Below are positions 1-64,000 of a stretch of DNA of 64,000 nt, piece after piece. Location of the stretch: the NCBI GenBank assembly GCA_963575745.1, contig CAUYUJ010001336.1:677931-741930 (forward strand), written 5' to 3'. How positions within the stretch are numbered: position 1 is the first letter of the stretch; each line of letters starts with the position of its first letter. The notes under the pieces are model-generated. The model saw only the letters and a program-made list of their open reading frames with translations, was not told the DNA's origin and did no database searches. This stretch comes from Prorocentrum cordatum (lineage: Eukaryota; Sar; Dinophyceae; Prorocentrales; Prorocentraceae). The position numbers were made by a program, and so were the translations under genes.

Positions 1-1990
1 TAATGCCGCCCAATCTTCGCATCACTGGCCCGCCTTCCGTCTGGGGAGCCTGCCCCAGATGCGGACCGCAAGTGGGTGGGGGGCCGATGGGCCTCTCCTC
101 TCCCGCGACCGTGCTGTCGATTTGGCGCAGCAGCTGGTGCCGCGCGCGGCGGAACTGGCGCGGCCCGGCCAGGGCCCCCTCGAGCTCGCTGGCGAAGTTC
201 ACCAGCTCCTGGCGCGCAGGCCTGGCTCAGGCCAGGGCCCCACCAGGCCGCCATTGGTCGCGCCCTCTACCCGTCTGCTTCTTGAACTTGCGGGGGGCCC
301 TGTCTAGGTCGTCGCACTCGCCCGGCATCATGTCAGCCCTGACACGGCTGACCTTTCTCCAAGATTGCTCCATGGCGTACTTGAGGTCGGGTGCGCCGGC
401 GTCTCGCTGCCGGCGCGTTCCCCGCGCCGTTGTGCGCAGATGTACTTTGTGCGAGAGGTCCCCTTCAACTCGCTGGTCCTTCGGGCCGATGTTGACTTCA
501 ATGAGCTGAGGCCCTTCCGCTCGGGATTGCTGAAGTACACGTGGCCCTCGCCCCCGGATCTTTGCAGCGCCTGCTCATTCCAGTGGCGGACTGCCGTCCT
601 GGTCTCTTGCCGCGCGCCCTCAAGGCCCTGCTGTCGTCGCTGCTGTCGTCGTCGGCCAGCTTCTGCTTCTCGCGGATCTGCTGGCAGGTCTTGGCGTTCA
701 TTTCCTCGATGGTTCGTCTCTGGGCGGACTCGCCTCTCGACCTATTGACCACTTTGATGAGCTCCGCAGTCCTCCCAGACAGGGTGCTCCACGCGTTGGC
801 CTCCGGTCACCTGGCCCCATCGCGGTGCCCTTTGCGACGCTTGGTGCAGGTCGCCGCCGAGACCCAGGTTTACTGCCAGGCTGGCTGACCACGCCTCGCG
901 TTGCTCCGCGGCTCGACCCCGCGCGGGCACGCGGGGGGGTGCTCCGCTGCCGTGGCCCGCTGTCCGCGTCTCTTGTCCAATGCCTGCGCGCCGTCAGGGT
1001 CGGCGATGTCCGCTCGCGAGCTGGTGGCCCATGACGCAGTCCCTGCGATCGGAATGCCCTGCGTCGCTTCCACTGCCTTCCGCAAGTCCTCCGCCGCACA
1101 GCGCGCTGCCGCTGCGCCCTCTTAATGCCCTCCTCCACGTGGGTGGTCACGTGGGAAATGTCATATACCTCCGGGCATTCTGGGCACGCGCGCCTGCGCT
1201 TCCCCTGGTCTTGCTGTCGCGCCCAGCCGCTGTCCGAAGCGTGGCCCCCAAGACTTCTTCCTGACCACCTCGAGTCCACGAATGAGCGGTCTGGCGCTGT
1301 CGGAGCACTGCCCCTGGCGCGCGTCAAGTCAGCCTTGTTCGGCGCCGCGATTCGTGCCCCCATGGCTGACCGCCATCTGGGTGGCCCCATATCTGCCAGG
1401 GCGCAGTTGAAGTCCCCGAGCATCACCCATGGAACCTCAAGCCCACGTGTAACGCGCAATCGGGTCCCATCTTAATCGCACTCGCGCCCCTGGGCCCCAT
1501 ACTGCAGTCCGGGTAGCAGCTGGTGAAGGCGACCGTGCAGTCCCGCGCGCGGACCAGAATGATGGTGGCGTCTGCGAGCTGGTCGTGGAATACACCTCGC
1601 CTCCTTGCGTCTACGAGCTGCGCAAAAATGCGCGGCTCGATGCGGCGTAGCCAGCGCGTCCCGCCAGGCGTGCCGACTCGGCGCGCAGGATTGCGCCCTC
1701 TGCTGGTGGCGCGGACTGCCGTCCAGGAGCGCAGTGGGCGCCGCCCAAATATTCGGGGCCTCTGCTCCTCGGCGCCGCGCTGGGGCTGCAACGGGCAGCG
1801 CTCAGCCAGTCCCGGGATATCGAGGCCCTGCCCGCCTTCCACGAACGCCTTGGCGGCGTCGGTGCACAGGCTGCAATTGCCGAAGTCGGCCCGCAGACAG
1901 TCGCGGCTCTACAAGGGGCCCCCAGCTGCCCGCAGACGAGACCTGCTTCCGCCAGTCAACGCCTGCCCCGGCTGCATCTGAGCTGGCCCT
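1..1990 (-). pseudogene. Decayed LINE pol: EEP endonuclease and start of RT
   Basis: Read on the minus strand, several broken frames carry pieces of a non-LTR retrotransposon. Around 1,380-1,900 peptides such as ADATIILVRARDCTVAFTSC and PWVMLGDFNCAL resemble an endonuclease/exonuclease/phosphatase domain; the GDFN catalytic motif lies at 1,406-1,417. Towards position 1 the peptide ELVNFASELEGALAGP is followed by GEERPIG (81-109), which resembles the entry to the reverse transcriptase domain. The rest of the RT would lie beyond the left edge. Frameshifts and stops separate the pieces, so it is a dead copy. The family assignment rests on motifs read by eye; exact ends are uncertain. Confidence 0.6.
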
Positions 1991-3460
1991 TGCAGTGCGC
2001 CGCGTTCGCTGGCTCCTGGTCCGTGGCTGGCCGCGCGGGTCCGTCGCCTCCGCGCCCTCCGCGAAGCGGACCTGCTCGTGGTTCTTGTCGTCGCAGTCGC
2101 GACTACTGCCCGCCTCGCATCTTAGGCAGAGACATGATATGCTCCCGTCGGCCGCTGGGGCAGATTATCGCAGGCTGCCCCCGACTGCCTGTCTCATGGC
2201 GCGGGCCGCGGGGCAGGGCCCCCAGGCCGCTCCTCTCGTCACCTCTCTTGCCGAACGTCTCGAGCGCGCCCGCGCCTGCCCCCGCCCGCGGGTCTGCTCC
2301 TCGCCCGCCGCCGCCGCTGAGACGGCCGCCCGCTGGGTGGCTGCGCGCTGCTGGGGGCGCGATGGGGGCAGCATCAGTCGCTCGCGCAGGGGCCGCCGCT
2401 GAGGCGCCGAAGCCCGAGGCCTCCTCTGGCCCAAACCCAGAGGGCCTACGAGGGCCGCCCCCGAACAGAGCAAGGGGCCCCAGGAGGCAAAACACCGAGC
2501 CCCGAGGCCCAGAGGCGGAGCACCTCGGCCCCGAGGGAAAGCCCAAGCTCGCCCCAAGGGCCCCCCAGGGTCTCACGGAGACCGAAGAGACGCACCCGGG
2601 GAAAACAAAAACACGCAAGCGGTGCAATGCGAGCCAACACTCAGAAGGCCGCGGCGCCCACTGGGAAGTGGAATACGTTCGATTCTCCACCCACCTCCAG
2701 TGGGAACAGACGTGCAAGGCGAACCATCACCCAGAAGGCATTCCGAACACGCAGGGACAAGACGTCTCACAAGAAGCACCAACCATGGCGCCGTCAAATC
2801 CATCACTCCCAATACAATGCAAACAAGGAAACGTGCCTCCACAACTGCCGGAACAAGTCGGTGACGCACATGCGTTGCATCAACCTGGTCTCCAGCTCAC
2901 ACAAGCACAGTGCAAGAAGGCCGGGAACAGAGACTCAAAACATTCACGCTGCCTTCAGAGCGGAAGTGAACGCGCCAGGACAAACAGGCCCCCGCTCCTC
3001 GGGCTACATCAACAGCGATTCTGTTAGACAGAATTGTTTGACAGCAGGTCTCCGTTAGACAATGCGACAGGACTGCCGCCGCCGCCGCCCAGGGCCAGGG
3101 CCTCGGCGAGATCCAGCAGCCTGTCCACGCCAGCTCGCGGCCCTCCGGCCGCGCAGGCCACTGCGCCCAAGGCGCATTCGTCGAGGAAGGGGAGGTGGAG
3201 GGGGCGGGCGCTCCAACCACTCCTCGATTCCAAGCCCGGAGGCAGCGGCGCCCCGCCTGCAGTACCTCCAGCGCTCGCCCCCTCATCCGAGGGCGCCTGC
3301 GCCGTCGCGGAATCAGCTGTGAGCCAAGCGCGGGCGACGGCCGCCCTCGCGCGCCACCAACCCCGAGCTGCGACCTCGCCGCGAGCCCTGGCGCCGCCAC
3401 CCCCACGGAAGAGGGCCTGCGGGAAGGCGTCGAGGCACGCGGCGGCGGCAGCGGCAACGC
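1991..3460. other. GC-rich linker, no gene recognised
   Basis: This stretch separates the endonuclease-like part from the upstream coiled-coil part of the left-hand LINE remnant. Open frames are long only because stop codons are rare at this GC content. Positions 2,560-3,060 are less GC-rich and contain no recognisable protein. A minus-strand peptide near 3,030-3,230 (DECALGAVACAAGG) could be more decayed LINE ORF1, but no domain is visible. Confidence 0.4.
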
Positions 3461-3462
3461 GT

Positions 3463-4996
3463 TCAGCACGTTCGGCAGCTGGCTGCTCCCCAACCGAGCA
3501 AGAAGGTGGCCACGTCGGCCTCGCCGTCGAAGATCACGCCGTCGGAGTCGGAGCGCTCGCCAGCAGCGCGCGGCGGCGCCGCCAGAGCGCCCGCGGCCTG
3601 CGCGAACCCCACCTCGCAGTCGACCTCCGGCACCCCAGGGGGAAGAGGGGAAGGCACGTAGCTATCGCCGATGAGGGCGCCACGCCCAACACAGGCGCGC
3701 CCGGCCAGCTCGAACTCCCCGTCAAGCTGCTGCTGCGCCTCGTCGCACTCATCGACGTCGAACCGGGCCTGCGCCACCCGGGCACCGCCGCCGCCAGCAA
3801 CGACGGGGTCTATCCCAGCTGGGGCGAAGGGCCTCGCAGCCGACCGCAGCGGCGTGCGCGGGGCAACAACGCGGCCAAGCGGCGGCGCCGCCTCCGCCTC
3901 GCAAATCTCCACGTGGCACTCGATCTTGCGCTCTCGCCCCGCCACCAGCCCAGCGGACCGCTGGGGCCGCCGCGGGGCGAGGCCGCGCGCCGACGCAACC
4001 CTGACCCCAGGGGCGTCGGCGTGGAGAGGCACACTCGTCCGCGCTGCATCCTCCTGCTCGGGGGCCACTCCCCGCAGCGGGGCCGTCAGCGCGTGGCGAC
4101 CCGTGCCTCGATGGTCGCGGTCTGCTCGATGTGCTTGGCCATCTGCTCTGGGTCCGGGAAGTCGCGCTTGCGTGCGGCCTGCCGCTGCCTCTGCGTCGCC
4201 TTCCGCGGCCTTTGCTGCCGCTGCCTGTTGGGATGGTGCTGCGTCGCGGCCGACTGCTCCACGTCGGCGATTGCGGCTCTGGGCCCTGGCTTGGAGCTCG
4301 CGTAGCGTCGCGCCCCCATCCTTGACCGATCCCCCCCTCCTTCTCGCGCGCACCGAACGTGTTCTTTGCTCGCGCGGCCGGGCCAACTGCCCGTTGATAC
4401 GTGGCTCGAAGAGATCGAGGTCGTCTGGCCCAAGTTCGAGGACCTCGCCCCATCCGTCGGCTGGCTGCGCGCATCGGTGCATCCTGCTCGACTGGACCTG
4501 CCCCAGCCTTGCGCACCTCCTGCTGCAACTCGCTGAACCCATGTTTGGCTGCGAAGACCACGGCGATGGCCTCGTCCAACATGCCGGCCAGCTTTTTCTC
4601 GCGCTGATCCAGCTGCGTGACCTGAATCGCCATTTCCTCTTGGTTATGCTGGGCCCGGCGCCGGCAGAGCGCGGCCGCCTCGCGCCTGATCCCCAGCTTG
4701 GGCTCGGCGGGCTGGGTCGCCGTAGACGCTGGCGCCAGGGCTGGGATCTTGGCCAGCTGCGGCGCCGCCTCTGCTGTCGCGCTGTCCGGCGAGCTCCTGG
4801 CCGAGCCGACGCTGCCCGCGGCGCGCGCGGGCCCTCGGCGTCGAGCCCCGTCCTGGCTAGCGCCTGCTTTTCGAGCTCCGCCGCCGTGGGGCCGTCGTCC
4901 TTCTTGGGCCGGTTGCAGCCGCGCTAGCCTGGCGCGCCCGCCGATTCGGCCAAAACCCAGCTCTCGCCCGCCCGGCGGCCGGGGCGCGCGCAACAC
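3463..4996 (-). pseudogene. Decayed LINE ORF1-like region with coiled coil
   Basis: Two overlapping minus-strand frames together look like the N-terminal part of a LINE protein. The stretch QLDQREKKLAGMLDEAIAVV followed by FAAKHGFSELQQEVRKAG (about 4,500-4,640) is rich in heptad-like charged and aliphatic residues and is probably a coiled coil. The reading then shifts frame into an Ala/Gln/Arg-rich region ending near 3,463. It lies upstream, on the same strand, of the endonuclease and RT pieces at 1-1,990, as expected for the 5' part of one element. No RNA-binding or zinc-finger motif is clear, and the start is undefined. Confidence 0.45.
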
Positions 4997-5334
4997 TCAC
5001 CTCGGCGGCTCTGGCCGCAGTGTCGCCGGCGGCGCGGCTTGCGCCCGGCGAGCGCCGCCCTCCGCCAGTGTGCCCGGGCGGCGCTTTGCTGCTGCCCCTG
5101 CCGCTTCGGCCCGTGGGGCCCTTGGCCTGCTGTCGGTCGTCGTCGTCTCGCTGCGATGGCTTCTGCAACCTCCTCGGAAGCGCCCCATCTAGCCGCGGGC
5201 CGCGGTGGCGGCGGGCCCCCCCCGCCACCCCGCGCCCGCGCGCGCGTCGCAGGCGGCCCGGGCGCGCGGCTGCCCGCGCGGTTCGGGCCACGAGGCTTGA
5301 GAGGAGGGGGGGGAATCGGAGGAAGAGGCTGAAG
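4997..5334. other. GC-rich stretch without recognised gene
   Basis: High-GC DNA at the presumed 5' side of the left LINE remnant. Basic Arg/Ala-rich frames are open on both strands but show no motif. Confidence 0.3.
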
Positions 5335-5625
5335 AGGAAGAGGAGGAGGAGGAGGAGGAGGAGGAAGAAAAGGAGGAAGATGAGAAGGAGAAAGGGGGGG
5401 GGGGGGAAGGGGCGATGCCGGAGGATGGAGAAGCGAGGAAGAGGGGGCGTAAGAGCGAGGAAGGGGGTGGCGGAGCGAGGGGGAGAGGCTCCTCTCCTCC
5501 TTCCCCTTCTCCTCTTCCTCCTCCTCCTCCTCCTCGTCGTCGTCCTTGTACTCCTCTTCCTCCTCCTCTTCCTCCTCCTCCTCCTCCTCCTGGTTCCCAG
5601 ACTTCACTGCCCTTTCAGAAAGCCA
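5335..5625. repeat. GGA/TCC microsatellite with strand switch
   Basis: A degenerate purine tract (GGA/GAA, about 5,300-5,480) is followed by a pyrimidine tract (TCC/TCT, about 5,495-5,595) on the same strand. The two halves are roughly inverted and could fold back or form triplex DNA. Confidence 0.8.
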
Positions 5626-5662
5626 TGTTCCCGGGGCCCGAAGTAGGCCCCCGCGTGCCCGG

Positions 5663-5688
5663 GTCAAAGGAACAGCCAGCCGCCGCGG
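5663..5688 (+). repeat. 26-bp direct repeat, left copy
   Basis: Matches 7,464-7,489 with one mismatch (GTCAAAGGAACAGCCAGCC start here). The two copies bracket the satellite-bearing element and may be a long target-site duplication or part of the element ends. Confidence 0.7.
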
Positions 5689-5934
5689 CGGAGCTCTTCG
5701 GCTAGATGAGCTAAGAAGAATCAGGGCGCAGGGTGGAGCTAGATGGCCGATCCAGCCAGAACGAACTTTGCGGTGACCTGGGCTAGGGAATCTGCAACCA
5801 GTCGTTCTGCAATTCCAGATTCTCGCTGAGCACTCGATCGCGCTGCGCTCGCTGGTGAAAGTGCCAGGGCTGCAGCTGCAACCTGGAGAGCGATATTTTG
5901 CAAAAGATGTTGTTTTCCCTGCTTAAGCCGAGAC

Positions 5935-6235
5935 GCAGGCCAGCTGCGGAGCTCTTGGGCGCAGCAATGAATTTAGCGGCATCGAAAGCATTGATCTAGA
6001 TCTACGAGAAGCCTGATATCGGTCTGCGACCCGAGCATCGACCGGGCAACTATTCAAATTCTTCCACGTTTTAGCCGGACGTTCGGTTTAGGTACTTGAT
6101 CTCGCCATTTAGGGCAGCTACAGATCTCTCAGTAACACCAGTCGAAGCAACGTCGAAAACATTGGTGTAGAGCCTCGCGAGGCCTGAGCTCGGCCTCCTA
6201 TCCGATCTATGACCGACACATTGCTCTCACTCTGC

Positions 6236-6277
<42 letters not shown>

Positions 6278-7170
6278 CAAAAAAAAAAAAAAAAAAAAAA
6301 CGCGTTCGGCTTGCGGACTTGACCTCAAGATTTCGAGCAGCTGAATAGCTCCCAGTCGCACGAATTGATTCTGCACCGTCGAAAACATGGGCCTAAAGCA
6401 CCGGCAAGCCTGATATCGGTCTGCTACCGGGGCCATGCCCGAAAAACGACTCGCACTCTCCATAGTTGTTGCGCACCCATTGTGTTTTTAGTGACATGAT
6501 CTCGAGATTTAGAGCAGCTGCAGAGCTCGCAACCAAACGAGCCGATGCAGCAGTATCGAGGCCATTGGTCTAGAGCATCGAGAGGCCCGTGCTCGGTCTT
6601 AGAGCTATGACCGAAACACGACTCGCACTACGCAGTATTGTTTTTTTTGGAATCGTTCGGTTTGAAACGTGTTTTTCAGATTTAGAGCAGCTTACGATCT
6701 TCCAGCCACAGCATTCGATTCAACATAATCGACAGCATGGGTGTAGTGCATCGAAAGACTTGAAATCGGTCTGCTACCAGAGACCTGACAGAAACACGAC
6801 TCGCACATTGCATTTGTTTGGCACGCGTTCGAATTACGGGCTTGATTCCTACATTGTAATCAGCTGCGAAACTCCTAGCCAGACGAGTCGATTCAACAGA
6901 ATGGAAAACATTGGCCTAGAGCATCGACAGGCCTGAGCTGGGTCCCCAACCAGAGCTATCACCGCAAACGGCTTGCATTCTGCTGTATTTTTCGGTGCGC
7001 GTTCGGCTTGCGGAAGTGGTTCCGACATGTAGAACAGCTGCAGGGCTCTTCGTCGCACGAGTTGATTCAGAAGCATCGGGCATTGGTCTTCAGCGTTGAA
7101 AGACCTGAGCTCGATCTCCTATCCAAGGTACGACCGACAAACTATTCGCACTCTACAACATGTTACCTCG
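5935..7170. repeat. Diverged ~173-bp tandem satellite, about seven units
   Basis: The landmark CAGCTGCAGAGCTC, in diverged form, recurs near 5,941, 6,115, 6,340, 6,520, 6,689, 6,862 and 7,037. Each unit also carries a version of CATCGAAAACATTGG, GGCCTGAGCTCGGTC and ACACGACTCGCACT. Spacing is 169-180 bp, except for one interval lengthened by the poly(T)/poly(A) block. Units are strongly diverged, so the array is old. Confidence 0.75.
6238..6300. repeat. Poly(T)-poly(A) block inside a satellite unit
   Basis: About 25 T residues run directly into about 35 A residues (one C interrupts). The block lengthens one satellite spacing and can form a perfect A/T hairpin. It may be an insertion or a replication product. 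Confidence 0.8.
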
Positions 7171-7463
7171 TAGTTCTTCCTGAGCAGTTGATCGCGCAGC
7201 GCTCGCTGGTAACAGTTGCGGGGCTGGAGCTGCAATAGATTAAGTGTATCCCCCAAGCCATCGCGAGAAAACCGTACGGAGGCGCATAACCAGCTACATC
7301 CAGAAAAAAAATACGAATTTCATGAGACACATTCTGAACGCGTGCGTTAGATGCAGCTGCATGCGAACTACGGAACTCCTAGGATGACTTGTCGGCATCA
7401 GAGAGGCTCGTTTTACGAGGGCCCCCGGCGATTACCAGGTTGACGGTTTACCGCCGGCGCCCA

Positions 7464-7489
7464 GTCAAAGAAACAGCCAGCCGCCGCGG
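7464..7489 (+). repeat. 26-bp direct repeat, right copy
   Basis: Partner of 5,663-5,688 with one A/G mismatch. Confidence 0.7.
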
Positions 7490-8700
7490 TGCTGCCGGGG
7501 CGCCAGAAGCCTGGGTTGCCTGCTCGGTGTCTGCCCCCAGACCTGCGCTGTGGTGGACTCAGACCAGCACTTCGGGGTGGATCCGGCCGTGACGACGGGG
7601 GCGCCCAAGGAGGCCCGAACAAAAATGAAAAACATTCGACAACCTTGGCCCTGGATCCTCCTCCGCTTCCGCCCCCCCTGGCCCACACGAATTCAGATTT
7701 CCTCTCCCCCGAAAACGTCCTGAGAGCGGCGCGTCCTCCTGCGCGTGCCGTCTTTGGGCACACGACTTGGCGATACCGCTTTTGCGCATGTGCTTTTTCG
7801 ATCCGAGCGTTCTCGGCCCTGCCCACGGTTTATGCAGCCCGTTCAACTCGAGCCCGCCGGCAGCAACTGTACACGCCGCCAGCTGGCTTTGGGCACCACA
7901 AGGGCCAACTGCTGCGTGCTGCGCACGCAGCTCGTGGCGCGCCAGCCACGAGCCTGTTGCGCCCTCGTAGCCAGCGCGCGCCCGCCTCTGCCCTGCTCAG
8001 CCTGGGCACCTGCGCAGAGCGCTGCGCGTCCTCAGGTAATGCTGCCTCCTTGGAAGGCCCGCCCCGAGGAAGGCCGTTCCCACGCCGACCTCCCTTGTCC
8101 GCTTTCCCGCGCGGGCCCGGCGAGGACGGAGGCGGTCGCAGCCGCGCCTTGAGCCGCGCCGCCGCCGCGGGGAGACCGCGCAAAGCAAAGCGGCCACTGC
8201 GAGCGCGAAGCAGGCGCCGCGCAGCCAATCGGTGGTCCTGCCAAGCACGGCCGCAGCCTGGTCGGCACTGCCCCTCATGCCCCGCGAGGCTTGTGGACCC
8301 CGTGGCGTCCTTGGCGGTGTCTGCTGCGACCTGCTTGAAGGCGGTCGCCTTCAGTGCGAGCGCGCCGATGAGCTCCCCGTTCTGCTCCTCTATCGCCTCG
8401 CGCCCCCGCGCTGCCAGCAACACCGCAGCTGTCCTGCCCTTCTCGTTCTCCTCCCCAGGGGGGCCGAATCGGTTGCGGTGGTCCTCCTAGGTGTACCCGT
8501 CCGGAAACAGCATTTCGGCCCTTCCAAATCGGTGCCCCCGCTGCAGCGCTGGCTCCATTCCAGGATCGGCGCTTTGCTCCCGTCCTTCAGAATGGCGCTC
8601 TTGCTCCAGCGCGGGCCACAATTCTGGATCCGAGTGCTTCCACGTCGCTGTCGCCCCATCCCTTTCCCTCCGTTCCCCCGGCTGTTCTAGCTTCTCCTGC
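7490..8700. other. GC-rich DNA, possible minus-strand coding remnant
   Basis: No gene is recognised. On the minus strand the frame around 8,300-8,423 reads REAIEEQNGELIGALALKAT, which has a natural amino-acid mix, and a second frame at 8,500-8,690 reads ERDGATATWKHSDPELW. These may be scraps of a decayed coding sequence, but no domain or family is identifiable and the frames are not continuous. Confidence 0.25.
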
Positions 8701-9108
8701 TCTTGCTGCTGCAGTTCCTCCTCATCCACGCCCTTCCTCACCCTTCTACTCTTCCTCCTGTTCATTCGCCACCTCCTCCTCCTCCTCCTCCTCCTCCTCC
8801 TCCTCCTCCTCCTCCACAATACACAACTCCCCCTTTCAGGTTGCGCGCATCAAGTCGGGTCCTTGGGAAGACACAGCGCAATGGGAAGGGGGTTGGGAGG
8901 AACAGGTCGGATATCAAATGTGGTGCGAGCGCATCGAGCTTGTCCTCCTCCCCCTCACCCTCCTGTTCCTCCTTCCCTCCTGCTCCTGCTCCTGCTCTTG
9001 CTCCTCCTCCTGCTCCTCCTGCTCCTGCTCCTCCTTCTCCTCCGCCTCCTCCTCTTCCTCCTCCTCCCCCTCGTCCTTTTTGTCCCCTCCTTCTGCTTCA
9101 TCCTCCTT
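8701..9108. repeat. TCC/CTG-rich pyrimidine microsatellites
   Basis: A (TCC)n run lies at about 8,768-8,815 and a longer degenerate TCC/TGC tract at 8,943-9,105. About 125 bp of non-repetitive sequence separates them. The poly-Pro, poly-Leu and poly-Glu frames here are repeat translations. Confidence 0.85.
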
Positions 9109-9109
9109 C

Positions 9110-9234
9110 TCAGGCCGTGGACCCAGGGCCACTCCGACGGATCGCCCTGGGGATGGCAGTTGTGGTGCAGGATGCTGTACTGGTCGCCCCTCCACTCGGA
9201 GCGCAGGCGGGCCAGCACAAACCCCACCTGGGTA
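9110..9234 (-). CDS. Candidate exon, PPPDE-peptidase-like fragment
   Basis: The minus strand reads VGFVLARLRSEWRGDQYSIL followed by HHNC (about 9,160-9,230). This resembles the C-terminal part of PPPDE (DUF862, deSUMOylase-type) cysteine peptidases, where a W-x-G-x-x-Y segment leads into an N-C core carrying the catalytic Cys. A pyrimidine-rich stretch ending in AG lies just before the first Val codon and could be a 3' splice site. The frame then runs through about 14 codons into microsatellite. If real, the DIRS-type element upstream sits in an intron of this gene in the same orientation. The call rests on about 24 residues. Confidence 0.35.
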
Positions 9235-9261
9235 GGGGGTGGGAACGAGGGGGGGCCGGGG

Positions 9262-9283
9262 GATGATGATGATGATGATGATG
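9262..9283 (+). repeat. ATG microsatellite, left flank of the retroelement
   Basis: About seven GAT/ATG units directly abut the 3' end of the DIRS-type element. The same repeat resumes at 19,665 on the other side, so one ATG tract was split by the insertion. Confidence 0.9.
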
Positions 9284-9441
9284 ATTCTCCCGCTCGCGCG
9301 CCAGCGAGCTGTCTCCGAGCGCGGCCGCGGCGTGCGCGCGCGGGGCGGCCCAAAATGGGCAGGCCCGTCCCGCGCGCTCAAGCCGGGGCGCCGCGCGTCA
9401 GACGGTGGAGTCCGTCTGGTCGCCGAGGTCGGCGAGGCAGC
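9284..9441 (-). repeat. B2 split direct repeat (element 3' end)
   Basis: 158 bp matching 9,530-9,687 at a constant offset of 246 with no mismatch seen. It begins ATTCTCCCGCTCGCGCG on the plus strand directly after the ATG repeat. Confidence 0.9.
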
Positions 9442-9475
9442 GCCCGTCAGCCTTAGAGTGGGAGAGGAGGGAGGG

Positions 9476-9531
9476 GGGCTGAGAAGCTGCGGAGACAGCA
9501 GGAGCTTGCTCACAGAGAATAGAAGAAGCAT
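9476..9531 (-). repeat. A2 split direct repeat
   Basis: 56 bp identical to 19,610-19,665 (contains CGGAGACAGCAGGAGCTTGC). It lies between B1 and B2 and shares the AT dinucleotide at 9,530-9,531 with B1. Confidence 0.9.
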
Positions 9532-9687
9532 TCTCCCGCTCGCGCGCCAGCGAGCTGTCTCCGAGCGCGGCCGCGGCGTGCGCGCGCGGGGCGGCCCAAA
9601 ATGGGCAGGCCCGTCCCGCGCGCTCAAGCCGGGGCGCCGCGCGTCAGACGGTGGAGTCCGTCTGGTCGCCGAGGTCGGCGAGGCAGC
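9530..9687 (-). repeat. B1 split direct repeat
   Basis: Identical to B2 at 9,284-9,441. It starts 11 bp after the ORF2 stop codon on the coding strand. The minus-strand B1/A2 junction GGGAGAATGCTTCTTC is what joining the two outer ends of the element would create. Confidence 0.9.
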
Positions 9688-9698
9688 CATACCCGTGC

Positions 9699-12600
9699 TC
9701 AAGGACCTTGCGAAGTGACAAGGTTTTGGCGGGCGGCCGCAAGCAGGGCAGGCCAAGCGGCGGGGCCGACTTGGAGGAACGAAGCGACGAGGCGGTCGCT
9801 GGCGGTGGCGAAGAACAAGATACGAGCCCGCGCGTGCTCGGGGAGCGCAGCAAGAACTGTAGAGGCGGCGGCGGCTTGCAGGTAGCGTTCGGCACTGGAA
9901 GCCTGACGCCAGCGCCCTCGCCAGAAGACGCGAGGGACGTCTTCCGTGGCGATATAAAAGTCTGTTGCGCCAGAGCCCCGCAGACAAGCGGGCGTCAGGT
10001 TGAGCCCCTGACCTGCTTTGGCAAGGGGGACGCCCAGAGCCAAAAGCAGATGATTCCACCGAGTACGGAAGCCGCTCGCACCGAAGGGGGCGAGAGGATC
10101 GGTGGAAGCCAGCCTCCCAAACACAAGATTCAATATCTTCACCGTGCCCCGATCGGAGCAGCGAGCATGTTGCGTCGGGTACGTTCTTCTGGTCTTTGGA
10201 ACAAGAATCGAAAGAAAAGCATCTCCTTCGACTTCGAGACGGTCGCACGGAAGCGACAGGTCACAGCGGCGGGACGCCAGCAGTTCGCCAGGCCTGAGGA
10301 ACATCGTGAAGCCCATGAGCAGCAGTGCCGCCATCACAGGCCAGTCCCAGGCGAGACAGAGCCCGACCATGGCGCGCAGCAGCGCGCGTGGCAAGGGGGG
10401 ACGGAGCTTTGGCGGCTCCGCAAGCTTCCATTGTTTCGCTACGTCCCAAGCTTCTGTCAGAAAGGCCTTCCAATGCGGATGGGCGCTCTGGATTCCCAAG
10501 ATGGCGTGGACCAAAATATAATGGGGAAAACCTGCATCATGAAGCCACACGCCGAAGGTCGCTAGGAAACGGGCGAGAAGTATCCCGCTTCGGTAAAGCG
10601 TGGCGGGTGGCACGCCAGTGTGTTCTGCTAACCACAGCTCGAAGGCATCAATCGATCTCGAACGACGGTCGAGATACGCGGAGGTGAGGTGAGAATCGCG
10701 CACGAAAGGAGTGCGCGGAGGGCGAGCGGGCGCGGGCGGCGCAGCTCCACTAAGCCCTTGGCCGGCGGTCGGCGCCGCGGCTCCCAGAGAGATGCAGAGG
10801 CCGCAGACGCACCACAGGATGAGCGCAGGGCGGCCAGGGCTCGGAGAGCTGATGAGTGTGGCGGCCCTCCTGCGCCTGGACGCGTAGAAGGGCGGAACGA
10901 GGGCGTCCCGCCCGTCGGTCTCGAACCCCGACGCCTCAGCCAGCATCGCCCGCGCCGAGCTGAAGGACCCGCCCATGTTACGGTAGGCGCGGCGAGCCCC
11001 TGCTTCGATCTCGGCTGGCAGAGCGTCCCCTTTCTCGAGGGTCGGCCAGTCAAAAGGCGGGCGCGGCTCGGCACGCGCCGCTGCGGCTGCTTCGGCCAGC
11101 TCGGAACGAGCTGCCGAGGACGTGAGGCCCGAATGATGAGGCACGGGCACCACCTCCGCGAAGGCGTCGAGGATCTCGGACGGAGGGGAATGGGATCCCC
11201 ACAGCGCTGCTGGGATGGCGCCGTGACTGTCCTGCACGTGGTACAGAAAGTCGAAAAGGCAGGCCAGTTTGCCCGCGCGCCGCCGCTGCTCGATCTTTGA
11301 GCCGAGCCCGATGCCACGGATGGCGCCCGCTCCCATGGCCTGGAGGTCAGCATGTGCGGGAATAGCCTCGGGCTCGACGACGGCCGCGTAAGGATGCAGC
11401 CACGAGGCCTCGTCGATCGGCTCGGCGCCGCCTGTCTGAAACAGGCGCTTGTAGGCGTGCAGGGCCCGCAGGAGGCAGTGCAGGTCATCCTTGCCTTCGG
11501 GCTCGGCGGCCCCTGCGGGTGCGAAAGTCCTCAGCCACGACGCCGCACTCTGGAAGGCAGCTTGCCAGGCGGGGCCCCACCTCACTACCGTGATCTTCTC
11601 GCCGCCGATGTTGAGGCGCCACGCTAGGGCGCTCGCGGCCCCTGGAGGCAGGGGCTGCTCAGCGGCCGCCGAGGCCGTGCGCCGCGCTGCGAAGGCTGCA
11701 GCCGCGGCGCTTTCAGCGTCACCGCTGTGAGCGCCGCTGAGGGGCAGCTCGGGTTCAGAAGCTCGGCCACGCACGAAGCCGCTCGAAGACCCCCCTTCCT
11801 CGGCGGCACGCCCTCCTCCCTGCGGGGCCGCAACAGCATCGCTGGAAGAGCGCATGCCTACCGAAGTCGGAGTAGCCTGAGCAGCGGAGTCCGCGCGGGA
11901 GCCGGCTGGCCGCTGCGAGGTGGCGGGGCTCGGGCGACGCTTCGGAGCGACTCGAGGAGAGCGCACCGCGCGACGCCCAAGCGGCGCACGTGAGCGCGAC
12001 GCCGCACGCCCCCTAGAGTGGTGACGGGGTGGCGACGGCGGCGGGGGAACGGGCCGCGGCGGCTCGGGGCCAGCACGCGGGCCGCGGCCCCGAGAGCGGC
12101 TGCGAGCCGCAGCGCGAGCGGCGGGCGGAGAGGTCTCCGCGCGGCGCGGGAAGGCCGCCTGCAAGCGGCGGAGGACCTCGGGGTTCAGGCCCGCCACGAC
12201 GCGCTCGAGGTCCACCGAGGAGTCAGTGAGAGCACTCAAAACGACGTCCTCGAGCTCCGTCGGAGAGTCCTCCTCGCACGCGGGCTCCGCTCTCGAACGG
12301 CTGCGGGCGCTCGCTGGAGGGGACCCCTCAGGAGTGTGCGGGCCCTCCGATGCCTCTCCCGCCGGCGGCCCCGACGGCTCCTCAGGCGCGCTCGAGACGT
12401 CGATGGGAAGCGAGGAGCCGCCTCCCGAGGGCGAAGTGTGATCAGTCCCGTACGGGTTCGGCGACCGCGTACGGCTGCGGGCAGGGCTGCGGCTCCGCGG
12501 TGGAGGGCCCACTCCCGCGGCGGAGCTGGGGCGTGCGGCACCTGCCCAGTGGCGCGCATTAGCTGTGCGACGCGACCTGCGGCCAGGCGTCGTGGCGGCT

Positions 12601-15600
12601 CCCTCTTCAGGGGCGGGAAGCGCCGCCGTCGAAGCCCGCCGCTGCTTCTTGGCGCGCTTGTTGCGCGCGGCGCCCGTGCGCGAGGCGGAGTGTGGTGCGT
12701 GACCACCGCGATTGGGCTGGTCCTCGACAGCCTCCTCCCGCGGGCCCAAACGGGCGCGGACAGCGCGCCCCTCGCGACGGCTGAAGCTGGACGCTGGGTC
12801 GTCGGCAGGCCTCGCCAAGGCGCGCGGGTCCTCAGCCTCCACATCGGCCAGGGAGCGCCCCGTGGACGACGCGGGGGCGTCCCCAGCACGAGCGGCACGA
12901 TCCGCATTGGCGAGGCCCGTCGAGACCTCAGCGTTGTGCAGGACGGCGCGCAGAGTTTTGCGCCAATCCCGACCCAGCTGGACGGGAGCCGTACGTGGCA
13001 AGCCCGCGGCCTCACGACTGGCGGCCTCGCGCAAGCGGCGGAAGTAGGCGCGGTCGGCCATCCCCTCCGCGAGCTCGGCGCGAGCGACGGCACGCTCGCC
13101 TTCGCCGCGTGCTGGAGCCTGCACCGTGCGCCTTGTGGCGTCGGCCCGCGCGGTGCGGAGCGCGTCGAGCTCCACGCGGCCGCGCGACACGGCGGAGGCG
13201 AGGATGGCATCGGACTCAGCCGCCCGCGTCGCGAGGGCGGACGAAACCCTGCTCGGGAGAGGCGCGCCCGAGGCGGGGAGGGCAGCCCGAGGGGCCAGCT
13301 CGGCACTCGCCAGGGCGACCCGCGAAGAGACCGCCTCCTCGAGCGCCTGAAGGGCCATGGCCGACCCAGGAGCCAGCTTGCCCTTGCGGGCGCCCTTCCC
13401 TGCCGCTTTTGCCTGGGCGAAGGCGCGAGCGGCAGGACCGTCGCCGCCCGTGCTAGGAGCAGCGGGCGGCGCGGCGGCCTGCGAGAGCGCCTGGAGCAGC
13501 ACTGACTTGGCGTCACAGAGCTGCTTCCACTTGAGCGCGCGGGCTGCACGCTCGCCAGCCCCCAAGTGCGCAGGGGTCCTGTCTGGATGGTAGACTAAGG
13601 ACTGGCGCCTGAAGGCGGCTTCGATGGTGCTGCGCGAAGCCCCGTCCACGACGCCAAGCAGCTGGCGAGACGCGCTCACCCTGGCCGCTCGCTGGAAGAC
13701 GCGGGGGGTAGCAGCCGTGGCCCCCTTTGGCGCTTCCTGCGAGCCGACGCGCGACGAGCCCCCCCCGATCGCAGGCGGAGGGGCCGCTGCGGCCTTGGAG
13801 CGGAGGGCCAGGGGTGGCGGGCGCTTGGCGGCTGGGGGAGCCGAACCAGCGCTGGCGGCGGCAGGGTCGGGGCCGCGCGCGCCGCCCTCCGAGAATACAG
13901 GCGCCTTGGGCGAGGCGTCTGCTGTGGACGTGAAACGCCGGCCGCTGTCAGCGAAGAGCGCGTTGCGAGGCCCGCGACGCTCTCCGCTGGCGAGAGCAGC
14001 TTCGCTGTTGCTCTCGGCGGCGCCCGAGGGGTCAAGGGCGTCGCCCTGGGCGCCGTCGCCGGCGGCGTCGGCGGCCATGCCCGCACCCAACGGGAGGGTG
14101 GGGGCGGCCGCCCAACGGTGGCTGAGCAACCCCTCGGGGCCTCGAGCCACAAGCTGCGCAACAAAACGGCCCCAGAGACAAGTAGGGAATGCCGAGCGAG
14201 AGTCGGCGTACGCGATGCAATCAAAGCGAGTAAATTCTCCTCTCTCTGCTTCCACTAACCAGGCGGGAGGGGCACGGGACGGGGGCCTCACCGCGCGGTT
14301 GCGCGTGGGATCGTCGGCCCTATGCACGTCCGTGGGCACGTACATGCCTCCCATATATAAACCTCCTCCTATCACATAGGGCAAAGTGGTCGAGAGAACA
14401 TGTGATAAACCAGGAGAGCTGCTGCGCCCGTGCGCGGTCGCGCCCAAAGCTACTTTTGAATCCAAGAGGACGGGGATCCGAGAGTCGGGGAGGCGAACAC
14501 AACAGTATTTGCACAGACTCTTATACACGGTTGTCTCAAGGATATTGATGTGACGAGGCATGCGAAACTCCCATTTGTACGCGAGCCGAAAGCGCAGCGA
14601 CTCTGATAGCTCGGTGACCCAGCGCGGCGCGACAGGGGGCTCAAGAGAAGGGAGCCCCAGGTCGTGATGCAGCTGGGTGAGCTCAGGGCCCACGGGCACG
14701 CCGCGGCTGAGCACGGCGAGGAGGCTCCGATTGTGCAGAATCGTGTGCCACCCCCCGTGCTCCGATCTGCGCCACAGCTCGGCAGAGAGCTGCGGGCTGA
14801 TGGGAGCGCGGACAACGCCCCCCCAGCCGAGAGACGCGTCCGTACCGAACAACTCGGGGCAAGGCTGCGCCCGAAGGTCGGTTATAGCCGTAAAGGCTAG
14901 GAAGGTGCAGGCCAAGAGCTCGTCGCGAACATAAGGGGGCAGGTCGTATTCGATGCCGTCCTCGGTCGCCAGGCGCGACAAGAAGTTGTAGACGTGCGTA
15001 AAGATGGCGAGTAACGGGCGGCGATAGAGGAAGACCTGGACCCAGCAGCCCACCAGAGAGGCTAGCAGGGAGCGGGTGGTGATCCCGAGGTAGATTTGGA
15101 TCAGGGTCAGCCTGCACAGGGCCACTGTCCGCACAAGAGGAGCGCAGACGATGCCTATGCGCCCCTCCACCTCGGCGCCCACCACCACTTTGTGCGTTTC
15201 ACCGCGCGCGCGCTTGCCTGGATGCTGTATCAGGCCCACGCGCGGGTAGCCCGCATCACACGCGGCAAAGACCTCACGATCACGGCGACACGGGTCGTCG
15301 GGGCGAGGAGCGGAGCCACGCCACGAGAGCTTCTGAAAACCTGTGTGGTCATCAATATTCAGCATCTCGACAAACGGGCCCCGCGGAAAGGGCGAGCGGT
15401 GGACAACCTGCTCGTGAGGCCTCAAAGCCCCGAAGCTGTGCAAGACGCCTTCATGCGCAGAGTTGGCAATCTCCACAGCCATGTTGTCGCCCATCGCCAG
15501 AGCATTGAGGCAGGGCGCGACATCCACACCCTCCAGCTCGGGGCGCCAGGCTCGAAATGCCTTGAAACGAGAGGATGGCAGGCGAACGCGCAGGGCGTTA

Positions 15601-16658
15601 CGTCTGGCACGCGCGGGAGGGACGCGGAACGTGTAGTAAAATTCCCGAAGGTCGTCACAAGAAACTGCCAGCCATTCCCCAGGTGCCAGCCCCAAACGGC
15701 ACAGGAGGAAACCTTGGCCAAGGCGCTGGGTGCTGGAAGAAATTGAAGCACAGCGGCTGTTCACAACCGTGGGGTTCAGGATCAGCCTGTCGAAATCGCT
15801 GTCCTTCGGTACCCTGAAAGCTCCACAGGCTTCATCCCAGGCGAGGTCCGAAGCAGGAGTCAGGTACAGGGCGCCGCAGGCATCCCACTTCTGGAGTAGG
15901 GCCCACAGCTCGGCGCGGTCCATATGGACGCGCGCTCCCTTCTGGCCAGCAGGCCACTCTGATGCCGGTAGCCGCATAACCTCAGGATCGAGGAAAGCTT
16001 CGCGGACTCGCGCGTCAGAGAGGAAGGGAACGGGATCAAACTCTGGCGAATAATCCCACTTGATGCGAGATGCCCTGACTTTCAAATCGAAGGGCTCGGC
16101 CTGGGTGGAGTCCCAAGCCGCCGCAGTCGCCAACGACCCAGGCACCGGAGGAGCGCCGGTCGGGCAGTGCCGCATGGGGGCAGGCACGGAAGAAGAGGAG
16201 GTGAAAGAGGCCTCCAGAGCTGCAACATGGGTGGCCAGGCCATGGAGCGAGACCTCGGTGGAGTCGAACTTGGCGAAAGCCCGACCTAGGTCGCTCTTGC
16301 CGCCACGGGCAAGGCGAACTGCGATCCGACACAACCGTTCGATACGGGTGCGGACGCCCTCCTGGCAGGGCGAGACCGTGGCACGGACGCGAGCCTCGGC
16401 GGGAGCGAGGCTGGGATGACCCAAGGTGAGCCAGTTCAACGCAATAACGGAATACTGCGCGAGCGTCCGCGCCGCGCGCCGCAGTCTCCAGCGCTCCCTG
16501 CGCCTCGCCGACAAGCCGTCAGGCGGGGGACCAAGAGGAGGAGCAGGCGGGCACGGCCAAGGATCGCGGGGAGGCGGCCCCAAAAGGTACGGACCGTCCC
16601 TGTCCATTGCACGCATAGATGAGCGGGAGAAAGAACCAAGAGAACATCGAGCACCCAT
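9699..16658 (-). CDS. ORF2 polyprotein: RT, RNase H, J domain, tyrosine recombinase
   Basis: Open frame of 2,319 residues from the first in-frame ATG (16,658); a second Met is at 16,616, and coding-like residues upstream suggest a non-AUG or frameshifted start. RT: motif A SCDDLREFYYTF (Asp pair near residue 335) and motif C LNIDDH (15,348-15,359, residue 434). RNase H: Asp in GTDAS (607), Glu in NILE (708), Asp in LLDSKVALG (733), then a DxxHRADDPTR motif. J domain at about 998-1060 with HPD at 13,581-13,589. Arg/Ser-rich linkers follow near 1390 and 1520, a globular region at about 1640-1800 and a hydrophobic stretch near 1950. Tyrosine recombinase: Arg of FLRPGEL (2122), Arg of ACLRGSGAT (2227), Trp of RGRW (2250), Tyr of ERYLQ (2259). 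It copies the element through RNA and should integrate a circular DNA. Confidence 0.85.
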   Translation of the reverse strand: MGARCSLGSFSRSSMRAMDRDGPYLLGPPPRDPWPCPPAPPLGPPPDGLSARRRERWRLRRAARTLAQYSVIALNWLTLGHPSLAPAEARVRATVSPCQEGVRTRIERLCRIAVRLARGGKSDLGRAFAKFDSTEVSLHGLATHVAALEASFTSSSSVPAPMRHCPTGAPPVPGSLATAAAWDSTQAEPFDLKVRASRIKWDYSPEFDPVPFLSDARVREAFLDPEVMRLPASEWPAGQKGARVHMDRAELWALLQKWDACGALYLTPASDLAWDEACGAFRVPKDSDFDRLILNPTVVNSRCASISSSTQRLGQGFLLCRLGLAPGEWLAVSCDDLREFYYTFRVPPARARRNALRVRLPSSRFKAFRAWRPELEGVDVAPCLNALAMGDNMAVEIANSAHEGVLHSFGALRPHEQVVHRSPFPRGPFVEMLNIDDHTGFQKLSWRGSAPRPDDPCRRDREVFAACDAGYPRVGLIQHPGKRARGETHKVVVGAEVEGRIGIVCAPLVRTVALCRLTLIQIYLGITTRSLLASLVGCWVQVFLYRRPLLAIFTHVYNFLSRLATEDGIEYDLPPYVRDELLACTFLAFTAITDLRAQPCPELFGTDASLGWGGVVRAPISPQLSAELWRRSEHGGWHTILHNRSLLAVLSRGVPVGPELTQLHHDLGLPSLEPPVAPRWVTELSESLRFRLAYKWEFRMPRHINILETTVYKSLCKYCCVRLPDSRIPVLLDSKVALGATAHGRSSSPGLSHVLSTTLPYVIGGGLYMGGMYVPTDVHRADDPTRNRAVRPPSRAPPAWLVEAERGEFTRFDCIAYADSRSAFPTCLWGRFVAQLVARGPEGLLSHRWAAAPTLPLGAGMAADAAGDGAQGDALDPSGAAESNSEAALASGERRGPRNALFADSGRRFTSTADASPKAPVFSEGGARGPDPAAASAGSAPPAAKRPPPLALRSKAAAAPPPAIGGGSSRVGSQEAPKGATAATPRVFQRAARVSASRQLLGVVDGASRSTIEAAFRRQSLVYHPDRTPAHLGAGERAARALKWKQLCDAKSVLLQALSQAAAPPAAPSTGGDGPAARAFAQAKAAGKGARKGKLAPGSAMALQALEEAVSSRVALASAELAPRAALPASGAPLPSRVSSALATRAAESDAILASAVSRGRVELDALRTARADATRRTVQAPARGEGERAVARAELAEGMADRAYFRRLREAASREAAGLPRTAPVQLGRDWRKTLRAVLHNAEVSTGLANADRAARAGDAPASSTGRSLADVEAEDPRALARPADDPASSFSRREGRAVRARLGPREEAVEDQPNRGGHAPHSASRTGAARNKRAKKQRRASTAALPAPEEGAATTPGRRSRRTANARHWAGAARPSSAAGVGPPPRSRSPARSRTRSPNPYGTDHTSPSGGGSSLPIDVSSAPEEPSGPPAGEASEGPHTPEGSPPASARSRSRAEPACEEDSPTELEDVVLSALTDSSVDLERVVAGLNPEVLRRLQAAFPRRAETSPPAARAAARSRSRGRGPRAGPEPPRPVPPPPSPPRHHSRGRAASRSRAPLGRRAVRSPRVAPKRRPSPATSQRPAGSRADSAAQATPTSVGMRSSSDAVAAPQGGGRAAEEGGSSSGFVRGRASEPELPLSGAHSGDAESAAAAAFAARRTASAAAEQPLPPGAASALAWRLNIGGEKITVVRWGPAWQAAFQSAASWLRTFAPAGAAEPEGKDDLHCLLRALHAYKRLFQTGGAEPIDEASWLHPYAAVVEPEAIPAHADLQAMGAGAIRGIGLGSKIEQRRRAGKLACLFDFLYHVQDSHGAIPAALWGSHSPPSEILDAFAEVVPVPHHSGLTSSAARSELAEAAAAARAEPRPPFDWPTLEKGDALPAEIEAGARRAYRNMGGSFSSARAMLAEASGFETDGRDALVPPFYASRRRRAATLISSPSPGRPALILWCVCGLCISLGAAAPTAGQGLSGAAPPAPARPPRTPFVRDSHLTSAYLDRRSRSIDAFELWLAEHTGVPPATLYRSGILLARFLATFGVWLHDAGFPHYILVHAILGIQSAHPHWKAFLTEAWDVAKQWKLAEPPKLRPPLPRALLRAMVGLCLAWDWPVMAALLLMGFTMFLRPGELLASRRCDLSLPCDRLEVEGDAFLSILVPKTRRTYPTQHARCSDRGTVKILNLVFGRLASTDPLAPFGASGFRTRWNHLLLALGVPLAKAGQGLNLTPACLRGSGATDFYIATEDVPRVFWRGRWRQASSAERYLQAAAASTVLAALPEHARARILFFATASDRLVASFLQVGPAAWPALLAAARQNLVTSQGP
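11813..11862 (+). repeat. 50-bp internal duplication, copy in ORF2 linker
   Basis: Matches 16,933-16,982 with one mismatch (contains GCCGCAACAGCATCGCTGG). In ORF2 this copy encodes GMRSSSDAVAAPQGG on the minus strand. Confidence 0.85.
13490..13670 (-). other. J domain (DnaJ-like) inside ORF2
   Basis: The minus strand reads QLLGVVDGASRSTIEAAF, then RRQSLVYHPDRTP, then a second helix pair ending KWKQLCDAKSVLLQALS. This matches the J-domain plan: an L-G-V start, the HPD loop that stimulates Hsp70 ATPase (codons 13,581-13,589), and a later K/L-rich helix. Alternatives are weak because HPD sits at the right spacing between amphipathic helices. Its job here is unknown; recruitment of a host Hsp70 to the retroelement particle or complex is one inference. 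Confidence 0.75.
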
Positions 16659-16932
16659 CCCAACCTGGGACAGCGCTGCTGCCCAGTGGGTGATATCAAT
16701 GTTCGCGCCTGGGAACAGGCGCAGCAAGGCAGACAAGTCAGCGACGAATGGCGCGACTTTGGCAAGAGCAGCAGAGGTGCCTGAAGGAGAGCAAGCACCA
16801 GCAGGGACACCAACCTCAGGGGCTGCAGGCCCCCTGGAGGGCGCGCTCGACTGAGGCAAGCGTCGGCCAAAATGGCCCGAGGGATCCGAGAAGCGGTTCG
16901 GAGCAGAGCGAAGGGCGTGGTGGCGGAACGTA

Positions 16933-16982
16933 CTCCTCCCTGCGGGGCCGCAACAGCATCGCTGGAAGAGCGCATTCCTACC
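16933..16982 (+). repeat. 50-bp internal duplication, copy at the ORF1/ORF2 junction
   Basis: Same sequence as 11,813-11,862, here in the ORF1-ORF2 interval and in a different frame from ORF2. The same peptide is encoded in the frame at 16,436-17,077. It may be a template-switch product or a scar from the fusion of the two ORFs. Confidence 0.85.
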
Positions 16983-17107
16983 CTCACGCCCTCGCTGTGC
17001 CCAAACGCGCCTAGCAACCGCAACAGCGTCGGTGCAGTCTGTGTGCGGCGGCGTACCCCGGCCCCCCGCAGGCCCACCCTTCCAGGTGGCGGGCGCCGAA
17101 GGCGCCT

Positions 17108-19048
17108 TCAGTCTTTCTTGGGCACCGCCTTCGGCGCCTTGGAAGCACCCTGGGTCTTGAAGGGCTGCTTCGCAACCTTGGGCTGCTTGGGCTGGTGAGG
17201 AGGGTGCTTGGGGAGCGCGACGGCGCGCTCGGCGTCGAGACGCGCCCGAAATGCTTGCAGCTCCTTCACGTATTCGCCCTGCGCCGACAGCCAACGAGGG
17301 TCCACCAGAGGTGAAAACGGGGTCTGGGCCTCGCGCTCCGTGTGAAGACTCGTCACGCGACACGGGGGAGGCTCCAGTCCTGTGAGGAACCAGGCGGCTT
17401 CGAGATAGCCGCGGTCCCCCGCCAGTTGGTCGATGAACATGCACTGACACGTCAGTAGAGTCTGGACTCTCTCGGGATTGCCCTCTTCGCAGGCCCGCCA
17501 CAGCTCGGCGCTGAGAAAGGCGAAATGCGTCAGCAACTCGTGCGTCGTCGGCTGAGCCCCCAACGGACTGTGCTCCCGAAAGTACTGATGCATGGCCATG
17601 GGGGTCACGGCGCTGACTTCCACGCCTAGGACGCGAGCCAGATTCTCCTTCATCAGCCCTCGCACGTCGGGGCCGTGCTGTATCAGCGCTTGCTGCCACT
17701 CGCGCCTCCGAGCAATGCCCCCCATCTGAGCCGATACGGGCGCGGGCTCGCCCGAGCTCGCGGGCGGAGATTGAGCTGAGTCGCTCAGGGTCCCCAGCAG
17801 CGGATGGACGGTTGGACGATGGCCCCGCCCCTGCTGCAGAAGGAGGGACTGGTGCAGGCACTGTAGCATGAGGCTGAAGTCCGTCGGATTGGCCGTATGG
17901 GGCGGCTCTAACCCGTCGGCGCCGCCCGCCTCGGCAAAGCCGTCGACCGCAGCGGGATGGGCTAACCCAGGTGGCGGCGGAGGGCCCATCGTTCCGAAGC
18001 CCGACGAAGGGGCCCGAGGGACAGCCAGAGAGCGCGCCTTTTCCCACGCCGAGACCAGCGCGGAGGTCGGACCCTTGGGACGCGCGGAGACCCGCTGCGG
18101 GGCCACGGGCGCGTGGGACAGGACGGCCTCGATCCCCGCAGGGTCCAGCCCGAGGCGCACCGCTTCGTCGCTGAAGAGCTGAGGCACCTCGGGCCGATCG
18201 CTCCGAGCAGGCGGCTCGGGGCCCAGCGATTCGGGTCGGCCGACCATCGTGGAGGCTGCGTGGGCTGCAAGCAAAGCGCGCATTTCGGCAGCTACTTCGG
18301 CACGGGTCATAGGAGCCCCGTCGTCCAGAGCCGCCGCAGGGGCACCAGGAGCGATCGAAGCGGGGCCCGCGACCCGTGGCGGCGCGGCTGCGCCCGTGCG
18401 CTTCGGGGGCGGGCCGCGAGGCGCTCCAGCGTCCGCGGGAGATCGCGCACTTGGGGCCGGGCGTTCGGCGTCCTCGTCGGCCGCGAACCCTTCGGGCTCT
18501 TCCATCTCGTCGGCAGAGTGATAGGGAGTAGCCCGATCGGCCCCTGGGAGCGGCTCCTCCCCTGCGGTAGGCGGGGCGCCGTGCAAGCGTGCGTAACCCT
18601 CGCGAAGCACCCGAACCCCTGAAGGGTGTGGCCAATAGACGCGGCCCCGCACCTCGGCGAAGGGGACGATGGCCGCGTCCTCGCCGACCTCTAGAGGGTA
18701 AAGCGACTCGAGCTCGAGCTCTGCAACCTCGATATCCACGACGAGGACGGAGGCAGTAGTGGCGAGCGGCCGCGAAGCGGCCCCCTGGAGCTGGGCGTCC
18801 ACTAGCTGGAAGGGGCCTATCATCCCCGCAAAACCCCCCGCCTCGGCAGCCTCGAGCTCCGCCGTAGAGCGAAAGGCGCCAGGCAGGGCCAGGAGGATGC
18901 CCCCTTCTCGAGACGCGAGGGGGATAGCTGCCCAGCTGGTATCGCCGTCGTCTAAACGCCAACGTGCGTAGCCGCGAGCCGTGGGAGCTGCGAATGGGTA
19001 GAGCTCGGGCCATAGAGGCCCTCCGCCAACTGGTGGCAGCTCGGCCAT
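17108..19048 (-). CDS. ORF1, gag-like protein of the DIRS-order element
   Basis: 646 residues from ATG 19,048 (sequence begins MAELPPVGGG). The amino-acid mix is natural: an acidic N-terminal half (for example VVDIEVAELELESLYPLEV), a Pro/Ala-rich middle, and a structured C-terminal half around WQQALIQHGPDVRGLMKENL and HELLTHFAFLSAELW. The last 30 residues are Lys/Gln/Pro-rich and basic, suiting nucleic-acid binding. No CCHC zinc knuckle is seen. By position it is the gag equivalent, expected to package the RNA. It ends 450 bp before the first ORF2 ATG; the ORF2 frame is open through that gap and differs from the ORF1 frame, so frameshifting or splicing may link them. Confidence 0.7.
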   Translation of the reverse strand: MAELPPVGGGPLWPELYPFAAPTARGYARWRLDDGDTSWAAIPLASREGGILLALPGAFRSTAELEAAEAGGFAGMIGPFQLVDAQLQGAASRPLATTASVLVVDIEVAELELESLYPLEVGEDAAIVPFAEVRGRVYWPHPSGVRVLREGYARLHGAPPTAGEEPLPGADRATPYHSADEMEEPEGFAADEDAERPAPSARSPADAGAPRGPPPKRTGAAAPPRVAGPASIAPGAPAAALDDGAPMTRAEVAAEMRALLAAHAASTMVGRPESLGPEPPARSDRPEVPQLFSDEAVRLGLDPAGIEAVLSHAPVAPQRVSARPKGPTSALVSAWEKARSLAVPRAPSSGFGTMGPPPPPGLAHPAAVDGFAEAGGADGLEPPHTANPTDFSLMLQCLHQSLLLQQGRGHRPTVHPLLGTLSDSAQSPPASSGEPAPVSAQMGGIARRREWQQALIQHGPDVRGLMKENLARVLGVEVSAVTPMAMHQYFREHSPLGAQPTTHELLTHFAFLSAELWRACEEGNPERVQTLLTCQCMFIDQLAGDRGYLEAAWFLTGLEPPPCRVTSLHTEREAQTPFSPLVDPRWLSAQGEYVKELQAFRARLDAERAVALPKHPPHQPKQPKVAKQPFKTQGASKAPKAVPKKD

Positions 19049-19107
19049 CAATGGGCGCAGCCGAGGGAGCTGCCCCCTGAATGCTGGGCGTCTGCCCGCA
19101 CGAGCGC

Positions 19108-19663
19108 TCAGGGCCGCGGCGGAACCCCGTAAGCCAGCGCTCGCGCCGCACGGCGGTCCTGCTCAAAGGGGGCAGGAACCGCTCCGCGCGGCCAGGCGGA
19201 GGCCCTGAGCCTCCGCCACGCGTACGGGCCCAGCAGCCCGATGCAGCAGCCTGCGCAGGCGCTGCACGCGGCCGTCACCCCAAGGAGGGCGACGACCGTG
19301 CTGAGCAGCCAGGGCGAAACCCCGCCGCTCAGATCCACCGCCAGCCCGAGGCAGACGGTGGGGCAGGCGGAACCCGCCGAAGGGAGGGGGCAGAAAGCCC
19401 CCTCACCCTCGGACGAGTCCGCCTGCTGGATGGACCAGGCCGGCGCAGGAGGCCCTGGGTCCTGAAGAACAGAGAAAGGGGCAGACACGAGCCGCTCGTA
19501 GAGCGCGGCCCGCAGCCCCCTGAAGAAGATCTCCCCAGCGCCTCCGAGAGCCGCTTGTGCGAGCGCCTGCATAAGGCGTCCGCACGCGCGGCCGACGGGG
19601 GGGGCACTTGGGCTGAGAAGCTGCGGAGACAGCAGGAGCTTGCTCACAGAGAATAGAAGAAGC

Positions 19664-19665
<2 letters not shown>
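19108..19665 (-). CDS. Possible ORF0: 185-aa protein with a membrane segment
   Basis: The first codon is the ATG formed at the extreme 5' end of the element (19,663-19,665). The protein begins MLLLFSVSKLLLSPQLLS, signal-like, and near residue 125-155 has a hydrophobic run (WLLSTVVALLGVTAACSACA and following) that could span a membrane. It ends 60 bp before the ORF1 ATG. The frame stays open through the upstream CAT repeat as poly-Ile, so a longer fusion is conceivable. GC-rich DNA makes chance frames of this length common, so coding status is uncertain. Confidence 0.4.
19610..19665 (-). repeat. A1 split direct repeat (element 5' end)
   Basis: 56 bp identical to 9,476-9,531. Its outer T (plus strand, 19,665) is the first base of the adjoining TGATGATG microsatellite. 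Confidence 0.9.
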
Positions 19666-19739
<74 letters not shown>

Positions 19740-20976
19740 TGATGATGTTGATGATGACGATGATGCTGCTGATGATGCTGGTGTTGTTGATGTTGATGAT
19801 GATGATGTTGATGGTGATGATGGTGATGCTGATCGTGATGATGATGTTGATGATGATGGTGATGGTGATGACGACGATGATGCAAATGCTGATGATACTG
19901 ACGATGATGATGATGCTGGTCATGCTCCCGGTGATGATGGTGATGATAACGATGATGGTGGTGATGATGATGGCGATTGAATGCTGCTTACACCATAGTG
20001 ATGATGCTGGTGGTGGTGGGTGTGATGCTGCTGATGATGATGACGACGATGATGATACTGGCGGTGCAAATGTCGATGCTGATGATGCTGGTGAGAAAGA
20101 GGATGAGGATGCGGATAACGTTGCAAGTGATGATGGTGACGATGATGGTGGTCACAGTGATGATGATAGTGCTGGTGATGATGGTGATGATGACGATGAT
20201 GATGATGATGATGCTGATGATGATGGTGATGAGTATGCTGATGGTGGTGGGGGTGATGTTGCTGCTCCTTGCGATGAGGACAATGCTGCTACTGCCGACC
20301 ATGTTGATGATGATGCTGATCATGATGACGGTGAGGATGCGGCTGATGGTGTCAATGACGGTGGTGATGGTACAGTAGTGGTGATGATGTCTATGGTGAT
20401 GCTGATGAGGAGGATGACGACCATGATGATTGTAACACGGATTAGAATGATGATGACGGTGCTAACGACGAAGATGATGATGCTGGTGGTGATGCTGATG
20501 AGGAGGAAGAGGATGATGAAGAGGATGAGGATGATGCTGTTTATGATGCGGACGATGGTGAGGATGAGCATGATGATGATAGTGATGATGATGATGGTGA
20601 TGATGATGCTGATGGTGGTGTGGGTCATGCAGCTGATGAAGATGATGAGGAGAATCATGATGATAATGCCGGTGACGACGAAAATGATCATGAGGATGCT
20701 GGTGCATATGCGACTGCTTTTGAGAGTGATGATGGTGATGATAATGATGATGACAATTATGATGAGGAAGAAGATGGTGATAATGATTGTAATGACGATG
20801 GGGGCGATGATGCGGCGGAGGATGATGACGATGATGATGATGCTGATGACGATGATCATGGTGGTGCTAATGATGGTAATGGTGGGATGATGATGGATAT
20901 GATGATGACGAGGATGATGATGCTGATGATGATGCTGATGCTGATGATGGTCCTGCTGCTGGTGATGATGGTAATA
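19666..20976 (+). repeat. Long degenerate ATG/GAT microsatellite
   Basis: About 24 perfect ATG units (to 19,734) grade into 1.2 kb of degenerate GAT/ATG/GCT triplets. All three frames of each strand stay partly open as poly-Met, poly-Asp, poly-Ile or poly-His. These are repeat translations, not genes. Confidence 0.95.
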
Positions 20977-21370
20977 CCTCGTAGAGCTCTTCGGCATCGA
21001 TGAGCTAGAGGAATTCCGGCGCGGGGTGCAGCTAGTTGGCCCAGCCGGCCCCGGCGGACAATGTGGGAACTTTGGGTCGGTTTTCGGAAGATTGTAAGAG
21101 ATTCGACAGTTCGTGTTGAGAACCAGAATTGTTCTAACGTGGAGTGGGTTATGCCGCGTCTGTCTGTGAAATTCTCAGGTCCGTAGCTGCAATATTACTG
21201 TCAAAAAACGTGGAGGAACCAACTTCGTATAAAACCCCAAAAAATAGATTCTGCAAGTTTTCAAGCTGACATTCGAGAACGCTCTCTCCTCGTAATCTGA
21301 GCACTGCTTTGCGTGTTAAGAGCTCTACGAGGGTCCCGGCGGTAAGACGGTTTACCGCAGGCACCCAGTG
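20977..21370. mobile_element. Small terminal-inverted-repeat element in the ATG tract
   Basis: CCTCGTAGAGCTCTT at 20,977-20,991 is perfectly inverted at 21,318-21,332. The DNA between is AT-richer than its surroundings and non-coding. Beyond the right arm a short palindrome GCGGTAA...TTACCGC (21,341-21,360) matches the right end of the satellite element at about 7,440-7,455. ATG repeat lies on both sides, so this is an insertion into the same microsatellite. It is the short relative of the 5,689-7,463 element without the satellite expansion. Confidence 0.65.
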
Positions 21371-21758
21371 CTGCTGCTGAGGATGATGATGATGATACTG
21401 ATGACGATGCTGATACTGATGATGCTGCTGATGCGAATTCTGATGATGCTGACGATGATGATGGGGATGGCACGGTTAGTGATGATAATGATAGTGGTTG
21501 TGACGATGATGCTGATTCTGATGATGATGATGATGATGGTGATGATGATCATGATAATGTTGGTGCTGATGATGATGCTGCTGATCATGATGATGGTGAT
21601 GATGATCATTATGATGAGGGCGATGATGCTGATGGCAAGTGCTATGGTGATGCTTATGATGACAGTCATTATAAATTACATTACTGATGATCATAATGGT
21701 GGTGGTGATCAAGATGCTGATGAGGATGAAGATGATGATTATGATGTGATGGTGCCCA
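21371..21758 (+). repeat. ATG/GAT microsatellite, right part
   Basis: Continuation of the degenerate GAT tract after the small inverted-repeat element, ending near 21,750. Confidence 0.9.
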
Positions 21759-22325
21759 GGATAAGCACAATATGCATCAACGATGCTGCAATACTCCTCC
21801 CGTCCCAAATCACCCCATCAAAAATCCCCACAATCTTCTTTCCACGGCGCGAAGCGCCTCACGAGCGCCGGGTGGCCCTGCCACTAAGGTCATACCCCGG
21901 TTTGTAAAGGATCCACCCTCCATCTTTCCAGGAGCAAGAAGCGCAACAAGAATCCGCCGGCTCCCTGGGGAAGCCAGGCTGTGCAAGTGGTTGCTGCTTG
22001 CAGGCGAAAGTGGCGATGAGGAGTTCGCGAGACAACGTCGGCGCCGCCGAACGGACGGCGACTGGACGAGCTGTTTGCAGCTACTGGGAGGAGAGAGATG
22101 TATAGATGTTGAGTGGGGCTTGCGCGCAAGGAGACTTGATGGGAGGGCGCGGGACGGCGCAAGACCCAGCCTGGAAAATTGACAACCGAACCGCCCTCCC
22201 CAATAGCACCTTAACGCGGGCGGGCCGCGGGGTCCGCAGATCCGATTTCTTCCAGCTCCCCGTTGGAGCTTAATGAACTAAGTTTAAGACGGGGCAGTAA
22301 TCGGATCCGCCGCCGTAGCAACAAA
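21759..22325. other. Non-repetitive DNA, no gene recognised
   Basis: Mixed-composition sequence with short open frames on both strands. No motif, RNA gene or repeat seen. Confidence 0.4.
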
Positions 22326-22327
22326 AA

Positions 22328-23352
22328 ACACCTGATATTGCCACGAACTCCGACCCTGGAGGACAAGTGGGCGTGACTTGCGAGGAAGAGAAAAACAAAA
22401 AAGGAATAACAATTTATGCCTATAGGGCGCATAATGCCGATTCCCGTGTTGTCCGTTTGACGCTGTGCCGCTTTAAGGCGCATTATGTTGGTTCCCGTGC
22501 TGTCCGTTTGATACTGTGCCACTTTGTCGGGGCTTCTCCGACCATCTTGGAGCCCCGTTGGGCAGTATTCGGGCCCTGGGGCCCTCTTGGGGTGCCTCTG
22601 GGGGCTTCCTGGAGACCTCTTGGAGGCTTCTTGGGGCCTCTTGGGGGCCTCTTGTTGGGCGGAGAGCCCAAAATGTCGGTCCCTGCCCCTCCGGGGCCCC
22701 TCTTGAGGGCTTGGACCGTCTGGGCGCCCTCCTGGGGGCCTCTTGAGCCGTTTTGGGGCGATCTTTAGGGCCTCTTGGACCGTCTTGGAGCGTCGTGAGG
22801 CCGATAAGGCGAAAACGTGAAAAACCTTCAAACACTCAGATAAAACCATGTATTTTGACTCTTGGGGCTCTCTTTTGGGGCCCCGTGGAGTCCTCCAGGA
22901 GCGTCTTGGGGGCTTCCTCGGCCGTCTGGAAGCCATCTTGGACGGTCGGACGGTCTGGATCGACCTGTTGGCGACTCGTGGCCCTCTGGGACCATCTTGC
23001 GGACCATCTTTAGGGGGAAACCAAACCTACCTCGCTTTTGACCACCCTCGCTTCCAACAGATACCAAACGATGCCAAATTGCAGCCTGTACTGGTCAGGC
23101 CGCTTGACGAGGAGGCGCGTGGTATGGCTTGGTTTTGCCTGGAAGCGAAAGCGGGGTAGGTAACTCACGCTCTGAATCTTGGGGGCCGCCCGTGCCTTCC
23201 GGAAGCGCGTCTGCAGAAATGGGGCCGTCGTCCGCCAACTTCCGCCGACTTCCGCCGGCGTTCCGCCCGTGACCGGGCGGGGGAGGCCGTGCCCCCCCAG
23301 ACCCCCTGCAGGGGGATACTACACGGGAGCTCCTCCTCCAGGTCGGGGAAAA
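22328..23352 (+). repeat. Dispersed repeat R1, copy 1
   Basis: Begins near CCTGATATTGCCACGAA and GACAAGTGGGCGTG, has a tandem pair of ~54-bp units (22,427-22,534) built on GGTTCCCGTGYTGTCCGTTTG, then a long tract of CCTCTTGGGG-like ~10-12-bp units, then GATAAGGCGAAAACG near 22,803, and ends GGTCGGGGAAAA. The same order recurs at 34,451-35,294 and partly at 33,036-33,770. No protein is conserved between copies. Confidence 0.75.
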
Positions 23353-23592
23353 GGCCGGACGCGGATTCATAGAATCCGAAATCGGATACACGCGGACGGA
23401 AATCGGATCCACCGAAATGGAAAACAAAAAACCAAAATTGGATCCGTGCGAACTTAATTGGATCCGACGGCGGTTATCTCCCACGCGTCTACTCAAGACT
23501 CCAAACCGTCGTTCTGGGCCGAAGAAGGAACTACTTTTGTCCTGGGGATGTGCGGTCCCTTGTCTCCAAAGTCCTGTCTCCTGTTTACTGTC
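23353..23592. other. Linker with ATCGGATYC-like sub-repeats
   Basis: Contains several ATCGGAT/GGATCC-like words (23,370-23,465). No gene is seen. Confidence 0.35.
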
Positions 23593-23822
23593 TACGGTCA
23601 GAAACTTTTGCATAGCGTGTCGCCGCGGCGGCCTCGGCGGCCTCGGCGACACGCTTTGCCTTGCGAGCGGATCGCATGTCGCTTCGCTCCGCGGGGCGGG
23701 AGGCTCGGAAAAGCCCAGGACGTTGACGCCTGGGGAGCCGTGAAGAGGATAGCGTGCCGCGCCGAAGCGCGGTTGGCCAGAACCGGCGGAGCGACACATC
23801 CAAAGTTCCTGACCGTACTAGG
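23593..23822. mobile_element. 230-bp inverted-repeat element (MITE-like)
   Basis: The left arm TACGGTCAGAAACTTTTGCAT with GTGTCGCCGCGGCGG is matched, inverted, by CGGAGCGACACATCCAAAG and TTCCTGACCGTACT on the right, about 35 bp with a few differences. Within the left arm a perfect 11-bp hairpin GCGTGTCGCCG...CGGCGACACGC lies at about 23,616-23,655. No coding potential. Confidence 0.6.
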
Positions 23823-23842
23823 GACCTGACTGGTAGAGGCCT

Positions 23843-24083
23843 GATAGATGGGGTCCGAGTATAGATGTGGTCGAAGGATCGCGCCGCATCGCCAATTCAT
23901 CGCCGATTCATCGGCGATGCATCGGCGACGCATCGGCGACGTCAGTGATGCGTCGGCGACGTCGGCGTTGGGAAACACGGGCTCCACATCGAACCGCATC
24001 GTCGATGAATCGGCGAAGCGGCATCGGCTATGCGGCGCGATCCTCCGACCCCATCTACTCGGATCCCATCTGGGAGGCCCAGA
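23843..24083. mobile_element. CGATGC-family inverted-repeat element, copy 1
   Basis: Terminal inverted repeats of about 50 bp: the left end has GATGGGGTCCGAGTATAGATG then GGATCGCGCCGCAT; the right end has ATGCGGCGCGATCCTCCGAC then ATCTACTCGGATCCCATC. The centre is packed with ATCGGCGATGCATCGGCGAC-type palindromic words. Further copies are at 57,831-58,016 and 58,990-59,097. Confidence 0.7.
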
Positions 24084-24750
24084 GCTGGGGGGCCCGCGGC
24101 GCGAGGGAAGGGCGACCTGTGGAAGGGTCCCTCCATCGCCTGGCCGCGCCAGGCTGCCCCCGGAATTTCCACAAGGGTGCCGCCGCACGGCCGGGAGTGC
24201 CCACGAGGCCTCGTGCGCAGACGGCCCCATGGAGGCTCCGAAGATGGCTTCGAACGGCCAAGGCAGCCCAAGGGAGCCCCAAGACGCTCCAAGATGGCCT
24301 CCAGGCCGTCGATCAGGCCCCCCCCGACAGACATACGCCTCAAGAGGGACCCACCTCCAAGATGGCCTCCAGAAACCAAAACTCATGGATCTTCAAATGT
24401 TTCACCTATTCAGAGCTCTCGCCTCTTTCAGGCTCCTGGAAACCCTAGACGATGTACTATGCCTCCAATAAACCCCCATGGCCGCCCAAGATTCTCCCAC
24501 GAGAGCCGCGATGTGGCCCCAAGATGACCGAAGAAACCTTCGGGGCCCAATGGGATCCCAAGAGGGCTCCAAGGGGAGCCCCCAAAGACCCTTACGACGG
24601 ATAGCAAGGACCCAGGACGGCCTCCAGGGCTCCCAAGAGGGCCCCAAGAGAGCCTCAAGAGGGCCTTAAAGGGTCCCAAGAGGGCCCCTACGACGGCCCC
24701 ATGAGTGCACAAGAGCGCACCAAGAGCGTCCCGAGGGCCCCAAGCGGCGG
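24084..24750 (-). repeat. R1-like repeat in opposite orientation, diverged
   Basis: Reads CCCAAGAGGGCCCCAAGAG-type words, the reverse complement of the CCTCTTGGGG tract that dominates R1. Landmark sequences are too diverged for a firm boundary. Confidence 0.45.
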
Positions 24751-25000
24751 TTTGCGTCCTCCTCCTCCTCCTCCTCCTCCTCCTCCTCCTCCTCCTCCTC
24801 CTCCTCATGGCCCCAAGACGGTCCCAAGGGGGTCCAAAGGGACCCCCAAAGGCCCCGATAGACCCCCTCAAGGCCCGCAAGAGGTTCCCCCGAGATGGCT
24901 CGCCCTGGGAAGCCCTCCTCCGTCCTCCTCCTCCTCCTCCTCTTCCTCCTCCTCCTCCTCCTCCTCCTCCTCCTCCTCCTCCTCCTCCTCCTCCAAGGCA
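24751..25000. repeat. Two TCC microsatellite tracts
   Basis: (TCC)n at about 24,758-24,806 and 24,917-24,994 with R1-like sequence between. Confidence 0.9.
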
Positions 25001-25099
25001 TCTGGGTCAGGAGCACTCAGGCGGATGCCGAGGGCGACAGGCGCCGCTCCCACACTTTCTGCATGCCTCTCTGCAGAGACATCCTTTCTTCACATCGCA

Positions 25100-26250
25100 C
25101 ATTTCACTAGATGGCTTGGAGATGTTAGTGTGGGATGCTGGCTCCCTCTCGTCTGCGTGATGGCTGGACGACATCTGCGGGTGCTCCAGTACAATCCCTT
25201 GCACGCGTCTAGCGGGGAGAGACTGACTTCGATTGCGCAGGCCTGCAAGGCCTACGATTTTGTGTGTTTGAACGGCACCACGGCCAAGGGCGATGGCCGC
25301 GAGCGCGCCTGGGAGGCTCGCTGGCGAAAGGCTGGAGATCACAATTGGTGTTTGGAAAGTGGGTGGGCTCGGGGTCCTTTCACCAACAAGAGCGCAGGCT
25401 ACACCATCCTACTAGGGGCACGCATCAAGCGCTCTTCCGCGACGCACACCTGGACTCCCGCAGCCTCGCTGGCCGGGCGCGGACTGGCGCTCAGGGCTCG
25501 GTGCTCAGCCTATGACATCGGCGTCTGCTCCACCTGCTTCCCGCCGCCGCCGCTCACGGGCAGCGCGACCGCCTACCACCGTACCTGCGACGCGCTTGTC
25601 ACCTGGATGCGTTCCCTGCCCTACCTCAACACGAAGCGCGTCCTGCCGATCTTCTGCATCGACCTCAACTCGGGCTTCGGCGACCAGCAGCTGGACGGAG
25701 ACCCAACGTGGCGCGCGACGGACTCGGACGTCTTTGGAGAGGCCGCCAGGGACAAGCAACGCTACGCGGCGGACTGCATCTTGCCCTTCGTGGAGGAGCT
25801 CGGGATGGTGGCGGTCAACACGTACATTGGCCACGGCCGCACTTTCTTCGGCGCGAAAAGCGCCACGGAGATTGATTTCGAATTCTTGCCCAAGACAGTG
25901 CTCGGGGACGTTGCCTCGGCTGGGCCACTACGACGACTGGGGCGACAGTTGCAGGTCATCGCTACACGGCAACCCAGAGGCCACGTACCTGTGCACGCAT
26001 GTTTCGCGCATGCTATATCCCACACCACCGACGCCCAGGCCCACTGTGATACAACACCTCACCCACGCCTGGGCTGTGTACCGCACCGTGTCGCTTGGAC
26101 TCGTGAGGCCCTTGTGCAATCTCTACGCAGTGGACTGGGACGGGCAGAACTTTTGGAACTTGAACAGTATATGCGCGATCATGCTCAGGAGCGGGAGACT
26201 ATTCAGGCCGAGGAACAGACTCCGAATGCAGAATGGGGCTTTCCATGAAT
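25100..26250 (+). pseudogene. LINE EEP endonuclease region
   Basis: From the internal Met at 25,159 the frame reads GRHLRVLQYNPLHASSGERL, then LNTKRVLPIFCIDLNSGFGD and NTYIGHGRTFFGAKSATEID. This follows the order of an endonuclease/exonuclease/phosphatase domain (N-terminal N, central D-x-N, C-terminal ID). The canonical GDFN is replaced by IDLN, and frames shift after 25,950, so activity is doubtful. In such elements this domain nicks target DNA and lies just before the RT. The first part of the long open frame (24,701-25,100) is microsatellite and should not be counted. Confidence 0.65.
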
Positions 26251-28239
26251 GCGCTACTTACTATCGGCGGCCGTCACTTTGCCCGCGCGCCCGAGCACCG
26301 ACCTGGATACCGCACGTTGGCGGAGACCATCCCACCTCTGCTCGACCAACAGCGGGCGCTGCGCACACCACTGGCTGCTTTCCCTTCTGACGGCGCCGAC
26401 GAGGAGCTGAACGACACCGGCTTATCACGAGCTGCTGGCGGTCCGCTGGCAGCTACGCTGTCACGCCAAGTGGCTCCGCTCGGCTCGACGGCAGTATTGG
26501 AAGCAGTGGCGCATCGACACGGTGGGCGAACTCCACGAGGCTCGTCGCCACGGCAGGCGTGCTGAAGTGGCGCGACCTTCTCGGCTCCTGGCCGGCACTG
26601 GCGTGGGCCCTCGCAAGCGCGACCACAGACGCGCTCCTGTGGCATTGCCGACTGGAGGTGAACTCGCTGGGCGCTGGGCCTTACCTGCTGGACAAGGCGG
26701 CATGGCCGCATCCCCCCTCGACTGGATCGCAGACGCCGATGACTATCTCTACAACGACATCACGGGACAGGAGGCGCAGCAGTTTCTCGCGCCCTGGACC
26801 GAGGAGGGGCTGGTGTGGGCTAAGCATCGTTTGCAGGAGCTTCGCCGCTGGATGCGACGAGCCCCAAAGCGACGCGCCTGCCCGTCGTGGTCGGCCCCGC
26901 TTGAGCTGCGGTGGATGGTGCTGCGCCCCCACCGCAGAGTTTCACGACGTTACCGCGGCGTGGGCTACACCACCCCCGAGATTGACCAGGAGTTCACAAG
27001 ACGATTTCCAGTGTTTTTTTTCTGCATCGGCTACGCAGATCAGGACAGGTCCCATTAGTCTGGCACCTGAGCCAAGGGGTGGCGCTCTCGTGGAAGCGGG
27101 CCATCCACCTTCTTGACCCATTCGGCAAGGGATTCGTGGCGACGGCTATCGACCCCATGGAACTTAGCTCCGAGCCCCTCTTCGCCCACGGGTGCATCCC
27201 ACGCCGACGCCGTGAGACGGCTATCCTCGGCCAGCAGCTGTGTACTTGGAAGTTACGCAGCTTGGGCCTCAGCCACGTCACGGACCTGAAGGATATTACC
27301 AACGCGTTTGCTTCCACGGACTGGGCCAGTCTTGCTACAGCGAATGAGAGCATTATGAAAGATGACCATGTGAGGTACGGAAGGCAACGCTTTCGCTTCG
27401 CAACAGTGATGTTTGGCGATTTATGTGTACGGCCCAGCGTCGGTGCGCTCATTGGCGACCCCTGGGCGGTCAAGGCTTTCGTACGCGACATCAGCACAGT
27501 GTTTGAGACAGTCCAGGAGCAGTTTGCCGAATTTGGGCCCGAGCCAGCTACTTGGTGCCAACTTTTCCTACACTACGACGGTGAGGATATCATCCTGGAC
27601 CTGGCTTTTCACTCATATGTAGATGATGCCATCAGGAGATTGTCGTGGCCGGCCAGACATCGACTCTGGAGCTCGCGCGGTGGTCGAGGGCATATGACCT
27701 TCTGCTTTCCGCGGAGCTGAGGCGCCACGGGTACGCATTGAACCCCGCCAAGAATGTCAGCTTGCTGTCATTTGTGGGGTGATCGAAACACTGCCGTTCT
27801 CTCTGGGGCTCCTGCAGACGCCGCGCGACATCTTGGGGGCCAGGTCATGGGCAACTGTTCTTTTCGGGCAGAGCTGGCCTCGCGCTTGGCCGCGATCTCC
27901 TCGGGCTTCTACTCAATGGGTAGGTATTGGTTCTCGAAGCGCATCTCCTACACCGGGAGACGGGCTGTCTTCCTGGCCAGGGTGGTGGGTCCAGCTTGCT
28001 CGGCATGCGAGGCCTTCCCCCCGACCCTGACCCAGATCCACGCGCTCACGTCCAGGGTTGTCTTTTTCGGGCGCAACGCGATGAGGGGGGCGGCTACGTC
28101 TTGGGAAGGGGGCACGCTCGCTCTATTTCCTATGAGGCCGTCCTGAAGTACTGGAAGGCCCCCCCCCACGCTCGAGGTCGAGTTCCGTGTTCGGCGTCTG
28201 CGGTGGCACCAAAAGTGGGCTCTCAACCCCGAACGGCAC
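26251..28239 (+). pseudogene. LINE reverse transcriptase region, frame-broken
   Basis: The best-preserved segment is the frame 27,079-27,720, with RT motif A as DITNAFASTDW (about 27,285-27,320) and motif C as YVDD (27,616-27,627). The preceding part (26,251-27,060) and the thumb-side part (27,720-28,239) are in other frames with scattered family-like peptides, so several frameshifts are present. It follows the endonuclease and precedes a zinc-finger tail, the usual order in this LINE type. Confidence 0.7.
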
Positions 28240-28937
28240 ATGAGTGAGTGGGCCCCCCTCTTGGGCGACATGAAAATCGAGAAGCAGCGAGGGCCCCGCA
28301 CATTGGACCCCGGGGGCCACCTCACGGCCACGGCGCACCCGTGGGCGGTTCAGTACGTCAGGGACCCCGAGGCTCTTCGGAGGGTTTCTTCGGATTTCGA
28401 GGAGGACATGCGATCGTGGTCTGGTGCCCCGCTGGCGTTTCTCGAGGAGGGGGATCTGAGGTACTGGTTCACGGAGGTGGACCTCTCGGTCGTCAGGGCG
28501 GCCTGGCTGTCGGTCTGCTTCCCTCCTCCTGGAGTGCTCCGTGAGGCCCCCGCTGCACCACCCGATGTACCCGCAGGGCGTGCTGAAGGATATGTCTGTG
28601 GGGTCGGGGACTGCGCCAAACGGTTCTTGACAAAACGGCAATGGCTCGTCCGCATTCGGGTGGCCCACGGGTACAAGACCCTTCTCGCTGAGGCTACTCC
28701 TGGGACTTCGTGTTTCGTGTGTTGCAGTCGGTTCCAGAGTCGCAATGCTGCGTACAACCACGTCCTGGACTCGTTCGCCTCGGGATTTTGTAAGCCGCAG
28801 CTCAGCACGACGCTCGAGCTCCAGGTTCCAGAGGGGCCCTTCGACTGTCGCCTATGTGAAGCTCAACCAGCGGCTGAACAGCTGCTTCATTTCCGTACGC
28901 GTGTCCACTTCGATGACCTGCCCATAGTTCTTCGCGG
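28240..28937 (+). pseudogene. LINE C-terminal zinc-finger region
   Basis: The frame from 28,240 reads a linker (FEEDMRSWSGAPLAFLEEGD) and then cysteine/histidine pairs: YVCGVGDCAKRFLTKRQWLV with a distal His, then TSCFVCCSRFQSRNAAYNHV, then PFDCRLCEAQPAAEQLLHF. These look like C2H2/CCHC-type fingers at the LINE C-terminus, expected to bind nucleic acid. The frame runs on past 28,940, but only as a shadow of the next ORF. Confidence 0.6.
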
Positions 28938-28939
28938 CG

Positions 28940-29740
28940 ATGGAGGAGCCCAGCTGGGCAGTGGACAAGCGCAACACAGACGGAGACAGCCGCGACTCGA
29001 AGGGTGCCAAGCAGGCTCGTCTCTTGGAGGAGGTCGGCCAGGAGGCCAAGGCGAACCAGAAGCGGGGCAAAGGCGGCGCGCTGGCCGCGCTGCTGACGGT
29101 GCTCATGAAGCTCGCACTCACCAGCGCGCGAGAGCTGGCAGAGATGACTGGCGCCTGCTACACGTGCTACATGGTGGGCGCAGAGGTGCCGTTCGTGAAA
29201 GTGCTCCAGGAGACGGGGCGCAACTACGCGGAGAATTGCAAGGCAGACGGGAAGGACCACAAGCACGGGCCACCCTGGCCCCACGTCTTCAAGGCGTTCA
29301 TCAAGTGGGCTTGCACGGGGGGCGCCGAGACCACTCCAAAGGAAGCCAAGGACCTCTTCACGGACTACTGGAGGGCGGTGATTATGTCGCCGACGGCGCT
29401 GGACACGCCCGCGGTGCACTGCAGGCACTTCAGGCCCAACGCATGCTGGTACGACAGGAAGAAGACGAACAAGCCCGACCGCTACAAGTTGCAGATAATG
29501 CTGGGGGTCCAGCAGCAGGCCAACAACTGGAACGGATGCGAGACCACCCTGATGGAGGCTGTTCGCAGGACCGTGGAGGCGGTGAGCAACAACGAGGAGG
29601 CCAGCAAGAAGGTGCACTACTTGCCAGGGTCCCCGCCGAGAGGGGGCCTGGAGCGCGAGGCGGCGAAGCTGCTGGGCCAGCTAGGCCTCAAGGACAAACC
29701 AGTGGAAGGGGGCCAGGACCAAGATGACGATGAACTTTGA
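28940..29740 (+). CDS. 266-aa protein of unknown function downstream of the LINE
   Basis: A complete ORF beginning MEEPSWAVDKRNTDGDSRD and ending in an acidic tail (DQDDDEL). The N-terminus is charged and Lys-rich. The middle is helical (LAALLTVLMKLALTSARELA, MTGACYTCYMVGAEVPFVKV) and includes PWPHVFKAFIKWACTGG and CRHFRPNACWYD. The amino-acid mix is natural and the ORF is unbroken, unlike the LINE before it. It starts inside the last zinc-finger frame of that LINE. It could be ORF1 of a second, truncated LINE copy or a small dinoflagellate repeat-family gene. No known domain is recognised. Confidence 0.55.
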   Translation: MEEPSWAVDKRNTDGDSRDSKGAKQARLLEEVGQEAKANQKRGKGGALAALLTVLMKLALTSARELAEMTGACYTCYMVGAEVPFVKVLQETGRNYAENCKADGKDHKHGPPWPHVFKAFIKWACTGGAETTPKEAKDLFTDYWRAVIMSPTALDTPAVHCRHFRPNACWYDRKKTNKPDRYKLQIMLGVQQQANNWNGCETTLMEAVRRTVEAVSNNEEASKKVHYLPGSPPRGGLEREAAKLLGQLGLKDKPVEGGQDQDDDEL

Positions 29741-30295
29741 GTGAGGTAGGATTACGAGCGCGCCTGGTCGCGATCAACGGCTCTCGTAGAGCTGCTGATC
29801 TTTCCCTCCAGGGTCACCTCCAGGAAGACACCTTTCTTGCCCTCCAGGCTCGGACCCCCTCTCCGATCCTCACGTATGCTGCAGGGACCCTGGAGGCCTT
29901 CCTCGGTGCGGAAAATTTTCGGGCGCTTTCCGAGGCCCCCCGTCGGCTGCGCTTGGCCGAGAGCTCTCTCGGGGAGGGCCGCGTCTCTGGGTCTTCTCGA
30001 CCCTCGGAGGTCTGGGCGGTTCCGCGCCGAGAGTCCTGAGGGGATTGTGCTGGGGCAAACTTATGCGTCGTCTGCCTTCGGTTCTGCTCAGTGCGGGAGT
30101 GCATAGGCAATCCCCCAAGGCGTCCCCGAACGGGGGTCTCGTTTTTGCCAGTGGTATCCCCCTGCAGGGCCCCATAGACTTCTGAGCCCCTTACGTGGTT
30201 CTCGAACGCCTGATCCGTTTTTAGTTTCCCAGTGGCCTGCAGGGTGGCCGTCTTGGGCTCAGCGTACCATCGGATCATCGGCGCTGCTCTGCTCT
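29741..30295. other. No gene recognised
   Basis: Follows the 266-aa ORF directly and may include its 3' untranslated part. A 100-aa open frame continues to 30,039 without a motif. Confidence 0.35.
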
Positions 30296-30510
30296 CTCCT
30301 CCTCCTCCTCCTCCTCCTTCTCCTCCTCCTCCTCCTCCTCCTCCTCCTCCTCCTCCTCCTCCTCCTCCTCCCCCTCCTCCTCCTCCTCCTCCTCCTCCTC
30401 CTCCTCCTCCCCCTCCTCCTCCTCCTCCTCCTCCTCCTCCTCCCTCCTCCTCCTCTCCTCCTCCTCCTCCTCCTCCTCCTCCTCCTCCTCCTCCTCTTCT
30501 CCCTCCTTCT
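30296..30510. repeat. TCC microsatellite
   Basis: About 210 bp of (TCC)n with rare CCC and TCT interruptions; purine-rich on the opposite strand. Confidence 0.95.
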
Positions 30511-31133
30511 CCTCTCCGCATCCTCCACCCACCACATCGGGCCTTCCAAAAATTGGCTTGGAACGCGCTTCGTCAATGGTGGATCCCGGGCTCACACTTT
30601 ACGACTGCAGCGAAAAATGCCTCGCGAATATACTTGACCTGTCCCCACGTAGCGCCCATACTGGTCACGCGACCTTCACGGCGTCACTTCGGACAAGGCG
30701 TCAGGGGTCCCAGTTCGCCCCGGCTGCCACACAGATAAGCCAACACGACCAACATCAACCCCGCCCACCCCACAACGGCTTTGAGCTCCGCCACCACGTC
30801 GCCTTGCTCACCACAACTCTTTAGCCCTGGGGGCCGGCGGCAGCTGGCGCAGCCCCTCAGGTATGACGACAAAACTGAAATAAGGCTCAACGATGGCTCC
30901 ATTTGGAGAAGGACCTGCCTTCCGTTAGGGTACGACACCTCAGAAATGTTGGTCGAAATCTTGCAAACGTATCGCGCAATCACCCCATGTTTGAAAAGGA
31001 ACCTGATAGAGCCACGAACCCCGACTTTGGAACGCAGGCGGGGATGACTTGTGAGATCGGCAGGGGCCACGAAAAAGGGGAGAACAGGGCGGCCGTGTTG
31101 TTCCCTGATTTTCCGTTTCAGGACTTGGCGGGC
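30511..31133. other. No gene; contains a fragment of R1
   Basis: At 30,998-31,050 the sequence CCTGATAGAGCCACGAACCC followed by GATGACTTGTGAG matches the left end of R1 (22,330 and 34,453). The rest is featureless. Confidence 0.45.
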
Positions 31134-31317
31134 CCCCCGAGGATGAAAAAGAACTATACACGTACACCGATTCTGGCCAGGCCCATCCTGAGCCCAGGAT
31201 CGGTGCATACTCCCTCGTATCTTGGCTAGGAAGGCGTATTCACCGATCCTGGGTCAAGGATGGGCCTTGCCAAGATCGGTGCATGTGCATAGTTCTCTTC
31301 GCCCGACCCCGAGGATG
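31134..31317. mobile_element. Foldback element with 55-bp arms and direct-repeat flanks
   Basis: Arms 31,151-31,205 and 31,241-31,295 are inverted repeats matching at 46 of 55 positions, with a 35-base loop. The 11-bp direct repeat CCCCGAGGATG at 31,134-31,144 and 31,307-31,317 flanks the unit as a target-site duplication would. The size and lack of coding suggest a foldback MITE; a long hairpin RNA precursor is an alternative. Confidence 0.7.
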
Positions 31318-32400
31318 TTGAGGGCGGGTGGAGGAGATGAGGAACGAAGGAGCTGACAGGGGGGAGGATGGAGGAGGGGAGCGCCAGGAGCGAAGAGGGG
31401 GTGCAAAAGAAGAGTGGGAGGGAAGCAGGTGGGGAGCTTCGAAAAGGAGTTGAGGTGTCTCTTTGGCAGGGTCCATGTGTTTAACTTGTGTGACGGGGGC
31501 GACTTCGGCTACCTCGGGGCGGTTTGGGGCAGTCGTTGGGCCCTGTTGGGGGTCTGTTTCATGTTTTGCATGCGTGTGTCTTCAGGGTTTCCTGGGGCCT
31601 TACGGGGGTTCCAGTGCTGCATGTGTGGCCCGTCGGGAATCGTTGAAGCCGAGAACCTGATGACCACAAGGCGGAACAGGCTGGTTCCCGTGTTGTCCAT
31701 TTGATGGTTGCAGGGGGCTCTCCGAACAGATGGAAGGAGGGGAGAGGCGGAGCCAGCCATTCGGAAGGTCGAACGATACTCCAAAATGGCTTGAAAATGC
31801 AGCAAAAAATCGTCCCCAGACTTTTTAAAATACAATTTCTGACTATTCCTCCTGTAGTGGGACAGGCCCGACTTAATAACGGTACCAGCAGACTTGGCGC
31901 CGTGCGTGCAGAGGCGACCACCACAGAGATCGCTCCGTCCGTGGGGCGCCTGCGGCGGGGAGCTCGACAGTTGCGGGCCTGGGCTCCTCTGCAGATAACG
32001 AGCTCCGCACGCTGCCGCGTGAGCCGCCGGCCAGAGGAGGCCGCGCGCGTGGAGGTGGCGGGGGCGAACGCGTGCGGCACTGGGATGGGTCCAGATCTGA
32101 CCAGGGCTGAACCAAAGCGGTGTTCTCCGTTTTCGTTCTGTGTTCGTGTTCCTTCGTTCTGTCTTCAACCGCCTTTGCCGCGAACCGACTATGAAACGGA
32201 AGCGGCCCACGAAAGCGCAAAAACACCGTTTAGGTCCAGCCCTGGATCTGGCCTGGGCAGTGGTGTGGCGTGTTCGGTCGGAACGCATGCGGCATTGGGA
32301 TTGGTAGGGGGCCACATGCGCGTTTGCGGCCAGTCTGGGGGCCGTTTCCACGATCACAAGCGTTTGCGGCCATCCTGGGGCCCATCTGGGATGTGAGAAA
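31318..32400. other. No gene recognised
   Basis: A G/A-rich stretch (31,318-31,440) and mixed sequence. A CCCGTGTTGTCCATTTGA word near 31,686 is shared with R1. Nothing else is supported. Confidence 0.4.
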
Positions 32401-32404
32401 ATGA

Positions 32405-33010
32405 AGTCGGGCGCGGTGAGCTCAGCACGCCACCATGCGAGCCACTGGCTTTGCAAGGGCCGTGCGTGTGCAGATGTGGCGAGAAGAATGGCCAAGCGAC
32501 GGATGTGAGGCGCTCAGGGAGAGGCATGGGTGAGCTGAGCACGCCACCATGCGAGCCACCGGCGAATAACAGAGGGCGGCGAGGCGCTCAGGGAGAGGCA
32601 GGGGTGAGCTCAGCACGTCACCATGCGAGCCACAGGCGAAGAACAGCGGGCGGTGGCTTGGGATAATGAAACCAGGAGAGAAGATGATGCTTATGGGTGT
32701 TATTATGTTGGGTCTTGCGTCCGCGTCTACGAGATTACGCGTTTGCGGCCAGTCTGGGGCCTTGTTGGTACCTTGGTTCCCGCGTTGTCCGTTTCCACGA
32801 TATGAAGCATTTGCGGCTATCCTGGGGCCATCTGGGGGGCAGTCGTAGTATGAGCAGCAGAGAAGATGCTGCCCATGGGTCTTGTTATGCTGGTTCCCGT
32901 GTTGTCCATCTTGACGTTCTAAGCGTTCGCGGCCATCCTTGGGCCCTCTTTGGCAATCTGGGTGGGAGGGGAGTTCAGCATGCCACCATGCGAGCCACCG
33001 GCGCAAGGCA
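32405..33010 (+). repeat. Degenerate minisatellite around CACCATGCGAGCCAC
   Basis: GAGCTCAGCACGCCACCATGC-type units recur at about 32,419, 32,534, 32,610 and 32,976, some followed by CGCTCAGGGAGAGGC. Between 32,735 and 32,950 lie units of GCGTTTGCGGCCATCCTGG and GTTCCCGTGTTGTCC. Spacing is irregular. Confidence 0.6.
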
Positions 33011-33035
33011 GAGGACCCTGTAGGGTCTATTATCT

Positions 33036-33770
33036 TGGCTCTCGTGTTGTCCGTTTTGACGATGTGAAGCGCCTGCGGCCATCTTGAGGCTTCTTGGGCG
33101 CTTGTGGCAGCTTCCTGGTAATCTCTTGGGGCCTCTGGGGGGTCTCCTGGGGGCCTCTTGGCCGCCTCTTGGTGGCCTCTCGGGGGGCTCCTGGGGCCTC
33201 GTGGGGGGTTCTTCGGCCGAGACTCCAAATTGGCGGTCCCTGCTCTCCCTCTGGGGGCCCTCTTCGGGCGTGCCCGGGGCCTTCAGAGGCCGTCTTGGAG
33301 GCCTCTCGGGCCATCTTGAGGGCGTCTTGGGGCGTCTGGGCGCGGTCGTAGGAGTCTCTGAGGCCGTCTGGGAGCGATCTTTGGAGCCCCTTGGGCCGTC
33401 TTGCAGCGTCGGGAAGCCGAAAAGGCGAAAACACACAAAACCTTCGAAAACCCAAGGAAAACTAATAAATTGTGACTATTGGGGTTGTCTTGGGAGGCCT
33501 CTTGGAGGCCTCTGGGAGCGTCTTGGGGGTTCCTTGGGCCGTCTTGGCCGTTAGTCGGCGACTCGTGGCCCTCTTGGGGCATCTTCCGGACCCTCTCCGA
33601 GCCGCCCATGCCTCCCAGAAGCGCGTCTGCAAAACTGCGGCCGTCTTCCGCCGGCTTCCGCCGGGGCTCCGCGCGTGGCCGGGGCCCTGTCCCGGGGGGT
33701 CCCCCCCAGACACCCCCATGGGGACACACAACGGAAAAACCCTCCGCCAGGTCGGGGAACCGTTTTCCAC
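33036..33770 (+). repeat. Dispersed repeat R1, copy 2 (5' part missing or diverged)
   Basis: Shares with the other copies the CCTCTTGGGG-type tract, the AAGGCGAAAACA landmark (33,420), the GGAAGCGCGTCTGCA segment (about 33,618) and the CAGGTCGGGGAA end (33,750-33,763). Confidence 0.7.
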
Positions 33771-33821
33771 CCGCGTAATGGTTGCACAATTTTCAATATC
33801 ATGTCATCAAGCTTGGGAGAA

Positions 33822-34115
33822 AGTCTCAAGCAGAGCCGCACTCTGAGAACACACTGGCCTCCATCCTCATGACTGTTGCAACATTTTTGCAACGAGCGCG
33901 TGCGGCGCTACAGCGGGCACCAGATTTTGAAAACGACGGGCTCTACATCCTTGTTGCTTTACAAGCCTTCAGAACGAATGTGCGCCGCGCTAAACCGACA
34001 ATCACGTTTGAAAGCCCTCGGCCCTCCATCGTTGTAACTGTGGCAAGCTTTTAGAGCGAATGTGGGAAACGCTAAAGCGATACCCACAGATTGAAAACTA
34101 GCCGGTCATGTATTT
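33822..34115 (+). repeat. ~83-bp tandem repeat, about 3.5 units
   Basis: Each unit has a GCGCTA start, a TTTGAAAAC/TTTGAAAGC word, GGGCTCTACATCCTTGTTG or a variant, and an AGAACGAATG/AGAGCGAATG end (about 33,970 and 34,056). Units are diverged. Less GC-rich than its neighbours. Confidence 0.6.
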
Positions 34116-34450
34116 CTGTAAATCCCACCAGCCCTTTGGATTAAGGTGGTCTAGCGATACCTGCCTTCCCTCTTCCATAAACCCTTTTCCCTTCGGGGAT
34201 GTTTACCCTCCCCTCCCCTCCCTGAGATTTTTTGTTGGGCGGGCCGCGAGTTGTCAGGGCGCCAAAGATGACCCAACATGGCTCCAAGAGAGCCTCCGAT
34301 ATTCCAAGGTGGCCTCCAAGGCGGCTCAAAATAACCGAAAATAGTTCAAGGTAGCTTCCGACATGGCTCCAAGACGCCCGACGAGGACCACAAGATAGTT
34401 TCAAGTGCTCTCGGAACCCACCCAGACCCTCCAAGGGGCCAATATCTTCA
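34116..34450. other. No gene; CCAAGATGGCTCC-type words
   Basis: Mixed sequence. From 34,260 it contains short AAGATGGCTCCAAGA-like words, reminiscent of R1 read on the opposite strand. Confidence 0.35.
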
Positions 34451-35294
34451 ACCTGATAATGACACGAACCCCGACCTTGAACGACAAGTGGGCGTGGCTT
34501 GCGAGGAAGAGAAAAACAAAGAAGAGGATGCCTGAACGGCGCATAATGCTGATTCCAATGTTGTCCGTTTGACGCTACGCAACTTTAAGGCGCATTCTGC
34601 TGGTTCCCGTGTTGTCCGTTTGACGCTGTGCCACTTTGTCGGGGCGTCTCCGACCATCTTGGAGCCCTGTTGGGCAGTCTTCGGGCCCTGGGGCGCGGCC
34701 TTCTCGGGGCCAACTTAGGCAGTCCTGGGGCTCCTGGGGCTTTCTGTCGGCGGAGAGCCCACAACGTCGGTCCCTGCCCCCCCTCTGGAGCCCCTCTGGA
34801 GCCCCTCCTGGGGCCTTTTTAGGCCGCCTTGGGAGCTTCTTGGGCCGTCTTGCGGGGGTCTTGGGCCGTCTGGGCGCTCTCTTGGGGGCCTTTCGAGCCG
34901 CTTTATGGCGATCTTTGGGGCCTCTTGGGCCTCTTGGGCCGTCTTGGAGCGTCGGGAGGCCGATAAGGCGAAAACGCGAAAAACTTTGAAAAAAACCCAT
35001 AGGAAATCAATTAATTGTGCCACTCGGAGCCCTCTTGGAACCCCTCTGGGAAGCCTCCCAGGGCGTCTTGGGGGCTTCTTGGGCCATCCTGGGCGTCTTG
35101 CGACTCGTGGCCCTCTTGGACCATCTTCCGGACCCTCTTGGAGCCACCCGTGCCTCCCGGAAGCGCGTCTGCAGAAATACGGCCGTCTTCCGCCGGCGTT
35201 CTGCGCGTGTCCGGGGCCCTGTCCCGGGGGGTCCCCCCCAGACCCCCCTAGGGGGACACACAACGGGAACCCCTCCGCCAGGTCGGGGAAAAAC
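34451..35294 (+). repeat. Dispersed repeat R1, copy 3
   Basis: Colinear with copy 1: GACAAGTGGGCGTGGCTTGC (34,480), two ~54-bp units with GGTTCCCGTGTTGTCCGTTTG (34,540-34,648), the CCTCTTGGGC tract, GATAAGGCGAAAACGCG (34,963), the GGAAGCGCGTCTGCAGAAAT segment (35,158) and CAGGTCGGGGAAAA (35,278). Confidence 0.75.
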
Positions 35295-35810
35295 CGAACG
35301 ACAATTCAATGACTGTTGCCTTCTTGCCATTTCGCTTCCGATGCGCTTTGGGGCTTCGCGATTGTCCCAAGATGGCACAAGAGAGCCCCAAGAGGGGTCC
35401 AATAGGCCCCCGAATCGGCCCCAAGATCGCCCGACATCGGCCCAAAAGCGCCCCGAAAGCGCCCCAAGAGGCGATCTTGATGGGCCGTGTCCTCGCCCTC
35501 GTTGTCCTTCTCCTCCTCGTCCACGTCCGCTTCCTTGCCCTCATCGTTCCTTTTCCTTATTCCTCTTCGTCTTCGTCGCTCTTCTTCCCTTCCTTATGCC
35601 TCTCTTTCTCGTTCTTTCTTTCGTCGTTCTTCTCGTCTTCTTCGTTATTCTTTCTCGTTCTTTCTCTTCTTCGTCTTCGTCGTTCTTCTTCCTCTCTCGG
35701 TCGTCGCAGTCGTCGTCTTCCTCCGCCTCCGCCTCCTCTCCCCGCTCCCACGCGGGCCCCACGGATGGCCCGAGGAGGCCCTCCAAGGCCAGCCCCTCGC
35801 CCCCAGAGAG
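35295..35810. repeat. CTT/TCC-rich pyrimidine tract
   Basis: From about 35,490 to 35,735 the plus strand is almost pure pyrimidine with TCG/TTC units. The first 190 bp are featureless. Confidence 0.75.
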
Positions 35811-35970
35811 GAAGAGGAGGAGGAGGAGGAGGAGGAGGAGGAGGAGGAGGAGGAGGAGGAGGAGGAGGAGGGGGAGGAGGAGGAGGAGGAGGAGGAGGAG
35901 GAGGAGGAGGAGGAGGAGGAGGAGGAGGAGGAGGAGGAGGAGGAGGAGGATGAGGAGGATGACGAGGAGG
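35811..35970. repeat. GGA microsatellite
   Basis: About 150 bp of (GGA)n. Together with the preceding pyrimidine tract it forms a strand-switch pair. Confidence 0.95.
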
Positions 35971-36600
35971 ATTTCTCAATTCACCCTGGATTCCTGCCTT
36001 GTTCCACCGTATGTGTATATTCGTCCCTTTTCCTGTTGGCTCTCGTGGGGACGTTGCCTGAATAGGCTGGTGGGGACACTTTTGGTCAGCGGGCGCGCGA
36101 AAAGAGCCGAACGCCGAGCGTGCTAGGGCGGGCCGCGCCAGTGGCGAAGTGAAAACCAGTGCAGGTGGTGGCGCGCGAAGAGCTGGCGGAGATACGCGAG
36201 GCGTGAAGACTGTTCTCACATTCGGCGCTGGGGCGAGAACCACATCTTGAACGCAGCTGGCCCCACATCCGTGTTGAGGTTGGAGATTTTGAGCTTCAAG
36301 GTGTAACTTGTAGGATGTCCCGAACGAAACGCCCAGCCAGGCCTACGGACTCGTTTGGCGGTGCGACGGGGGGGGGGGACTTGTTTGTGAGGGAGAGGGA
36401 TTGGGGAGGTTGAGGAAGTATGAGGGGGAGAAGGATGAGGGGACTGTGTATGGGAGGGGTAGGAAGAGGAGGACGGGGAGGCGGAGGACCATGCGAAGGG
36501 AATGGGATGAGTGGTGAGGAAGGACAGGATCATGAGGGAGCCAGAGAAATCGGTGAAGGACGTGGATGGGAAGGAGGCTGTGGCGGTGGAGGAGAAGGGA
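35971..36600. other. No gene; G/A-rich in the second half
   Basis: 35,990-36,350 is non-repetitive without a motif. 36,366-36,600 is G-rich with GAGGG/GGAGG words. Confidence 0.4.
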
Positions 36601-37060
36601 CCTTTGGATGCTGTTGGTGAAGATGTTGCTGCTGATGGCGGTGATTACGAGGATGGGGGATGGACGGTGGTGATGCTGATGGTGATGCTGCTGCTTCTGA
36701 CGACGTTCATACTGACGATGATGATGGCGATGACTATGGGTTTTGGTTGGCACCTATCTGATGATGCTGGTGATGATGCTGCTGATAATGATGATGTTGA
36801 TGATGATGAGCCGGCGTCTGCTGTGAATGATAATGCTGCTGACAATGACGAGGGTTGTGATGTTGAAGATGACGGTGTTGCTGGTGATGATGCTAATGAT
36901 GATGGTGCTGGCGCTGATGAGGATGCTGTTGATGATGATGACCATGAGGCTGGTCATGCTGATAACGATGATGATGAGGATGCTGATGATGCTGATGCTG
37001 ATGCTGGTGACTATGCAGGTGAGGACGATGATGCTTGTGATAATGCGTCTTCCTCGGGCC
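36601..37060 (+). repeat. Degenerate GAT microsatellite
   Basis: GAT/GCT/GGT triplets over about 460 bp, like the tract at 19.7-21.8 kb. The acidic open frame is a repeat translation. Confidence 0.85.
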
Positions 37061-38985
37061 AAGGCCATCTGAGACATCTTTGAATTGTGAAGCACACATA
37101 CCCGTCGCAAATAACATTGTTCTCTCGTCTTGCCCCGCGGGGGCATCGATCTAAGAATTTTGGCACTGGTGGGACCGCGTTGCCTAGCAGTGGTGCGTGG
37201 TGACCTCATTCTCGTCGTCAATATCGTGCTCTAAGGCGGGGCCGTCCTAACGAATATCCTCTTAGGGTGATGGGAGAAAGGGGATCAGGATGGAGGCCAC
37301 CAAGTGTTTTACCAAGTAATCTACAGAACTGTCGTTGATCTTCCCTCCTCGGCGTGGCAAAAACATCAGGATACATAATGACCTGGTCGCCAATAGACTC
37401 GCTGCCCACCCACCCCACGACGGCTCCCCAGCAACCACGGTTCACCCAACTCTGCAGTGCCTGCACTGGCATGGTGCAGCTGCGCATGGTTTTCACCCGT
37501 ATGCTTAGGTCGGAGATGTCCTCCTACAAGCTGATTTTGAAACAATGGTACAATAGTCGAACCATTACCACAAATAGTCAAACGAACACGACAAATCGTC
37601 ACCATACCATTTTGACTCTTCTTGAGTATTCCTCGGGACATGCCCGGCTTAAAAGTATGCTTGAACAGCATCGGGGCCAGAAGCGGGCTCGTGCAAACGG
37701 GGCCGCGGGCACTGGGTGAGCTGCTCATGCCTGTGCTCGAGCCCCGCAGAACTTCCGTGCCGCATGGCACCGCCACTCCGCGTATACGCACGACAAATAT
37801 GCAGCTGATGCCGCTGCAATGTCGGGAGGCAAGGAATGTGGTGGGAGGAGGCCGGGGAAAAGGAGGAGGCGGAGGAGGAGGAGGAAGAAGAGAACAAGCA
37901 CTCTTGATTGTGCTGCCTGTGGCTCCCGCGGGTGGATGACACTGCGAAAATCTCCTTGCTCAATGCGAGGTGGTCCTCACATGGGGGCCCGGTTGTTGGG
38001 CGGCGGCTCTCCCGTGAACGCGACAATCAACCCTTGGACCTTCTGGCTTGAGCCGCCTGGCATGGGGTCACGAGCAAGCCCGTCCACGTACACTTCGCGC
38101 AAGAAGCGCAACGCTGGCAACATACAACAGTGGGCCGGAACACAAGGTGGTGTCCGAACATTTGCGCCCTCCGAATGCGACCCTGGCGGTCCTCGTCGAA
38201 CTCAACAGGTTCAGGCCCCGTCAGCTCGCGCGGGGTGGGGGGAAGGGGGAGGGGGAGGCATCAGAGGAAGAGTGGGAATCGACTCGGCGGCCGCACTCGG
38301 GGATAATGATGCCACTCTGTCCCGCGTCGGATACCGCGTAAACGGCATGCGACCACACGGCTGCGAACTCTGTTGCGTCGCATGCCATGTGGCACTTCTG
38401 TGTTGAAGCGTGTTGCTAACACAAATGAGTATATTTCTTGGCGTATCCGTCTTCATGCAGCAGGGGCCTGTTATACTCCGGGATGCTCACCCTCCTGGCA
38501 CGCGCAGTGCGACGCTGGCAAATCATCCAAGCGTTCAGCGGGATCCTCGTGCATCTTGTCCAGAGGTGCTCAGGACCTGAAAGCGGGTCCGCCCCTCTGT
38601 ACTGGGCGAGCGTACCTCCTACGCGCCTGCGCTGCTCGTCGCGCGCGCTACATGTGCGCGCGCGGTGCTGATCTTCTGGCAGCGCCCCCGCGCGCGCGCT
38701 CGGTCGCGGCGCGATCAGCTCTGTGCGCGCGTTGCTGTGGCCGCGGGCCTCCAGCGCACAGCGAGCGGGCGCGCGCGCGATGCCCGGGCGCCCACCTGTC
38801 GGCGAGCGGCCGCATGAGCAACGCGCGACTAGGACCGAGGAAAACCCGACGCTGCATGCGCGCATCCAGCTCGGCGCGCGAGGGGCGCGCGAGAAAGCGC
38901 GCAGCGCGACAGTCAAAGTGAATCGCTGTCCAATCGTGCGACTGGGCCCCGCGAGAGACCGCGGGCGGGAAATGGGCGCCCCCGC
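37061..38985. other. Non-repetitive DNA, no gene recognised
   Basis: Short open frames only. 38,640-38,920 is rich in alternating CG (GCGCGCGC words) with Z-DNA or hairpin potential. No RNA gene or protein family could be assigned. Confidence 0.4.
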
Positions 38986-38989
38986 CTAG

Positions 38990-40760
38990 GCGCACGCATC
39001 GCCGCGGCGATCAGTGCGATCGAAGGCCCCCCCGCAAGGCCCCGCGGCCTCGCGCGCCCATGGCGCCGGAGGGCCCGCGAGCGCCGCGCCGCCGCCAGGA
39101 GGCCCCTCGCGCCGATATCCGCCGCCTCCTGCTAGGCCCTGGCCTACTCGACGACGGGCCCTGGATTTGCGACGAGACCTGGGCCCGCGCTTTCCGCCAA
39201 CTGCACGAACCTGGCCGACTTCCCATGGCCCAACTGGCAAATGCGGCGACGACCGACTGCCGCGGCCGCGCGGCCGTTGCGCGAGCGCGCTGGGGGCGCG
39301 GCGCGCGAGCGGGAGCAATGGAGCTCCGAAGGCGCGGGTCCGAGCTTGACCGCCTTAGTCGCTACCCTTTCCAGTCTTCCTCGCCCGCTGGACCTACCAG
39401 CGGCGCTCCTGGGACTTCTGGGCCCTCTTGGGCTGGGCGCGGACTCGCCGCGCTCTCGCCGCCGCCTGCGCCGCGCCCGGGTGAGCGGCCTCGCGCGCGA
39501 CTGCGATGACCACTTGTTTGCTCTGTCTGTCCATCTGCTTCTCGATGCCAGGTCGTCGCAATAGAGACGCATGTCGGCCCTGTGATTGGGCGCGCGCAAG
39601 TCTTCGATGGCCTCGATGGGGTCGGCGTCGAGCAAGTTGGGCCGAGCGCGGCATTTGCCGCTGCGCCGCGACGCCGGCCCCCCCCCCCCCCAGTATGCTG
39701 CATCATTGAACGCGATCCTTCTCATCAGTGGGAGCGCACGCGCAATCGGCACGCGCGCCAGTCGCGTGAAGTGCAGCAACAATTTGGCCAGCGTCGCCCC
39801 GTGAGACTCTGCGTGCAAACCGCCTTCTCAATGGATCTTCCTCTGTCTGCCTAATCGCGCGCTCTGGGGTGCCGTCGTTGCCGCGTCGCTGGGCCACTGG
39901 GCGTCGAACTTGTTCCGCGCCCGCGCCATTTGTGCAAGTGGCCAAATCCAGAATCCGCAACCAAATCCTGAACCCACCCTAGGGCTTGGGCTGGAACCAG
40001 AACGCGACGCTCTGCTGGGAGACGGGCCAGCGGGCCCCGTGCAAGGCGCAGCTGAGGATGCCGGCTCGTCCTGCAAATCAAATGCAGGCTCGCGCGCTCG
40101 CCACCTCGGATGGATGCGCGACCCCTCCCCCCATTCCAACCGTAGATGAAAAATCCTTGCAGGAGTTGAAGACGCGGCGGCCCGTGGTCGGCTGCAGAAT
40201 GGGCTCGTCTACTGCTGGCGGCTCGAAGCGCGTTGCTGTCCAGTCGACCTTCCTGCGCCGCATGTCTCGTCGCTCCTGCAGCGCTGCGTCGGCTGCCGCT
40301 CGCGGGCCCATCAGCGTTTCGAGCGCGGCGTCGCTCGACTCCTTCTCGGGCGCCAACAACTGCCACCGGGTCCTCGGCTTGGTCCGTTCGCGCAACGCAC
40401 CTGCTGGCTTCTCGCTGTGGCTCCCAACCCATGCCCCCCCCTCATGCCCTGGTCTCGCCCTCCAACTCGCCCTGCTTCTCCTCCTCTGCCTCAGCGTCAA
40501 CAGCGCTCTGCCAGCGCCTGATGTAGTGAGGGTGCTCTGGCGGGCTCAACAGGCGCCGCGCGTAGTCGCGACGGTCTCGAAGACGCGCCGCCGCGGGGTC
40601 TTCGGCTCCTCGGCGCGCTCGCACAGCGGGGCGAGCGCTGGCTTCTGCAGTGGCCTCGCTTGGACTGACCTCGGCCTCTTCGTCTCTCGCGCGGTGGGCC
40701 TGTAGCAATCGTTGCTGACTGCGCTGGTCATGTCCTGCAGTTGGCCCCAGACCCGTCACG
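38990..40760 (-). pseudogene. LINE reverse transcriptase remnant
   Basis: Broken minus-strand frames show family-like peptides in order. First come DDRRDYARRLLSPPEHPHYIRR-like and TRWQLLAPEKESSDAALETL sequences (about 40,300-40,560), then RKVDWTATRFEPPAVDEPIL and VFNSCKDFSSTVGMGGGVAH (about 40,120-40,250), and an RT motif-C-like YCDD at 39,552-39,563. These fit the N-terminal extension and catalytic part of a dinoflagellate LINE RT, but no single frame is open throughout. The endonuclease part at 41.2-42.2 kb on the same strand is probably the same element. Confidence 0.5.
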
Positions 40761-40974
40761 TTGCAATGGCTCTCGCCGTCGGGGCACCCGTTTCCCTGGT
40801 TGTCGGAGGCGCGAGCTCTCGTGGTTGGTGCACTGCCCGTCTGCGATGCCCATGATGGGCTTGCAGGTCATCTCCATCAGCGCAGTGATATAACCCTGCG
40901 CGGGCGGTAAGAATACCCGGGAGATAAAGTTTGGGGGCTTGGCGGGGATAATCAACGATTTTCCTGCGGAAGGT

Positions 40975-41135
40975 GAATTTATGATGATAATGACGATGAT
41001 CATGATGATGGTGGTCCTGGGCGCTCGATGGTGATGATCAGGATGATGATGATGATTATGGTGATGATGATGCTCATGCTGATCATGATGACGATGATCA
41101 CGATCATGATTACGATGATGATCACGATCCGCATT
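40975..41135 (+). repeat. ATG/GAT microsatellite between LINE parts
   Basis: GATGATAATGACGATGATC-type units over 160 bp separate the endonuclease and RT remnants. Confidence 0.85.
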
Positions 41136-41199
41136 GCCCCAGTGTATTATCAAGTTCGGCCTCCACGCCCCTATCCACACTCAAACCTTATTGGACGGG

Positions 41200-42240
41200 G
41201 AGAAGAAACAACAGGGGGGAAAGGGGGTATGTTTGATTATCGCCCGCACGGGGTTATGTTCCAGTGTGCCTCGTGCGCTTCCAGGATGTTGCACCATAAC
41301 TCATTCATATCCCCACGCTCAGTATGCCCGCGAAGGAAAAGGCGTGGCCACTGAACGGGTGGCCTCGGGCAGCCAGTTGGCACAATCAAAGGCCATTGCT
41401 TTCGCGAGATGAGCTGGACACCTTGAGGCGCTGGCGTGAGACGGCCTGGCTTCCTCATGGCAGGGCGGTGTGGTTTGGCTGCGAATTCGGCCACGACCGT
41501 GGCCGCGACCCCATTCCCCGCCAAACTTCATGGTGCGATGTAATAACTGTTGGCAGAATATTGGCCTGAACATCCCCTGCTGATTCCATCGCTCTTGTCA
41601 TGGATCAGGCACCCTTTCGTTATTTCCCCAACGCGGGTGCCCAACCAGGTTTCTGGATCCATTTTGACGCCGCCCGCCGTGATCCAACGCTGGCCTGACA
41701 TGGCGATAGACGGTGCGAAGCGGTCCAGGAGGTCGCGCTTGCGGTCGGTAGGCCCCTCAGACACCCAGACGTATATGAAGCCGACCAAGATGCCGTGCTG
41801 CTTGCACGTCTGTACGTAACCCGCACAGAGTCTCCCTGGCGACTCCTGTGTTGAGGCATTCCACCATGTAAGTTCTGTCATGTGTGGTTCCCGTGCGGCG
41901 AAGCACCGCTATGATTACTTCTGCCCTCTTTCCGTCAATCGTCGGTACACTCGATGCAACCATAATTGTCTGCCCACTTCTGCGAAACCTGGCCGGTAGT
42001 TCTACTTTCTTTGCCTACACCCGGCACTCCTGGCCAAAGACGACGGGCGCCTCGACCTGGAACCTCAGCTGAGAGCCTGCAAAAACATATGGGGTGTTCA
42101 AGTTGCTGGCCACGAGCGTCTGCATGCTGGCTCTGCTACTAGTGCTTGGTTCACTTGGCACACAGCCATGCACCCAGCTAGGAACATGGTAGGCTGGCCT
42201 TCCGCTTTGCAGAAATGGAGCCCTGGAGCCATATCAGCCA
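41200..42240 (-). pseudogene. LINE EEP endonuclease remnant
   Basis: The minus strand reads SVPTIDGKRAEVIIAVLRRT (about 41,890-41,960), then HGILVGFIYVWVSEGPTDRK and DRFAPSIAMSGQRWITAGGV with KMDPETW (41,640-41,690). The last piece corresponds to the GDxN-MDPE part of an endonuclease/exonuclease/phosphatase domain, here decayed to GGVK. At least two frameshifts are present. Upstream of the RT remnant, same strand. Confidence 0.5.
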
Positions 42241-42432
42241 GGATGGTCTGCAGCATGGGGCCGTGCTTCTGGGCCTGCTGCGCGCTGACGCTTGCCTAGA
42301 CGAGCGCGGTTGCAATCTCCTGGGGTTTGGCTTTGCCCGGGGGGCGCAAAATGTCCAGGGACAGGGTGTCAGAACAGCCAAGTTAGCCGCACCGTGCAAA
42401 TCGAGGAAACTCTGGCGCCCAAGAGTCTTTGC
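42241..42432. other. Linker without gene
   Basis: GC-rich; may be a 5' part of the preceding LINE remnant, but no motif is seen. Confidence 0.3.
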
Positions 42433-42620
42433 TGGGGAGGAGGAGGAGGAGGAGGAGGAGGAGGAGGGAGACGAGGAGGAGGAGGAGGAGGCGGATAGGA
42501 TAGGATAGGACAGCACTGAAGACGCGGAGGAGGATGAGGACGAGGAGGAGGTAAGGGGGCAGGCGAGGAGGAAGGGGCACTAGAAGAGCAGGAGGAAAGG
42601 GAGGGGGAAGACACGACAGC
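42433..42620. repeat. GGA microsatellite with ATAGG units
   Basis: (GGA)n at 42,434-42,492 and 42,520-42,556, separated by GGATAGGATAGGATAGGAC. Confidence 0.9.
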
Positions 42621-42784
42621 AAACATTTCTCTGGGCGGGACTTCTTGTCGTGGCGGGCGACCTCGAACATCAGGAAGATGGCCCGCGACAATGCGCGCTC
42701 GGACCGACCTCCGCGAGGCCCCCGCCGAGGGAGGACTCCGGGCTGCCCCAAGAGGCCTGCGCGAGGCTCCCTATAAAGTGTAGA

Positions 42785-43140
42785 ATTGCAACAAAAAACA
42801 ATCGAACTTCGGTCATCGACGAGGTCCTCGATCCTCGGTCCTCGAGCAGAAGGTCCTCGATCCTCGGCCCCCGGTCATCGAGAAGAAAGAACCCAAAAAG
42901 AGCAGACGGTCCTCATTCCACGTTCATCGATGCCTCGCACTGGGGGGGGGATCGCTAACCCCGCCGACGGCCCCGAATCGACCCCCTTCGCGGACAAACG
43001 CATGTGCCGAAGGCGCAGCTTGCTCAGAGCCCACATGCTCAGCCATCGATCCCTGGTCCTCGAGTCCCCCGCCATCGACACCCTGCTCTGGCGGAGGGCC
43101 ATCGATCCTCGGGCATCGGCGCAACTATTTCAGCATATGC
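42785..43140. repeat. Degenerate TCGATCCTCGG repeats
   Basis: GTCCTCGATCCTCGGYCCTCG-like words recur at 42,820-42,880 and more loosely to 43,140. No gene is seen. Confidence 0.55.
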
Positions 43141-43194
43141 TAGCCACCGCGGACCCCGAACAGTGTCGCTCTAACCACCTATGATGTGCGACCG

Positions 43195-43490
43195 ATGTCG
43201 TTCCATCTATATGGTGTTACTTGTGCTGTGCAAAACATGTGTGCAATATCTGTGGTGCAATCGATGTTTTGCGACAGGGAAACATGATATGTCGTGCGAT
43301 CTATGTCTAACACATCGTAAAATCTATGTGGTGCAATCTACGTGGGGCAATATATGTGGTACAATCTATGTGGTGCAGTCGATGTTGTGCAAGCTGTGTG
43401 CTGCAATCTATGTGGGGCAGTCTATATGGTTGTGCAATCTATGTTGTGTAACCTATGTGGTACAATTTCTGTTGTGAAAACTATGAGGTG
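43195..43490 (+). repeat. ~16-bp degenerate repeat, TGTGGTGCAATCTATG
   Basis: About fifteen diverged units. Related units recur at 45,720-45,865 and 46,042-46,068, bracketing the tandem palindrome/GAC block between. Confidence 0.75.
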
Positions 43491-43672
43491 CAATTCACTT
43501 GCCGAACTTGAAATTGTCAACTCCACTGCTCGCGCAATCATCCCACCCACCCACCCGCAACTTGGTTTGCAAAACCCGTGCGGGGCCGAGCACAGATATC
43601 GCTCCGGGGTGGTCTTGGAGCCCTCGGGGGCGTCTCAAGAGCGCCCCAAGAAGGCCGGAGAAGCAAGACGGC

Positions 43673-43709
<37 letters not shown>

Positions 43710-44911
43710 GGCTGCGACGACGACGACGCCGACGTCGACGAAGACGACGACGCCGACGCCGACGACGACGACGAAGACGACGACGACGTCGCCAGCGAAG
43801 ACGACGACGAGGGAGGAGGACGACGACGAGGGAGGAGGACGACGACGGCGACAACGACGACAACGACGACAACGAGGGAGGAGGGAGGACGGCGACGACG
43901 CGAACGACGAAGAAGGAGGAAGGACGGCGACGCCTACGACGACAACGACGAGGGAGGAGGGAAGACGACGACGAGACGACGACGACAATGACGACGACGA
44001 CGACGGCGACGAAATAGGATGGACGACGACGAGACGCCGACGACGGACGACGACGACGACGAGGGAGGAGGAGGAAGAACGACCACGGCGACAACGACGA
44101 CGGAAACGACCACGACGCCAAAGAGGACGACGACGACGAACACGAGGAAAGACACAGGACGACGTAGGCGACGACGACGACGACGCGGGAGGAGGGAGGA
44201 CGGCGACGACGACGACGACGACGACGCCGCAAGAGCGCGCGCGCACGCTTTTGTTCAAAATCCGTGTTGCGAAACCTTGTGTTTTTGTAGGTTTTTCGGA
44301 CGCGCGATTTTGAAATCCTTCCGAAACCGATGGGTTTTGAAGGATTTCGGCGTACGCGCGCGACGACGCGCGCGTCTGCACTGCGTCCCTTTTTTTGCAG
44401 AGGATTCTCGCGACGGCACACGCGCAAGGGCGTTCGACAGACTTCGACATGCGCGCGCGCGCTGCCCGTTTGATAGCACGTTGTGAAAATCTTGAAAAAC
44501 CAATGGTTGTCTTAAGATTTCGCAAGAGCTCGCGCGTAAGCATTTTTAAGCACATCAATGTTACGAAACCTTGTGTGTTTTGTATGTTTTGTGGAAACTC
44601 GATTGCGAAGTCCTTCCGGCACCGAAGGTTTTTGAAGGATTTCGGCATGCGCGCGCGACGACGCGCGCGTGTTCACTTCGCCCCATTGTTTGCAAGGGAT
44701 TCGTGAAAAAGTGATATGTTAGAACACAAAAAGTCACCGCATAGTGTTTTTTTACAAAGGAACCTCAGGGGGGGAACCCGTTTGGCCTGCGACATTGTGA
44801 TTTCATATTTAGGATGGACATGTGGTCATAATCATATGTGATTTACTTACCCGAAAGGGGGGGCGATAACTCCAGGGGGGGGTAGATTCTGTTGTCTTTC
44901 TAGAAAGGAGA
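43491..44911 (+). repeat. Tandem block, unit 1: anchor, GAC array, palindromic sub-units
   Basis: Starts with an anchor containing AACTCCACTGCTCGCGCAA (43,519), then a 550-bp GAC-type array (43,674-44,225), then two ~295-bp sub-units (GCGAAACCTTGTG at 44,268, ACGAAACCTTGTG at 44,563). Each sub-unit has an alternating-CG palindrome (44,351-44,375 and 44,646-44,671). It closes with GATTTCATATTTAGGATGGAC (44,791) and a G-run/TAGA segment. Poly-Arg and poly-Thr frames here are repeat translations. Confidence 0.75.
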
Positions 44912-45124
44912 ATTGACTTACCCTTAATTGAGTTGGCCACTCCACTGCTCGTGTAAACATCCCACACACCCACCCGCAACTTGGTCGCAAGACCTCTTCA
45001 AGCCGTGACTGCGATTACCCATCGTCGACAACGACGACGGCGACGACGACTACAACGACGGCTACGACGACGACGACGACGACGAGGGGGACGACGACAA
45101 CGACGACGACGACGACGGGGAAGA

Positions 45125-45177
<53 letters not shown>

Positions 45178-45718
45178 ACGATGCGCGCGGCCGCGCGCAT
45201 GTGCGCCTCATGGTATTATTTACAAGGGACGGCGCGTCTGGCAAGCGCGCGGAGGTTGTTGAGTTAGTTCGACGTGCGAGCGGAAGTGGCCCGTGAAGGC
45301 CCATTTGAGAGGAATGTTGAAATTCCATTGGTTTTTGAAAGATTCTGCAAGAGCGCGCGGGCAGAATTTTCAAAGTTTTTGGGTGAGAATCTTTTATTTT
45401 TACAATGAATTATTGAAATCCGATCTTGAAATTGTTGAAACCACAGTGTGTTTAGAAGGATTTCGACATGCGCGCGCGGCGGCCGCGCGCATGTGCGCCT
45501 TATGGTATTATTTACCAGGGATTCGTGAACAAGTGCTATGTTGGAGCCAAAAATGTTACCGCATTTTTGCAAGGGAACCTCGGGGGGGAACCCGGTGATT
45601 TCATATTTAGGATGGACATGCGGTCAGAATCATAAGTGATTTACATAGGACGCGGGGGGGGTGATAACGCCGGGGGGGGGTAGAGTCTATATCTCTTCTA
45701 GAAGGAAGAATCTCGGTG
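44912..45718 (+). repeat. Tandem block, unit 2
   Basis: Repeats the order of unit 1: anchor (44,939-44,984), shorter GAC array (45,022-45,180), a perfect 20-bp palindrome ATGCGCGCGGCCGCGCGCAT (45,181-45,200) followed by ATGGTATTATTTAC, a second palindrome (45,468-45,492) with the same following sequence, then GATTTCATATTTAGGATGGAC (45,598) and a G-run segment. Confidence 0.75.
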
Positions 45719-46070
45719 GTTGTGGAATATATGTTGTGCACTCTCACGGTGGGCAATATATGCGGTGCGAATTAATTTGTGCAACCTATATAGTGCAATC
45801 CAGGTGGTTGTGCAATCTATGTTTTTGCAACCCATCTGGAGCAATCGTGCAATCCATGTTGTGAACGATGAAGAAAATACAAACAAACAAACAAACAAAC
45901 AAACAAACAAATAATCAAAAACAAACAAACAAACAAACAAACAAACAAAAACAAACAAACAAACAAACAAACAAACAAACAAACAAACAAACAAATAAAA
46001 AAATAAAAAAATAAAAAACGCGCCGTTGGCGCGTTTTTTTCGCGCAATCTACGTCGTGCAATCCAGCGGC
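45719..46070. repeat. TGCAATC repeats and CAAA microsatellite
   Basis: The ~16-bp repeat of 43.2-43.5 kb resumes at 45,720-45,865. A (CAAA)n tract covers 45,880-45,994. Confidence 0.85.
46013..46039. other. Perfect 12-bp stem hairpin with A/T ends
   Basis: AAAAAACGCGCC-GTT-GGCGCGTTTTTT. It looks like a bacterial intrinsic terminator, but nothing bacterial surrounds it; a cruciform at the microsatellite edge is more likely. Confidence 0.8.
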
Positions 46071-46074
46071 AGTG

Positions 46075-46205
46075 ACGGGCGGCGACGAGGCGGCGACGGG
46101 GCGGCGACGGCCAGCGCGGAACAGCCAGACGCCGTCACGGCCCAAGCGACGGGCGGCGACGGGACGGCGACGGCCGGCACGGAGCCGCCAGACCGCCCAC
46201 ACGGC
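46075..46205 (+). repeat. Two ~75-bp GCGACGG tandem units
   Basis: GACGGGCGGCGACG-type words begin units at about 46,075 and 46,148, each followed by a CAGCCAGACGCC/CGCCAGACCGCC segment. Confidence 0.6.
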
Positions 46206-47085
46206 GGAGTTCTTCAGGGCACAAGTGAGAACCCCTAAGTGCAAGCACTGTTTGGGGAGAAAGCGTCAAAAACGAATTCTGCCATCTATCCTCGGTCTCC
46301 TCCTCTCCGCCCCGACGGCTCCGCCGCCGCGGGGGCGGGGCCGCCTCGGGCCGGGCCATCGCGGTGGTGCCCATCACCACTGTGCCGCGGTATGCGTGCA
46401 GCGGGTGCTGCCTCTCCACATCAAGGGCGGGAATCGGCGGCGACGGGGTCGAGGGCGATTACCTTTGAATATCTAGAGCGCCTCGCCGCGCGAAACACGG
46501 TGGAGTCCTGGTCTGCTTGGCCGCGTGACTCCCAGATAACTTTCCACGCCCTCTCTTCGCCTCAATCATGTCATACCCAGTGGCCAGGCCATCGGGTTCT
46601 GCCTCTGTCAACCTGACCAAGTCCCAAACCTCTGGCGGTGCCACTGGAATATCACACCATCGCTATTCCATGCCTTTCCTCCCGAGTCCTCGGCCTGTGG
46701 CGACCCATGGGGCCCTCAGGGCCCACGGGGCCCTCGTCTTTCCAGTGGGCGCCCGCCGCAACGAAAACAACCACGAGGCGAGAAGTTGATACGGGAGGGT
46801 GTGTTGCAATATCGATGGTGCGTGCTGGGGCTACTGTGGTCCCAATGTCCCAATGCTCCTCCTCGCTCCTCACTCCTGCTCCTCCGCGGGCGGCGCGCAC
46901 CTCTGCGTGTCTCCAGGACTGCGGCTCGCGGCGCACAAGCTCCGAGGGCCGCCCGGGCTCAGAGGTGAGAGCTCGTGGGGTGGGCTGCCGGTGCCGGAGG
47001 GTAGCCGCCACAGCCGGCTGCGGCGAAGACAATTGCTGTCGGGCTGGCGGCCGTCACGCGGCCCACTTTTGTCTCAAAGTTGTCG
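46206..47085. other. No gene recognised
   Basis: A minus-strand frame at 46,652-47,032 is open for 126 codons (LVRREPQSWRHAEVRAARGG, HWDIGTTVAPARTIDIATHP) but shows no domain. It could be a decayed coding fragment. Confidence 0.3.
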
Positions 47086-47660
47086 CTCGCTCCTCCTCCT
47101 CCTCCTCCTCCTCCTCCTCCTCCTCCTCCTCCTCCTCCTCCTCCTCCTTCCCCGCCCTTTTTCCCTTCGCGCTTGCCACTAGAGCCTCGGCAAAAGGGAG
47201 GGCGAGATGGGCACGAACGGACGGGCCGAGCGCAGGAAGGACACGAAGAGCGAGACCTGCGGGAAGGCGGCGGCCGTTCCGTAGACGCACGCGCGCGTGC
47301 ACACCGCGTGCCCGCGCTCCCGCGCGCGCCAACACATGCACGTGCGTGCGCACCAACCCCTAGAGATGGGGACGGAGAGGGAGCTCCTGGAAGCCTCGGA
47401 GGGGGAAGGAGGGAGGAGGGAGGAGGGAACTCTCTCCTCCCTCCTCCCTCCTCCCTCCCTCCTCCTTCCTCCCTCCTCCCTTTTCCCTCCTCCCTCGTCG
47501 TCCTCCTCCTCCTCCTCCTCCTCCTCCTCCTCTTCCTCCTCCTCGTCCTCCTCCCCCTCTTCCTCCCCCCTCCTCCTCCGCCCTCCTCCTCCTCCTCCTC
47601 TTCCGCCCTCCTCCTCCGCCCTCCTCCTCCTCCTCCTCCTCCTCGTCCTCCTCGATCCAT
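47086..47660. repeat. TCC microsatellites and GGAG/CTCC strand switch
   Basis: (TCC)n at 47,090-47,148 and 47,425-47,655, the latter preceded by GGAGGGAGGAGGGAGG (47,397-47,427), giving an inverted purine/pyrimidine pair. 47,270-47,350 is alternating CG/GT-rich. Confidence 0.9.
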
Positions 47661-47990
47661 CGTCCCGTCTCTGGAAGGAGGGTGCGTGCACGTGCTGCGC
47701 AAGCGGCCCAGGGAGCGTTGGGGCCTTGGGGCCCCCGCCGCTCCCCCTTCGGCCGCCGCCGCCGCGGGCCCAGCTCGCGTTGGGCCCCCCTCGGGGCCCC
47801 CCCTCTGTGGGCGGGCGGCGCGCTCGCCCTCGAGGTGGCGACGACGAGAAGGGAGTCACGCGGCCGGGCGCCCGTGCCCTCGGGGCGCTGGTGGCCACCG
47901 CGGCCCAGATGACCGAAGGCGTGCTGGTGATGCCCCTGGCCCATGATGTTAATATAATAATCACGTAACAAGTATTCGCAATCAAAACGT
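47661..47990. other. GC-rich linker, no gene recognised
   Basis: High-GC sequence between the TCC and TTA microsatellites. Nothing supported. Confidence 0.35.
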
Positions 47991-48047
47991 ATATTATTCT
48001 TATTATTATTATTTTTCTTATGTTTCTTCTTCTGATTACTCTTATTC

Positions 48048-48101
<54 letters not shown>

Positions 48102-48122
48102 GTAGTATTATTATTACTATTA

Positions 48123-48167
<45 letters not shown>

Positions 48168-48300
48168 GTTTCCTTCTTCTTCTTCGTGTTATTATTCTTT
48201 TTCTTCTTCTTGTTCTTTTTTTCATTATTCTTCATATTCCTCCTCGTCGTCGTCGTCGTCCTCCTCCTCCTCCTCCTCCTCCTCCTCCTCCTCCTCTTCC
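47991..48300. repeat. TTA microsatellite followed by TCC tract
   Basis: About 165 bp of (ATT)n, a TTC-rich bridge to 48,236, then GTC and TCC triplets. Confidence 0.9.
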
Positions 48301-48845
48301 CTCCGACTCTCCAATTCCTCCCCATCCTCCCCTCTTCCCCCCCCGTCCCTCCGATGAAACGCGCCCCCCCCCCGCCGGAAACGCGAGGGGAATACAGCCG
48401 GCCCCGCCCCGCACGGCCTGGGCGCGACGTCGAACACGCCAGAGCGGCTCGTGGTGGTCAGCCCGTAGCTCCACCTCAGTCCCGCCCCCCGGGGCGGACG
48501 ACTGGGAGTGGCAAGGCTTCGGGTTGTGCATGGACAGCCCTCCAGGTAATCTGGGCTGGCCTCAACAGGCGGTATCAACACCCTCGCCCCGCCTCCGGCA
48601 TCGTCCCTGCGGCGCTCCGCGCTCTAGAATTGCTGGGGCGTTGAGACCGCCCCTGGCTAATAGGGTGGACCTGTTGAGGCCAGCTGGGGCTTCTCGCGGG
48701 GCCTGTTGAGACCAACCAGGGCTACTGGGGGGGGGGGCGTCTGTGCGATTTGAGGACTTGAGCGACGTGGGCAAGCTTGTCTCAAGGACTGAAGACCTCG
48801 AGCGCCCCGCCTTTGGCCAATGCCCAGGGAAGAAAATAACCTTCC
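48301..48845. other. No gene; one inverted-repeat pair
   Basis: GCTGGCCTCAACAGGC (48,551-48,566) is inverted as CCTGTTGAGGCCAGC (48,672-48,686). A further CCTGTTGAGACCAACC lies at 48,702. The GTTGAGRCC words suggest a small repeat family. Confidence 0.45.
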
Positions 48846-49080
48846 GTTTCCTCCTCCTCCTCCTCCTCCTCCTCCTCTTCCTCTTTCTCTTCCTCTGCCT
48901 CCTCGCTTCCGCTTGGTTGCGACCCTCCTCCTCCTCCTCTCCCTCCTCCTCCTCCTCCTCCTCCTCCTCCTCCTCCTCCTGCTCCTGCTCCTGCTCCTCC
49001 TCCTCCTCCCCTCCTCCTCCTCCTCCTCCTCCTCCTCCTCCTCCTCCTACTCCCCCTCCTAATCATCTTCCTCCTCCTCG
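48846..49080. repeat. TCC microsatellites
   Basis: (TCC)n and TGC-TCC mixtures at 48,848-48,900 and 48,928-49,078. Confidence 0.9.
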
Positions 49081-49110
49081 AGCGCGGCAGAAGGCGCACC
49101 GAATCCTCCA

Positions 49111-51700
49111 TCACCTCGCCGACGCCGTACTGCAGGTAGACCGCTCGAGTTGACATCGATCTGTCGGCAGCACGAAACTGGCCTTGGATAAAGAAACAGT
49201 ACCGTCAGAAGAGACGGGGAGAGCGTGCCAAGCATTGTACATATAGTGGGCAAAGACAGGAACCTTACACGATTTTCTGGACGGCCCCCACACCCCAAGA
49301 CGGACGATGGGCTCTCCATCAACTATGTGTCCGGGCACCGTTACCAACAGCCAGATAAACGTGGGGCAGGACCAATAGCGCCAGAAACTGTCAGCCCCAC
49401 GAGGGCGGCCCAGGATGCAATTTGCAGTGCCCTGGAATCTGTGACTCGTGCACCAACAACCTCCAAGGGTCTTGAGGGCGGCGGATCTCCAGGAAGGGGA
49501 GAGAGTGGCGATCACCTCTCGAACTCTTCCCCAGTCGATCTCGTCAATCAAACTCTTGCACTCAGGACGGCCGTTGGGGAGTCTCCTGCGAAACGTGTCC
49601 TGGACCTTTGTCAGGATGCAGCTGCTCGATCAGGATCAGGGTGGGGATCCGCTGAGGCTTCGGGGCGCGGAGAGGCCTCAGAAGGCTCTCGACTTGGATC
49701 TCACGGAGGGCTAGAAGGGCACGGGCACCAGCTCGAGCAACAAGATGGCCCTGTGGGAAACCAGCGGAGGCCTCGAGCAAGTTGAAAGCGAACGGGGGGC
49801 TCTTCCAGCGGGCAGGCCAAGGGGTCTGCGCGATCACTCGGACCAAGAGCGAGGCGCCCTCCGCCTCCCGGTACAGTAGGGCGGCGCCGTCCCTCCAGGA
49901 GGTGAACGCACACAACGCTGCGCGCATCAAGGAAGCACGGCACAAAGCTTGCACGCTGCCAACTTTTGGTCCGCCCCATCGGACCAGGCTATGCCACTCG
50001 GCGTTGGTCAGGGCGCGAGACTGGATATTGAAGAGCCGAGGGAAGATGCAGCATTCATCGTGACGTAAGCGCTGAGGAGGAAGAACGTATTGAACAACGC
50101 ATGACAAGACCGTGAGAGCACGGACACGATAAAGTCCAGCCGTCATCTCTGAGGAGCTCCCTTGGGCGCCAATGGAGAGGGACCTGCTAAAATACTTCGC
50201 AATGGGCGTCTTCCAGGGGTCTTCGGGGGTCACGTTGGGGCCCAGGAGCATCCCCAAATATCCGAGCGCGACGTCATTCTTCATGTCCTTCCAGGCGGGG
50301 ATGTTCTCGAGGAGCCAAGCTTTGTTTGATGCGGAACTCCGATCTGTCAGTGAGGGGGCCTCCAACGGGGGCGATGGTGCACTTGGAGCTCATGATCTCG
50401 AGGTGGGCAACTAGCTTGGCAACCTCGAAGACGCGCGAGGCGGCAATGAGGTGCGAGAGGCGGTGCAGGGCCATGCCGATGTCGTCTGCGCACGCACGCG
50501 CGATGCCATGGTTCGGGGAGTCGATGTTGCCCCTGAAGCACTGCAGGAAGGGGTCCATGGAAAGCGCGAAAAGCACCCCCCCGACCCTGGGCGCCCCTGG
50601 ATCATGCCGCTCGCGATGTTAAACAGGAGCCCCTTGCGGTGCCCCGTCTACCCCCGGCGCGGGACACCCGTGTAAACCAGCGCGAAAAAGTCCTTCAAAT
50701 TCTGTTGGATCGGCAACATTGCCAGCGCCATCAGCATCCACTGCTGGCTGGAACGCCTGGCCGAAGTCGTATCCGACCAGAACGGGGAGCAAGGAAGGGT
50801 CGCGCGTGCTGTAGGCTCGGGCGTGAACGTCAAGGTCTATGATGTCGTCACCAAAGTTTCTTCCCGCCACAAACCCTTTTCTGGGTTTCGCCCAGGCCGC
50901 GGGGCGTAGCGCGGCTCGTGGCGTAGCAGCAAGCAGCAGACATCAGTTTGTTGCCGTTGCTTGCGAGGCCCAGGAGACGAGTATTAGTGGCAGACCGACT
51001 CGCACCGTTCCCATCGTTATCGTCATCTCCTTTGGGCGCGAAGATGCCCTGCGCAAAATTGCAGTCAGTTCATAATGAGAAACCCTCGAGCATCCACCTC
51101 ATGCGATCATAGGGGACGTCAATACCCATGGGGGCGTTTTTCCAAGCCTCGCAAAGCAAGTTGTCGGGCCCGGTGGCCGAACGACGAACCCGATCCATAA
51201 TTTTCCGCATCGCGTGGGCGCTCGGGGCCGGGAGGTCCAGCTGCGGCATCTTCGGGGCGCGCCGCGGGAGGAAGCCGACGGCCTGGCCCGCCAAGAACGG
51301 CCTCGCAGTGAAGACTTCTTGCCAGTGAGGGCCTAGCTGCGGTGACATCGCCTTCGGCCTCTGCGCCGTCGAGCCGTTGTCCAGGCGCGCGCCTGCGTGA
51401 TGCATCCGGTTGTCGACGGGTGGCCCGAGCTGCTGCATTCTGGTAAGACGGCGCTGTTGTTTCTGGCGCTTGCTCCGGCGATGCGCATGGGGGTCTCTTT
51501 CTGCATGCTGGCGGATTTCGGCTCGACATCGCTTTGCAGCTTCATGGTGCAACGCGCCATGCAGTGCTGAAAATTCCCGCGGCGACGAAGGGGGAAAGCT
51601 CGCACCTCGTGCTGTGCGCCGAAATGCTCGCGGGCAAGCGCATGCGCGAGGTGCCACTTGGTGGCAAAGTCGAAGTCATTCTGACAGGTCGCCCTCGCGC
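49111..51700 (-). pseudogene. LINE reverse transcriptase and C-terminal region
   Basis: Minus-strand pieces run in the right order across frames: RT entry ATGPDNLLCEAWKNAP (51,140-51,190), motif A LVGYDFGQAF (about 50,750-50,785), motif C RACADDIGMAL (Asp pair 50,481-50,486), thumb and connection (49,562-50,365: DVALGYLGMLLGPNVTPEDP, FNIQSRALTNAEWHSLVRWG), and a C-terminal Cys-rich tail (CILGRPRGADSFWRYWSCP, about 49,390-49,470). Each piece is in its own frame, so at least four frameshifts separate them. The 804-bp frame 49,562-50,365 is the longest intact part. It would have reverse-transcribed element RNA at the target nick. Confidence 0.75.
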
Positions 51701-52682
51701 AACTGCGCGTGGCCATGCACTCTGCAGTGGTGCTATTCGGCTTGCCGATGATAATGCTATCTCGTGCGTGTCGTGCTGCTTCGCGCATGGGGGTCTTAGT
51801 CTGGGCGTGAATCTGGGGCTGGCTTATGTCCGTAGACGACGGGGCAACCTCCCGAGCTTCTGACAGGTACTTGTGGTGCTCCTGCGACTTGAAAATCTCG
51901 AGGGATCGGGCGCAGGTCAGGCCGCGTGCTCTCACGGACCTGCGAGAACACACAAAATGGAGAATGGTCCAGAATTTCTTTGGCATCGAGCTCCCCAAGG
52001 CCCCGTTGGACCTGCCCTCCCGAGGGGTGCTGGGTAAGCGCGCAGCCTGGGGCCGACGTGCAAATCCTGTCATGCATGAAAGCGTCTCGGTACCAGCGTG
52101 GCAATGAGCGGGGGCCTCGACCTGAATTTCAACCAGAGGTCCTAGAGCAGCGCGCCATTCACGCGGGGGATGAGGAGGAGGGCCAGGCGGCGCAGCGCGC
52201 GCGTCAGGTAAAAGAGGAATGGGAAGGGACATGACAAACATTGAAGTCGCCTGCGACAGAGGCGAGCCTCTCGTGCGGGCTCTCTCGGCTGCAGGCGCAC
52301 TCGGCTGAGATCTTATGAGAAACAAGGCGTCTCTCCTGCGCGTTTAGATCATGATTGTGAAACCGAAGATCCTTTGCCGAACCTCATGCCTCTGGAAAAT
52401 GGGGAAGACAGTAGCTGCACCACCTGCACGCAAAGCGGCAGGTGAGTCAGGGGTGACAGAGGACGAGGTAAACTGGAAGGAGAGACGCAACGTGGAACGC
52501 AAACCCTTACGATCACGAGTGGTAGCGTGCGTTTCCGGAACAGCAAATATCGCACCAAGCTGCAACACGTCGGCAAAACATGTCTGCTTTCCCGTGCGGA
52601 GCGACGGCTTGTGCTGCACCAGGACGTTGGCGTTCCACGTCGCCACGCGCGCAGGCAGAGAGGGCGATTCTTCCCGCTCCAC
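51701..52682 (-). pseudogene. LINE EEP endonuclease region
   Basis: The frame 52,344-52,682 begins MEREESPSLPARVATWNANVL and continues DVLQLGAIFAVPETHATTRD. This is the N-terminal strand and metal-binding Glu part of an endonuclease/exonuclease/phosphatase fold (TWNxN ... ETH). The remaining part to about 51,700 is frame-shifted and the GDFN-type motif is not identifiable. It lies between ORF1 and RT of the same minus-strand element. Confidence 0.65.
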
Positions 52683-52689
52683 GAGGCAT

Positions 52690-53770
52690 GCGCAGTGCTA
52701 AACACACCACTCAGAGTCATCATCGCCCCCAGCGGGGGCTCCTGTGATGGCGCGGCGCAGCCCTTCCACGTCAAAGCCGAGGTCGGTGAGGTCACGGTTC
52801 TTCTACCGCAAGCCAGGGAGGTCGCTGTACTTCGGCGTGATCTCGAGCAGCTCCTTCCATTGTTTTTAGAGGATTCCACGCTCACGGTTGATGAAGATCT
52901 TGCGGTCGGGATACGCTTCATTGAACACCATCTTCGCTTTATTACATGCCATCTCGCGTTTGATCTGGCACGGGGGCTTGTCCGGCCAAGCAAAGACTTC
53001 AGCACGCTGCCAATCGAGAGTAGCCATCCACAACTTGTTCCAATATCCACCAGCTGCAGACGGACGGAGGAGGCCCAGCGACTGGTTGACGAGTCTGCTC
53101 GCGCAGTTCCGTAACACCCTTGAACTTAAGAAGGAAGCGCTTGCTCGACGGCTCACCCTGTACTTCCCGCTGGTTCTCTGCAGCGTCAATCTGCACAGGC
53201 CAATGCTTGCACATGTCCTGGATGCACGTTTTCGGGACCATCGAACCGGAACGCAACACGATGATGGTGGGGTCAAGGTCGCGATCGGAATTCGTGCCAA
53301 CCACCGTAAGGGGAGTCGTGGGGGCCGCGCTCCGCGCGATGCCGAGCTCGGTCTTGAGCATCTTGATCTCGGACATGACCTGCTCGAACTGCACGGTGTG
53401 CTGGTTGACGGTCGCCTCCAGAGGGGCGAGACGCTTCTCTACCTGCGTAGACATAACAGAACACGACGTAGTGACTGTCGTAGTCGTCGTCACCAAGTGG
53501 GCATTGACGCTCCCTTGCACATTCTTGAGCTCCGTGTTGAGGGAGACACGCATCTGGCCGATGTAGTTCTTGAGGTCGGACGCGCTGTCGCCACAGAGCT
53601 CAAATCCGAGGCCTGCTGCACTCCAGGGATCAGGGAAAGTGGGGTCGCCAGGGCGCTCATCAGCACCAGAAGCAACGCCACGCTAAGGAACCTGAGCTTG
53701 CGACTGCTGCTGTGATGGGAAGGTCGGAACCAGGTCGAGTTCAGCAGCCAGACTGAGCCGTTCATCTTCA
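52690..53770 (-). pseudogene. LINE ORF1 with coiled coil and RNA-binding-like domain
   Basis: Best frame 52,999-53,553: a coiled-coil segment (STQVEKRLAPLEATVNQHTV, QFEQVMSEIKMLKTELGIA) followed by a compact domain (RDLDPTIIVLRSGSMVPKTC ... SSKRFLLKFKGVTELREQ) whose strand pattern resembles RRM-like ORF1 domains. It continues in another frame with WPDKPPCQIKREMACNKAKM and VFNEAYPDRKIFINRERGIL. Upstream (53,490-53,765) a hydrophobic stretch SVALLLVLMSALATPLSLIP precedes the coiled coil. Frameshifts break it into at least three parts. Start of a nearly full-length LINE that ends near 49.1 kb. Confidence 0.6.
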
Positions 53771-54005
53771 GTCGTCGGGATCCCAGCCATTCCCTCGCGG
53801 CTATTCAGGTAGACGCACCCACATGGAGCGGGCAGAGAAACATATTCAGCGTGCGCGAGGGCTGTCCGTGAGGATCGGGAGCGGAAATGTGCGGCCCAAC
53901 CGCAGCTATACAGATGGGGACGGATAGGTCAAGGCTAATCGCTGGTTCTCGGGTCCATGGCCATTCACAACGTTTAGCCTTGAACCACACTGGCAACGGA
54001 GATCA
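53771..54005. other. Upstream flank of the LINE
   Basis: Mixed sequence between the LINE ORF1 and a TCC microsatellite; could hold the element's 5' untranslated region. Nothing specific is seen. Confidence 0.3.
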
Positions 54006-54035
54006 GATTCCTCCTCCTTTTCCTCCTGCTCCTCC

Positions 54036-54067
<32 letters not shown>

Positions 54068-54320
54068 CTCCTCTTCCTCCTCCTCTTCCTCCTCCTCCTC
54101 CTCCTCCTCCTCCTCCTCCTCCTCCTCCTCCTCCTCCCCGCTCGCTCCTGATCCTCGCTTCTCCTCGTCGCCGCCCTTGTTTTCCTCCCCCTTCTCCCGC
54201 CGCGATCGTCGTCCTCCTTCTCCTCGATCGCTCCTCGCTCGCTCCTCATCCCCGCTCCTCCTTGTCGCCGCCCTTGTCCTCGTTCTCCTCCTCCTGTTCC
54301 CCCTTCTTCCTCCGCCTTTG
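54006..54320. repeat. TCC microsatellite and pyrimidine-rich tract
   Basis: (TCC)n with TTCCTCCTCCTC units at 54,012-54,138, then degenerate TCGTCC/CTCC to 54,310. Confidence 0.9.
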
Positions 54321-55495
54321 TTTGACGCTGGGCAGACTTCTAGCAGCGGAGCTGAAGCGCTCATGCGGCACACGGTGGCAGAACAGAAACCACACAATCG
54401 CTGAGTCCAGAAATAAGCGGAATAGGAGGTGACGAGAGAAACGGGAAACAATGGATAGCCAGCGAGGGCAAAGACGACTACATCTGCAAGCGTAGGTTTT
54501 TGGACGCCAGCAATGGGTACGGAAAAAAAGGCACAATGCCCAACAACACATGTTGTCCCAAACCAATGGCGGCCGCTGTTGGGCAGGTGGCCTTCTGCTT
54601 CAAATGGGCACCGGCCGCGGCGGAGCGGACAGCGAGTCCTGTTCAAAATGGACAGGACGTGCTGCTGGGTACTGTACACATTATTTCCGTACCCATTTCG
54701 TTGGTGCCGATAGGCAAGGTACTCCCCATCCCCCCATATCCCGTCCCAACATAATCGCGAATCGCCCCCCCTCCCCTCAATTTGCAGCGCTGCGCCACCC
54801 AAGGCAGCTCAGGCGAATATGCCAGGGCCAATGAAACGATGTCCCCTCCGCCCTGCTCCTTCTCCTCCTCTCTCCCTCCTCTCCTGCTGCTCCTGCAGAT
54901 GATTCGTCTGCGCCGACGCAGGCTGTCGATCCGCAGCGCTTTGCCGCTAGAGTAGATGGGCAAAAGCAGGCCCCCTCTTCGGCGAGGCGGCCTCAGAGAC
55001 CATGCAGTGCACACGTGCGAAATCCATTTCTGCTATAAGAAATCTAGGCAGGAGGCGGAGGAGGAGGAGGAGGAGGAGGAGGAGGAGGATGAGGAATCTG
55101 GGGGCACATTCGACGCCGATCTTTGAGCTTCGTAAGGTGCTCACGAACTTCTTTTCGTCCCAATGGCCATCGGGGGATCAGACATTTCCGTGGGGCCCTT
55201 GCTAGCAGACCGATGTCTTATCTAGTGTACCGAGTGTACGACACATGCAATAGGGCTCCCAACTTCGCGCTTCGCGAAATGCGAATAGCTTCGCGCTCTC
55301 GCGCCGCCTCCCAAGGGAAAAGAGGAGGATGAGGATAGAAATCGCAGCCGAACCGCCAAGCGCGAATAACTTCGCGCCCTCGAGGGCGCCATTGGAGAGG
55401 AAGTGAAATGCTTGTGACCCGCATGGACACACAACGAACTCAACGTGCTGCGATTCTGAGAAGAAGTCCGAACTACGAGGGTGCGCCGCTGGATT
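54321..55495. other. No gene; one small GGA tract
   Basis: Non-repetitive except (GGA)n at 55,049-55,088. 55,260-55,400 holds a partly duplicated GAATARCTTCGCGCYCTCG word (55,280 and 55,364). Confidence 0.4.
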
Positions 55496-55720
55496 TCCCC
55501 AAGGGGGGGTCCCCCCCTCCCCCCCCCTCCCCGATCCGTCGTCGGGGGCACCCCCCCTCCCCTCCTTTCCCGATCCGTCTTCGGGAACCCCCCCCTCCCC
55601 CCCTTTCCCCGATCCGTCGTCGGGTACCCCCCCCCCTGTCAAAAGGGGGGGGGACCGAACCCCCCTCCCCCCCTTCCCCCCTTTGGCCGCACCTTCCCCC
55701 GCCCCCCTTTCGCCACGCCG
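55496..55720. repeat. C-run/G-run block with CGATCCGTCGTCGGG units
   Basis: CCCCGATCCGTCGTCGGG-type units at 55,530, 55,570 and 55,608, separated by 6-9-base C runs; a G9 run at 55,645. Runs of both polarities give fold-back and quadruplex potential. Confidence 0.8.
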
Positions 55721-55739
55721 CTCCCTGACTCCAGAACCC

Positions 55740-57052
55740 GACCCCCGCCACCCCTACCCCTAGTCCTCAACCTAACCCAAACCCCTAATCCTACCCACAA
55801 CCACTAGACCCAGCCCCACAGAGTACCCACTACTCATTAATCACTACCCACTACTGACTGCTCGCTATTCGCTACTCACTTCTCACTACTCCCTACTCAC
55901 TACTCACTGTCCACTACTCACTACCCACCATCCACTACTCGCTACTCCCTACTCCCTACTCACTACTCCCTCCTCCCTACTCACTACCCACTCCTCACTA
56001 GTTAATTCTCACTACTCACTTAGCACTACTCACTCTCCCTACTCACTACTCACTAATTACTACTCATTAGCCACTACCCGCTATCCACTACTCACTACTC
56101 ACTACTCATTGCCCACCAATCACTACTCACTACCCACTACCCGCTACTCGCTACTCCCTACACAATACTGACTACACAGTACTCAGTCTCCCGTACTCGC
56201 TACTCAATACTCACTACTCACTGCTCACTGCTCACTACTCCCTACTCACCAGTCACTATATAGCCTCTAGTCACTAGTCACAACTCACTTGTCACTAATC
56301 CGTACCCACTACCCACTATTCACTACTCACAAATCGCTACTCACTAACCACTATTCGCCACCCATTTCTTACTACTCACTACTCACTACTCGCTACTCCC
56401 CACTCGCTACTCACTAGTCACTACCCATCACCCACCAATGACTACTCTCTACTCACTACTCACTGCTCACTACGCCCTACTCGCTCCTCACTACTCACTA
56501 CTCGCTACTCCCTACTCGCTACTCACAACTCACCACCCACTGCCACTACCCACTACTCTCTATTCATCACTACTCACTACTCACTACTCACTACGCAGTA
56601 CGTACTACTCAGTACTCAGTACTCCTCACTACTCACTACGCACTACTCGCTACTCACTACGCACTACTCACTACTCACTACGCACTACGCACTACCCACT
56701 ACTGACTACTCACTAAGCACTACTGACTACTCACTAAGCACTACTCGCCACCCACTACTCACTACCCACTACTCACTACCCACTACTCATTACTCCCTAC
56801 TCCCTACTCAGTACTCACTACTCGCTACTCGCTACTCACTACTCACTACTCACTACTCGCAACTCACTACTCACTCATCAGTACACACTACTCACTATTC
56901 ACTACTCACTACTCCCGACTCCCTACCCCCTACTCCCTACTCGCCACTCATTACCCACTAGTCACTCCCCGCTACTCACTACTCACTTCGCACTAACTCA
57001 CTACCCACTACTCACCACTCCCTACTCCCAACTCCGTACTCCCTACACACCT
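55740..57052 (+). repeat. 1.25-kb degenerate heptamer array, TCACTAC
   Basis: Starts with CCTAACCCAAACCCCTAATCC-like sequence (55,763-55,790), then passes into (TCACTAC)n with common CCCTACT, CCCACTA and TCGCTAC variants. The 7-bp period holds for over a kilobase. Confidence 0.85.
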
Positions 57053-57079
57053 TCTCCGGCGCAGAAAGGAGAAGCAAGA

Positions 57080-57345
57080 GAGGCCCCCCCTCCCTGGCTC
57101 CCTTTCCGGCGCAAAGGGGGGAAGGGGGGGGGTTCGAACCCCCTCCCCCCCCCTTTCCACGCCAAGGGGGGGAGGGGGGGGTGGTTCCGGACCCCCCCCC
57201 TTCAAGGGAGGGGGGGGGGGGTCGGGACCCCCCCTTCCCCCTTAAGGGACGGAGGGGTGGGGGGGTGGTTCCGGACCGCCCCCCCCCCCTTGAAGGGGGG
57301 GAGGGGGGAGGGGGGGGTTCTGGACCCCCCCCCCCTTTAGTGTAT
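57080..57345. repeat. G-run/C-run inverted blocks
   Basis: At least eight alternating blocks of 7-11 G or C, spaced by GGTTCCGGACC or GGTTCGAACC-like centres, each a local palindrome. Confidence 0.85.
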
Positions 57346-57830
57346 TCGGGAAGATCCACTGGCGCACTTTCCCGAACTACAGCCGTAATCATCAGGGCGG
57401 CACCGAAGCGGTGAGGCGGATGACATGCTGGTAGTGAAAACGGCGGCAGCGCAAGGCCCCTAAATCCGACGCCGTGACTCCCCAGACATCCTCCGATGAA
57501 TTTTTCAATCCGCGGCCCCAGAGTTCCCGACCCATTCCGCGGGGGGTAACTTTTCGTCCCAAATATGTTTGTGATGGCCCCTGGGCCTCATGGTGCCCCT
57601 CAACGGCCGAAATCGAGAAACGACGCTGGGATCGGAAACATCATATCGTTGGACATCGGGGTCTTCCACAACGTGCCCCCCGTGTCCTCCCAATGGCACC
57701 TCATCGCGGATCGTTCTCTGACGGCCCCCTGGGGCCGCGAAAGCGGTGAACCCCGCCGCCGAAATCGACAACACAGGTGCCCAAACATGAGATTCCTTGA
57801 GCTTGTAGTGCGGAACCCCTGGAAGTAGAG
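57346..57830. other. Non-repetitive DNA, no gene recognised
   Basis: Mixed sequence, short frames only. Confidence 0.4.
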
Positions 57831-58016
57831 GCCTCCCAGATAGGGTTCAAGCAGATAGGGTCGGAGGATCGCGCCGCATCACCAATACATCGCCAGTGTG
57901 TCGGCGATGAATCGGCGGTGTTTGCGACGCATCGGCGCCATCGGCATGGGAGAATCCTAGCTCCACATCGAGCCGCATCGTCGATGCATCGGCGATGCGG
58001 AGCGATCCTTCGACTG
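57831..58016. mobile_element. CGATGC-family inverted-repeat element, copy 2
   Basis: The left end GGCCTCCCAGATAGGG and GGTCGGAGGATCGCGCCGCAT match copy 1 (23,843-24,083). The centre has CTCCACATCGAGCCGCATCG, and the right end GCGGAGCGATCCTTCGAC is a diverged inversion of the left. Confidence 0.7.
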
Positions 58017-58079
58017 CTAGGACCCCACCTGTGCTGGGGCCCTCTTGGTCCGCCTTCGGGGTTGTCTTGGGAGCCTCTT

Positions 58080-58240
58080 CGTTCGGCCGTCTTGGAGCGA
58101 GGAGGAGGAGCGAGGAGGAGGAGGAGGAGGAGCGAGGAGAGAGGAGCGAGGAACGAGGAGGAGGAGGAGGAGGAGGAGGAGGAGGAGGAGGAGGAGGAGG
58201 AGGAGGAGGAGGAGGGAGGAGGAGGAGGAGGAGGAGGCCT
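58080..58240. repeat. GGA microsatellite
   Basis: (GGA)n with AGCGAGGAG interruptions. Confidence 0.95.
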
Positions 58241-58425
58241 GGATCCAAGCCCGACCCCTTCCCCAGGGCCGGCTTTGCACCCCGAGCCGCTCTTTACGCT
58301 CCCGGGGCCGGGCGAGGGCCCACTGTGGGGCCGAGACGGGCCAAGCACCTCCCGGCGTGCTCTGCCCCACGGCGTGTGGACACGTCTTCGGGCGCGGCCG
58401 GACCGGCCCCCACACAACCATCCCC

Positions 58426-58614
58426 CTTCCGTGACGTCCCCCTCGCCTTTCGAGCTCCCCTCCGGCCGCACAGACACACACACACAAACACAAACACAGA
58501 AACAGAAACAGAAACAGAACCACGAACACAAACACAAACACAAACAAACACAAACACAAGCACAAGCACAAACAAACACAAACACACTCACGCACACACG
58601 CACACACGCACACA

Positions 58615-58682
<68 letters not shown>

Positions 58683-58725
58683 TGTGTGTACGCCTTGGGG
58701 CGAGGCGAGGGGGACGTCACGGAAG
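58426..58725. repeat. CA/CGCA microsatellite inside a 23-bp perfect inverted repeat
   Basis: CTTCCGTGACGTCCCCCTCG (start of 58,426-58,448) is perfectly inverted at 58,703-58,725. Between lie degenerate (CAAACA)n, (ACAG)n and (CACG)n tracts. The unit could be an inverted-repeat element whose centre turned into microsatellite. Confidence 0.8.
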
Positions 58726-58989
58726 AGGATGGCTCGCAGGGTGTTGGTGAAGCTGCCCCTGATGTCTGGGGGCGCGCCCGCCGCGACTGTTCCACGACGC
58801 CAGGAGGCCTGGGCAGGACGAGCCGCTGGGCGCGGCCAGTGCCGGCCTCCCCCCCCCTGCGCTCCGCCGTGCCCGTACGCCCTCCCAGCGCCTCCGCACG
58901 GTGTGCTCCAGCCGGGGCAGCTTCGGAAGGAAGCCCCGGAGGCGCACCCGCCCTTCCGGCCCCCTGCCCTGGGGACGCCGTCGGGGGCC

Positions 58990-59097
58990 CCTCGGAATGT
59001 ATCGGCGATGCGGCTCGACGTGGAGCCCGAGGTTCTCCACGCCGACGGCGCCGATGCATCGCCGACGCCGCCAGTGCTGCGCGATCCTCCGACCCCA
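58990..59097 (-). mobile_element. CGATGC-family element, copy 3 (truncated)
   Basis: In opposite orientation to copies 1 and 2: GGCTCGACGTGGAGCCC (59,011), CCGATGCATCGCCGACG (59,051) and the terminal CGCGATCCTCCGACCCC (59,080-59,096). The other terminus is missing. Confidence 0.6.
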
Positions 59098-59169
59098 GCT
59101 GCGCGGAGCCTGTTGGGGAAGCCTCTGAAAAAGAGGCGCACGCATTACCTCTTGGAACTCCGCGCCAAT

Positions 59170-59310
59170 CTCCTCCTCCTCCTCCTCCTCCTCCTCCTCC
59201 TCCTCCGCCTCCGCCTCCGCCTCCGCCTCCGCCTCCGCCTCCTCCTCCTCCTCCTCCTCCTCCTCCTCCTCCTCCTCCTCCTCCTCCTCCTCCTCCTCCT
59301 CCTCCTCTAT
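59170..59310. repeat. TCC/CCG microsatellite
   Basis: (TCC)n with an internal (CCTCCG)n segment at 59,203-59,245. Confidence 0.95.
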
Positions 59311-59507
59311 TGGGTCGGCGCTGTGCCCCCCGGGCGGCGCCTCGGGCGCCGGCGCCGCCCCAGGCGCGCTCCGCGCGCCGTGGATCGGGGGCCCCCGACG
59401 GTGCGGTGACGACGCCCCGTGGGGAGTGAGTCGGTGGGGGCTCGGGGTCACCGCACGGTCGTGGGGCCCGGGCCGTTCCCCGAGGAGGTCTCGGGCCTCG
59501 AAGGTCC

Positions 59508-59575
59508 CAACAACAACAACAACAACAACAACAACAACCACAACCACAACCACAACCACAACCACAACCACAACC

Positions 59576-59627
<52 letters not shown>

Positions 59628-59653
59628 CCACAACCACAACCACAACCACAACC

Positions 59654-59699
<46 letters not shown>

Positions 59700-59700
59700 C
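59508..59700. repeat. CAA / CAACCA microsatellite
   Basis: Alternating blocks of (CAA)n and (CAACCA)n; Asn/His, Thr or Gln frames are repeat translations. Confidence 0.95.
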
Positions 59701-60030
59701 TGTGCGGAGGCGGACCGCGTTGTGAGGTCGCTGGGGGTTCCGAGGTCAGCGGTGCGCCATCACACGGCTCTGGACACCGACGAAGCCATGACGTGGACAA
59801 CATCAGTCCGTGACATCTCGGGGTCTCCGCGATCTGGCGGAACTGGAGGATGTCTTGGACGCTGCCGCCGTTTCGGAGCGCTCTGGAACACTCTGAAATC
59901 TTTCTGGAACGCGCAAGAACTATTCATCCCAATCCTCGCCCCGCCCGATCACGACACGCCGAAAGAAACGAACGCCCGCCGCGATTTTTTCGCCACGGCT
60001 AAAGTCGGGAGTCCAGATTTCAGCAGGGAC
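59701..60030. other. No gene recognised
   Basis: Non-repetitive, mixed composition. Confidence 0.4.
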
Positions 60031-60032
60031 AG

Positions 60033-60237
60033 ACCGTCCCGGCATTTCTATAGGCCTACCACGAAATGTTTATAGAACCCAGAAACGTTCTAGGAACATA
60101 AGCCCTGTTCTTAGAACATAAGCCCGACGTGGTAAAACACGACAGCCCGTCAGAAATGTTCTGAGAACATTTTGTTGGAACCGCAAAAGCTTCTTAGAAC
60201 ATTGTTTGGTGGGCCTATAGGCACGCCAGGACGCTTC
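60033..60237. mobile_element. Foldback element rich in TTCTTAGAACAT palindromes
   Basis: The left end CCGTCCCGGCATTTCTATAG-GCCTACCACG and the right end GGTGGGCCTATAGGCACGCC form imperfect ~45-bp inverted repeats. The middle has GTTCTTAGAACATAAGCCCG and AATGTTCTGAGAACATT palindromes. Related pieces are at 60,958-61,020 and 63,360-63,505. Confidence 0.6.
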
Positions 60238-61190
60238 GCCACTGCTTGACAGATGGCCTCCTCCAGAACTGGCGCCTGGACCTTTCCTATAAGGTGCGTC
60301 CTGCCCGTAATCTTGGGGCGGGTCCAGCGGCCAGCGCGCCAAGTGGCCCAACAAACCCCAACACGGACCCCAAACAACCACAAACCTCGATCCTCGCCCT
60401 ATGGTCGAGATCTGGGTCCCCCCACCCATCCATGCTCGCGCAACACCAATTCCTCGGATACGTCTTGGAGCGCCACCTGGCCAGAATCTCAAGGCGAGCC
60501 CAACCGCGACGACGAGGACCCTCTCAGATAAGCCCCCAAAGAGCCAACAAAACGTCGTGGTGCACCTTTGCTAAAAGCAAAGCGAATTGAGACAACCGCA
60601 GCTCAAAAACGGCCCCCAAACCCCTACTGGAATCCAAACGCACCAGGTGTCCCAGCTGCGTCAGACCGTGGCGACGAACCATTGGGTTCCGACGTTGCGA
60701 ACAAAGTACAGCATCGTGAACAATCACGACCGGATCCCTAGACCCAATCCTCTGCGGCATTTTCTCTCGCCGGATCGATATGTGATGGCCCCGGAGCCCG
60801 AAACCAAATGAAAACGACCGGTGTGAACAACACTGCATCGCCCGGGATCTCAAAGACTGCCGTTGCCTTACGTCGCCCTCCTCTGATCTGTTGGATCGCC
60901 GCGAGCGCTGGGGGGGCAGAGCGGCCCCGTCGGGCACGCGCTAACCCTTGTGCAAGGGCCGGCCGTCCCGGCAATCCCGTAGGCCTACCACGACATGTTC
61001 CCAGAAGCCCAAGATGCTCTGATAACAAGACAAACGAGGGCGTTCAACTAATCGCAAGGCAACTAATCGCAAACGGCCTCGATCCGCCATGGGGGATACA
61101 CGAGACATTTCGCCGAAACAAACGTCAGAGCGAGGGGTCAAACGGTCATTCACTGTCCCTGGGTGCGTGGCTGAAGTGGGATTCCGCGGT
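60238..61190. other. No gene; contains a partial foldback copy
   Basis: 60,958-61,020 (CCGGCCGTCCCGGCAATCCC, TAGGCCTACCACGACATG) repeats the left end of the foldback element. A minus-strand 137-codon frame (60,524-60,937) shows no domain. Confidence 0.4.
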
Positions 61191-61194
61191 GCGG

Positions 61195-61334
61195 ATTATT
61201 GTTGTTGTTGGTGTTGTTGTTGTTGTGTTTGTTGTTGGTGTTTGTTGTTTGTTGTTTGTTGTTTGTTGTTTGTTGCTTGTTGTGTGTTCTGTGTTGTGTG
61301 TTGTGTGTTGTGTGTTGTGTGTTGTTTGTTGTTT

Positions 61335-61371
<37 letters not shown>

Positions 61372-61390
61372 TTGTTGTTGTTGTTGAACA
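61195..61390. repeat. TTG microsatellite
   Basis: (TTG)n, (TTTGTTG)n and (TTGTCG)n blocks. Confidence 0.95.
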
Positions 61391-61589
61391 TTATTTATTC
61401 TAAAGAATAATTATTGTTGGGCCCCCTGGTGCGCGCCCCCCCTGCGCCGCCTAGGCCGCAGCTACATTTTCATCATTTTCGTGAGGAAGCCTCAGAAAAG
61501 AGGGTGTGTACAGGATCCGGTTGTTTTGTTGTAATCCGCTTTCCCTTGCAAAAAACAATAGAAAATGACATTTCTTGTTCTAATATAAT

Positions 61590-61935
61590 CAAATTTCAAG
61601 AATCCCTTGCAAAAAATAAGGTAAAGTGGACATTCGCGCGCGCAAGACGAAATCCTTCCAAAACCTTAGTGTTCGCAGCGATTTTAACATAAAAACATCA
61701 AAAAACCAATGGTTTTTCAACAAAAAAATGTCAAAATCTCATCCCGCGCGCTCTTGCGGATTCGTAGGAAACCCAACACTTTTTAAACATTTCTGTCAAA
61801 CGGGCTTTTGCGAGCAACTTTTTCGAACTTCTGCGACAACGGTTGCGCACCTGCCAGGGCCATCATCCCTGTCAAATAATACCATGCGGGACACATTCGT
61901 TTTTTCTTCGCGCGCGCACGCCGTCGTCGTCGGCC
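61590..61935 (-). repeat. Diverged inverted copy of the 43.5-45.7 kb sub-unit
   Basis: On the minus strand it reads CATGGTATTATTTGACAGGG, then CGCAAGAGCGCGCGGGATGA and AAAAACCATTGGTTTTTTGA. These match CATGGTATTATTTACAAGGG, GCAAGAGCGCGCGGGCAGAA and CCATTGGTTTTTGAAAG at 45,210-45,370. Confidence 0.6.
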
Positions 61936-62145
61936 GCGGGGCCCTGAATAGTAGCCACGGTCGTCCGCATGCCACGAAGTGAAGTGTCCGAACGTCATAG
62001 GGCGGGAAGCTGGGTGTGGGTGGTGGCGAAGAGTCGTTTGGAAATTTGGTAGAGCTTGAACCGGCCCCCCCACAAAGTGGGGGTATTGCCCGCCTCCTAT
62101 GAAAACCCTGGCACTGGTGAGAACGGAGTGTCCCCACGTGCTAGT

Positions 62146-62545
62146 AATTGTTGTTGTTGTTGTTGCTGTTGTTGTTGTTGTTTGTTGTCGCCGTCCAACC
62201 CGCAACCCGCCCCGCGACCCACCCCGCGACCCACCCCGCGACCCACCCCGCAACCCACCCGAGACCCACCCGCGACCCACCCGCGACCCACCCCGCGACC
62301 CACCCCGCGACCCACCCCGCGACCCACCCCGCGACCCACCCGCGACCCACCCGCGACCCACCCGCGACCCACCCCGACGACCCACCCCGCGACCCACCCG
62401 CGACCCACCCGCGACCCCCGCGACCCACCCCGCGACCCGCCCGCGGCCCACCCCGCGACCCACCCGCGACCCACCCGACCCACCCGCGACCCACCCGCGA
62501 CCCACCCGCGACCCACCCGCGACCCACCCCGCGACCCGCGACCCA
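62146..62545. repeat. TTG tract and CGACCCACCC minisatellite
   Basis: (TTG)n at 62,147-62,187, then about 340 bp of 10-12-bp units CCCGCGACCCAC/CCGCGACCCAC. Confidence 0.9.
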
Positions 62546-62602
62546 CCTTCGACTCAAACCACGTTCAAGGTATAAAACACCATTTTCGGCGCCCGCGGTC
62601 GT

Positions 62603-62636
<34 letters not shown>

Positions 62637-62895
62637 TTTTGTTTTTTTGTTTTTTTGGGTGTTTTTTTTTTTTTGTATTTTTGTTTCTCTTTTTGTTTGG
62701 GGGGAGTGTTGCATTCCTTCCAGGTGGAGAGCCCGCGACCCACCCCGCGACCAAAACCGCGTTCAAGGTACAAACCACATTTTTCGGCGCCTGCGGCGGG
62801 CATCTTTGCATTCGTTTCAGGTGGAGAGCCCGCGGCCCACCCGCGACCACGTTCAGGTTACAAACCAAATAGTTCGGCGCTTGCGGCGGGAGGAG
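62546..62895 (+). repeat. ~95-bp tandem units interrupted by a poly(T) tract
   Basis: Units end GTTCAAGGTAYAAA...TTTTCGGCGCCYGCGGYGGG at about 62,600, 62,800 and 62,890; the last two start with TTCCAGGTGGAGAGCCCGCG or a variant. A T-rich run (62,607-62,695) lies after the first unit. Confidence 0.7.
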
Positions 62896-62905
62896 GGGGA
62901 GGACG

Positions 62906-62906
62906 G

Positions 62907-62949
<43 letters not shown>

Positions 62950-63175
62950 CGACAATGGGAGGATGCTGATGATGGAGGCAGGTGAGGGGGGGATGGCGAC
63001 AATGGGAGGACGATGATGGAAGGACGAGGGGGGGAGAGGGAGGACGAGGAAGAAGAGGAGGAGGACGAGGTGGAGGAGGAGGATGACGATGACGATGAGG
63101 ACGAGGACGAGGAAGAGGAGGATAAAGAGGAGGAGGAGGAGGAGGAGGAGGAGGAGGAGGAGGAGGAGAGCACCA
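62906..63175. repeat. ATG microsatellite then GGA/GAC tract
   Basis: (GAT)n at 62,907-62,946 followed by degenerate GGA/GAC triplets, with pure (GGA)n at 63,126-63,167. Confidence 0.9.
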
Positions 63176-63359
63176 TCGACAGGGAAGGTGGGGGCCACGA
63201 GGTCCGCCGGCTCGACGACGCCCGCGTCGCCCGCGCCCGCCCCCTCACTCTTATCCACAATTGCGGGGTGCTGCGTATGCGTTTTTTTTTTTCTTTTCTT
63301 TTTTCTGACGTTTGCGAGTGCGCGCCTTGCGAGTAGTGCAGCACGTTCGGTGACAAAAT

Positions 63360-63505
63360 CCATGTTCTTATAACATAGACCCGATGTGTTTAAACAAGGC
63401 GGTCCCAGCGGTACATGTTATAATAACATGTCGTGCAGACAAGAAAATCTCAAAACATTCTTTGGTTGGCCTATAGGCAAGCCGGGACGCGTCGCCACTC
63501 CTCGA
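63360..63505. mobile_element. Foldback family, partial copy
   Basis: ATGTTCTTATAACATAGACC, ACATGTTATAATAACATGT and TTGGCCTATAGGCAAGCCG follow the order of 60,105-60,237. Confidence 0.5.
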
Positions 63506-63555
63506 AACCCGACGGTCCGCGCCGATCCGGGTCGGCCAGGGCTCTGTGGCGAAGC

Positions 63556-63857
63556 CCCGGCAGCCGCTCGGGAGCCCACAAGCCCTGGGCCAGCGGAGGG
63601 CGGACAGAACACCTGGGCGACACAGCCCGAAGGGAGGTGCCCAAGGTGCCTGCTCGAATTCACATGCAAGCGGGCCTCGCAACAGGAAATGGCAGCACAG
63701 ACGCGCCCCCGGCGTCACATCTGCGCCGCCGTTGCGAACTGCCTCCAGATGCCACCCCGAGACACGGCCACTGGCACCACCCCCACTTGGCCGCCGGCCT
63801 CAAGCAGCGGAGACCCGGCAGCCGCTCGGGAGCTCACAAGCCCGGGCCAGCGGAGGG
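63556..63857 (+). repeat. Pair of ~45-bp direct repeats
   Basis: CCCGGCAGCCGCTCGGGAGC...CAGCGGAGGG at 63,556-63,600 and 63,814-63,857, with two or three differences. The DNA to the window end shows no gene. Confidence 0.75.
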
Positions 63858-64000
63858 GGGTACAGGGGGGAATCGGCCCGCACGTGGCTGCCAAGCACTG
63901 TTCCGCCAGAGGGGATCGGCGGACCCCCGTTCACGCGGACCCGCGGTCAGGTATCGGGGGCGACGACGGGGGCGACTAGCCCATGGGGAGAGCAATACAT

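What the first reader, a model, noticed from the sequence alone, without database searches (positions are those of the whole stretch)
13490..13670. DnaJ-type J domain with intact HPD inside a retrotransposon polyprotein
ORF2 carries between RNase H and tyrosine recombinase a segment with the J-domain helix plan and the HPD loop. Standard DIRS, PAT and Ngaro pol proteins consist of RT, RNase H, recombinase and sometimes a methyltransferase; a J domain is not part of that set. It may recruit host Hsp70 for particle assembly, RNP remodelling or nuclear delivery.
Basis: partly seen in the sequence, partly recalled or inferred. Interest (0 to 1): 0.87.

Follow-up and report, generated by a model that had tools for sequence, protein, structure and literature searches.

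The report
Chaperone J domain in dinoflagellate retrotransposon
A large family of jumping genes in what is probably a dinoflagellate genome carries, inside its replication polyprotein, the protein module that cells use to switch on Hsp70 chaperones; the module is real and shared by all six subfamilies looked at, although three of them have lost its key histidine-proline-aspartate motif.

Summary
The ORF is on the minus strand (ORF2 = 9702-16616, 2305 aa) with a PF00226 match at residues 986-1040 (window 13497-13661) and HPD at 13581-13589. The 133-aa piece scores 31.3 bits, above Pfam's cut-off of 27.8; whole ORF2 scores 25.7, below it. The element (9284-19665) has perfect split direct repeats (A-coding-B-A-B) and RT, RNase H and tyrosine recombinase: a DIRS-order element of dinoflagellate type.

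It is not a private insertion. In the 4.13-Gb genome 150 places scored (of 1726 candidates, the window's included) carry the J region at 91-100% identity without stops, and all six subfamilies sampled (A, B, D, E, H, I) have a J-like domain there. None of 109 relatives from the protein database has a Pfam J match; one, P0105, breaks off where J begins. Of 110 proteins examined, 105 carry a methyltransferase-like domain; ORF2 does not.

Against a simple co-chaperone story: HPD is intact in A, D and H but RPD in B, HPG in E, HPT in I. Best reading: a captured J domain recruits host Hsp70 to Pol in the HPD-bearing subfamilies, and the coupling was lost at least twice. Hsp70 recruitment is inferred, not shown.

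The parts
9284..19665 (-). whole element, from the start of A1 (19665) to the end of B2 (9284), 10.4 kb
   Evidence: perfect terminal and internal repeats; RT/RH/YR profiles
19610..19665 (-). repeat A1 (5' end of element), 56 bp, identical to A2
9476..9531 (-). repeat A2, 56 bp, identical to A1; shares two bases (AT) with the end of B1
9530..9687 (-). repeat B1, 158 bp, identical to B2
9284..9441 (-). repeat B2 (3' end of element), 158 bp
   Evidence: 21 loci in the genome, the window's included, hold the exact 19-base B end twice, 246-247 bp apart
17111..19051 (-). ORF1, 647 aa, gag by position only (no significant Pfam match)
   Evidence: role inferred
9702..16616 (-). ORF2, Pol, 2305 aa from the ATG used here; RT-RH-[linker-J-linker]-YR
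15003..16073 (-). reverse transcriptase (ORF2 182-538); D322 and D422-D423 among columns at least 95% conserved in 91 sequences
14235..14855 (-). RNase H (about ORF2 588-794; profile core 670-794); E694, D719, D768 among columns at least 95% conserved
   Evidence: the start is set by eye just before the TDAS motif at 592-595
13467..13706 (-). J domain with its near flanks (ORF2 971-1050); Pfam match 986-1040 = 13497-13661
13581..13589 (-). HPD tripeptide (ORF2 1010-1012)
9819..10643 (-). tyrosine recombinase (ORF2 1992-2266); R2108, R2213, Y2245 present, the box II histidine position is not H
   Evidence: motif assignment recalled

Best explanation
This is a DIRS-order retrotransposon of dinoflagellate type, with an unbroken Pol frame, whose Pol lacks the methyltransferase-like domain of its relatives and instead holds a captured J domain between RNase H and the recombinase. 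SHOWN: the J domain by sequence, its position, its presence in all six sampled subfamilies of this genome, the lack of a Pfam J match in the 109 relatives fetched from the protein database (one of them breaks off where J begins), an intact HPD in subfamilies A, D and H, and coding constraint on J in A, B and D. INFERRED: in the HPD-bearing subfamilies the J domain docks host Hsp70 on the Pol polyprotein and triggers its ATPase, so that Hsp70 folds or remodels the long Pol/RNA complex in cis. [quoted passage not shown] In subfamilies B, E and I the tripeptide has changed, so the same fold is probably no longer coupled to Hsp70 there.
For: J identity; E=3.8e-23 with this element left out of the profile (two-sequence search). 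Family feature: 150 places, 91-100%. HPD intact in subfamily A: 70 of 70 J-found copies, one being the window itself; 20 of 20 copies found through P0105, whose matches there end before J; 3 of 4 more with the frame intact; 5 of 5 more. D 12 of 12; H 2 of 2. Constraint: within A, J-core dN/dS 0.07 (0.02-0.15) against 0.20 for RH and 0.52 and 0.36 for the linkers. Between A, B and D, at dS of about 0.9-1.8, J 0.15-0.32 against linker 0.57-0.80 and RT/RH 0.04-0.06. Pfam DnaJ matches at the J segment in D, B, H (two copies), E and I. Basic helix II before HPD is kept (AFRRQSLVYHPDR in A). Domain swap: no MTase-like match in ORF2, and ORF2+P0105 sit beside MTase-bearing P0001 and P0106 in the tree (100/99).
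Against: HPD is changed in B (RPD, 18 of 18 distinct copies read), E (HPG, 3 of 3) and I (HPT, 1 of 1), so Hsp70 coupling cannot be essential for every subfamily. In the E/H comparison, where copies were found by RH and not by J, J dN/dS is 0.32-0.56 on 4-7 nonsynonymous and 3-5 synonymous changes, overlapping the linkers at 0.44-1.25. The 0.07 within A comes from copies chosen by J-protein similarity and is biased downward. J diverges faster than the enzymes (55-62% identity against 91-92%). No structure, expression or Hsp70-binding data. Pfam scores in B, D, E, H and I (16.7-24.1 bits) are below Pfam's cut-off. In the tree P0105 and P0106 fill only 42% and 26% of the columns.
Confidence: 0.5

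Rival explanations
1. The J fold is kept as a protein-protein or RNP docking module whose work does not need Hsp70; HPD in A, D and H is a relic of the captured gene.
For: HPD altered in three of six sampled subfamilies while the helix II/III core (FRR ... RWK.LCDAKS.LL) largely stays; E and H are near-identical in RH (tree) and 87-91% in J yet differ in HPG/HPD.
Against: HPD is invariant in the A copies (70 of 70; 20 of 20) and D copies (12 of 12). The D copies are near-identical to each other, but A and D differ in 45% of the J residues compared, so the tripeptide was held through much change.
Confidence: 0.27
2. The J domain recruits Hsp70 not for enzyme activation but for particle disassembly or nuclear delivery of the cDNA-recombinase complex.
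For: Position between RNase H and the recombinase; Hsp40s are reported to help vRNP nuclear import (passages of PMC7356129).
Against: Nothing in the sequence separates this from RT activation; no particle or localisation data.
Confidence: 0.18
3. Chance resemblance in an Ala/Arg-rich linker, or a private insertion or misassembly at this locus.
For: ORF2 as a whole scores below the Pfam cut-off; the linkers are rich in Ala, Pro, Arg and Ser; GC-rich DNA leaves frames open by default.
Against: Piece above cut-off; leave-one-out profile E=3.8e-23; 149 other places in the genome; six subfamilies, three of them (E, H, I) found by RH alone; codon use of J best in the ORF2 frame (0.12 bits per codon, weaker than RT/YR at 0.21-0.25 on which it was trained).
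Confidence: 0.02

Closest known systems
SymbioDIRS-Dnmt3 elements of Symbiodinium (de Mendoza et al. 2018, PMC5890265; passages read)
   Same: Dinoflagellate host; DIRS order; A-coding-B-A-B repeats; divergent RT that aligns badly with Pfam; accessory domain captured into Pol; two domain orders, as in RT-RH-MT and RT-MT-RH among the relatives here
   Different: Accessory domain is a cytosine methyltransferase, not a J domain; in the text the recombinase is in a separate ORF, here it is in the same frame as RT-RH-J
PAT and Ngaro superfamilies of YR retrotransposons (PMC3266345 passages)
   Same: RT, RNase H, tyrosine recombinase; split direct repeats (in the passages for PAT; for Ngaro recalled)
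   Different: The passages describe RT, RH, YR and, in DIRS1-like elements, a methyltransferase; no J domain
Polyomavirus large T antigens with a J domain (recalled; titles in the reference list seen)
   Same: A mobile/viral replication protein with its own J domain that engages host Hsp70
   Different: DNA virus, unrelated protein, J domain N-terminal; here internal in a retrotransposon Pol, with HPD lost in some subfamilies
Hsc70/Hsp40-activated hepadnavirus reverse transcriptase (reference titles and passages of PMC8903280)
   Same: A reverse transcriptase activated by chaperones, Hsc70/Hsp40 among them
   Different: There the co-chaperone is a host protein in trans; here a J domain is part of Pol itself

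Membership tests
J-domain proteins (PF00226) | Profile score above the curated cut-off | tested here: inconclusive
   31.3 bits on the 133-aa piece, above 27.8; 25.7 bits on whole ORF2, below; subfamilies B, D, E, H, I 16.7-24.1 bits, below
J-domain proteins (PF00226) | HPD tripeptide between helices II and III | tested here: met
   Met in the window and in subfamilies A, D, H; not met in B, E, I
J-domain proteins (PF00226) | Four-helix J fold | not testable with these tools
   structure prediction switched off
J-domain proteins (PF00226) | Stimulates Hsp70 ATPase | not testable with these tools
   needs biochemistry
DIRS-order (YR) retrotransposon | RT + RNase H + tyrosine recombinase in one element | tested here: met
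   profiles seeded with ORF2 and built from relatives match ORF2 at E 7e-127, 1e-43, 1e-87 (ORF2 is in the profiles); relatives found by RT; no Pfam RT or recombinase match in ORF2
DIRS-order (YR) retrotransposon | Split direct repeats or inverted repeats instead of LTRs | tested here: met
   A1 = A2 (56 bp) and B1 = B2 (158 bp), 100%; 21 loci with paired B ends, the window's included
DIRS-order (YR) retrotransposon | No target-site duplication | tested here: inconclusive
   both flanks are (ATC)n repeats, so a duplication of a few bases could not be seen
Tyrosine recombinase | Catalytic R-(H/K)-R-(H/W)-Y set | tested here: inconclusive
   R2108, R2213, the WRGRW stretch at 2232-2236 and Y2245 present; the box II histidine position reads P/A; motif plan recalled
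SymbioDIRS-Dnmt3 / MTase-bearing DIRS | Methyltransferase domain in Pol | tested here: not met
   MTase-like profile hits 105 of 110 proteins but not ORF2, even at E<=10

The most novel reading that the evidence does not exclude
A retrotransposon clade that replaced a methyltransferase-like accessory domain by its own built-in co-chaperone, and then repeatedly uncoupled that co-chaperone from Hsp70 (RPD, HPG, HPT). The HPD-less subfamilies could live as parasites of the HPD-bearing ones in the same nucleus, or could be escaping host control exerted through Hsp70. It would be the first Hsp70-recruiting retroelement polymerase, with a natural series of working and broken versions in one genome.
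Probability: 0.22. Interest if true: 0.88.

Novelty: new variant of a known kind. Interest (0 to 1): 0.74.

Why it matters
Accessory domains of retrotransposon polyproteins show which host systems an element must manipulate. Chromodomains, exonucleases, helicases and methyltransferases are described there (passages of PMC6338049, and PMC5890265). I found no report of a J domain (searches; only the top of the longer lists was seen, and the library lacks most subscription journals). If the J domain works, Hsp70 dependence of reverse transcription or integration becomes testable with one short recombinant segment, and the HPD-less sister subfamilies supply natural negatives.

Tried and rejected
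Rejected: chance resemblance and private insertion. A protein search with ORF2 900-1120 found nothing (7998 candidates scored, none at E<=0.001); against 5.8 billion sequences a weak J score cannot reach significance, so this is not evidence of absence. Viral contigs: no match to six peptide patterns. J in the relatives: the HPD letters occur in 13 of the first 104 proteins but in no J context (by eye). None of the 109 distinct relatives has a Pfam DnaJ match (104 at E<=0.01; the other five, plus P0002 again, at E<=0.1). The J profile gives at best E=0.0046 (P0031, two weak pieces, best single piece 0.24) and E=0.065 for P0105, whose J is cut off. Species: genome size 4.13 Gb, window GC about 62% and named relatives from Symbiodinium and Prorocentrum cordatum point to a dinoflagellate, perhaps P. 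cordatum (GC 59.7%, 4,750 Mb in PMC11453091). A 200-aa P. cordatum piece found at best 94% over its whole length (97% over 163 aa), so the species is not proven. MTase-bearing near kin in this genome: among 103 scored hits of P0106 (4576 candidates) its methyltransferase part was not matched, except perhaps at the edge of one broken hit; the P0001 search gave no usable answer. Insertion only into (ATC)n was rejected: 3 of 28 loci with an exact B end read CATCATC after it. The host source of the J domain was not found: the genome searches list only the best 150 or so.

Full report
WHAT WAS CHECKED. The finding placed a J domain with HPD at 13490-13670. The open frame is on the minus strand: one frame without stops runs from 19166 down to its stop at 9699, and from the ATG at 16616 it gives ORF2 of 2305 aa. 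DnaJ (PF00226) is the only Pfam family at E<=1 in ORF2: residues 986-1040, 25.7 bits, just under the curated cut-off of 27.8. On the 133-aa piece around it the score is 31.3 bits, E=2.3e-7, above the cut-off. Of solved structures, 44 sequences match at E<=1, most of them named as DnaJ homologues, best 3e-5. The HPD is ORF2 1010-1012, window 13581-13589.

THE ELEMENT. The element has split direct repeats in the order A1-coding-B1-A2-B2: A 56 bp (19610-19665 and 9476-9531) and B 158 bp (9530-9687 and 9284-9441), both pairs 100% identical; B1 and A2 share two bases. Identical repeats suggest a recent insertion (inference). Both flanks are (ATC)n. ORF1 (647 aa, 17111-19051) has no significant Pfam match; it is gag by position only. 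RT, RNase H and YR do not match Pfam but match profiles seeded with ORF2 and built from relatives (7e-127, 1e-43, 1e-87); de Mendoza et al. report that the RT of Symbiodinium DIRS elements aligns badly with Pfam (PMC5890265, passages). Catalytic acidic residues of RT and RNase H (D322, D422, D423; E694, D719, D768) are among the columns conserved in at least 95% of 91 sequences. The recombinase has R2108, R2213 and Y2245, but the box II histidine position is not H, so its activity is not certain.

RELATIVES ELSEWHERE. A search with the RT region gave 104 proteins, the named ones from Symbiodinium and one from Prorocentrum cordatum; a search with RNase H plus J region gave 5 more. None of the 109 has a Pfam DnaJ match: 31+28+26+19 = 104 members (E<=0.01) and six proteins (E<=0.1), of which P0002 was also. 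With profiles made here, 105 of 110 proteins (109 relatives plus ORF2) have a methyltransferase-like domain (57 RT-RH-MT-YR, 39 RT-MT-RH-YR, 9 with a domain missing); ORF2 has none even at E<=10. That this domain is a methyltransferase is my reading of its motifs and of the published parallel; PF00145 was matched by one member only. P0105, a metagenome protein of 494 aa, is 84% identical over the aligned quarter of the query, has no MTase match, and its last residues align with the start of J at the same place (AARLDHARRVLGV against AARVSASRQLLGV), on a contig of 1864 bases. That stump scores only E=0.065 with the J profile, but the 28 subfamily B places match P0105 to residue 490 or 492, stump included. 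In a tree of 72 proteins ORF2 and P0105 are sisters (100/99) and join P0001 and P0106, both with the MTase-like domain (100/99; P0105 and P0106 fill only 42% and 26% of the columns). I infer that the MTase-like domain was lost and the J domain gained on this branch.

COPIES IN THE OWN GENOME. The genome (4.13 Gb, 21,875 contigs) was searched with the J region: 150 places were scored out of 1726 candidates, the window's own among them, all 91-100% identical and without stops inside the match. Of 149 retyped open-frame lengths, 85 are at least 2305 aa and 62 at least 3000. In 70 copies read (one is the window itself) HPD is intact in 70 and no J has a stop. Further subfamilies, with letters of my own choosing, came from other queries. 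B: 28 places found with P0105, 16 of them read and two more; 18 of 18 have RPD in place of HPD. D: 12 places, found with the B-type J; HPD in 12 of 12. Twenty A copies found through P0105, whose matches there end before J, have HPD in 20; of four more, three are in frame with HPD and one is frameshifted at the start of J but still shows the letters; five A copies from the B-type search have HPD in 5. A search with P0106, which has no J, returned 103 scored places (of 4576 candidates), matching its RNase H part and including other subfamilies. Six of the 103 were read downstream and all six have a J-like segment at the same place: E (3 copies) HPG, H (2) HPD, I (1) HPT. DnaJ is the only Pfam family at E<=1 in the E, H and I stretches scanned: H 2.1e-4 and 7e-5, E 0.0082, I 0.0068. 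D and B give 3.9e-5 and 2.1e-4; D also has one weak other match at 0.054. A profile of A, B and D finds E, H and I at 5.2e-11 or better in a four-sequence search. In an RNase H tree of 23 proteins the 13 rows of the J-bearing group (P0105 counted in) lie on one side of a branch with moderate support (88/87); only 2 of 20 inner branches of that tree are well supported.

CONSTRAINT. Within A, pooled pairwise dN/dS is 0.07 (0.02-0.15) in the J core (70 copies), 0.20 in RNase H (59 of 70), 0.52 (67 of 70) and 0.36 (62 of 70) in the linkers before and after J, and 0.32 (0.09-1.01) in the J flank that was part of the same query; copies covering less than 90% of a region were left out of it. These copies were chosen by J-protein similarity, so the J value is biased downward; the flank comparison controls for this only in part. 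Between A, B and D (one copy each), at dS of about 0.9-1.8, amino acid identity is 91-92% in RT/RNase H (dN/dS 0.04-0.06), 55-62% in J (0.15-0.32) and 34-43% in the linker (0.57-0.80). In E against H and H against H, found without J, J has dN/dS 0.32-0.56 on few changes, overlapping the linkers at 0.44-1.25. Reading: J is constrained in A/B/D, clearly less than the enzymes and more than the linkers, and weakly if at all in E/H.

HOW IT PROBABLY WORKS. J domains bind Hsp70 through a basic helix II and the HPD loop and trigger ATP hydrolysis; changing the histidine abolishes this in known J proteins (both recalled). Here both features are present in A, D and H. The simplest mechanism is that Pol carries its own co-chaperone: Hsp70 is brought to the long polyprotein or its RNA complex, for activation of RT, for remodelling, or for release and nuclear entry; the sequence does not decide between these. 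Hepadnavirus RT is activated by chaperones, Hsc70 and Hsp40 among them (passages and reference titles of PMC8903280), which makes RT activation the leading version. The loss of HPD in B, E and I is the main evidence against a universal Hsp70 role. E and H are almost identical in RNase H yet differ in the tripeptide, and B groups with D and P0105 (94/89), so the change happened at least twice and perhaps three times (inference from the tree).

NOVELTY. DIRS elements with captured enzymes are known, including in dinoflagellates; a J domain in a retrotransposon polyprotein was not found in print by the searches (PMC library only; list tops seen, plus passages of PMC5890265, PMC6338049, PMC3266345, PMC11453091, PMC8903280, PMC7356129 and PMC9004415; the one DnaJ mention in PMC9004415 is a gene name in a table). 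I call it a new variant of a known kind.

Noticed in passing
window 11802-11862 and 16922-16982: A 61-bp stretch (93% identical) occurs both in the ORF2 linker downstream of J and between ORF1 and ORF2; similar peptides lie upstream of J in subfamily E (VGMRLSSDAVTAPQGG), H (VGTRPSSDAVAAPQGG in L142) and I (AGMRPASDADAAPQGG), so a small module seems to have moved around in this clade.
   Followed up: partly
L080 and other subfamily B loci after J, and ORF2 about 1223: A motif RAVLHNAEVxTGLANxxRAAR is shared by A and B although about 140 aa of the stretch between J and this motif are missing in B (counted by hand): possibly a second conserved piece.
   Followed up: no
window 6147-7154: Degenerate repeats spaced about 173 bp apart.
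   Followed up: no
window 9284 and 19665 flanks: The element sits in an (ATC)n repeat, but only 3 of 28 loci with an exact B end read CATCATC after it.
   Followed up: yes
G000:C1336:421122-424469 (L044): A second J-bearing copy of the same family lies on the window's own contig about 270 kb away.
   Followed up: partly
P0104: A 3912-aa P. cordatum protein carries RH, YR and a distant RT plus PF00145 (listed): another DIRS-like branch with a true cytosine methyltransferase; a 200-aa stretch of it has matches in this genome at up to 94% whole and 97% in part.
   Followed up: partly
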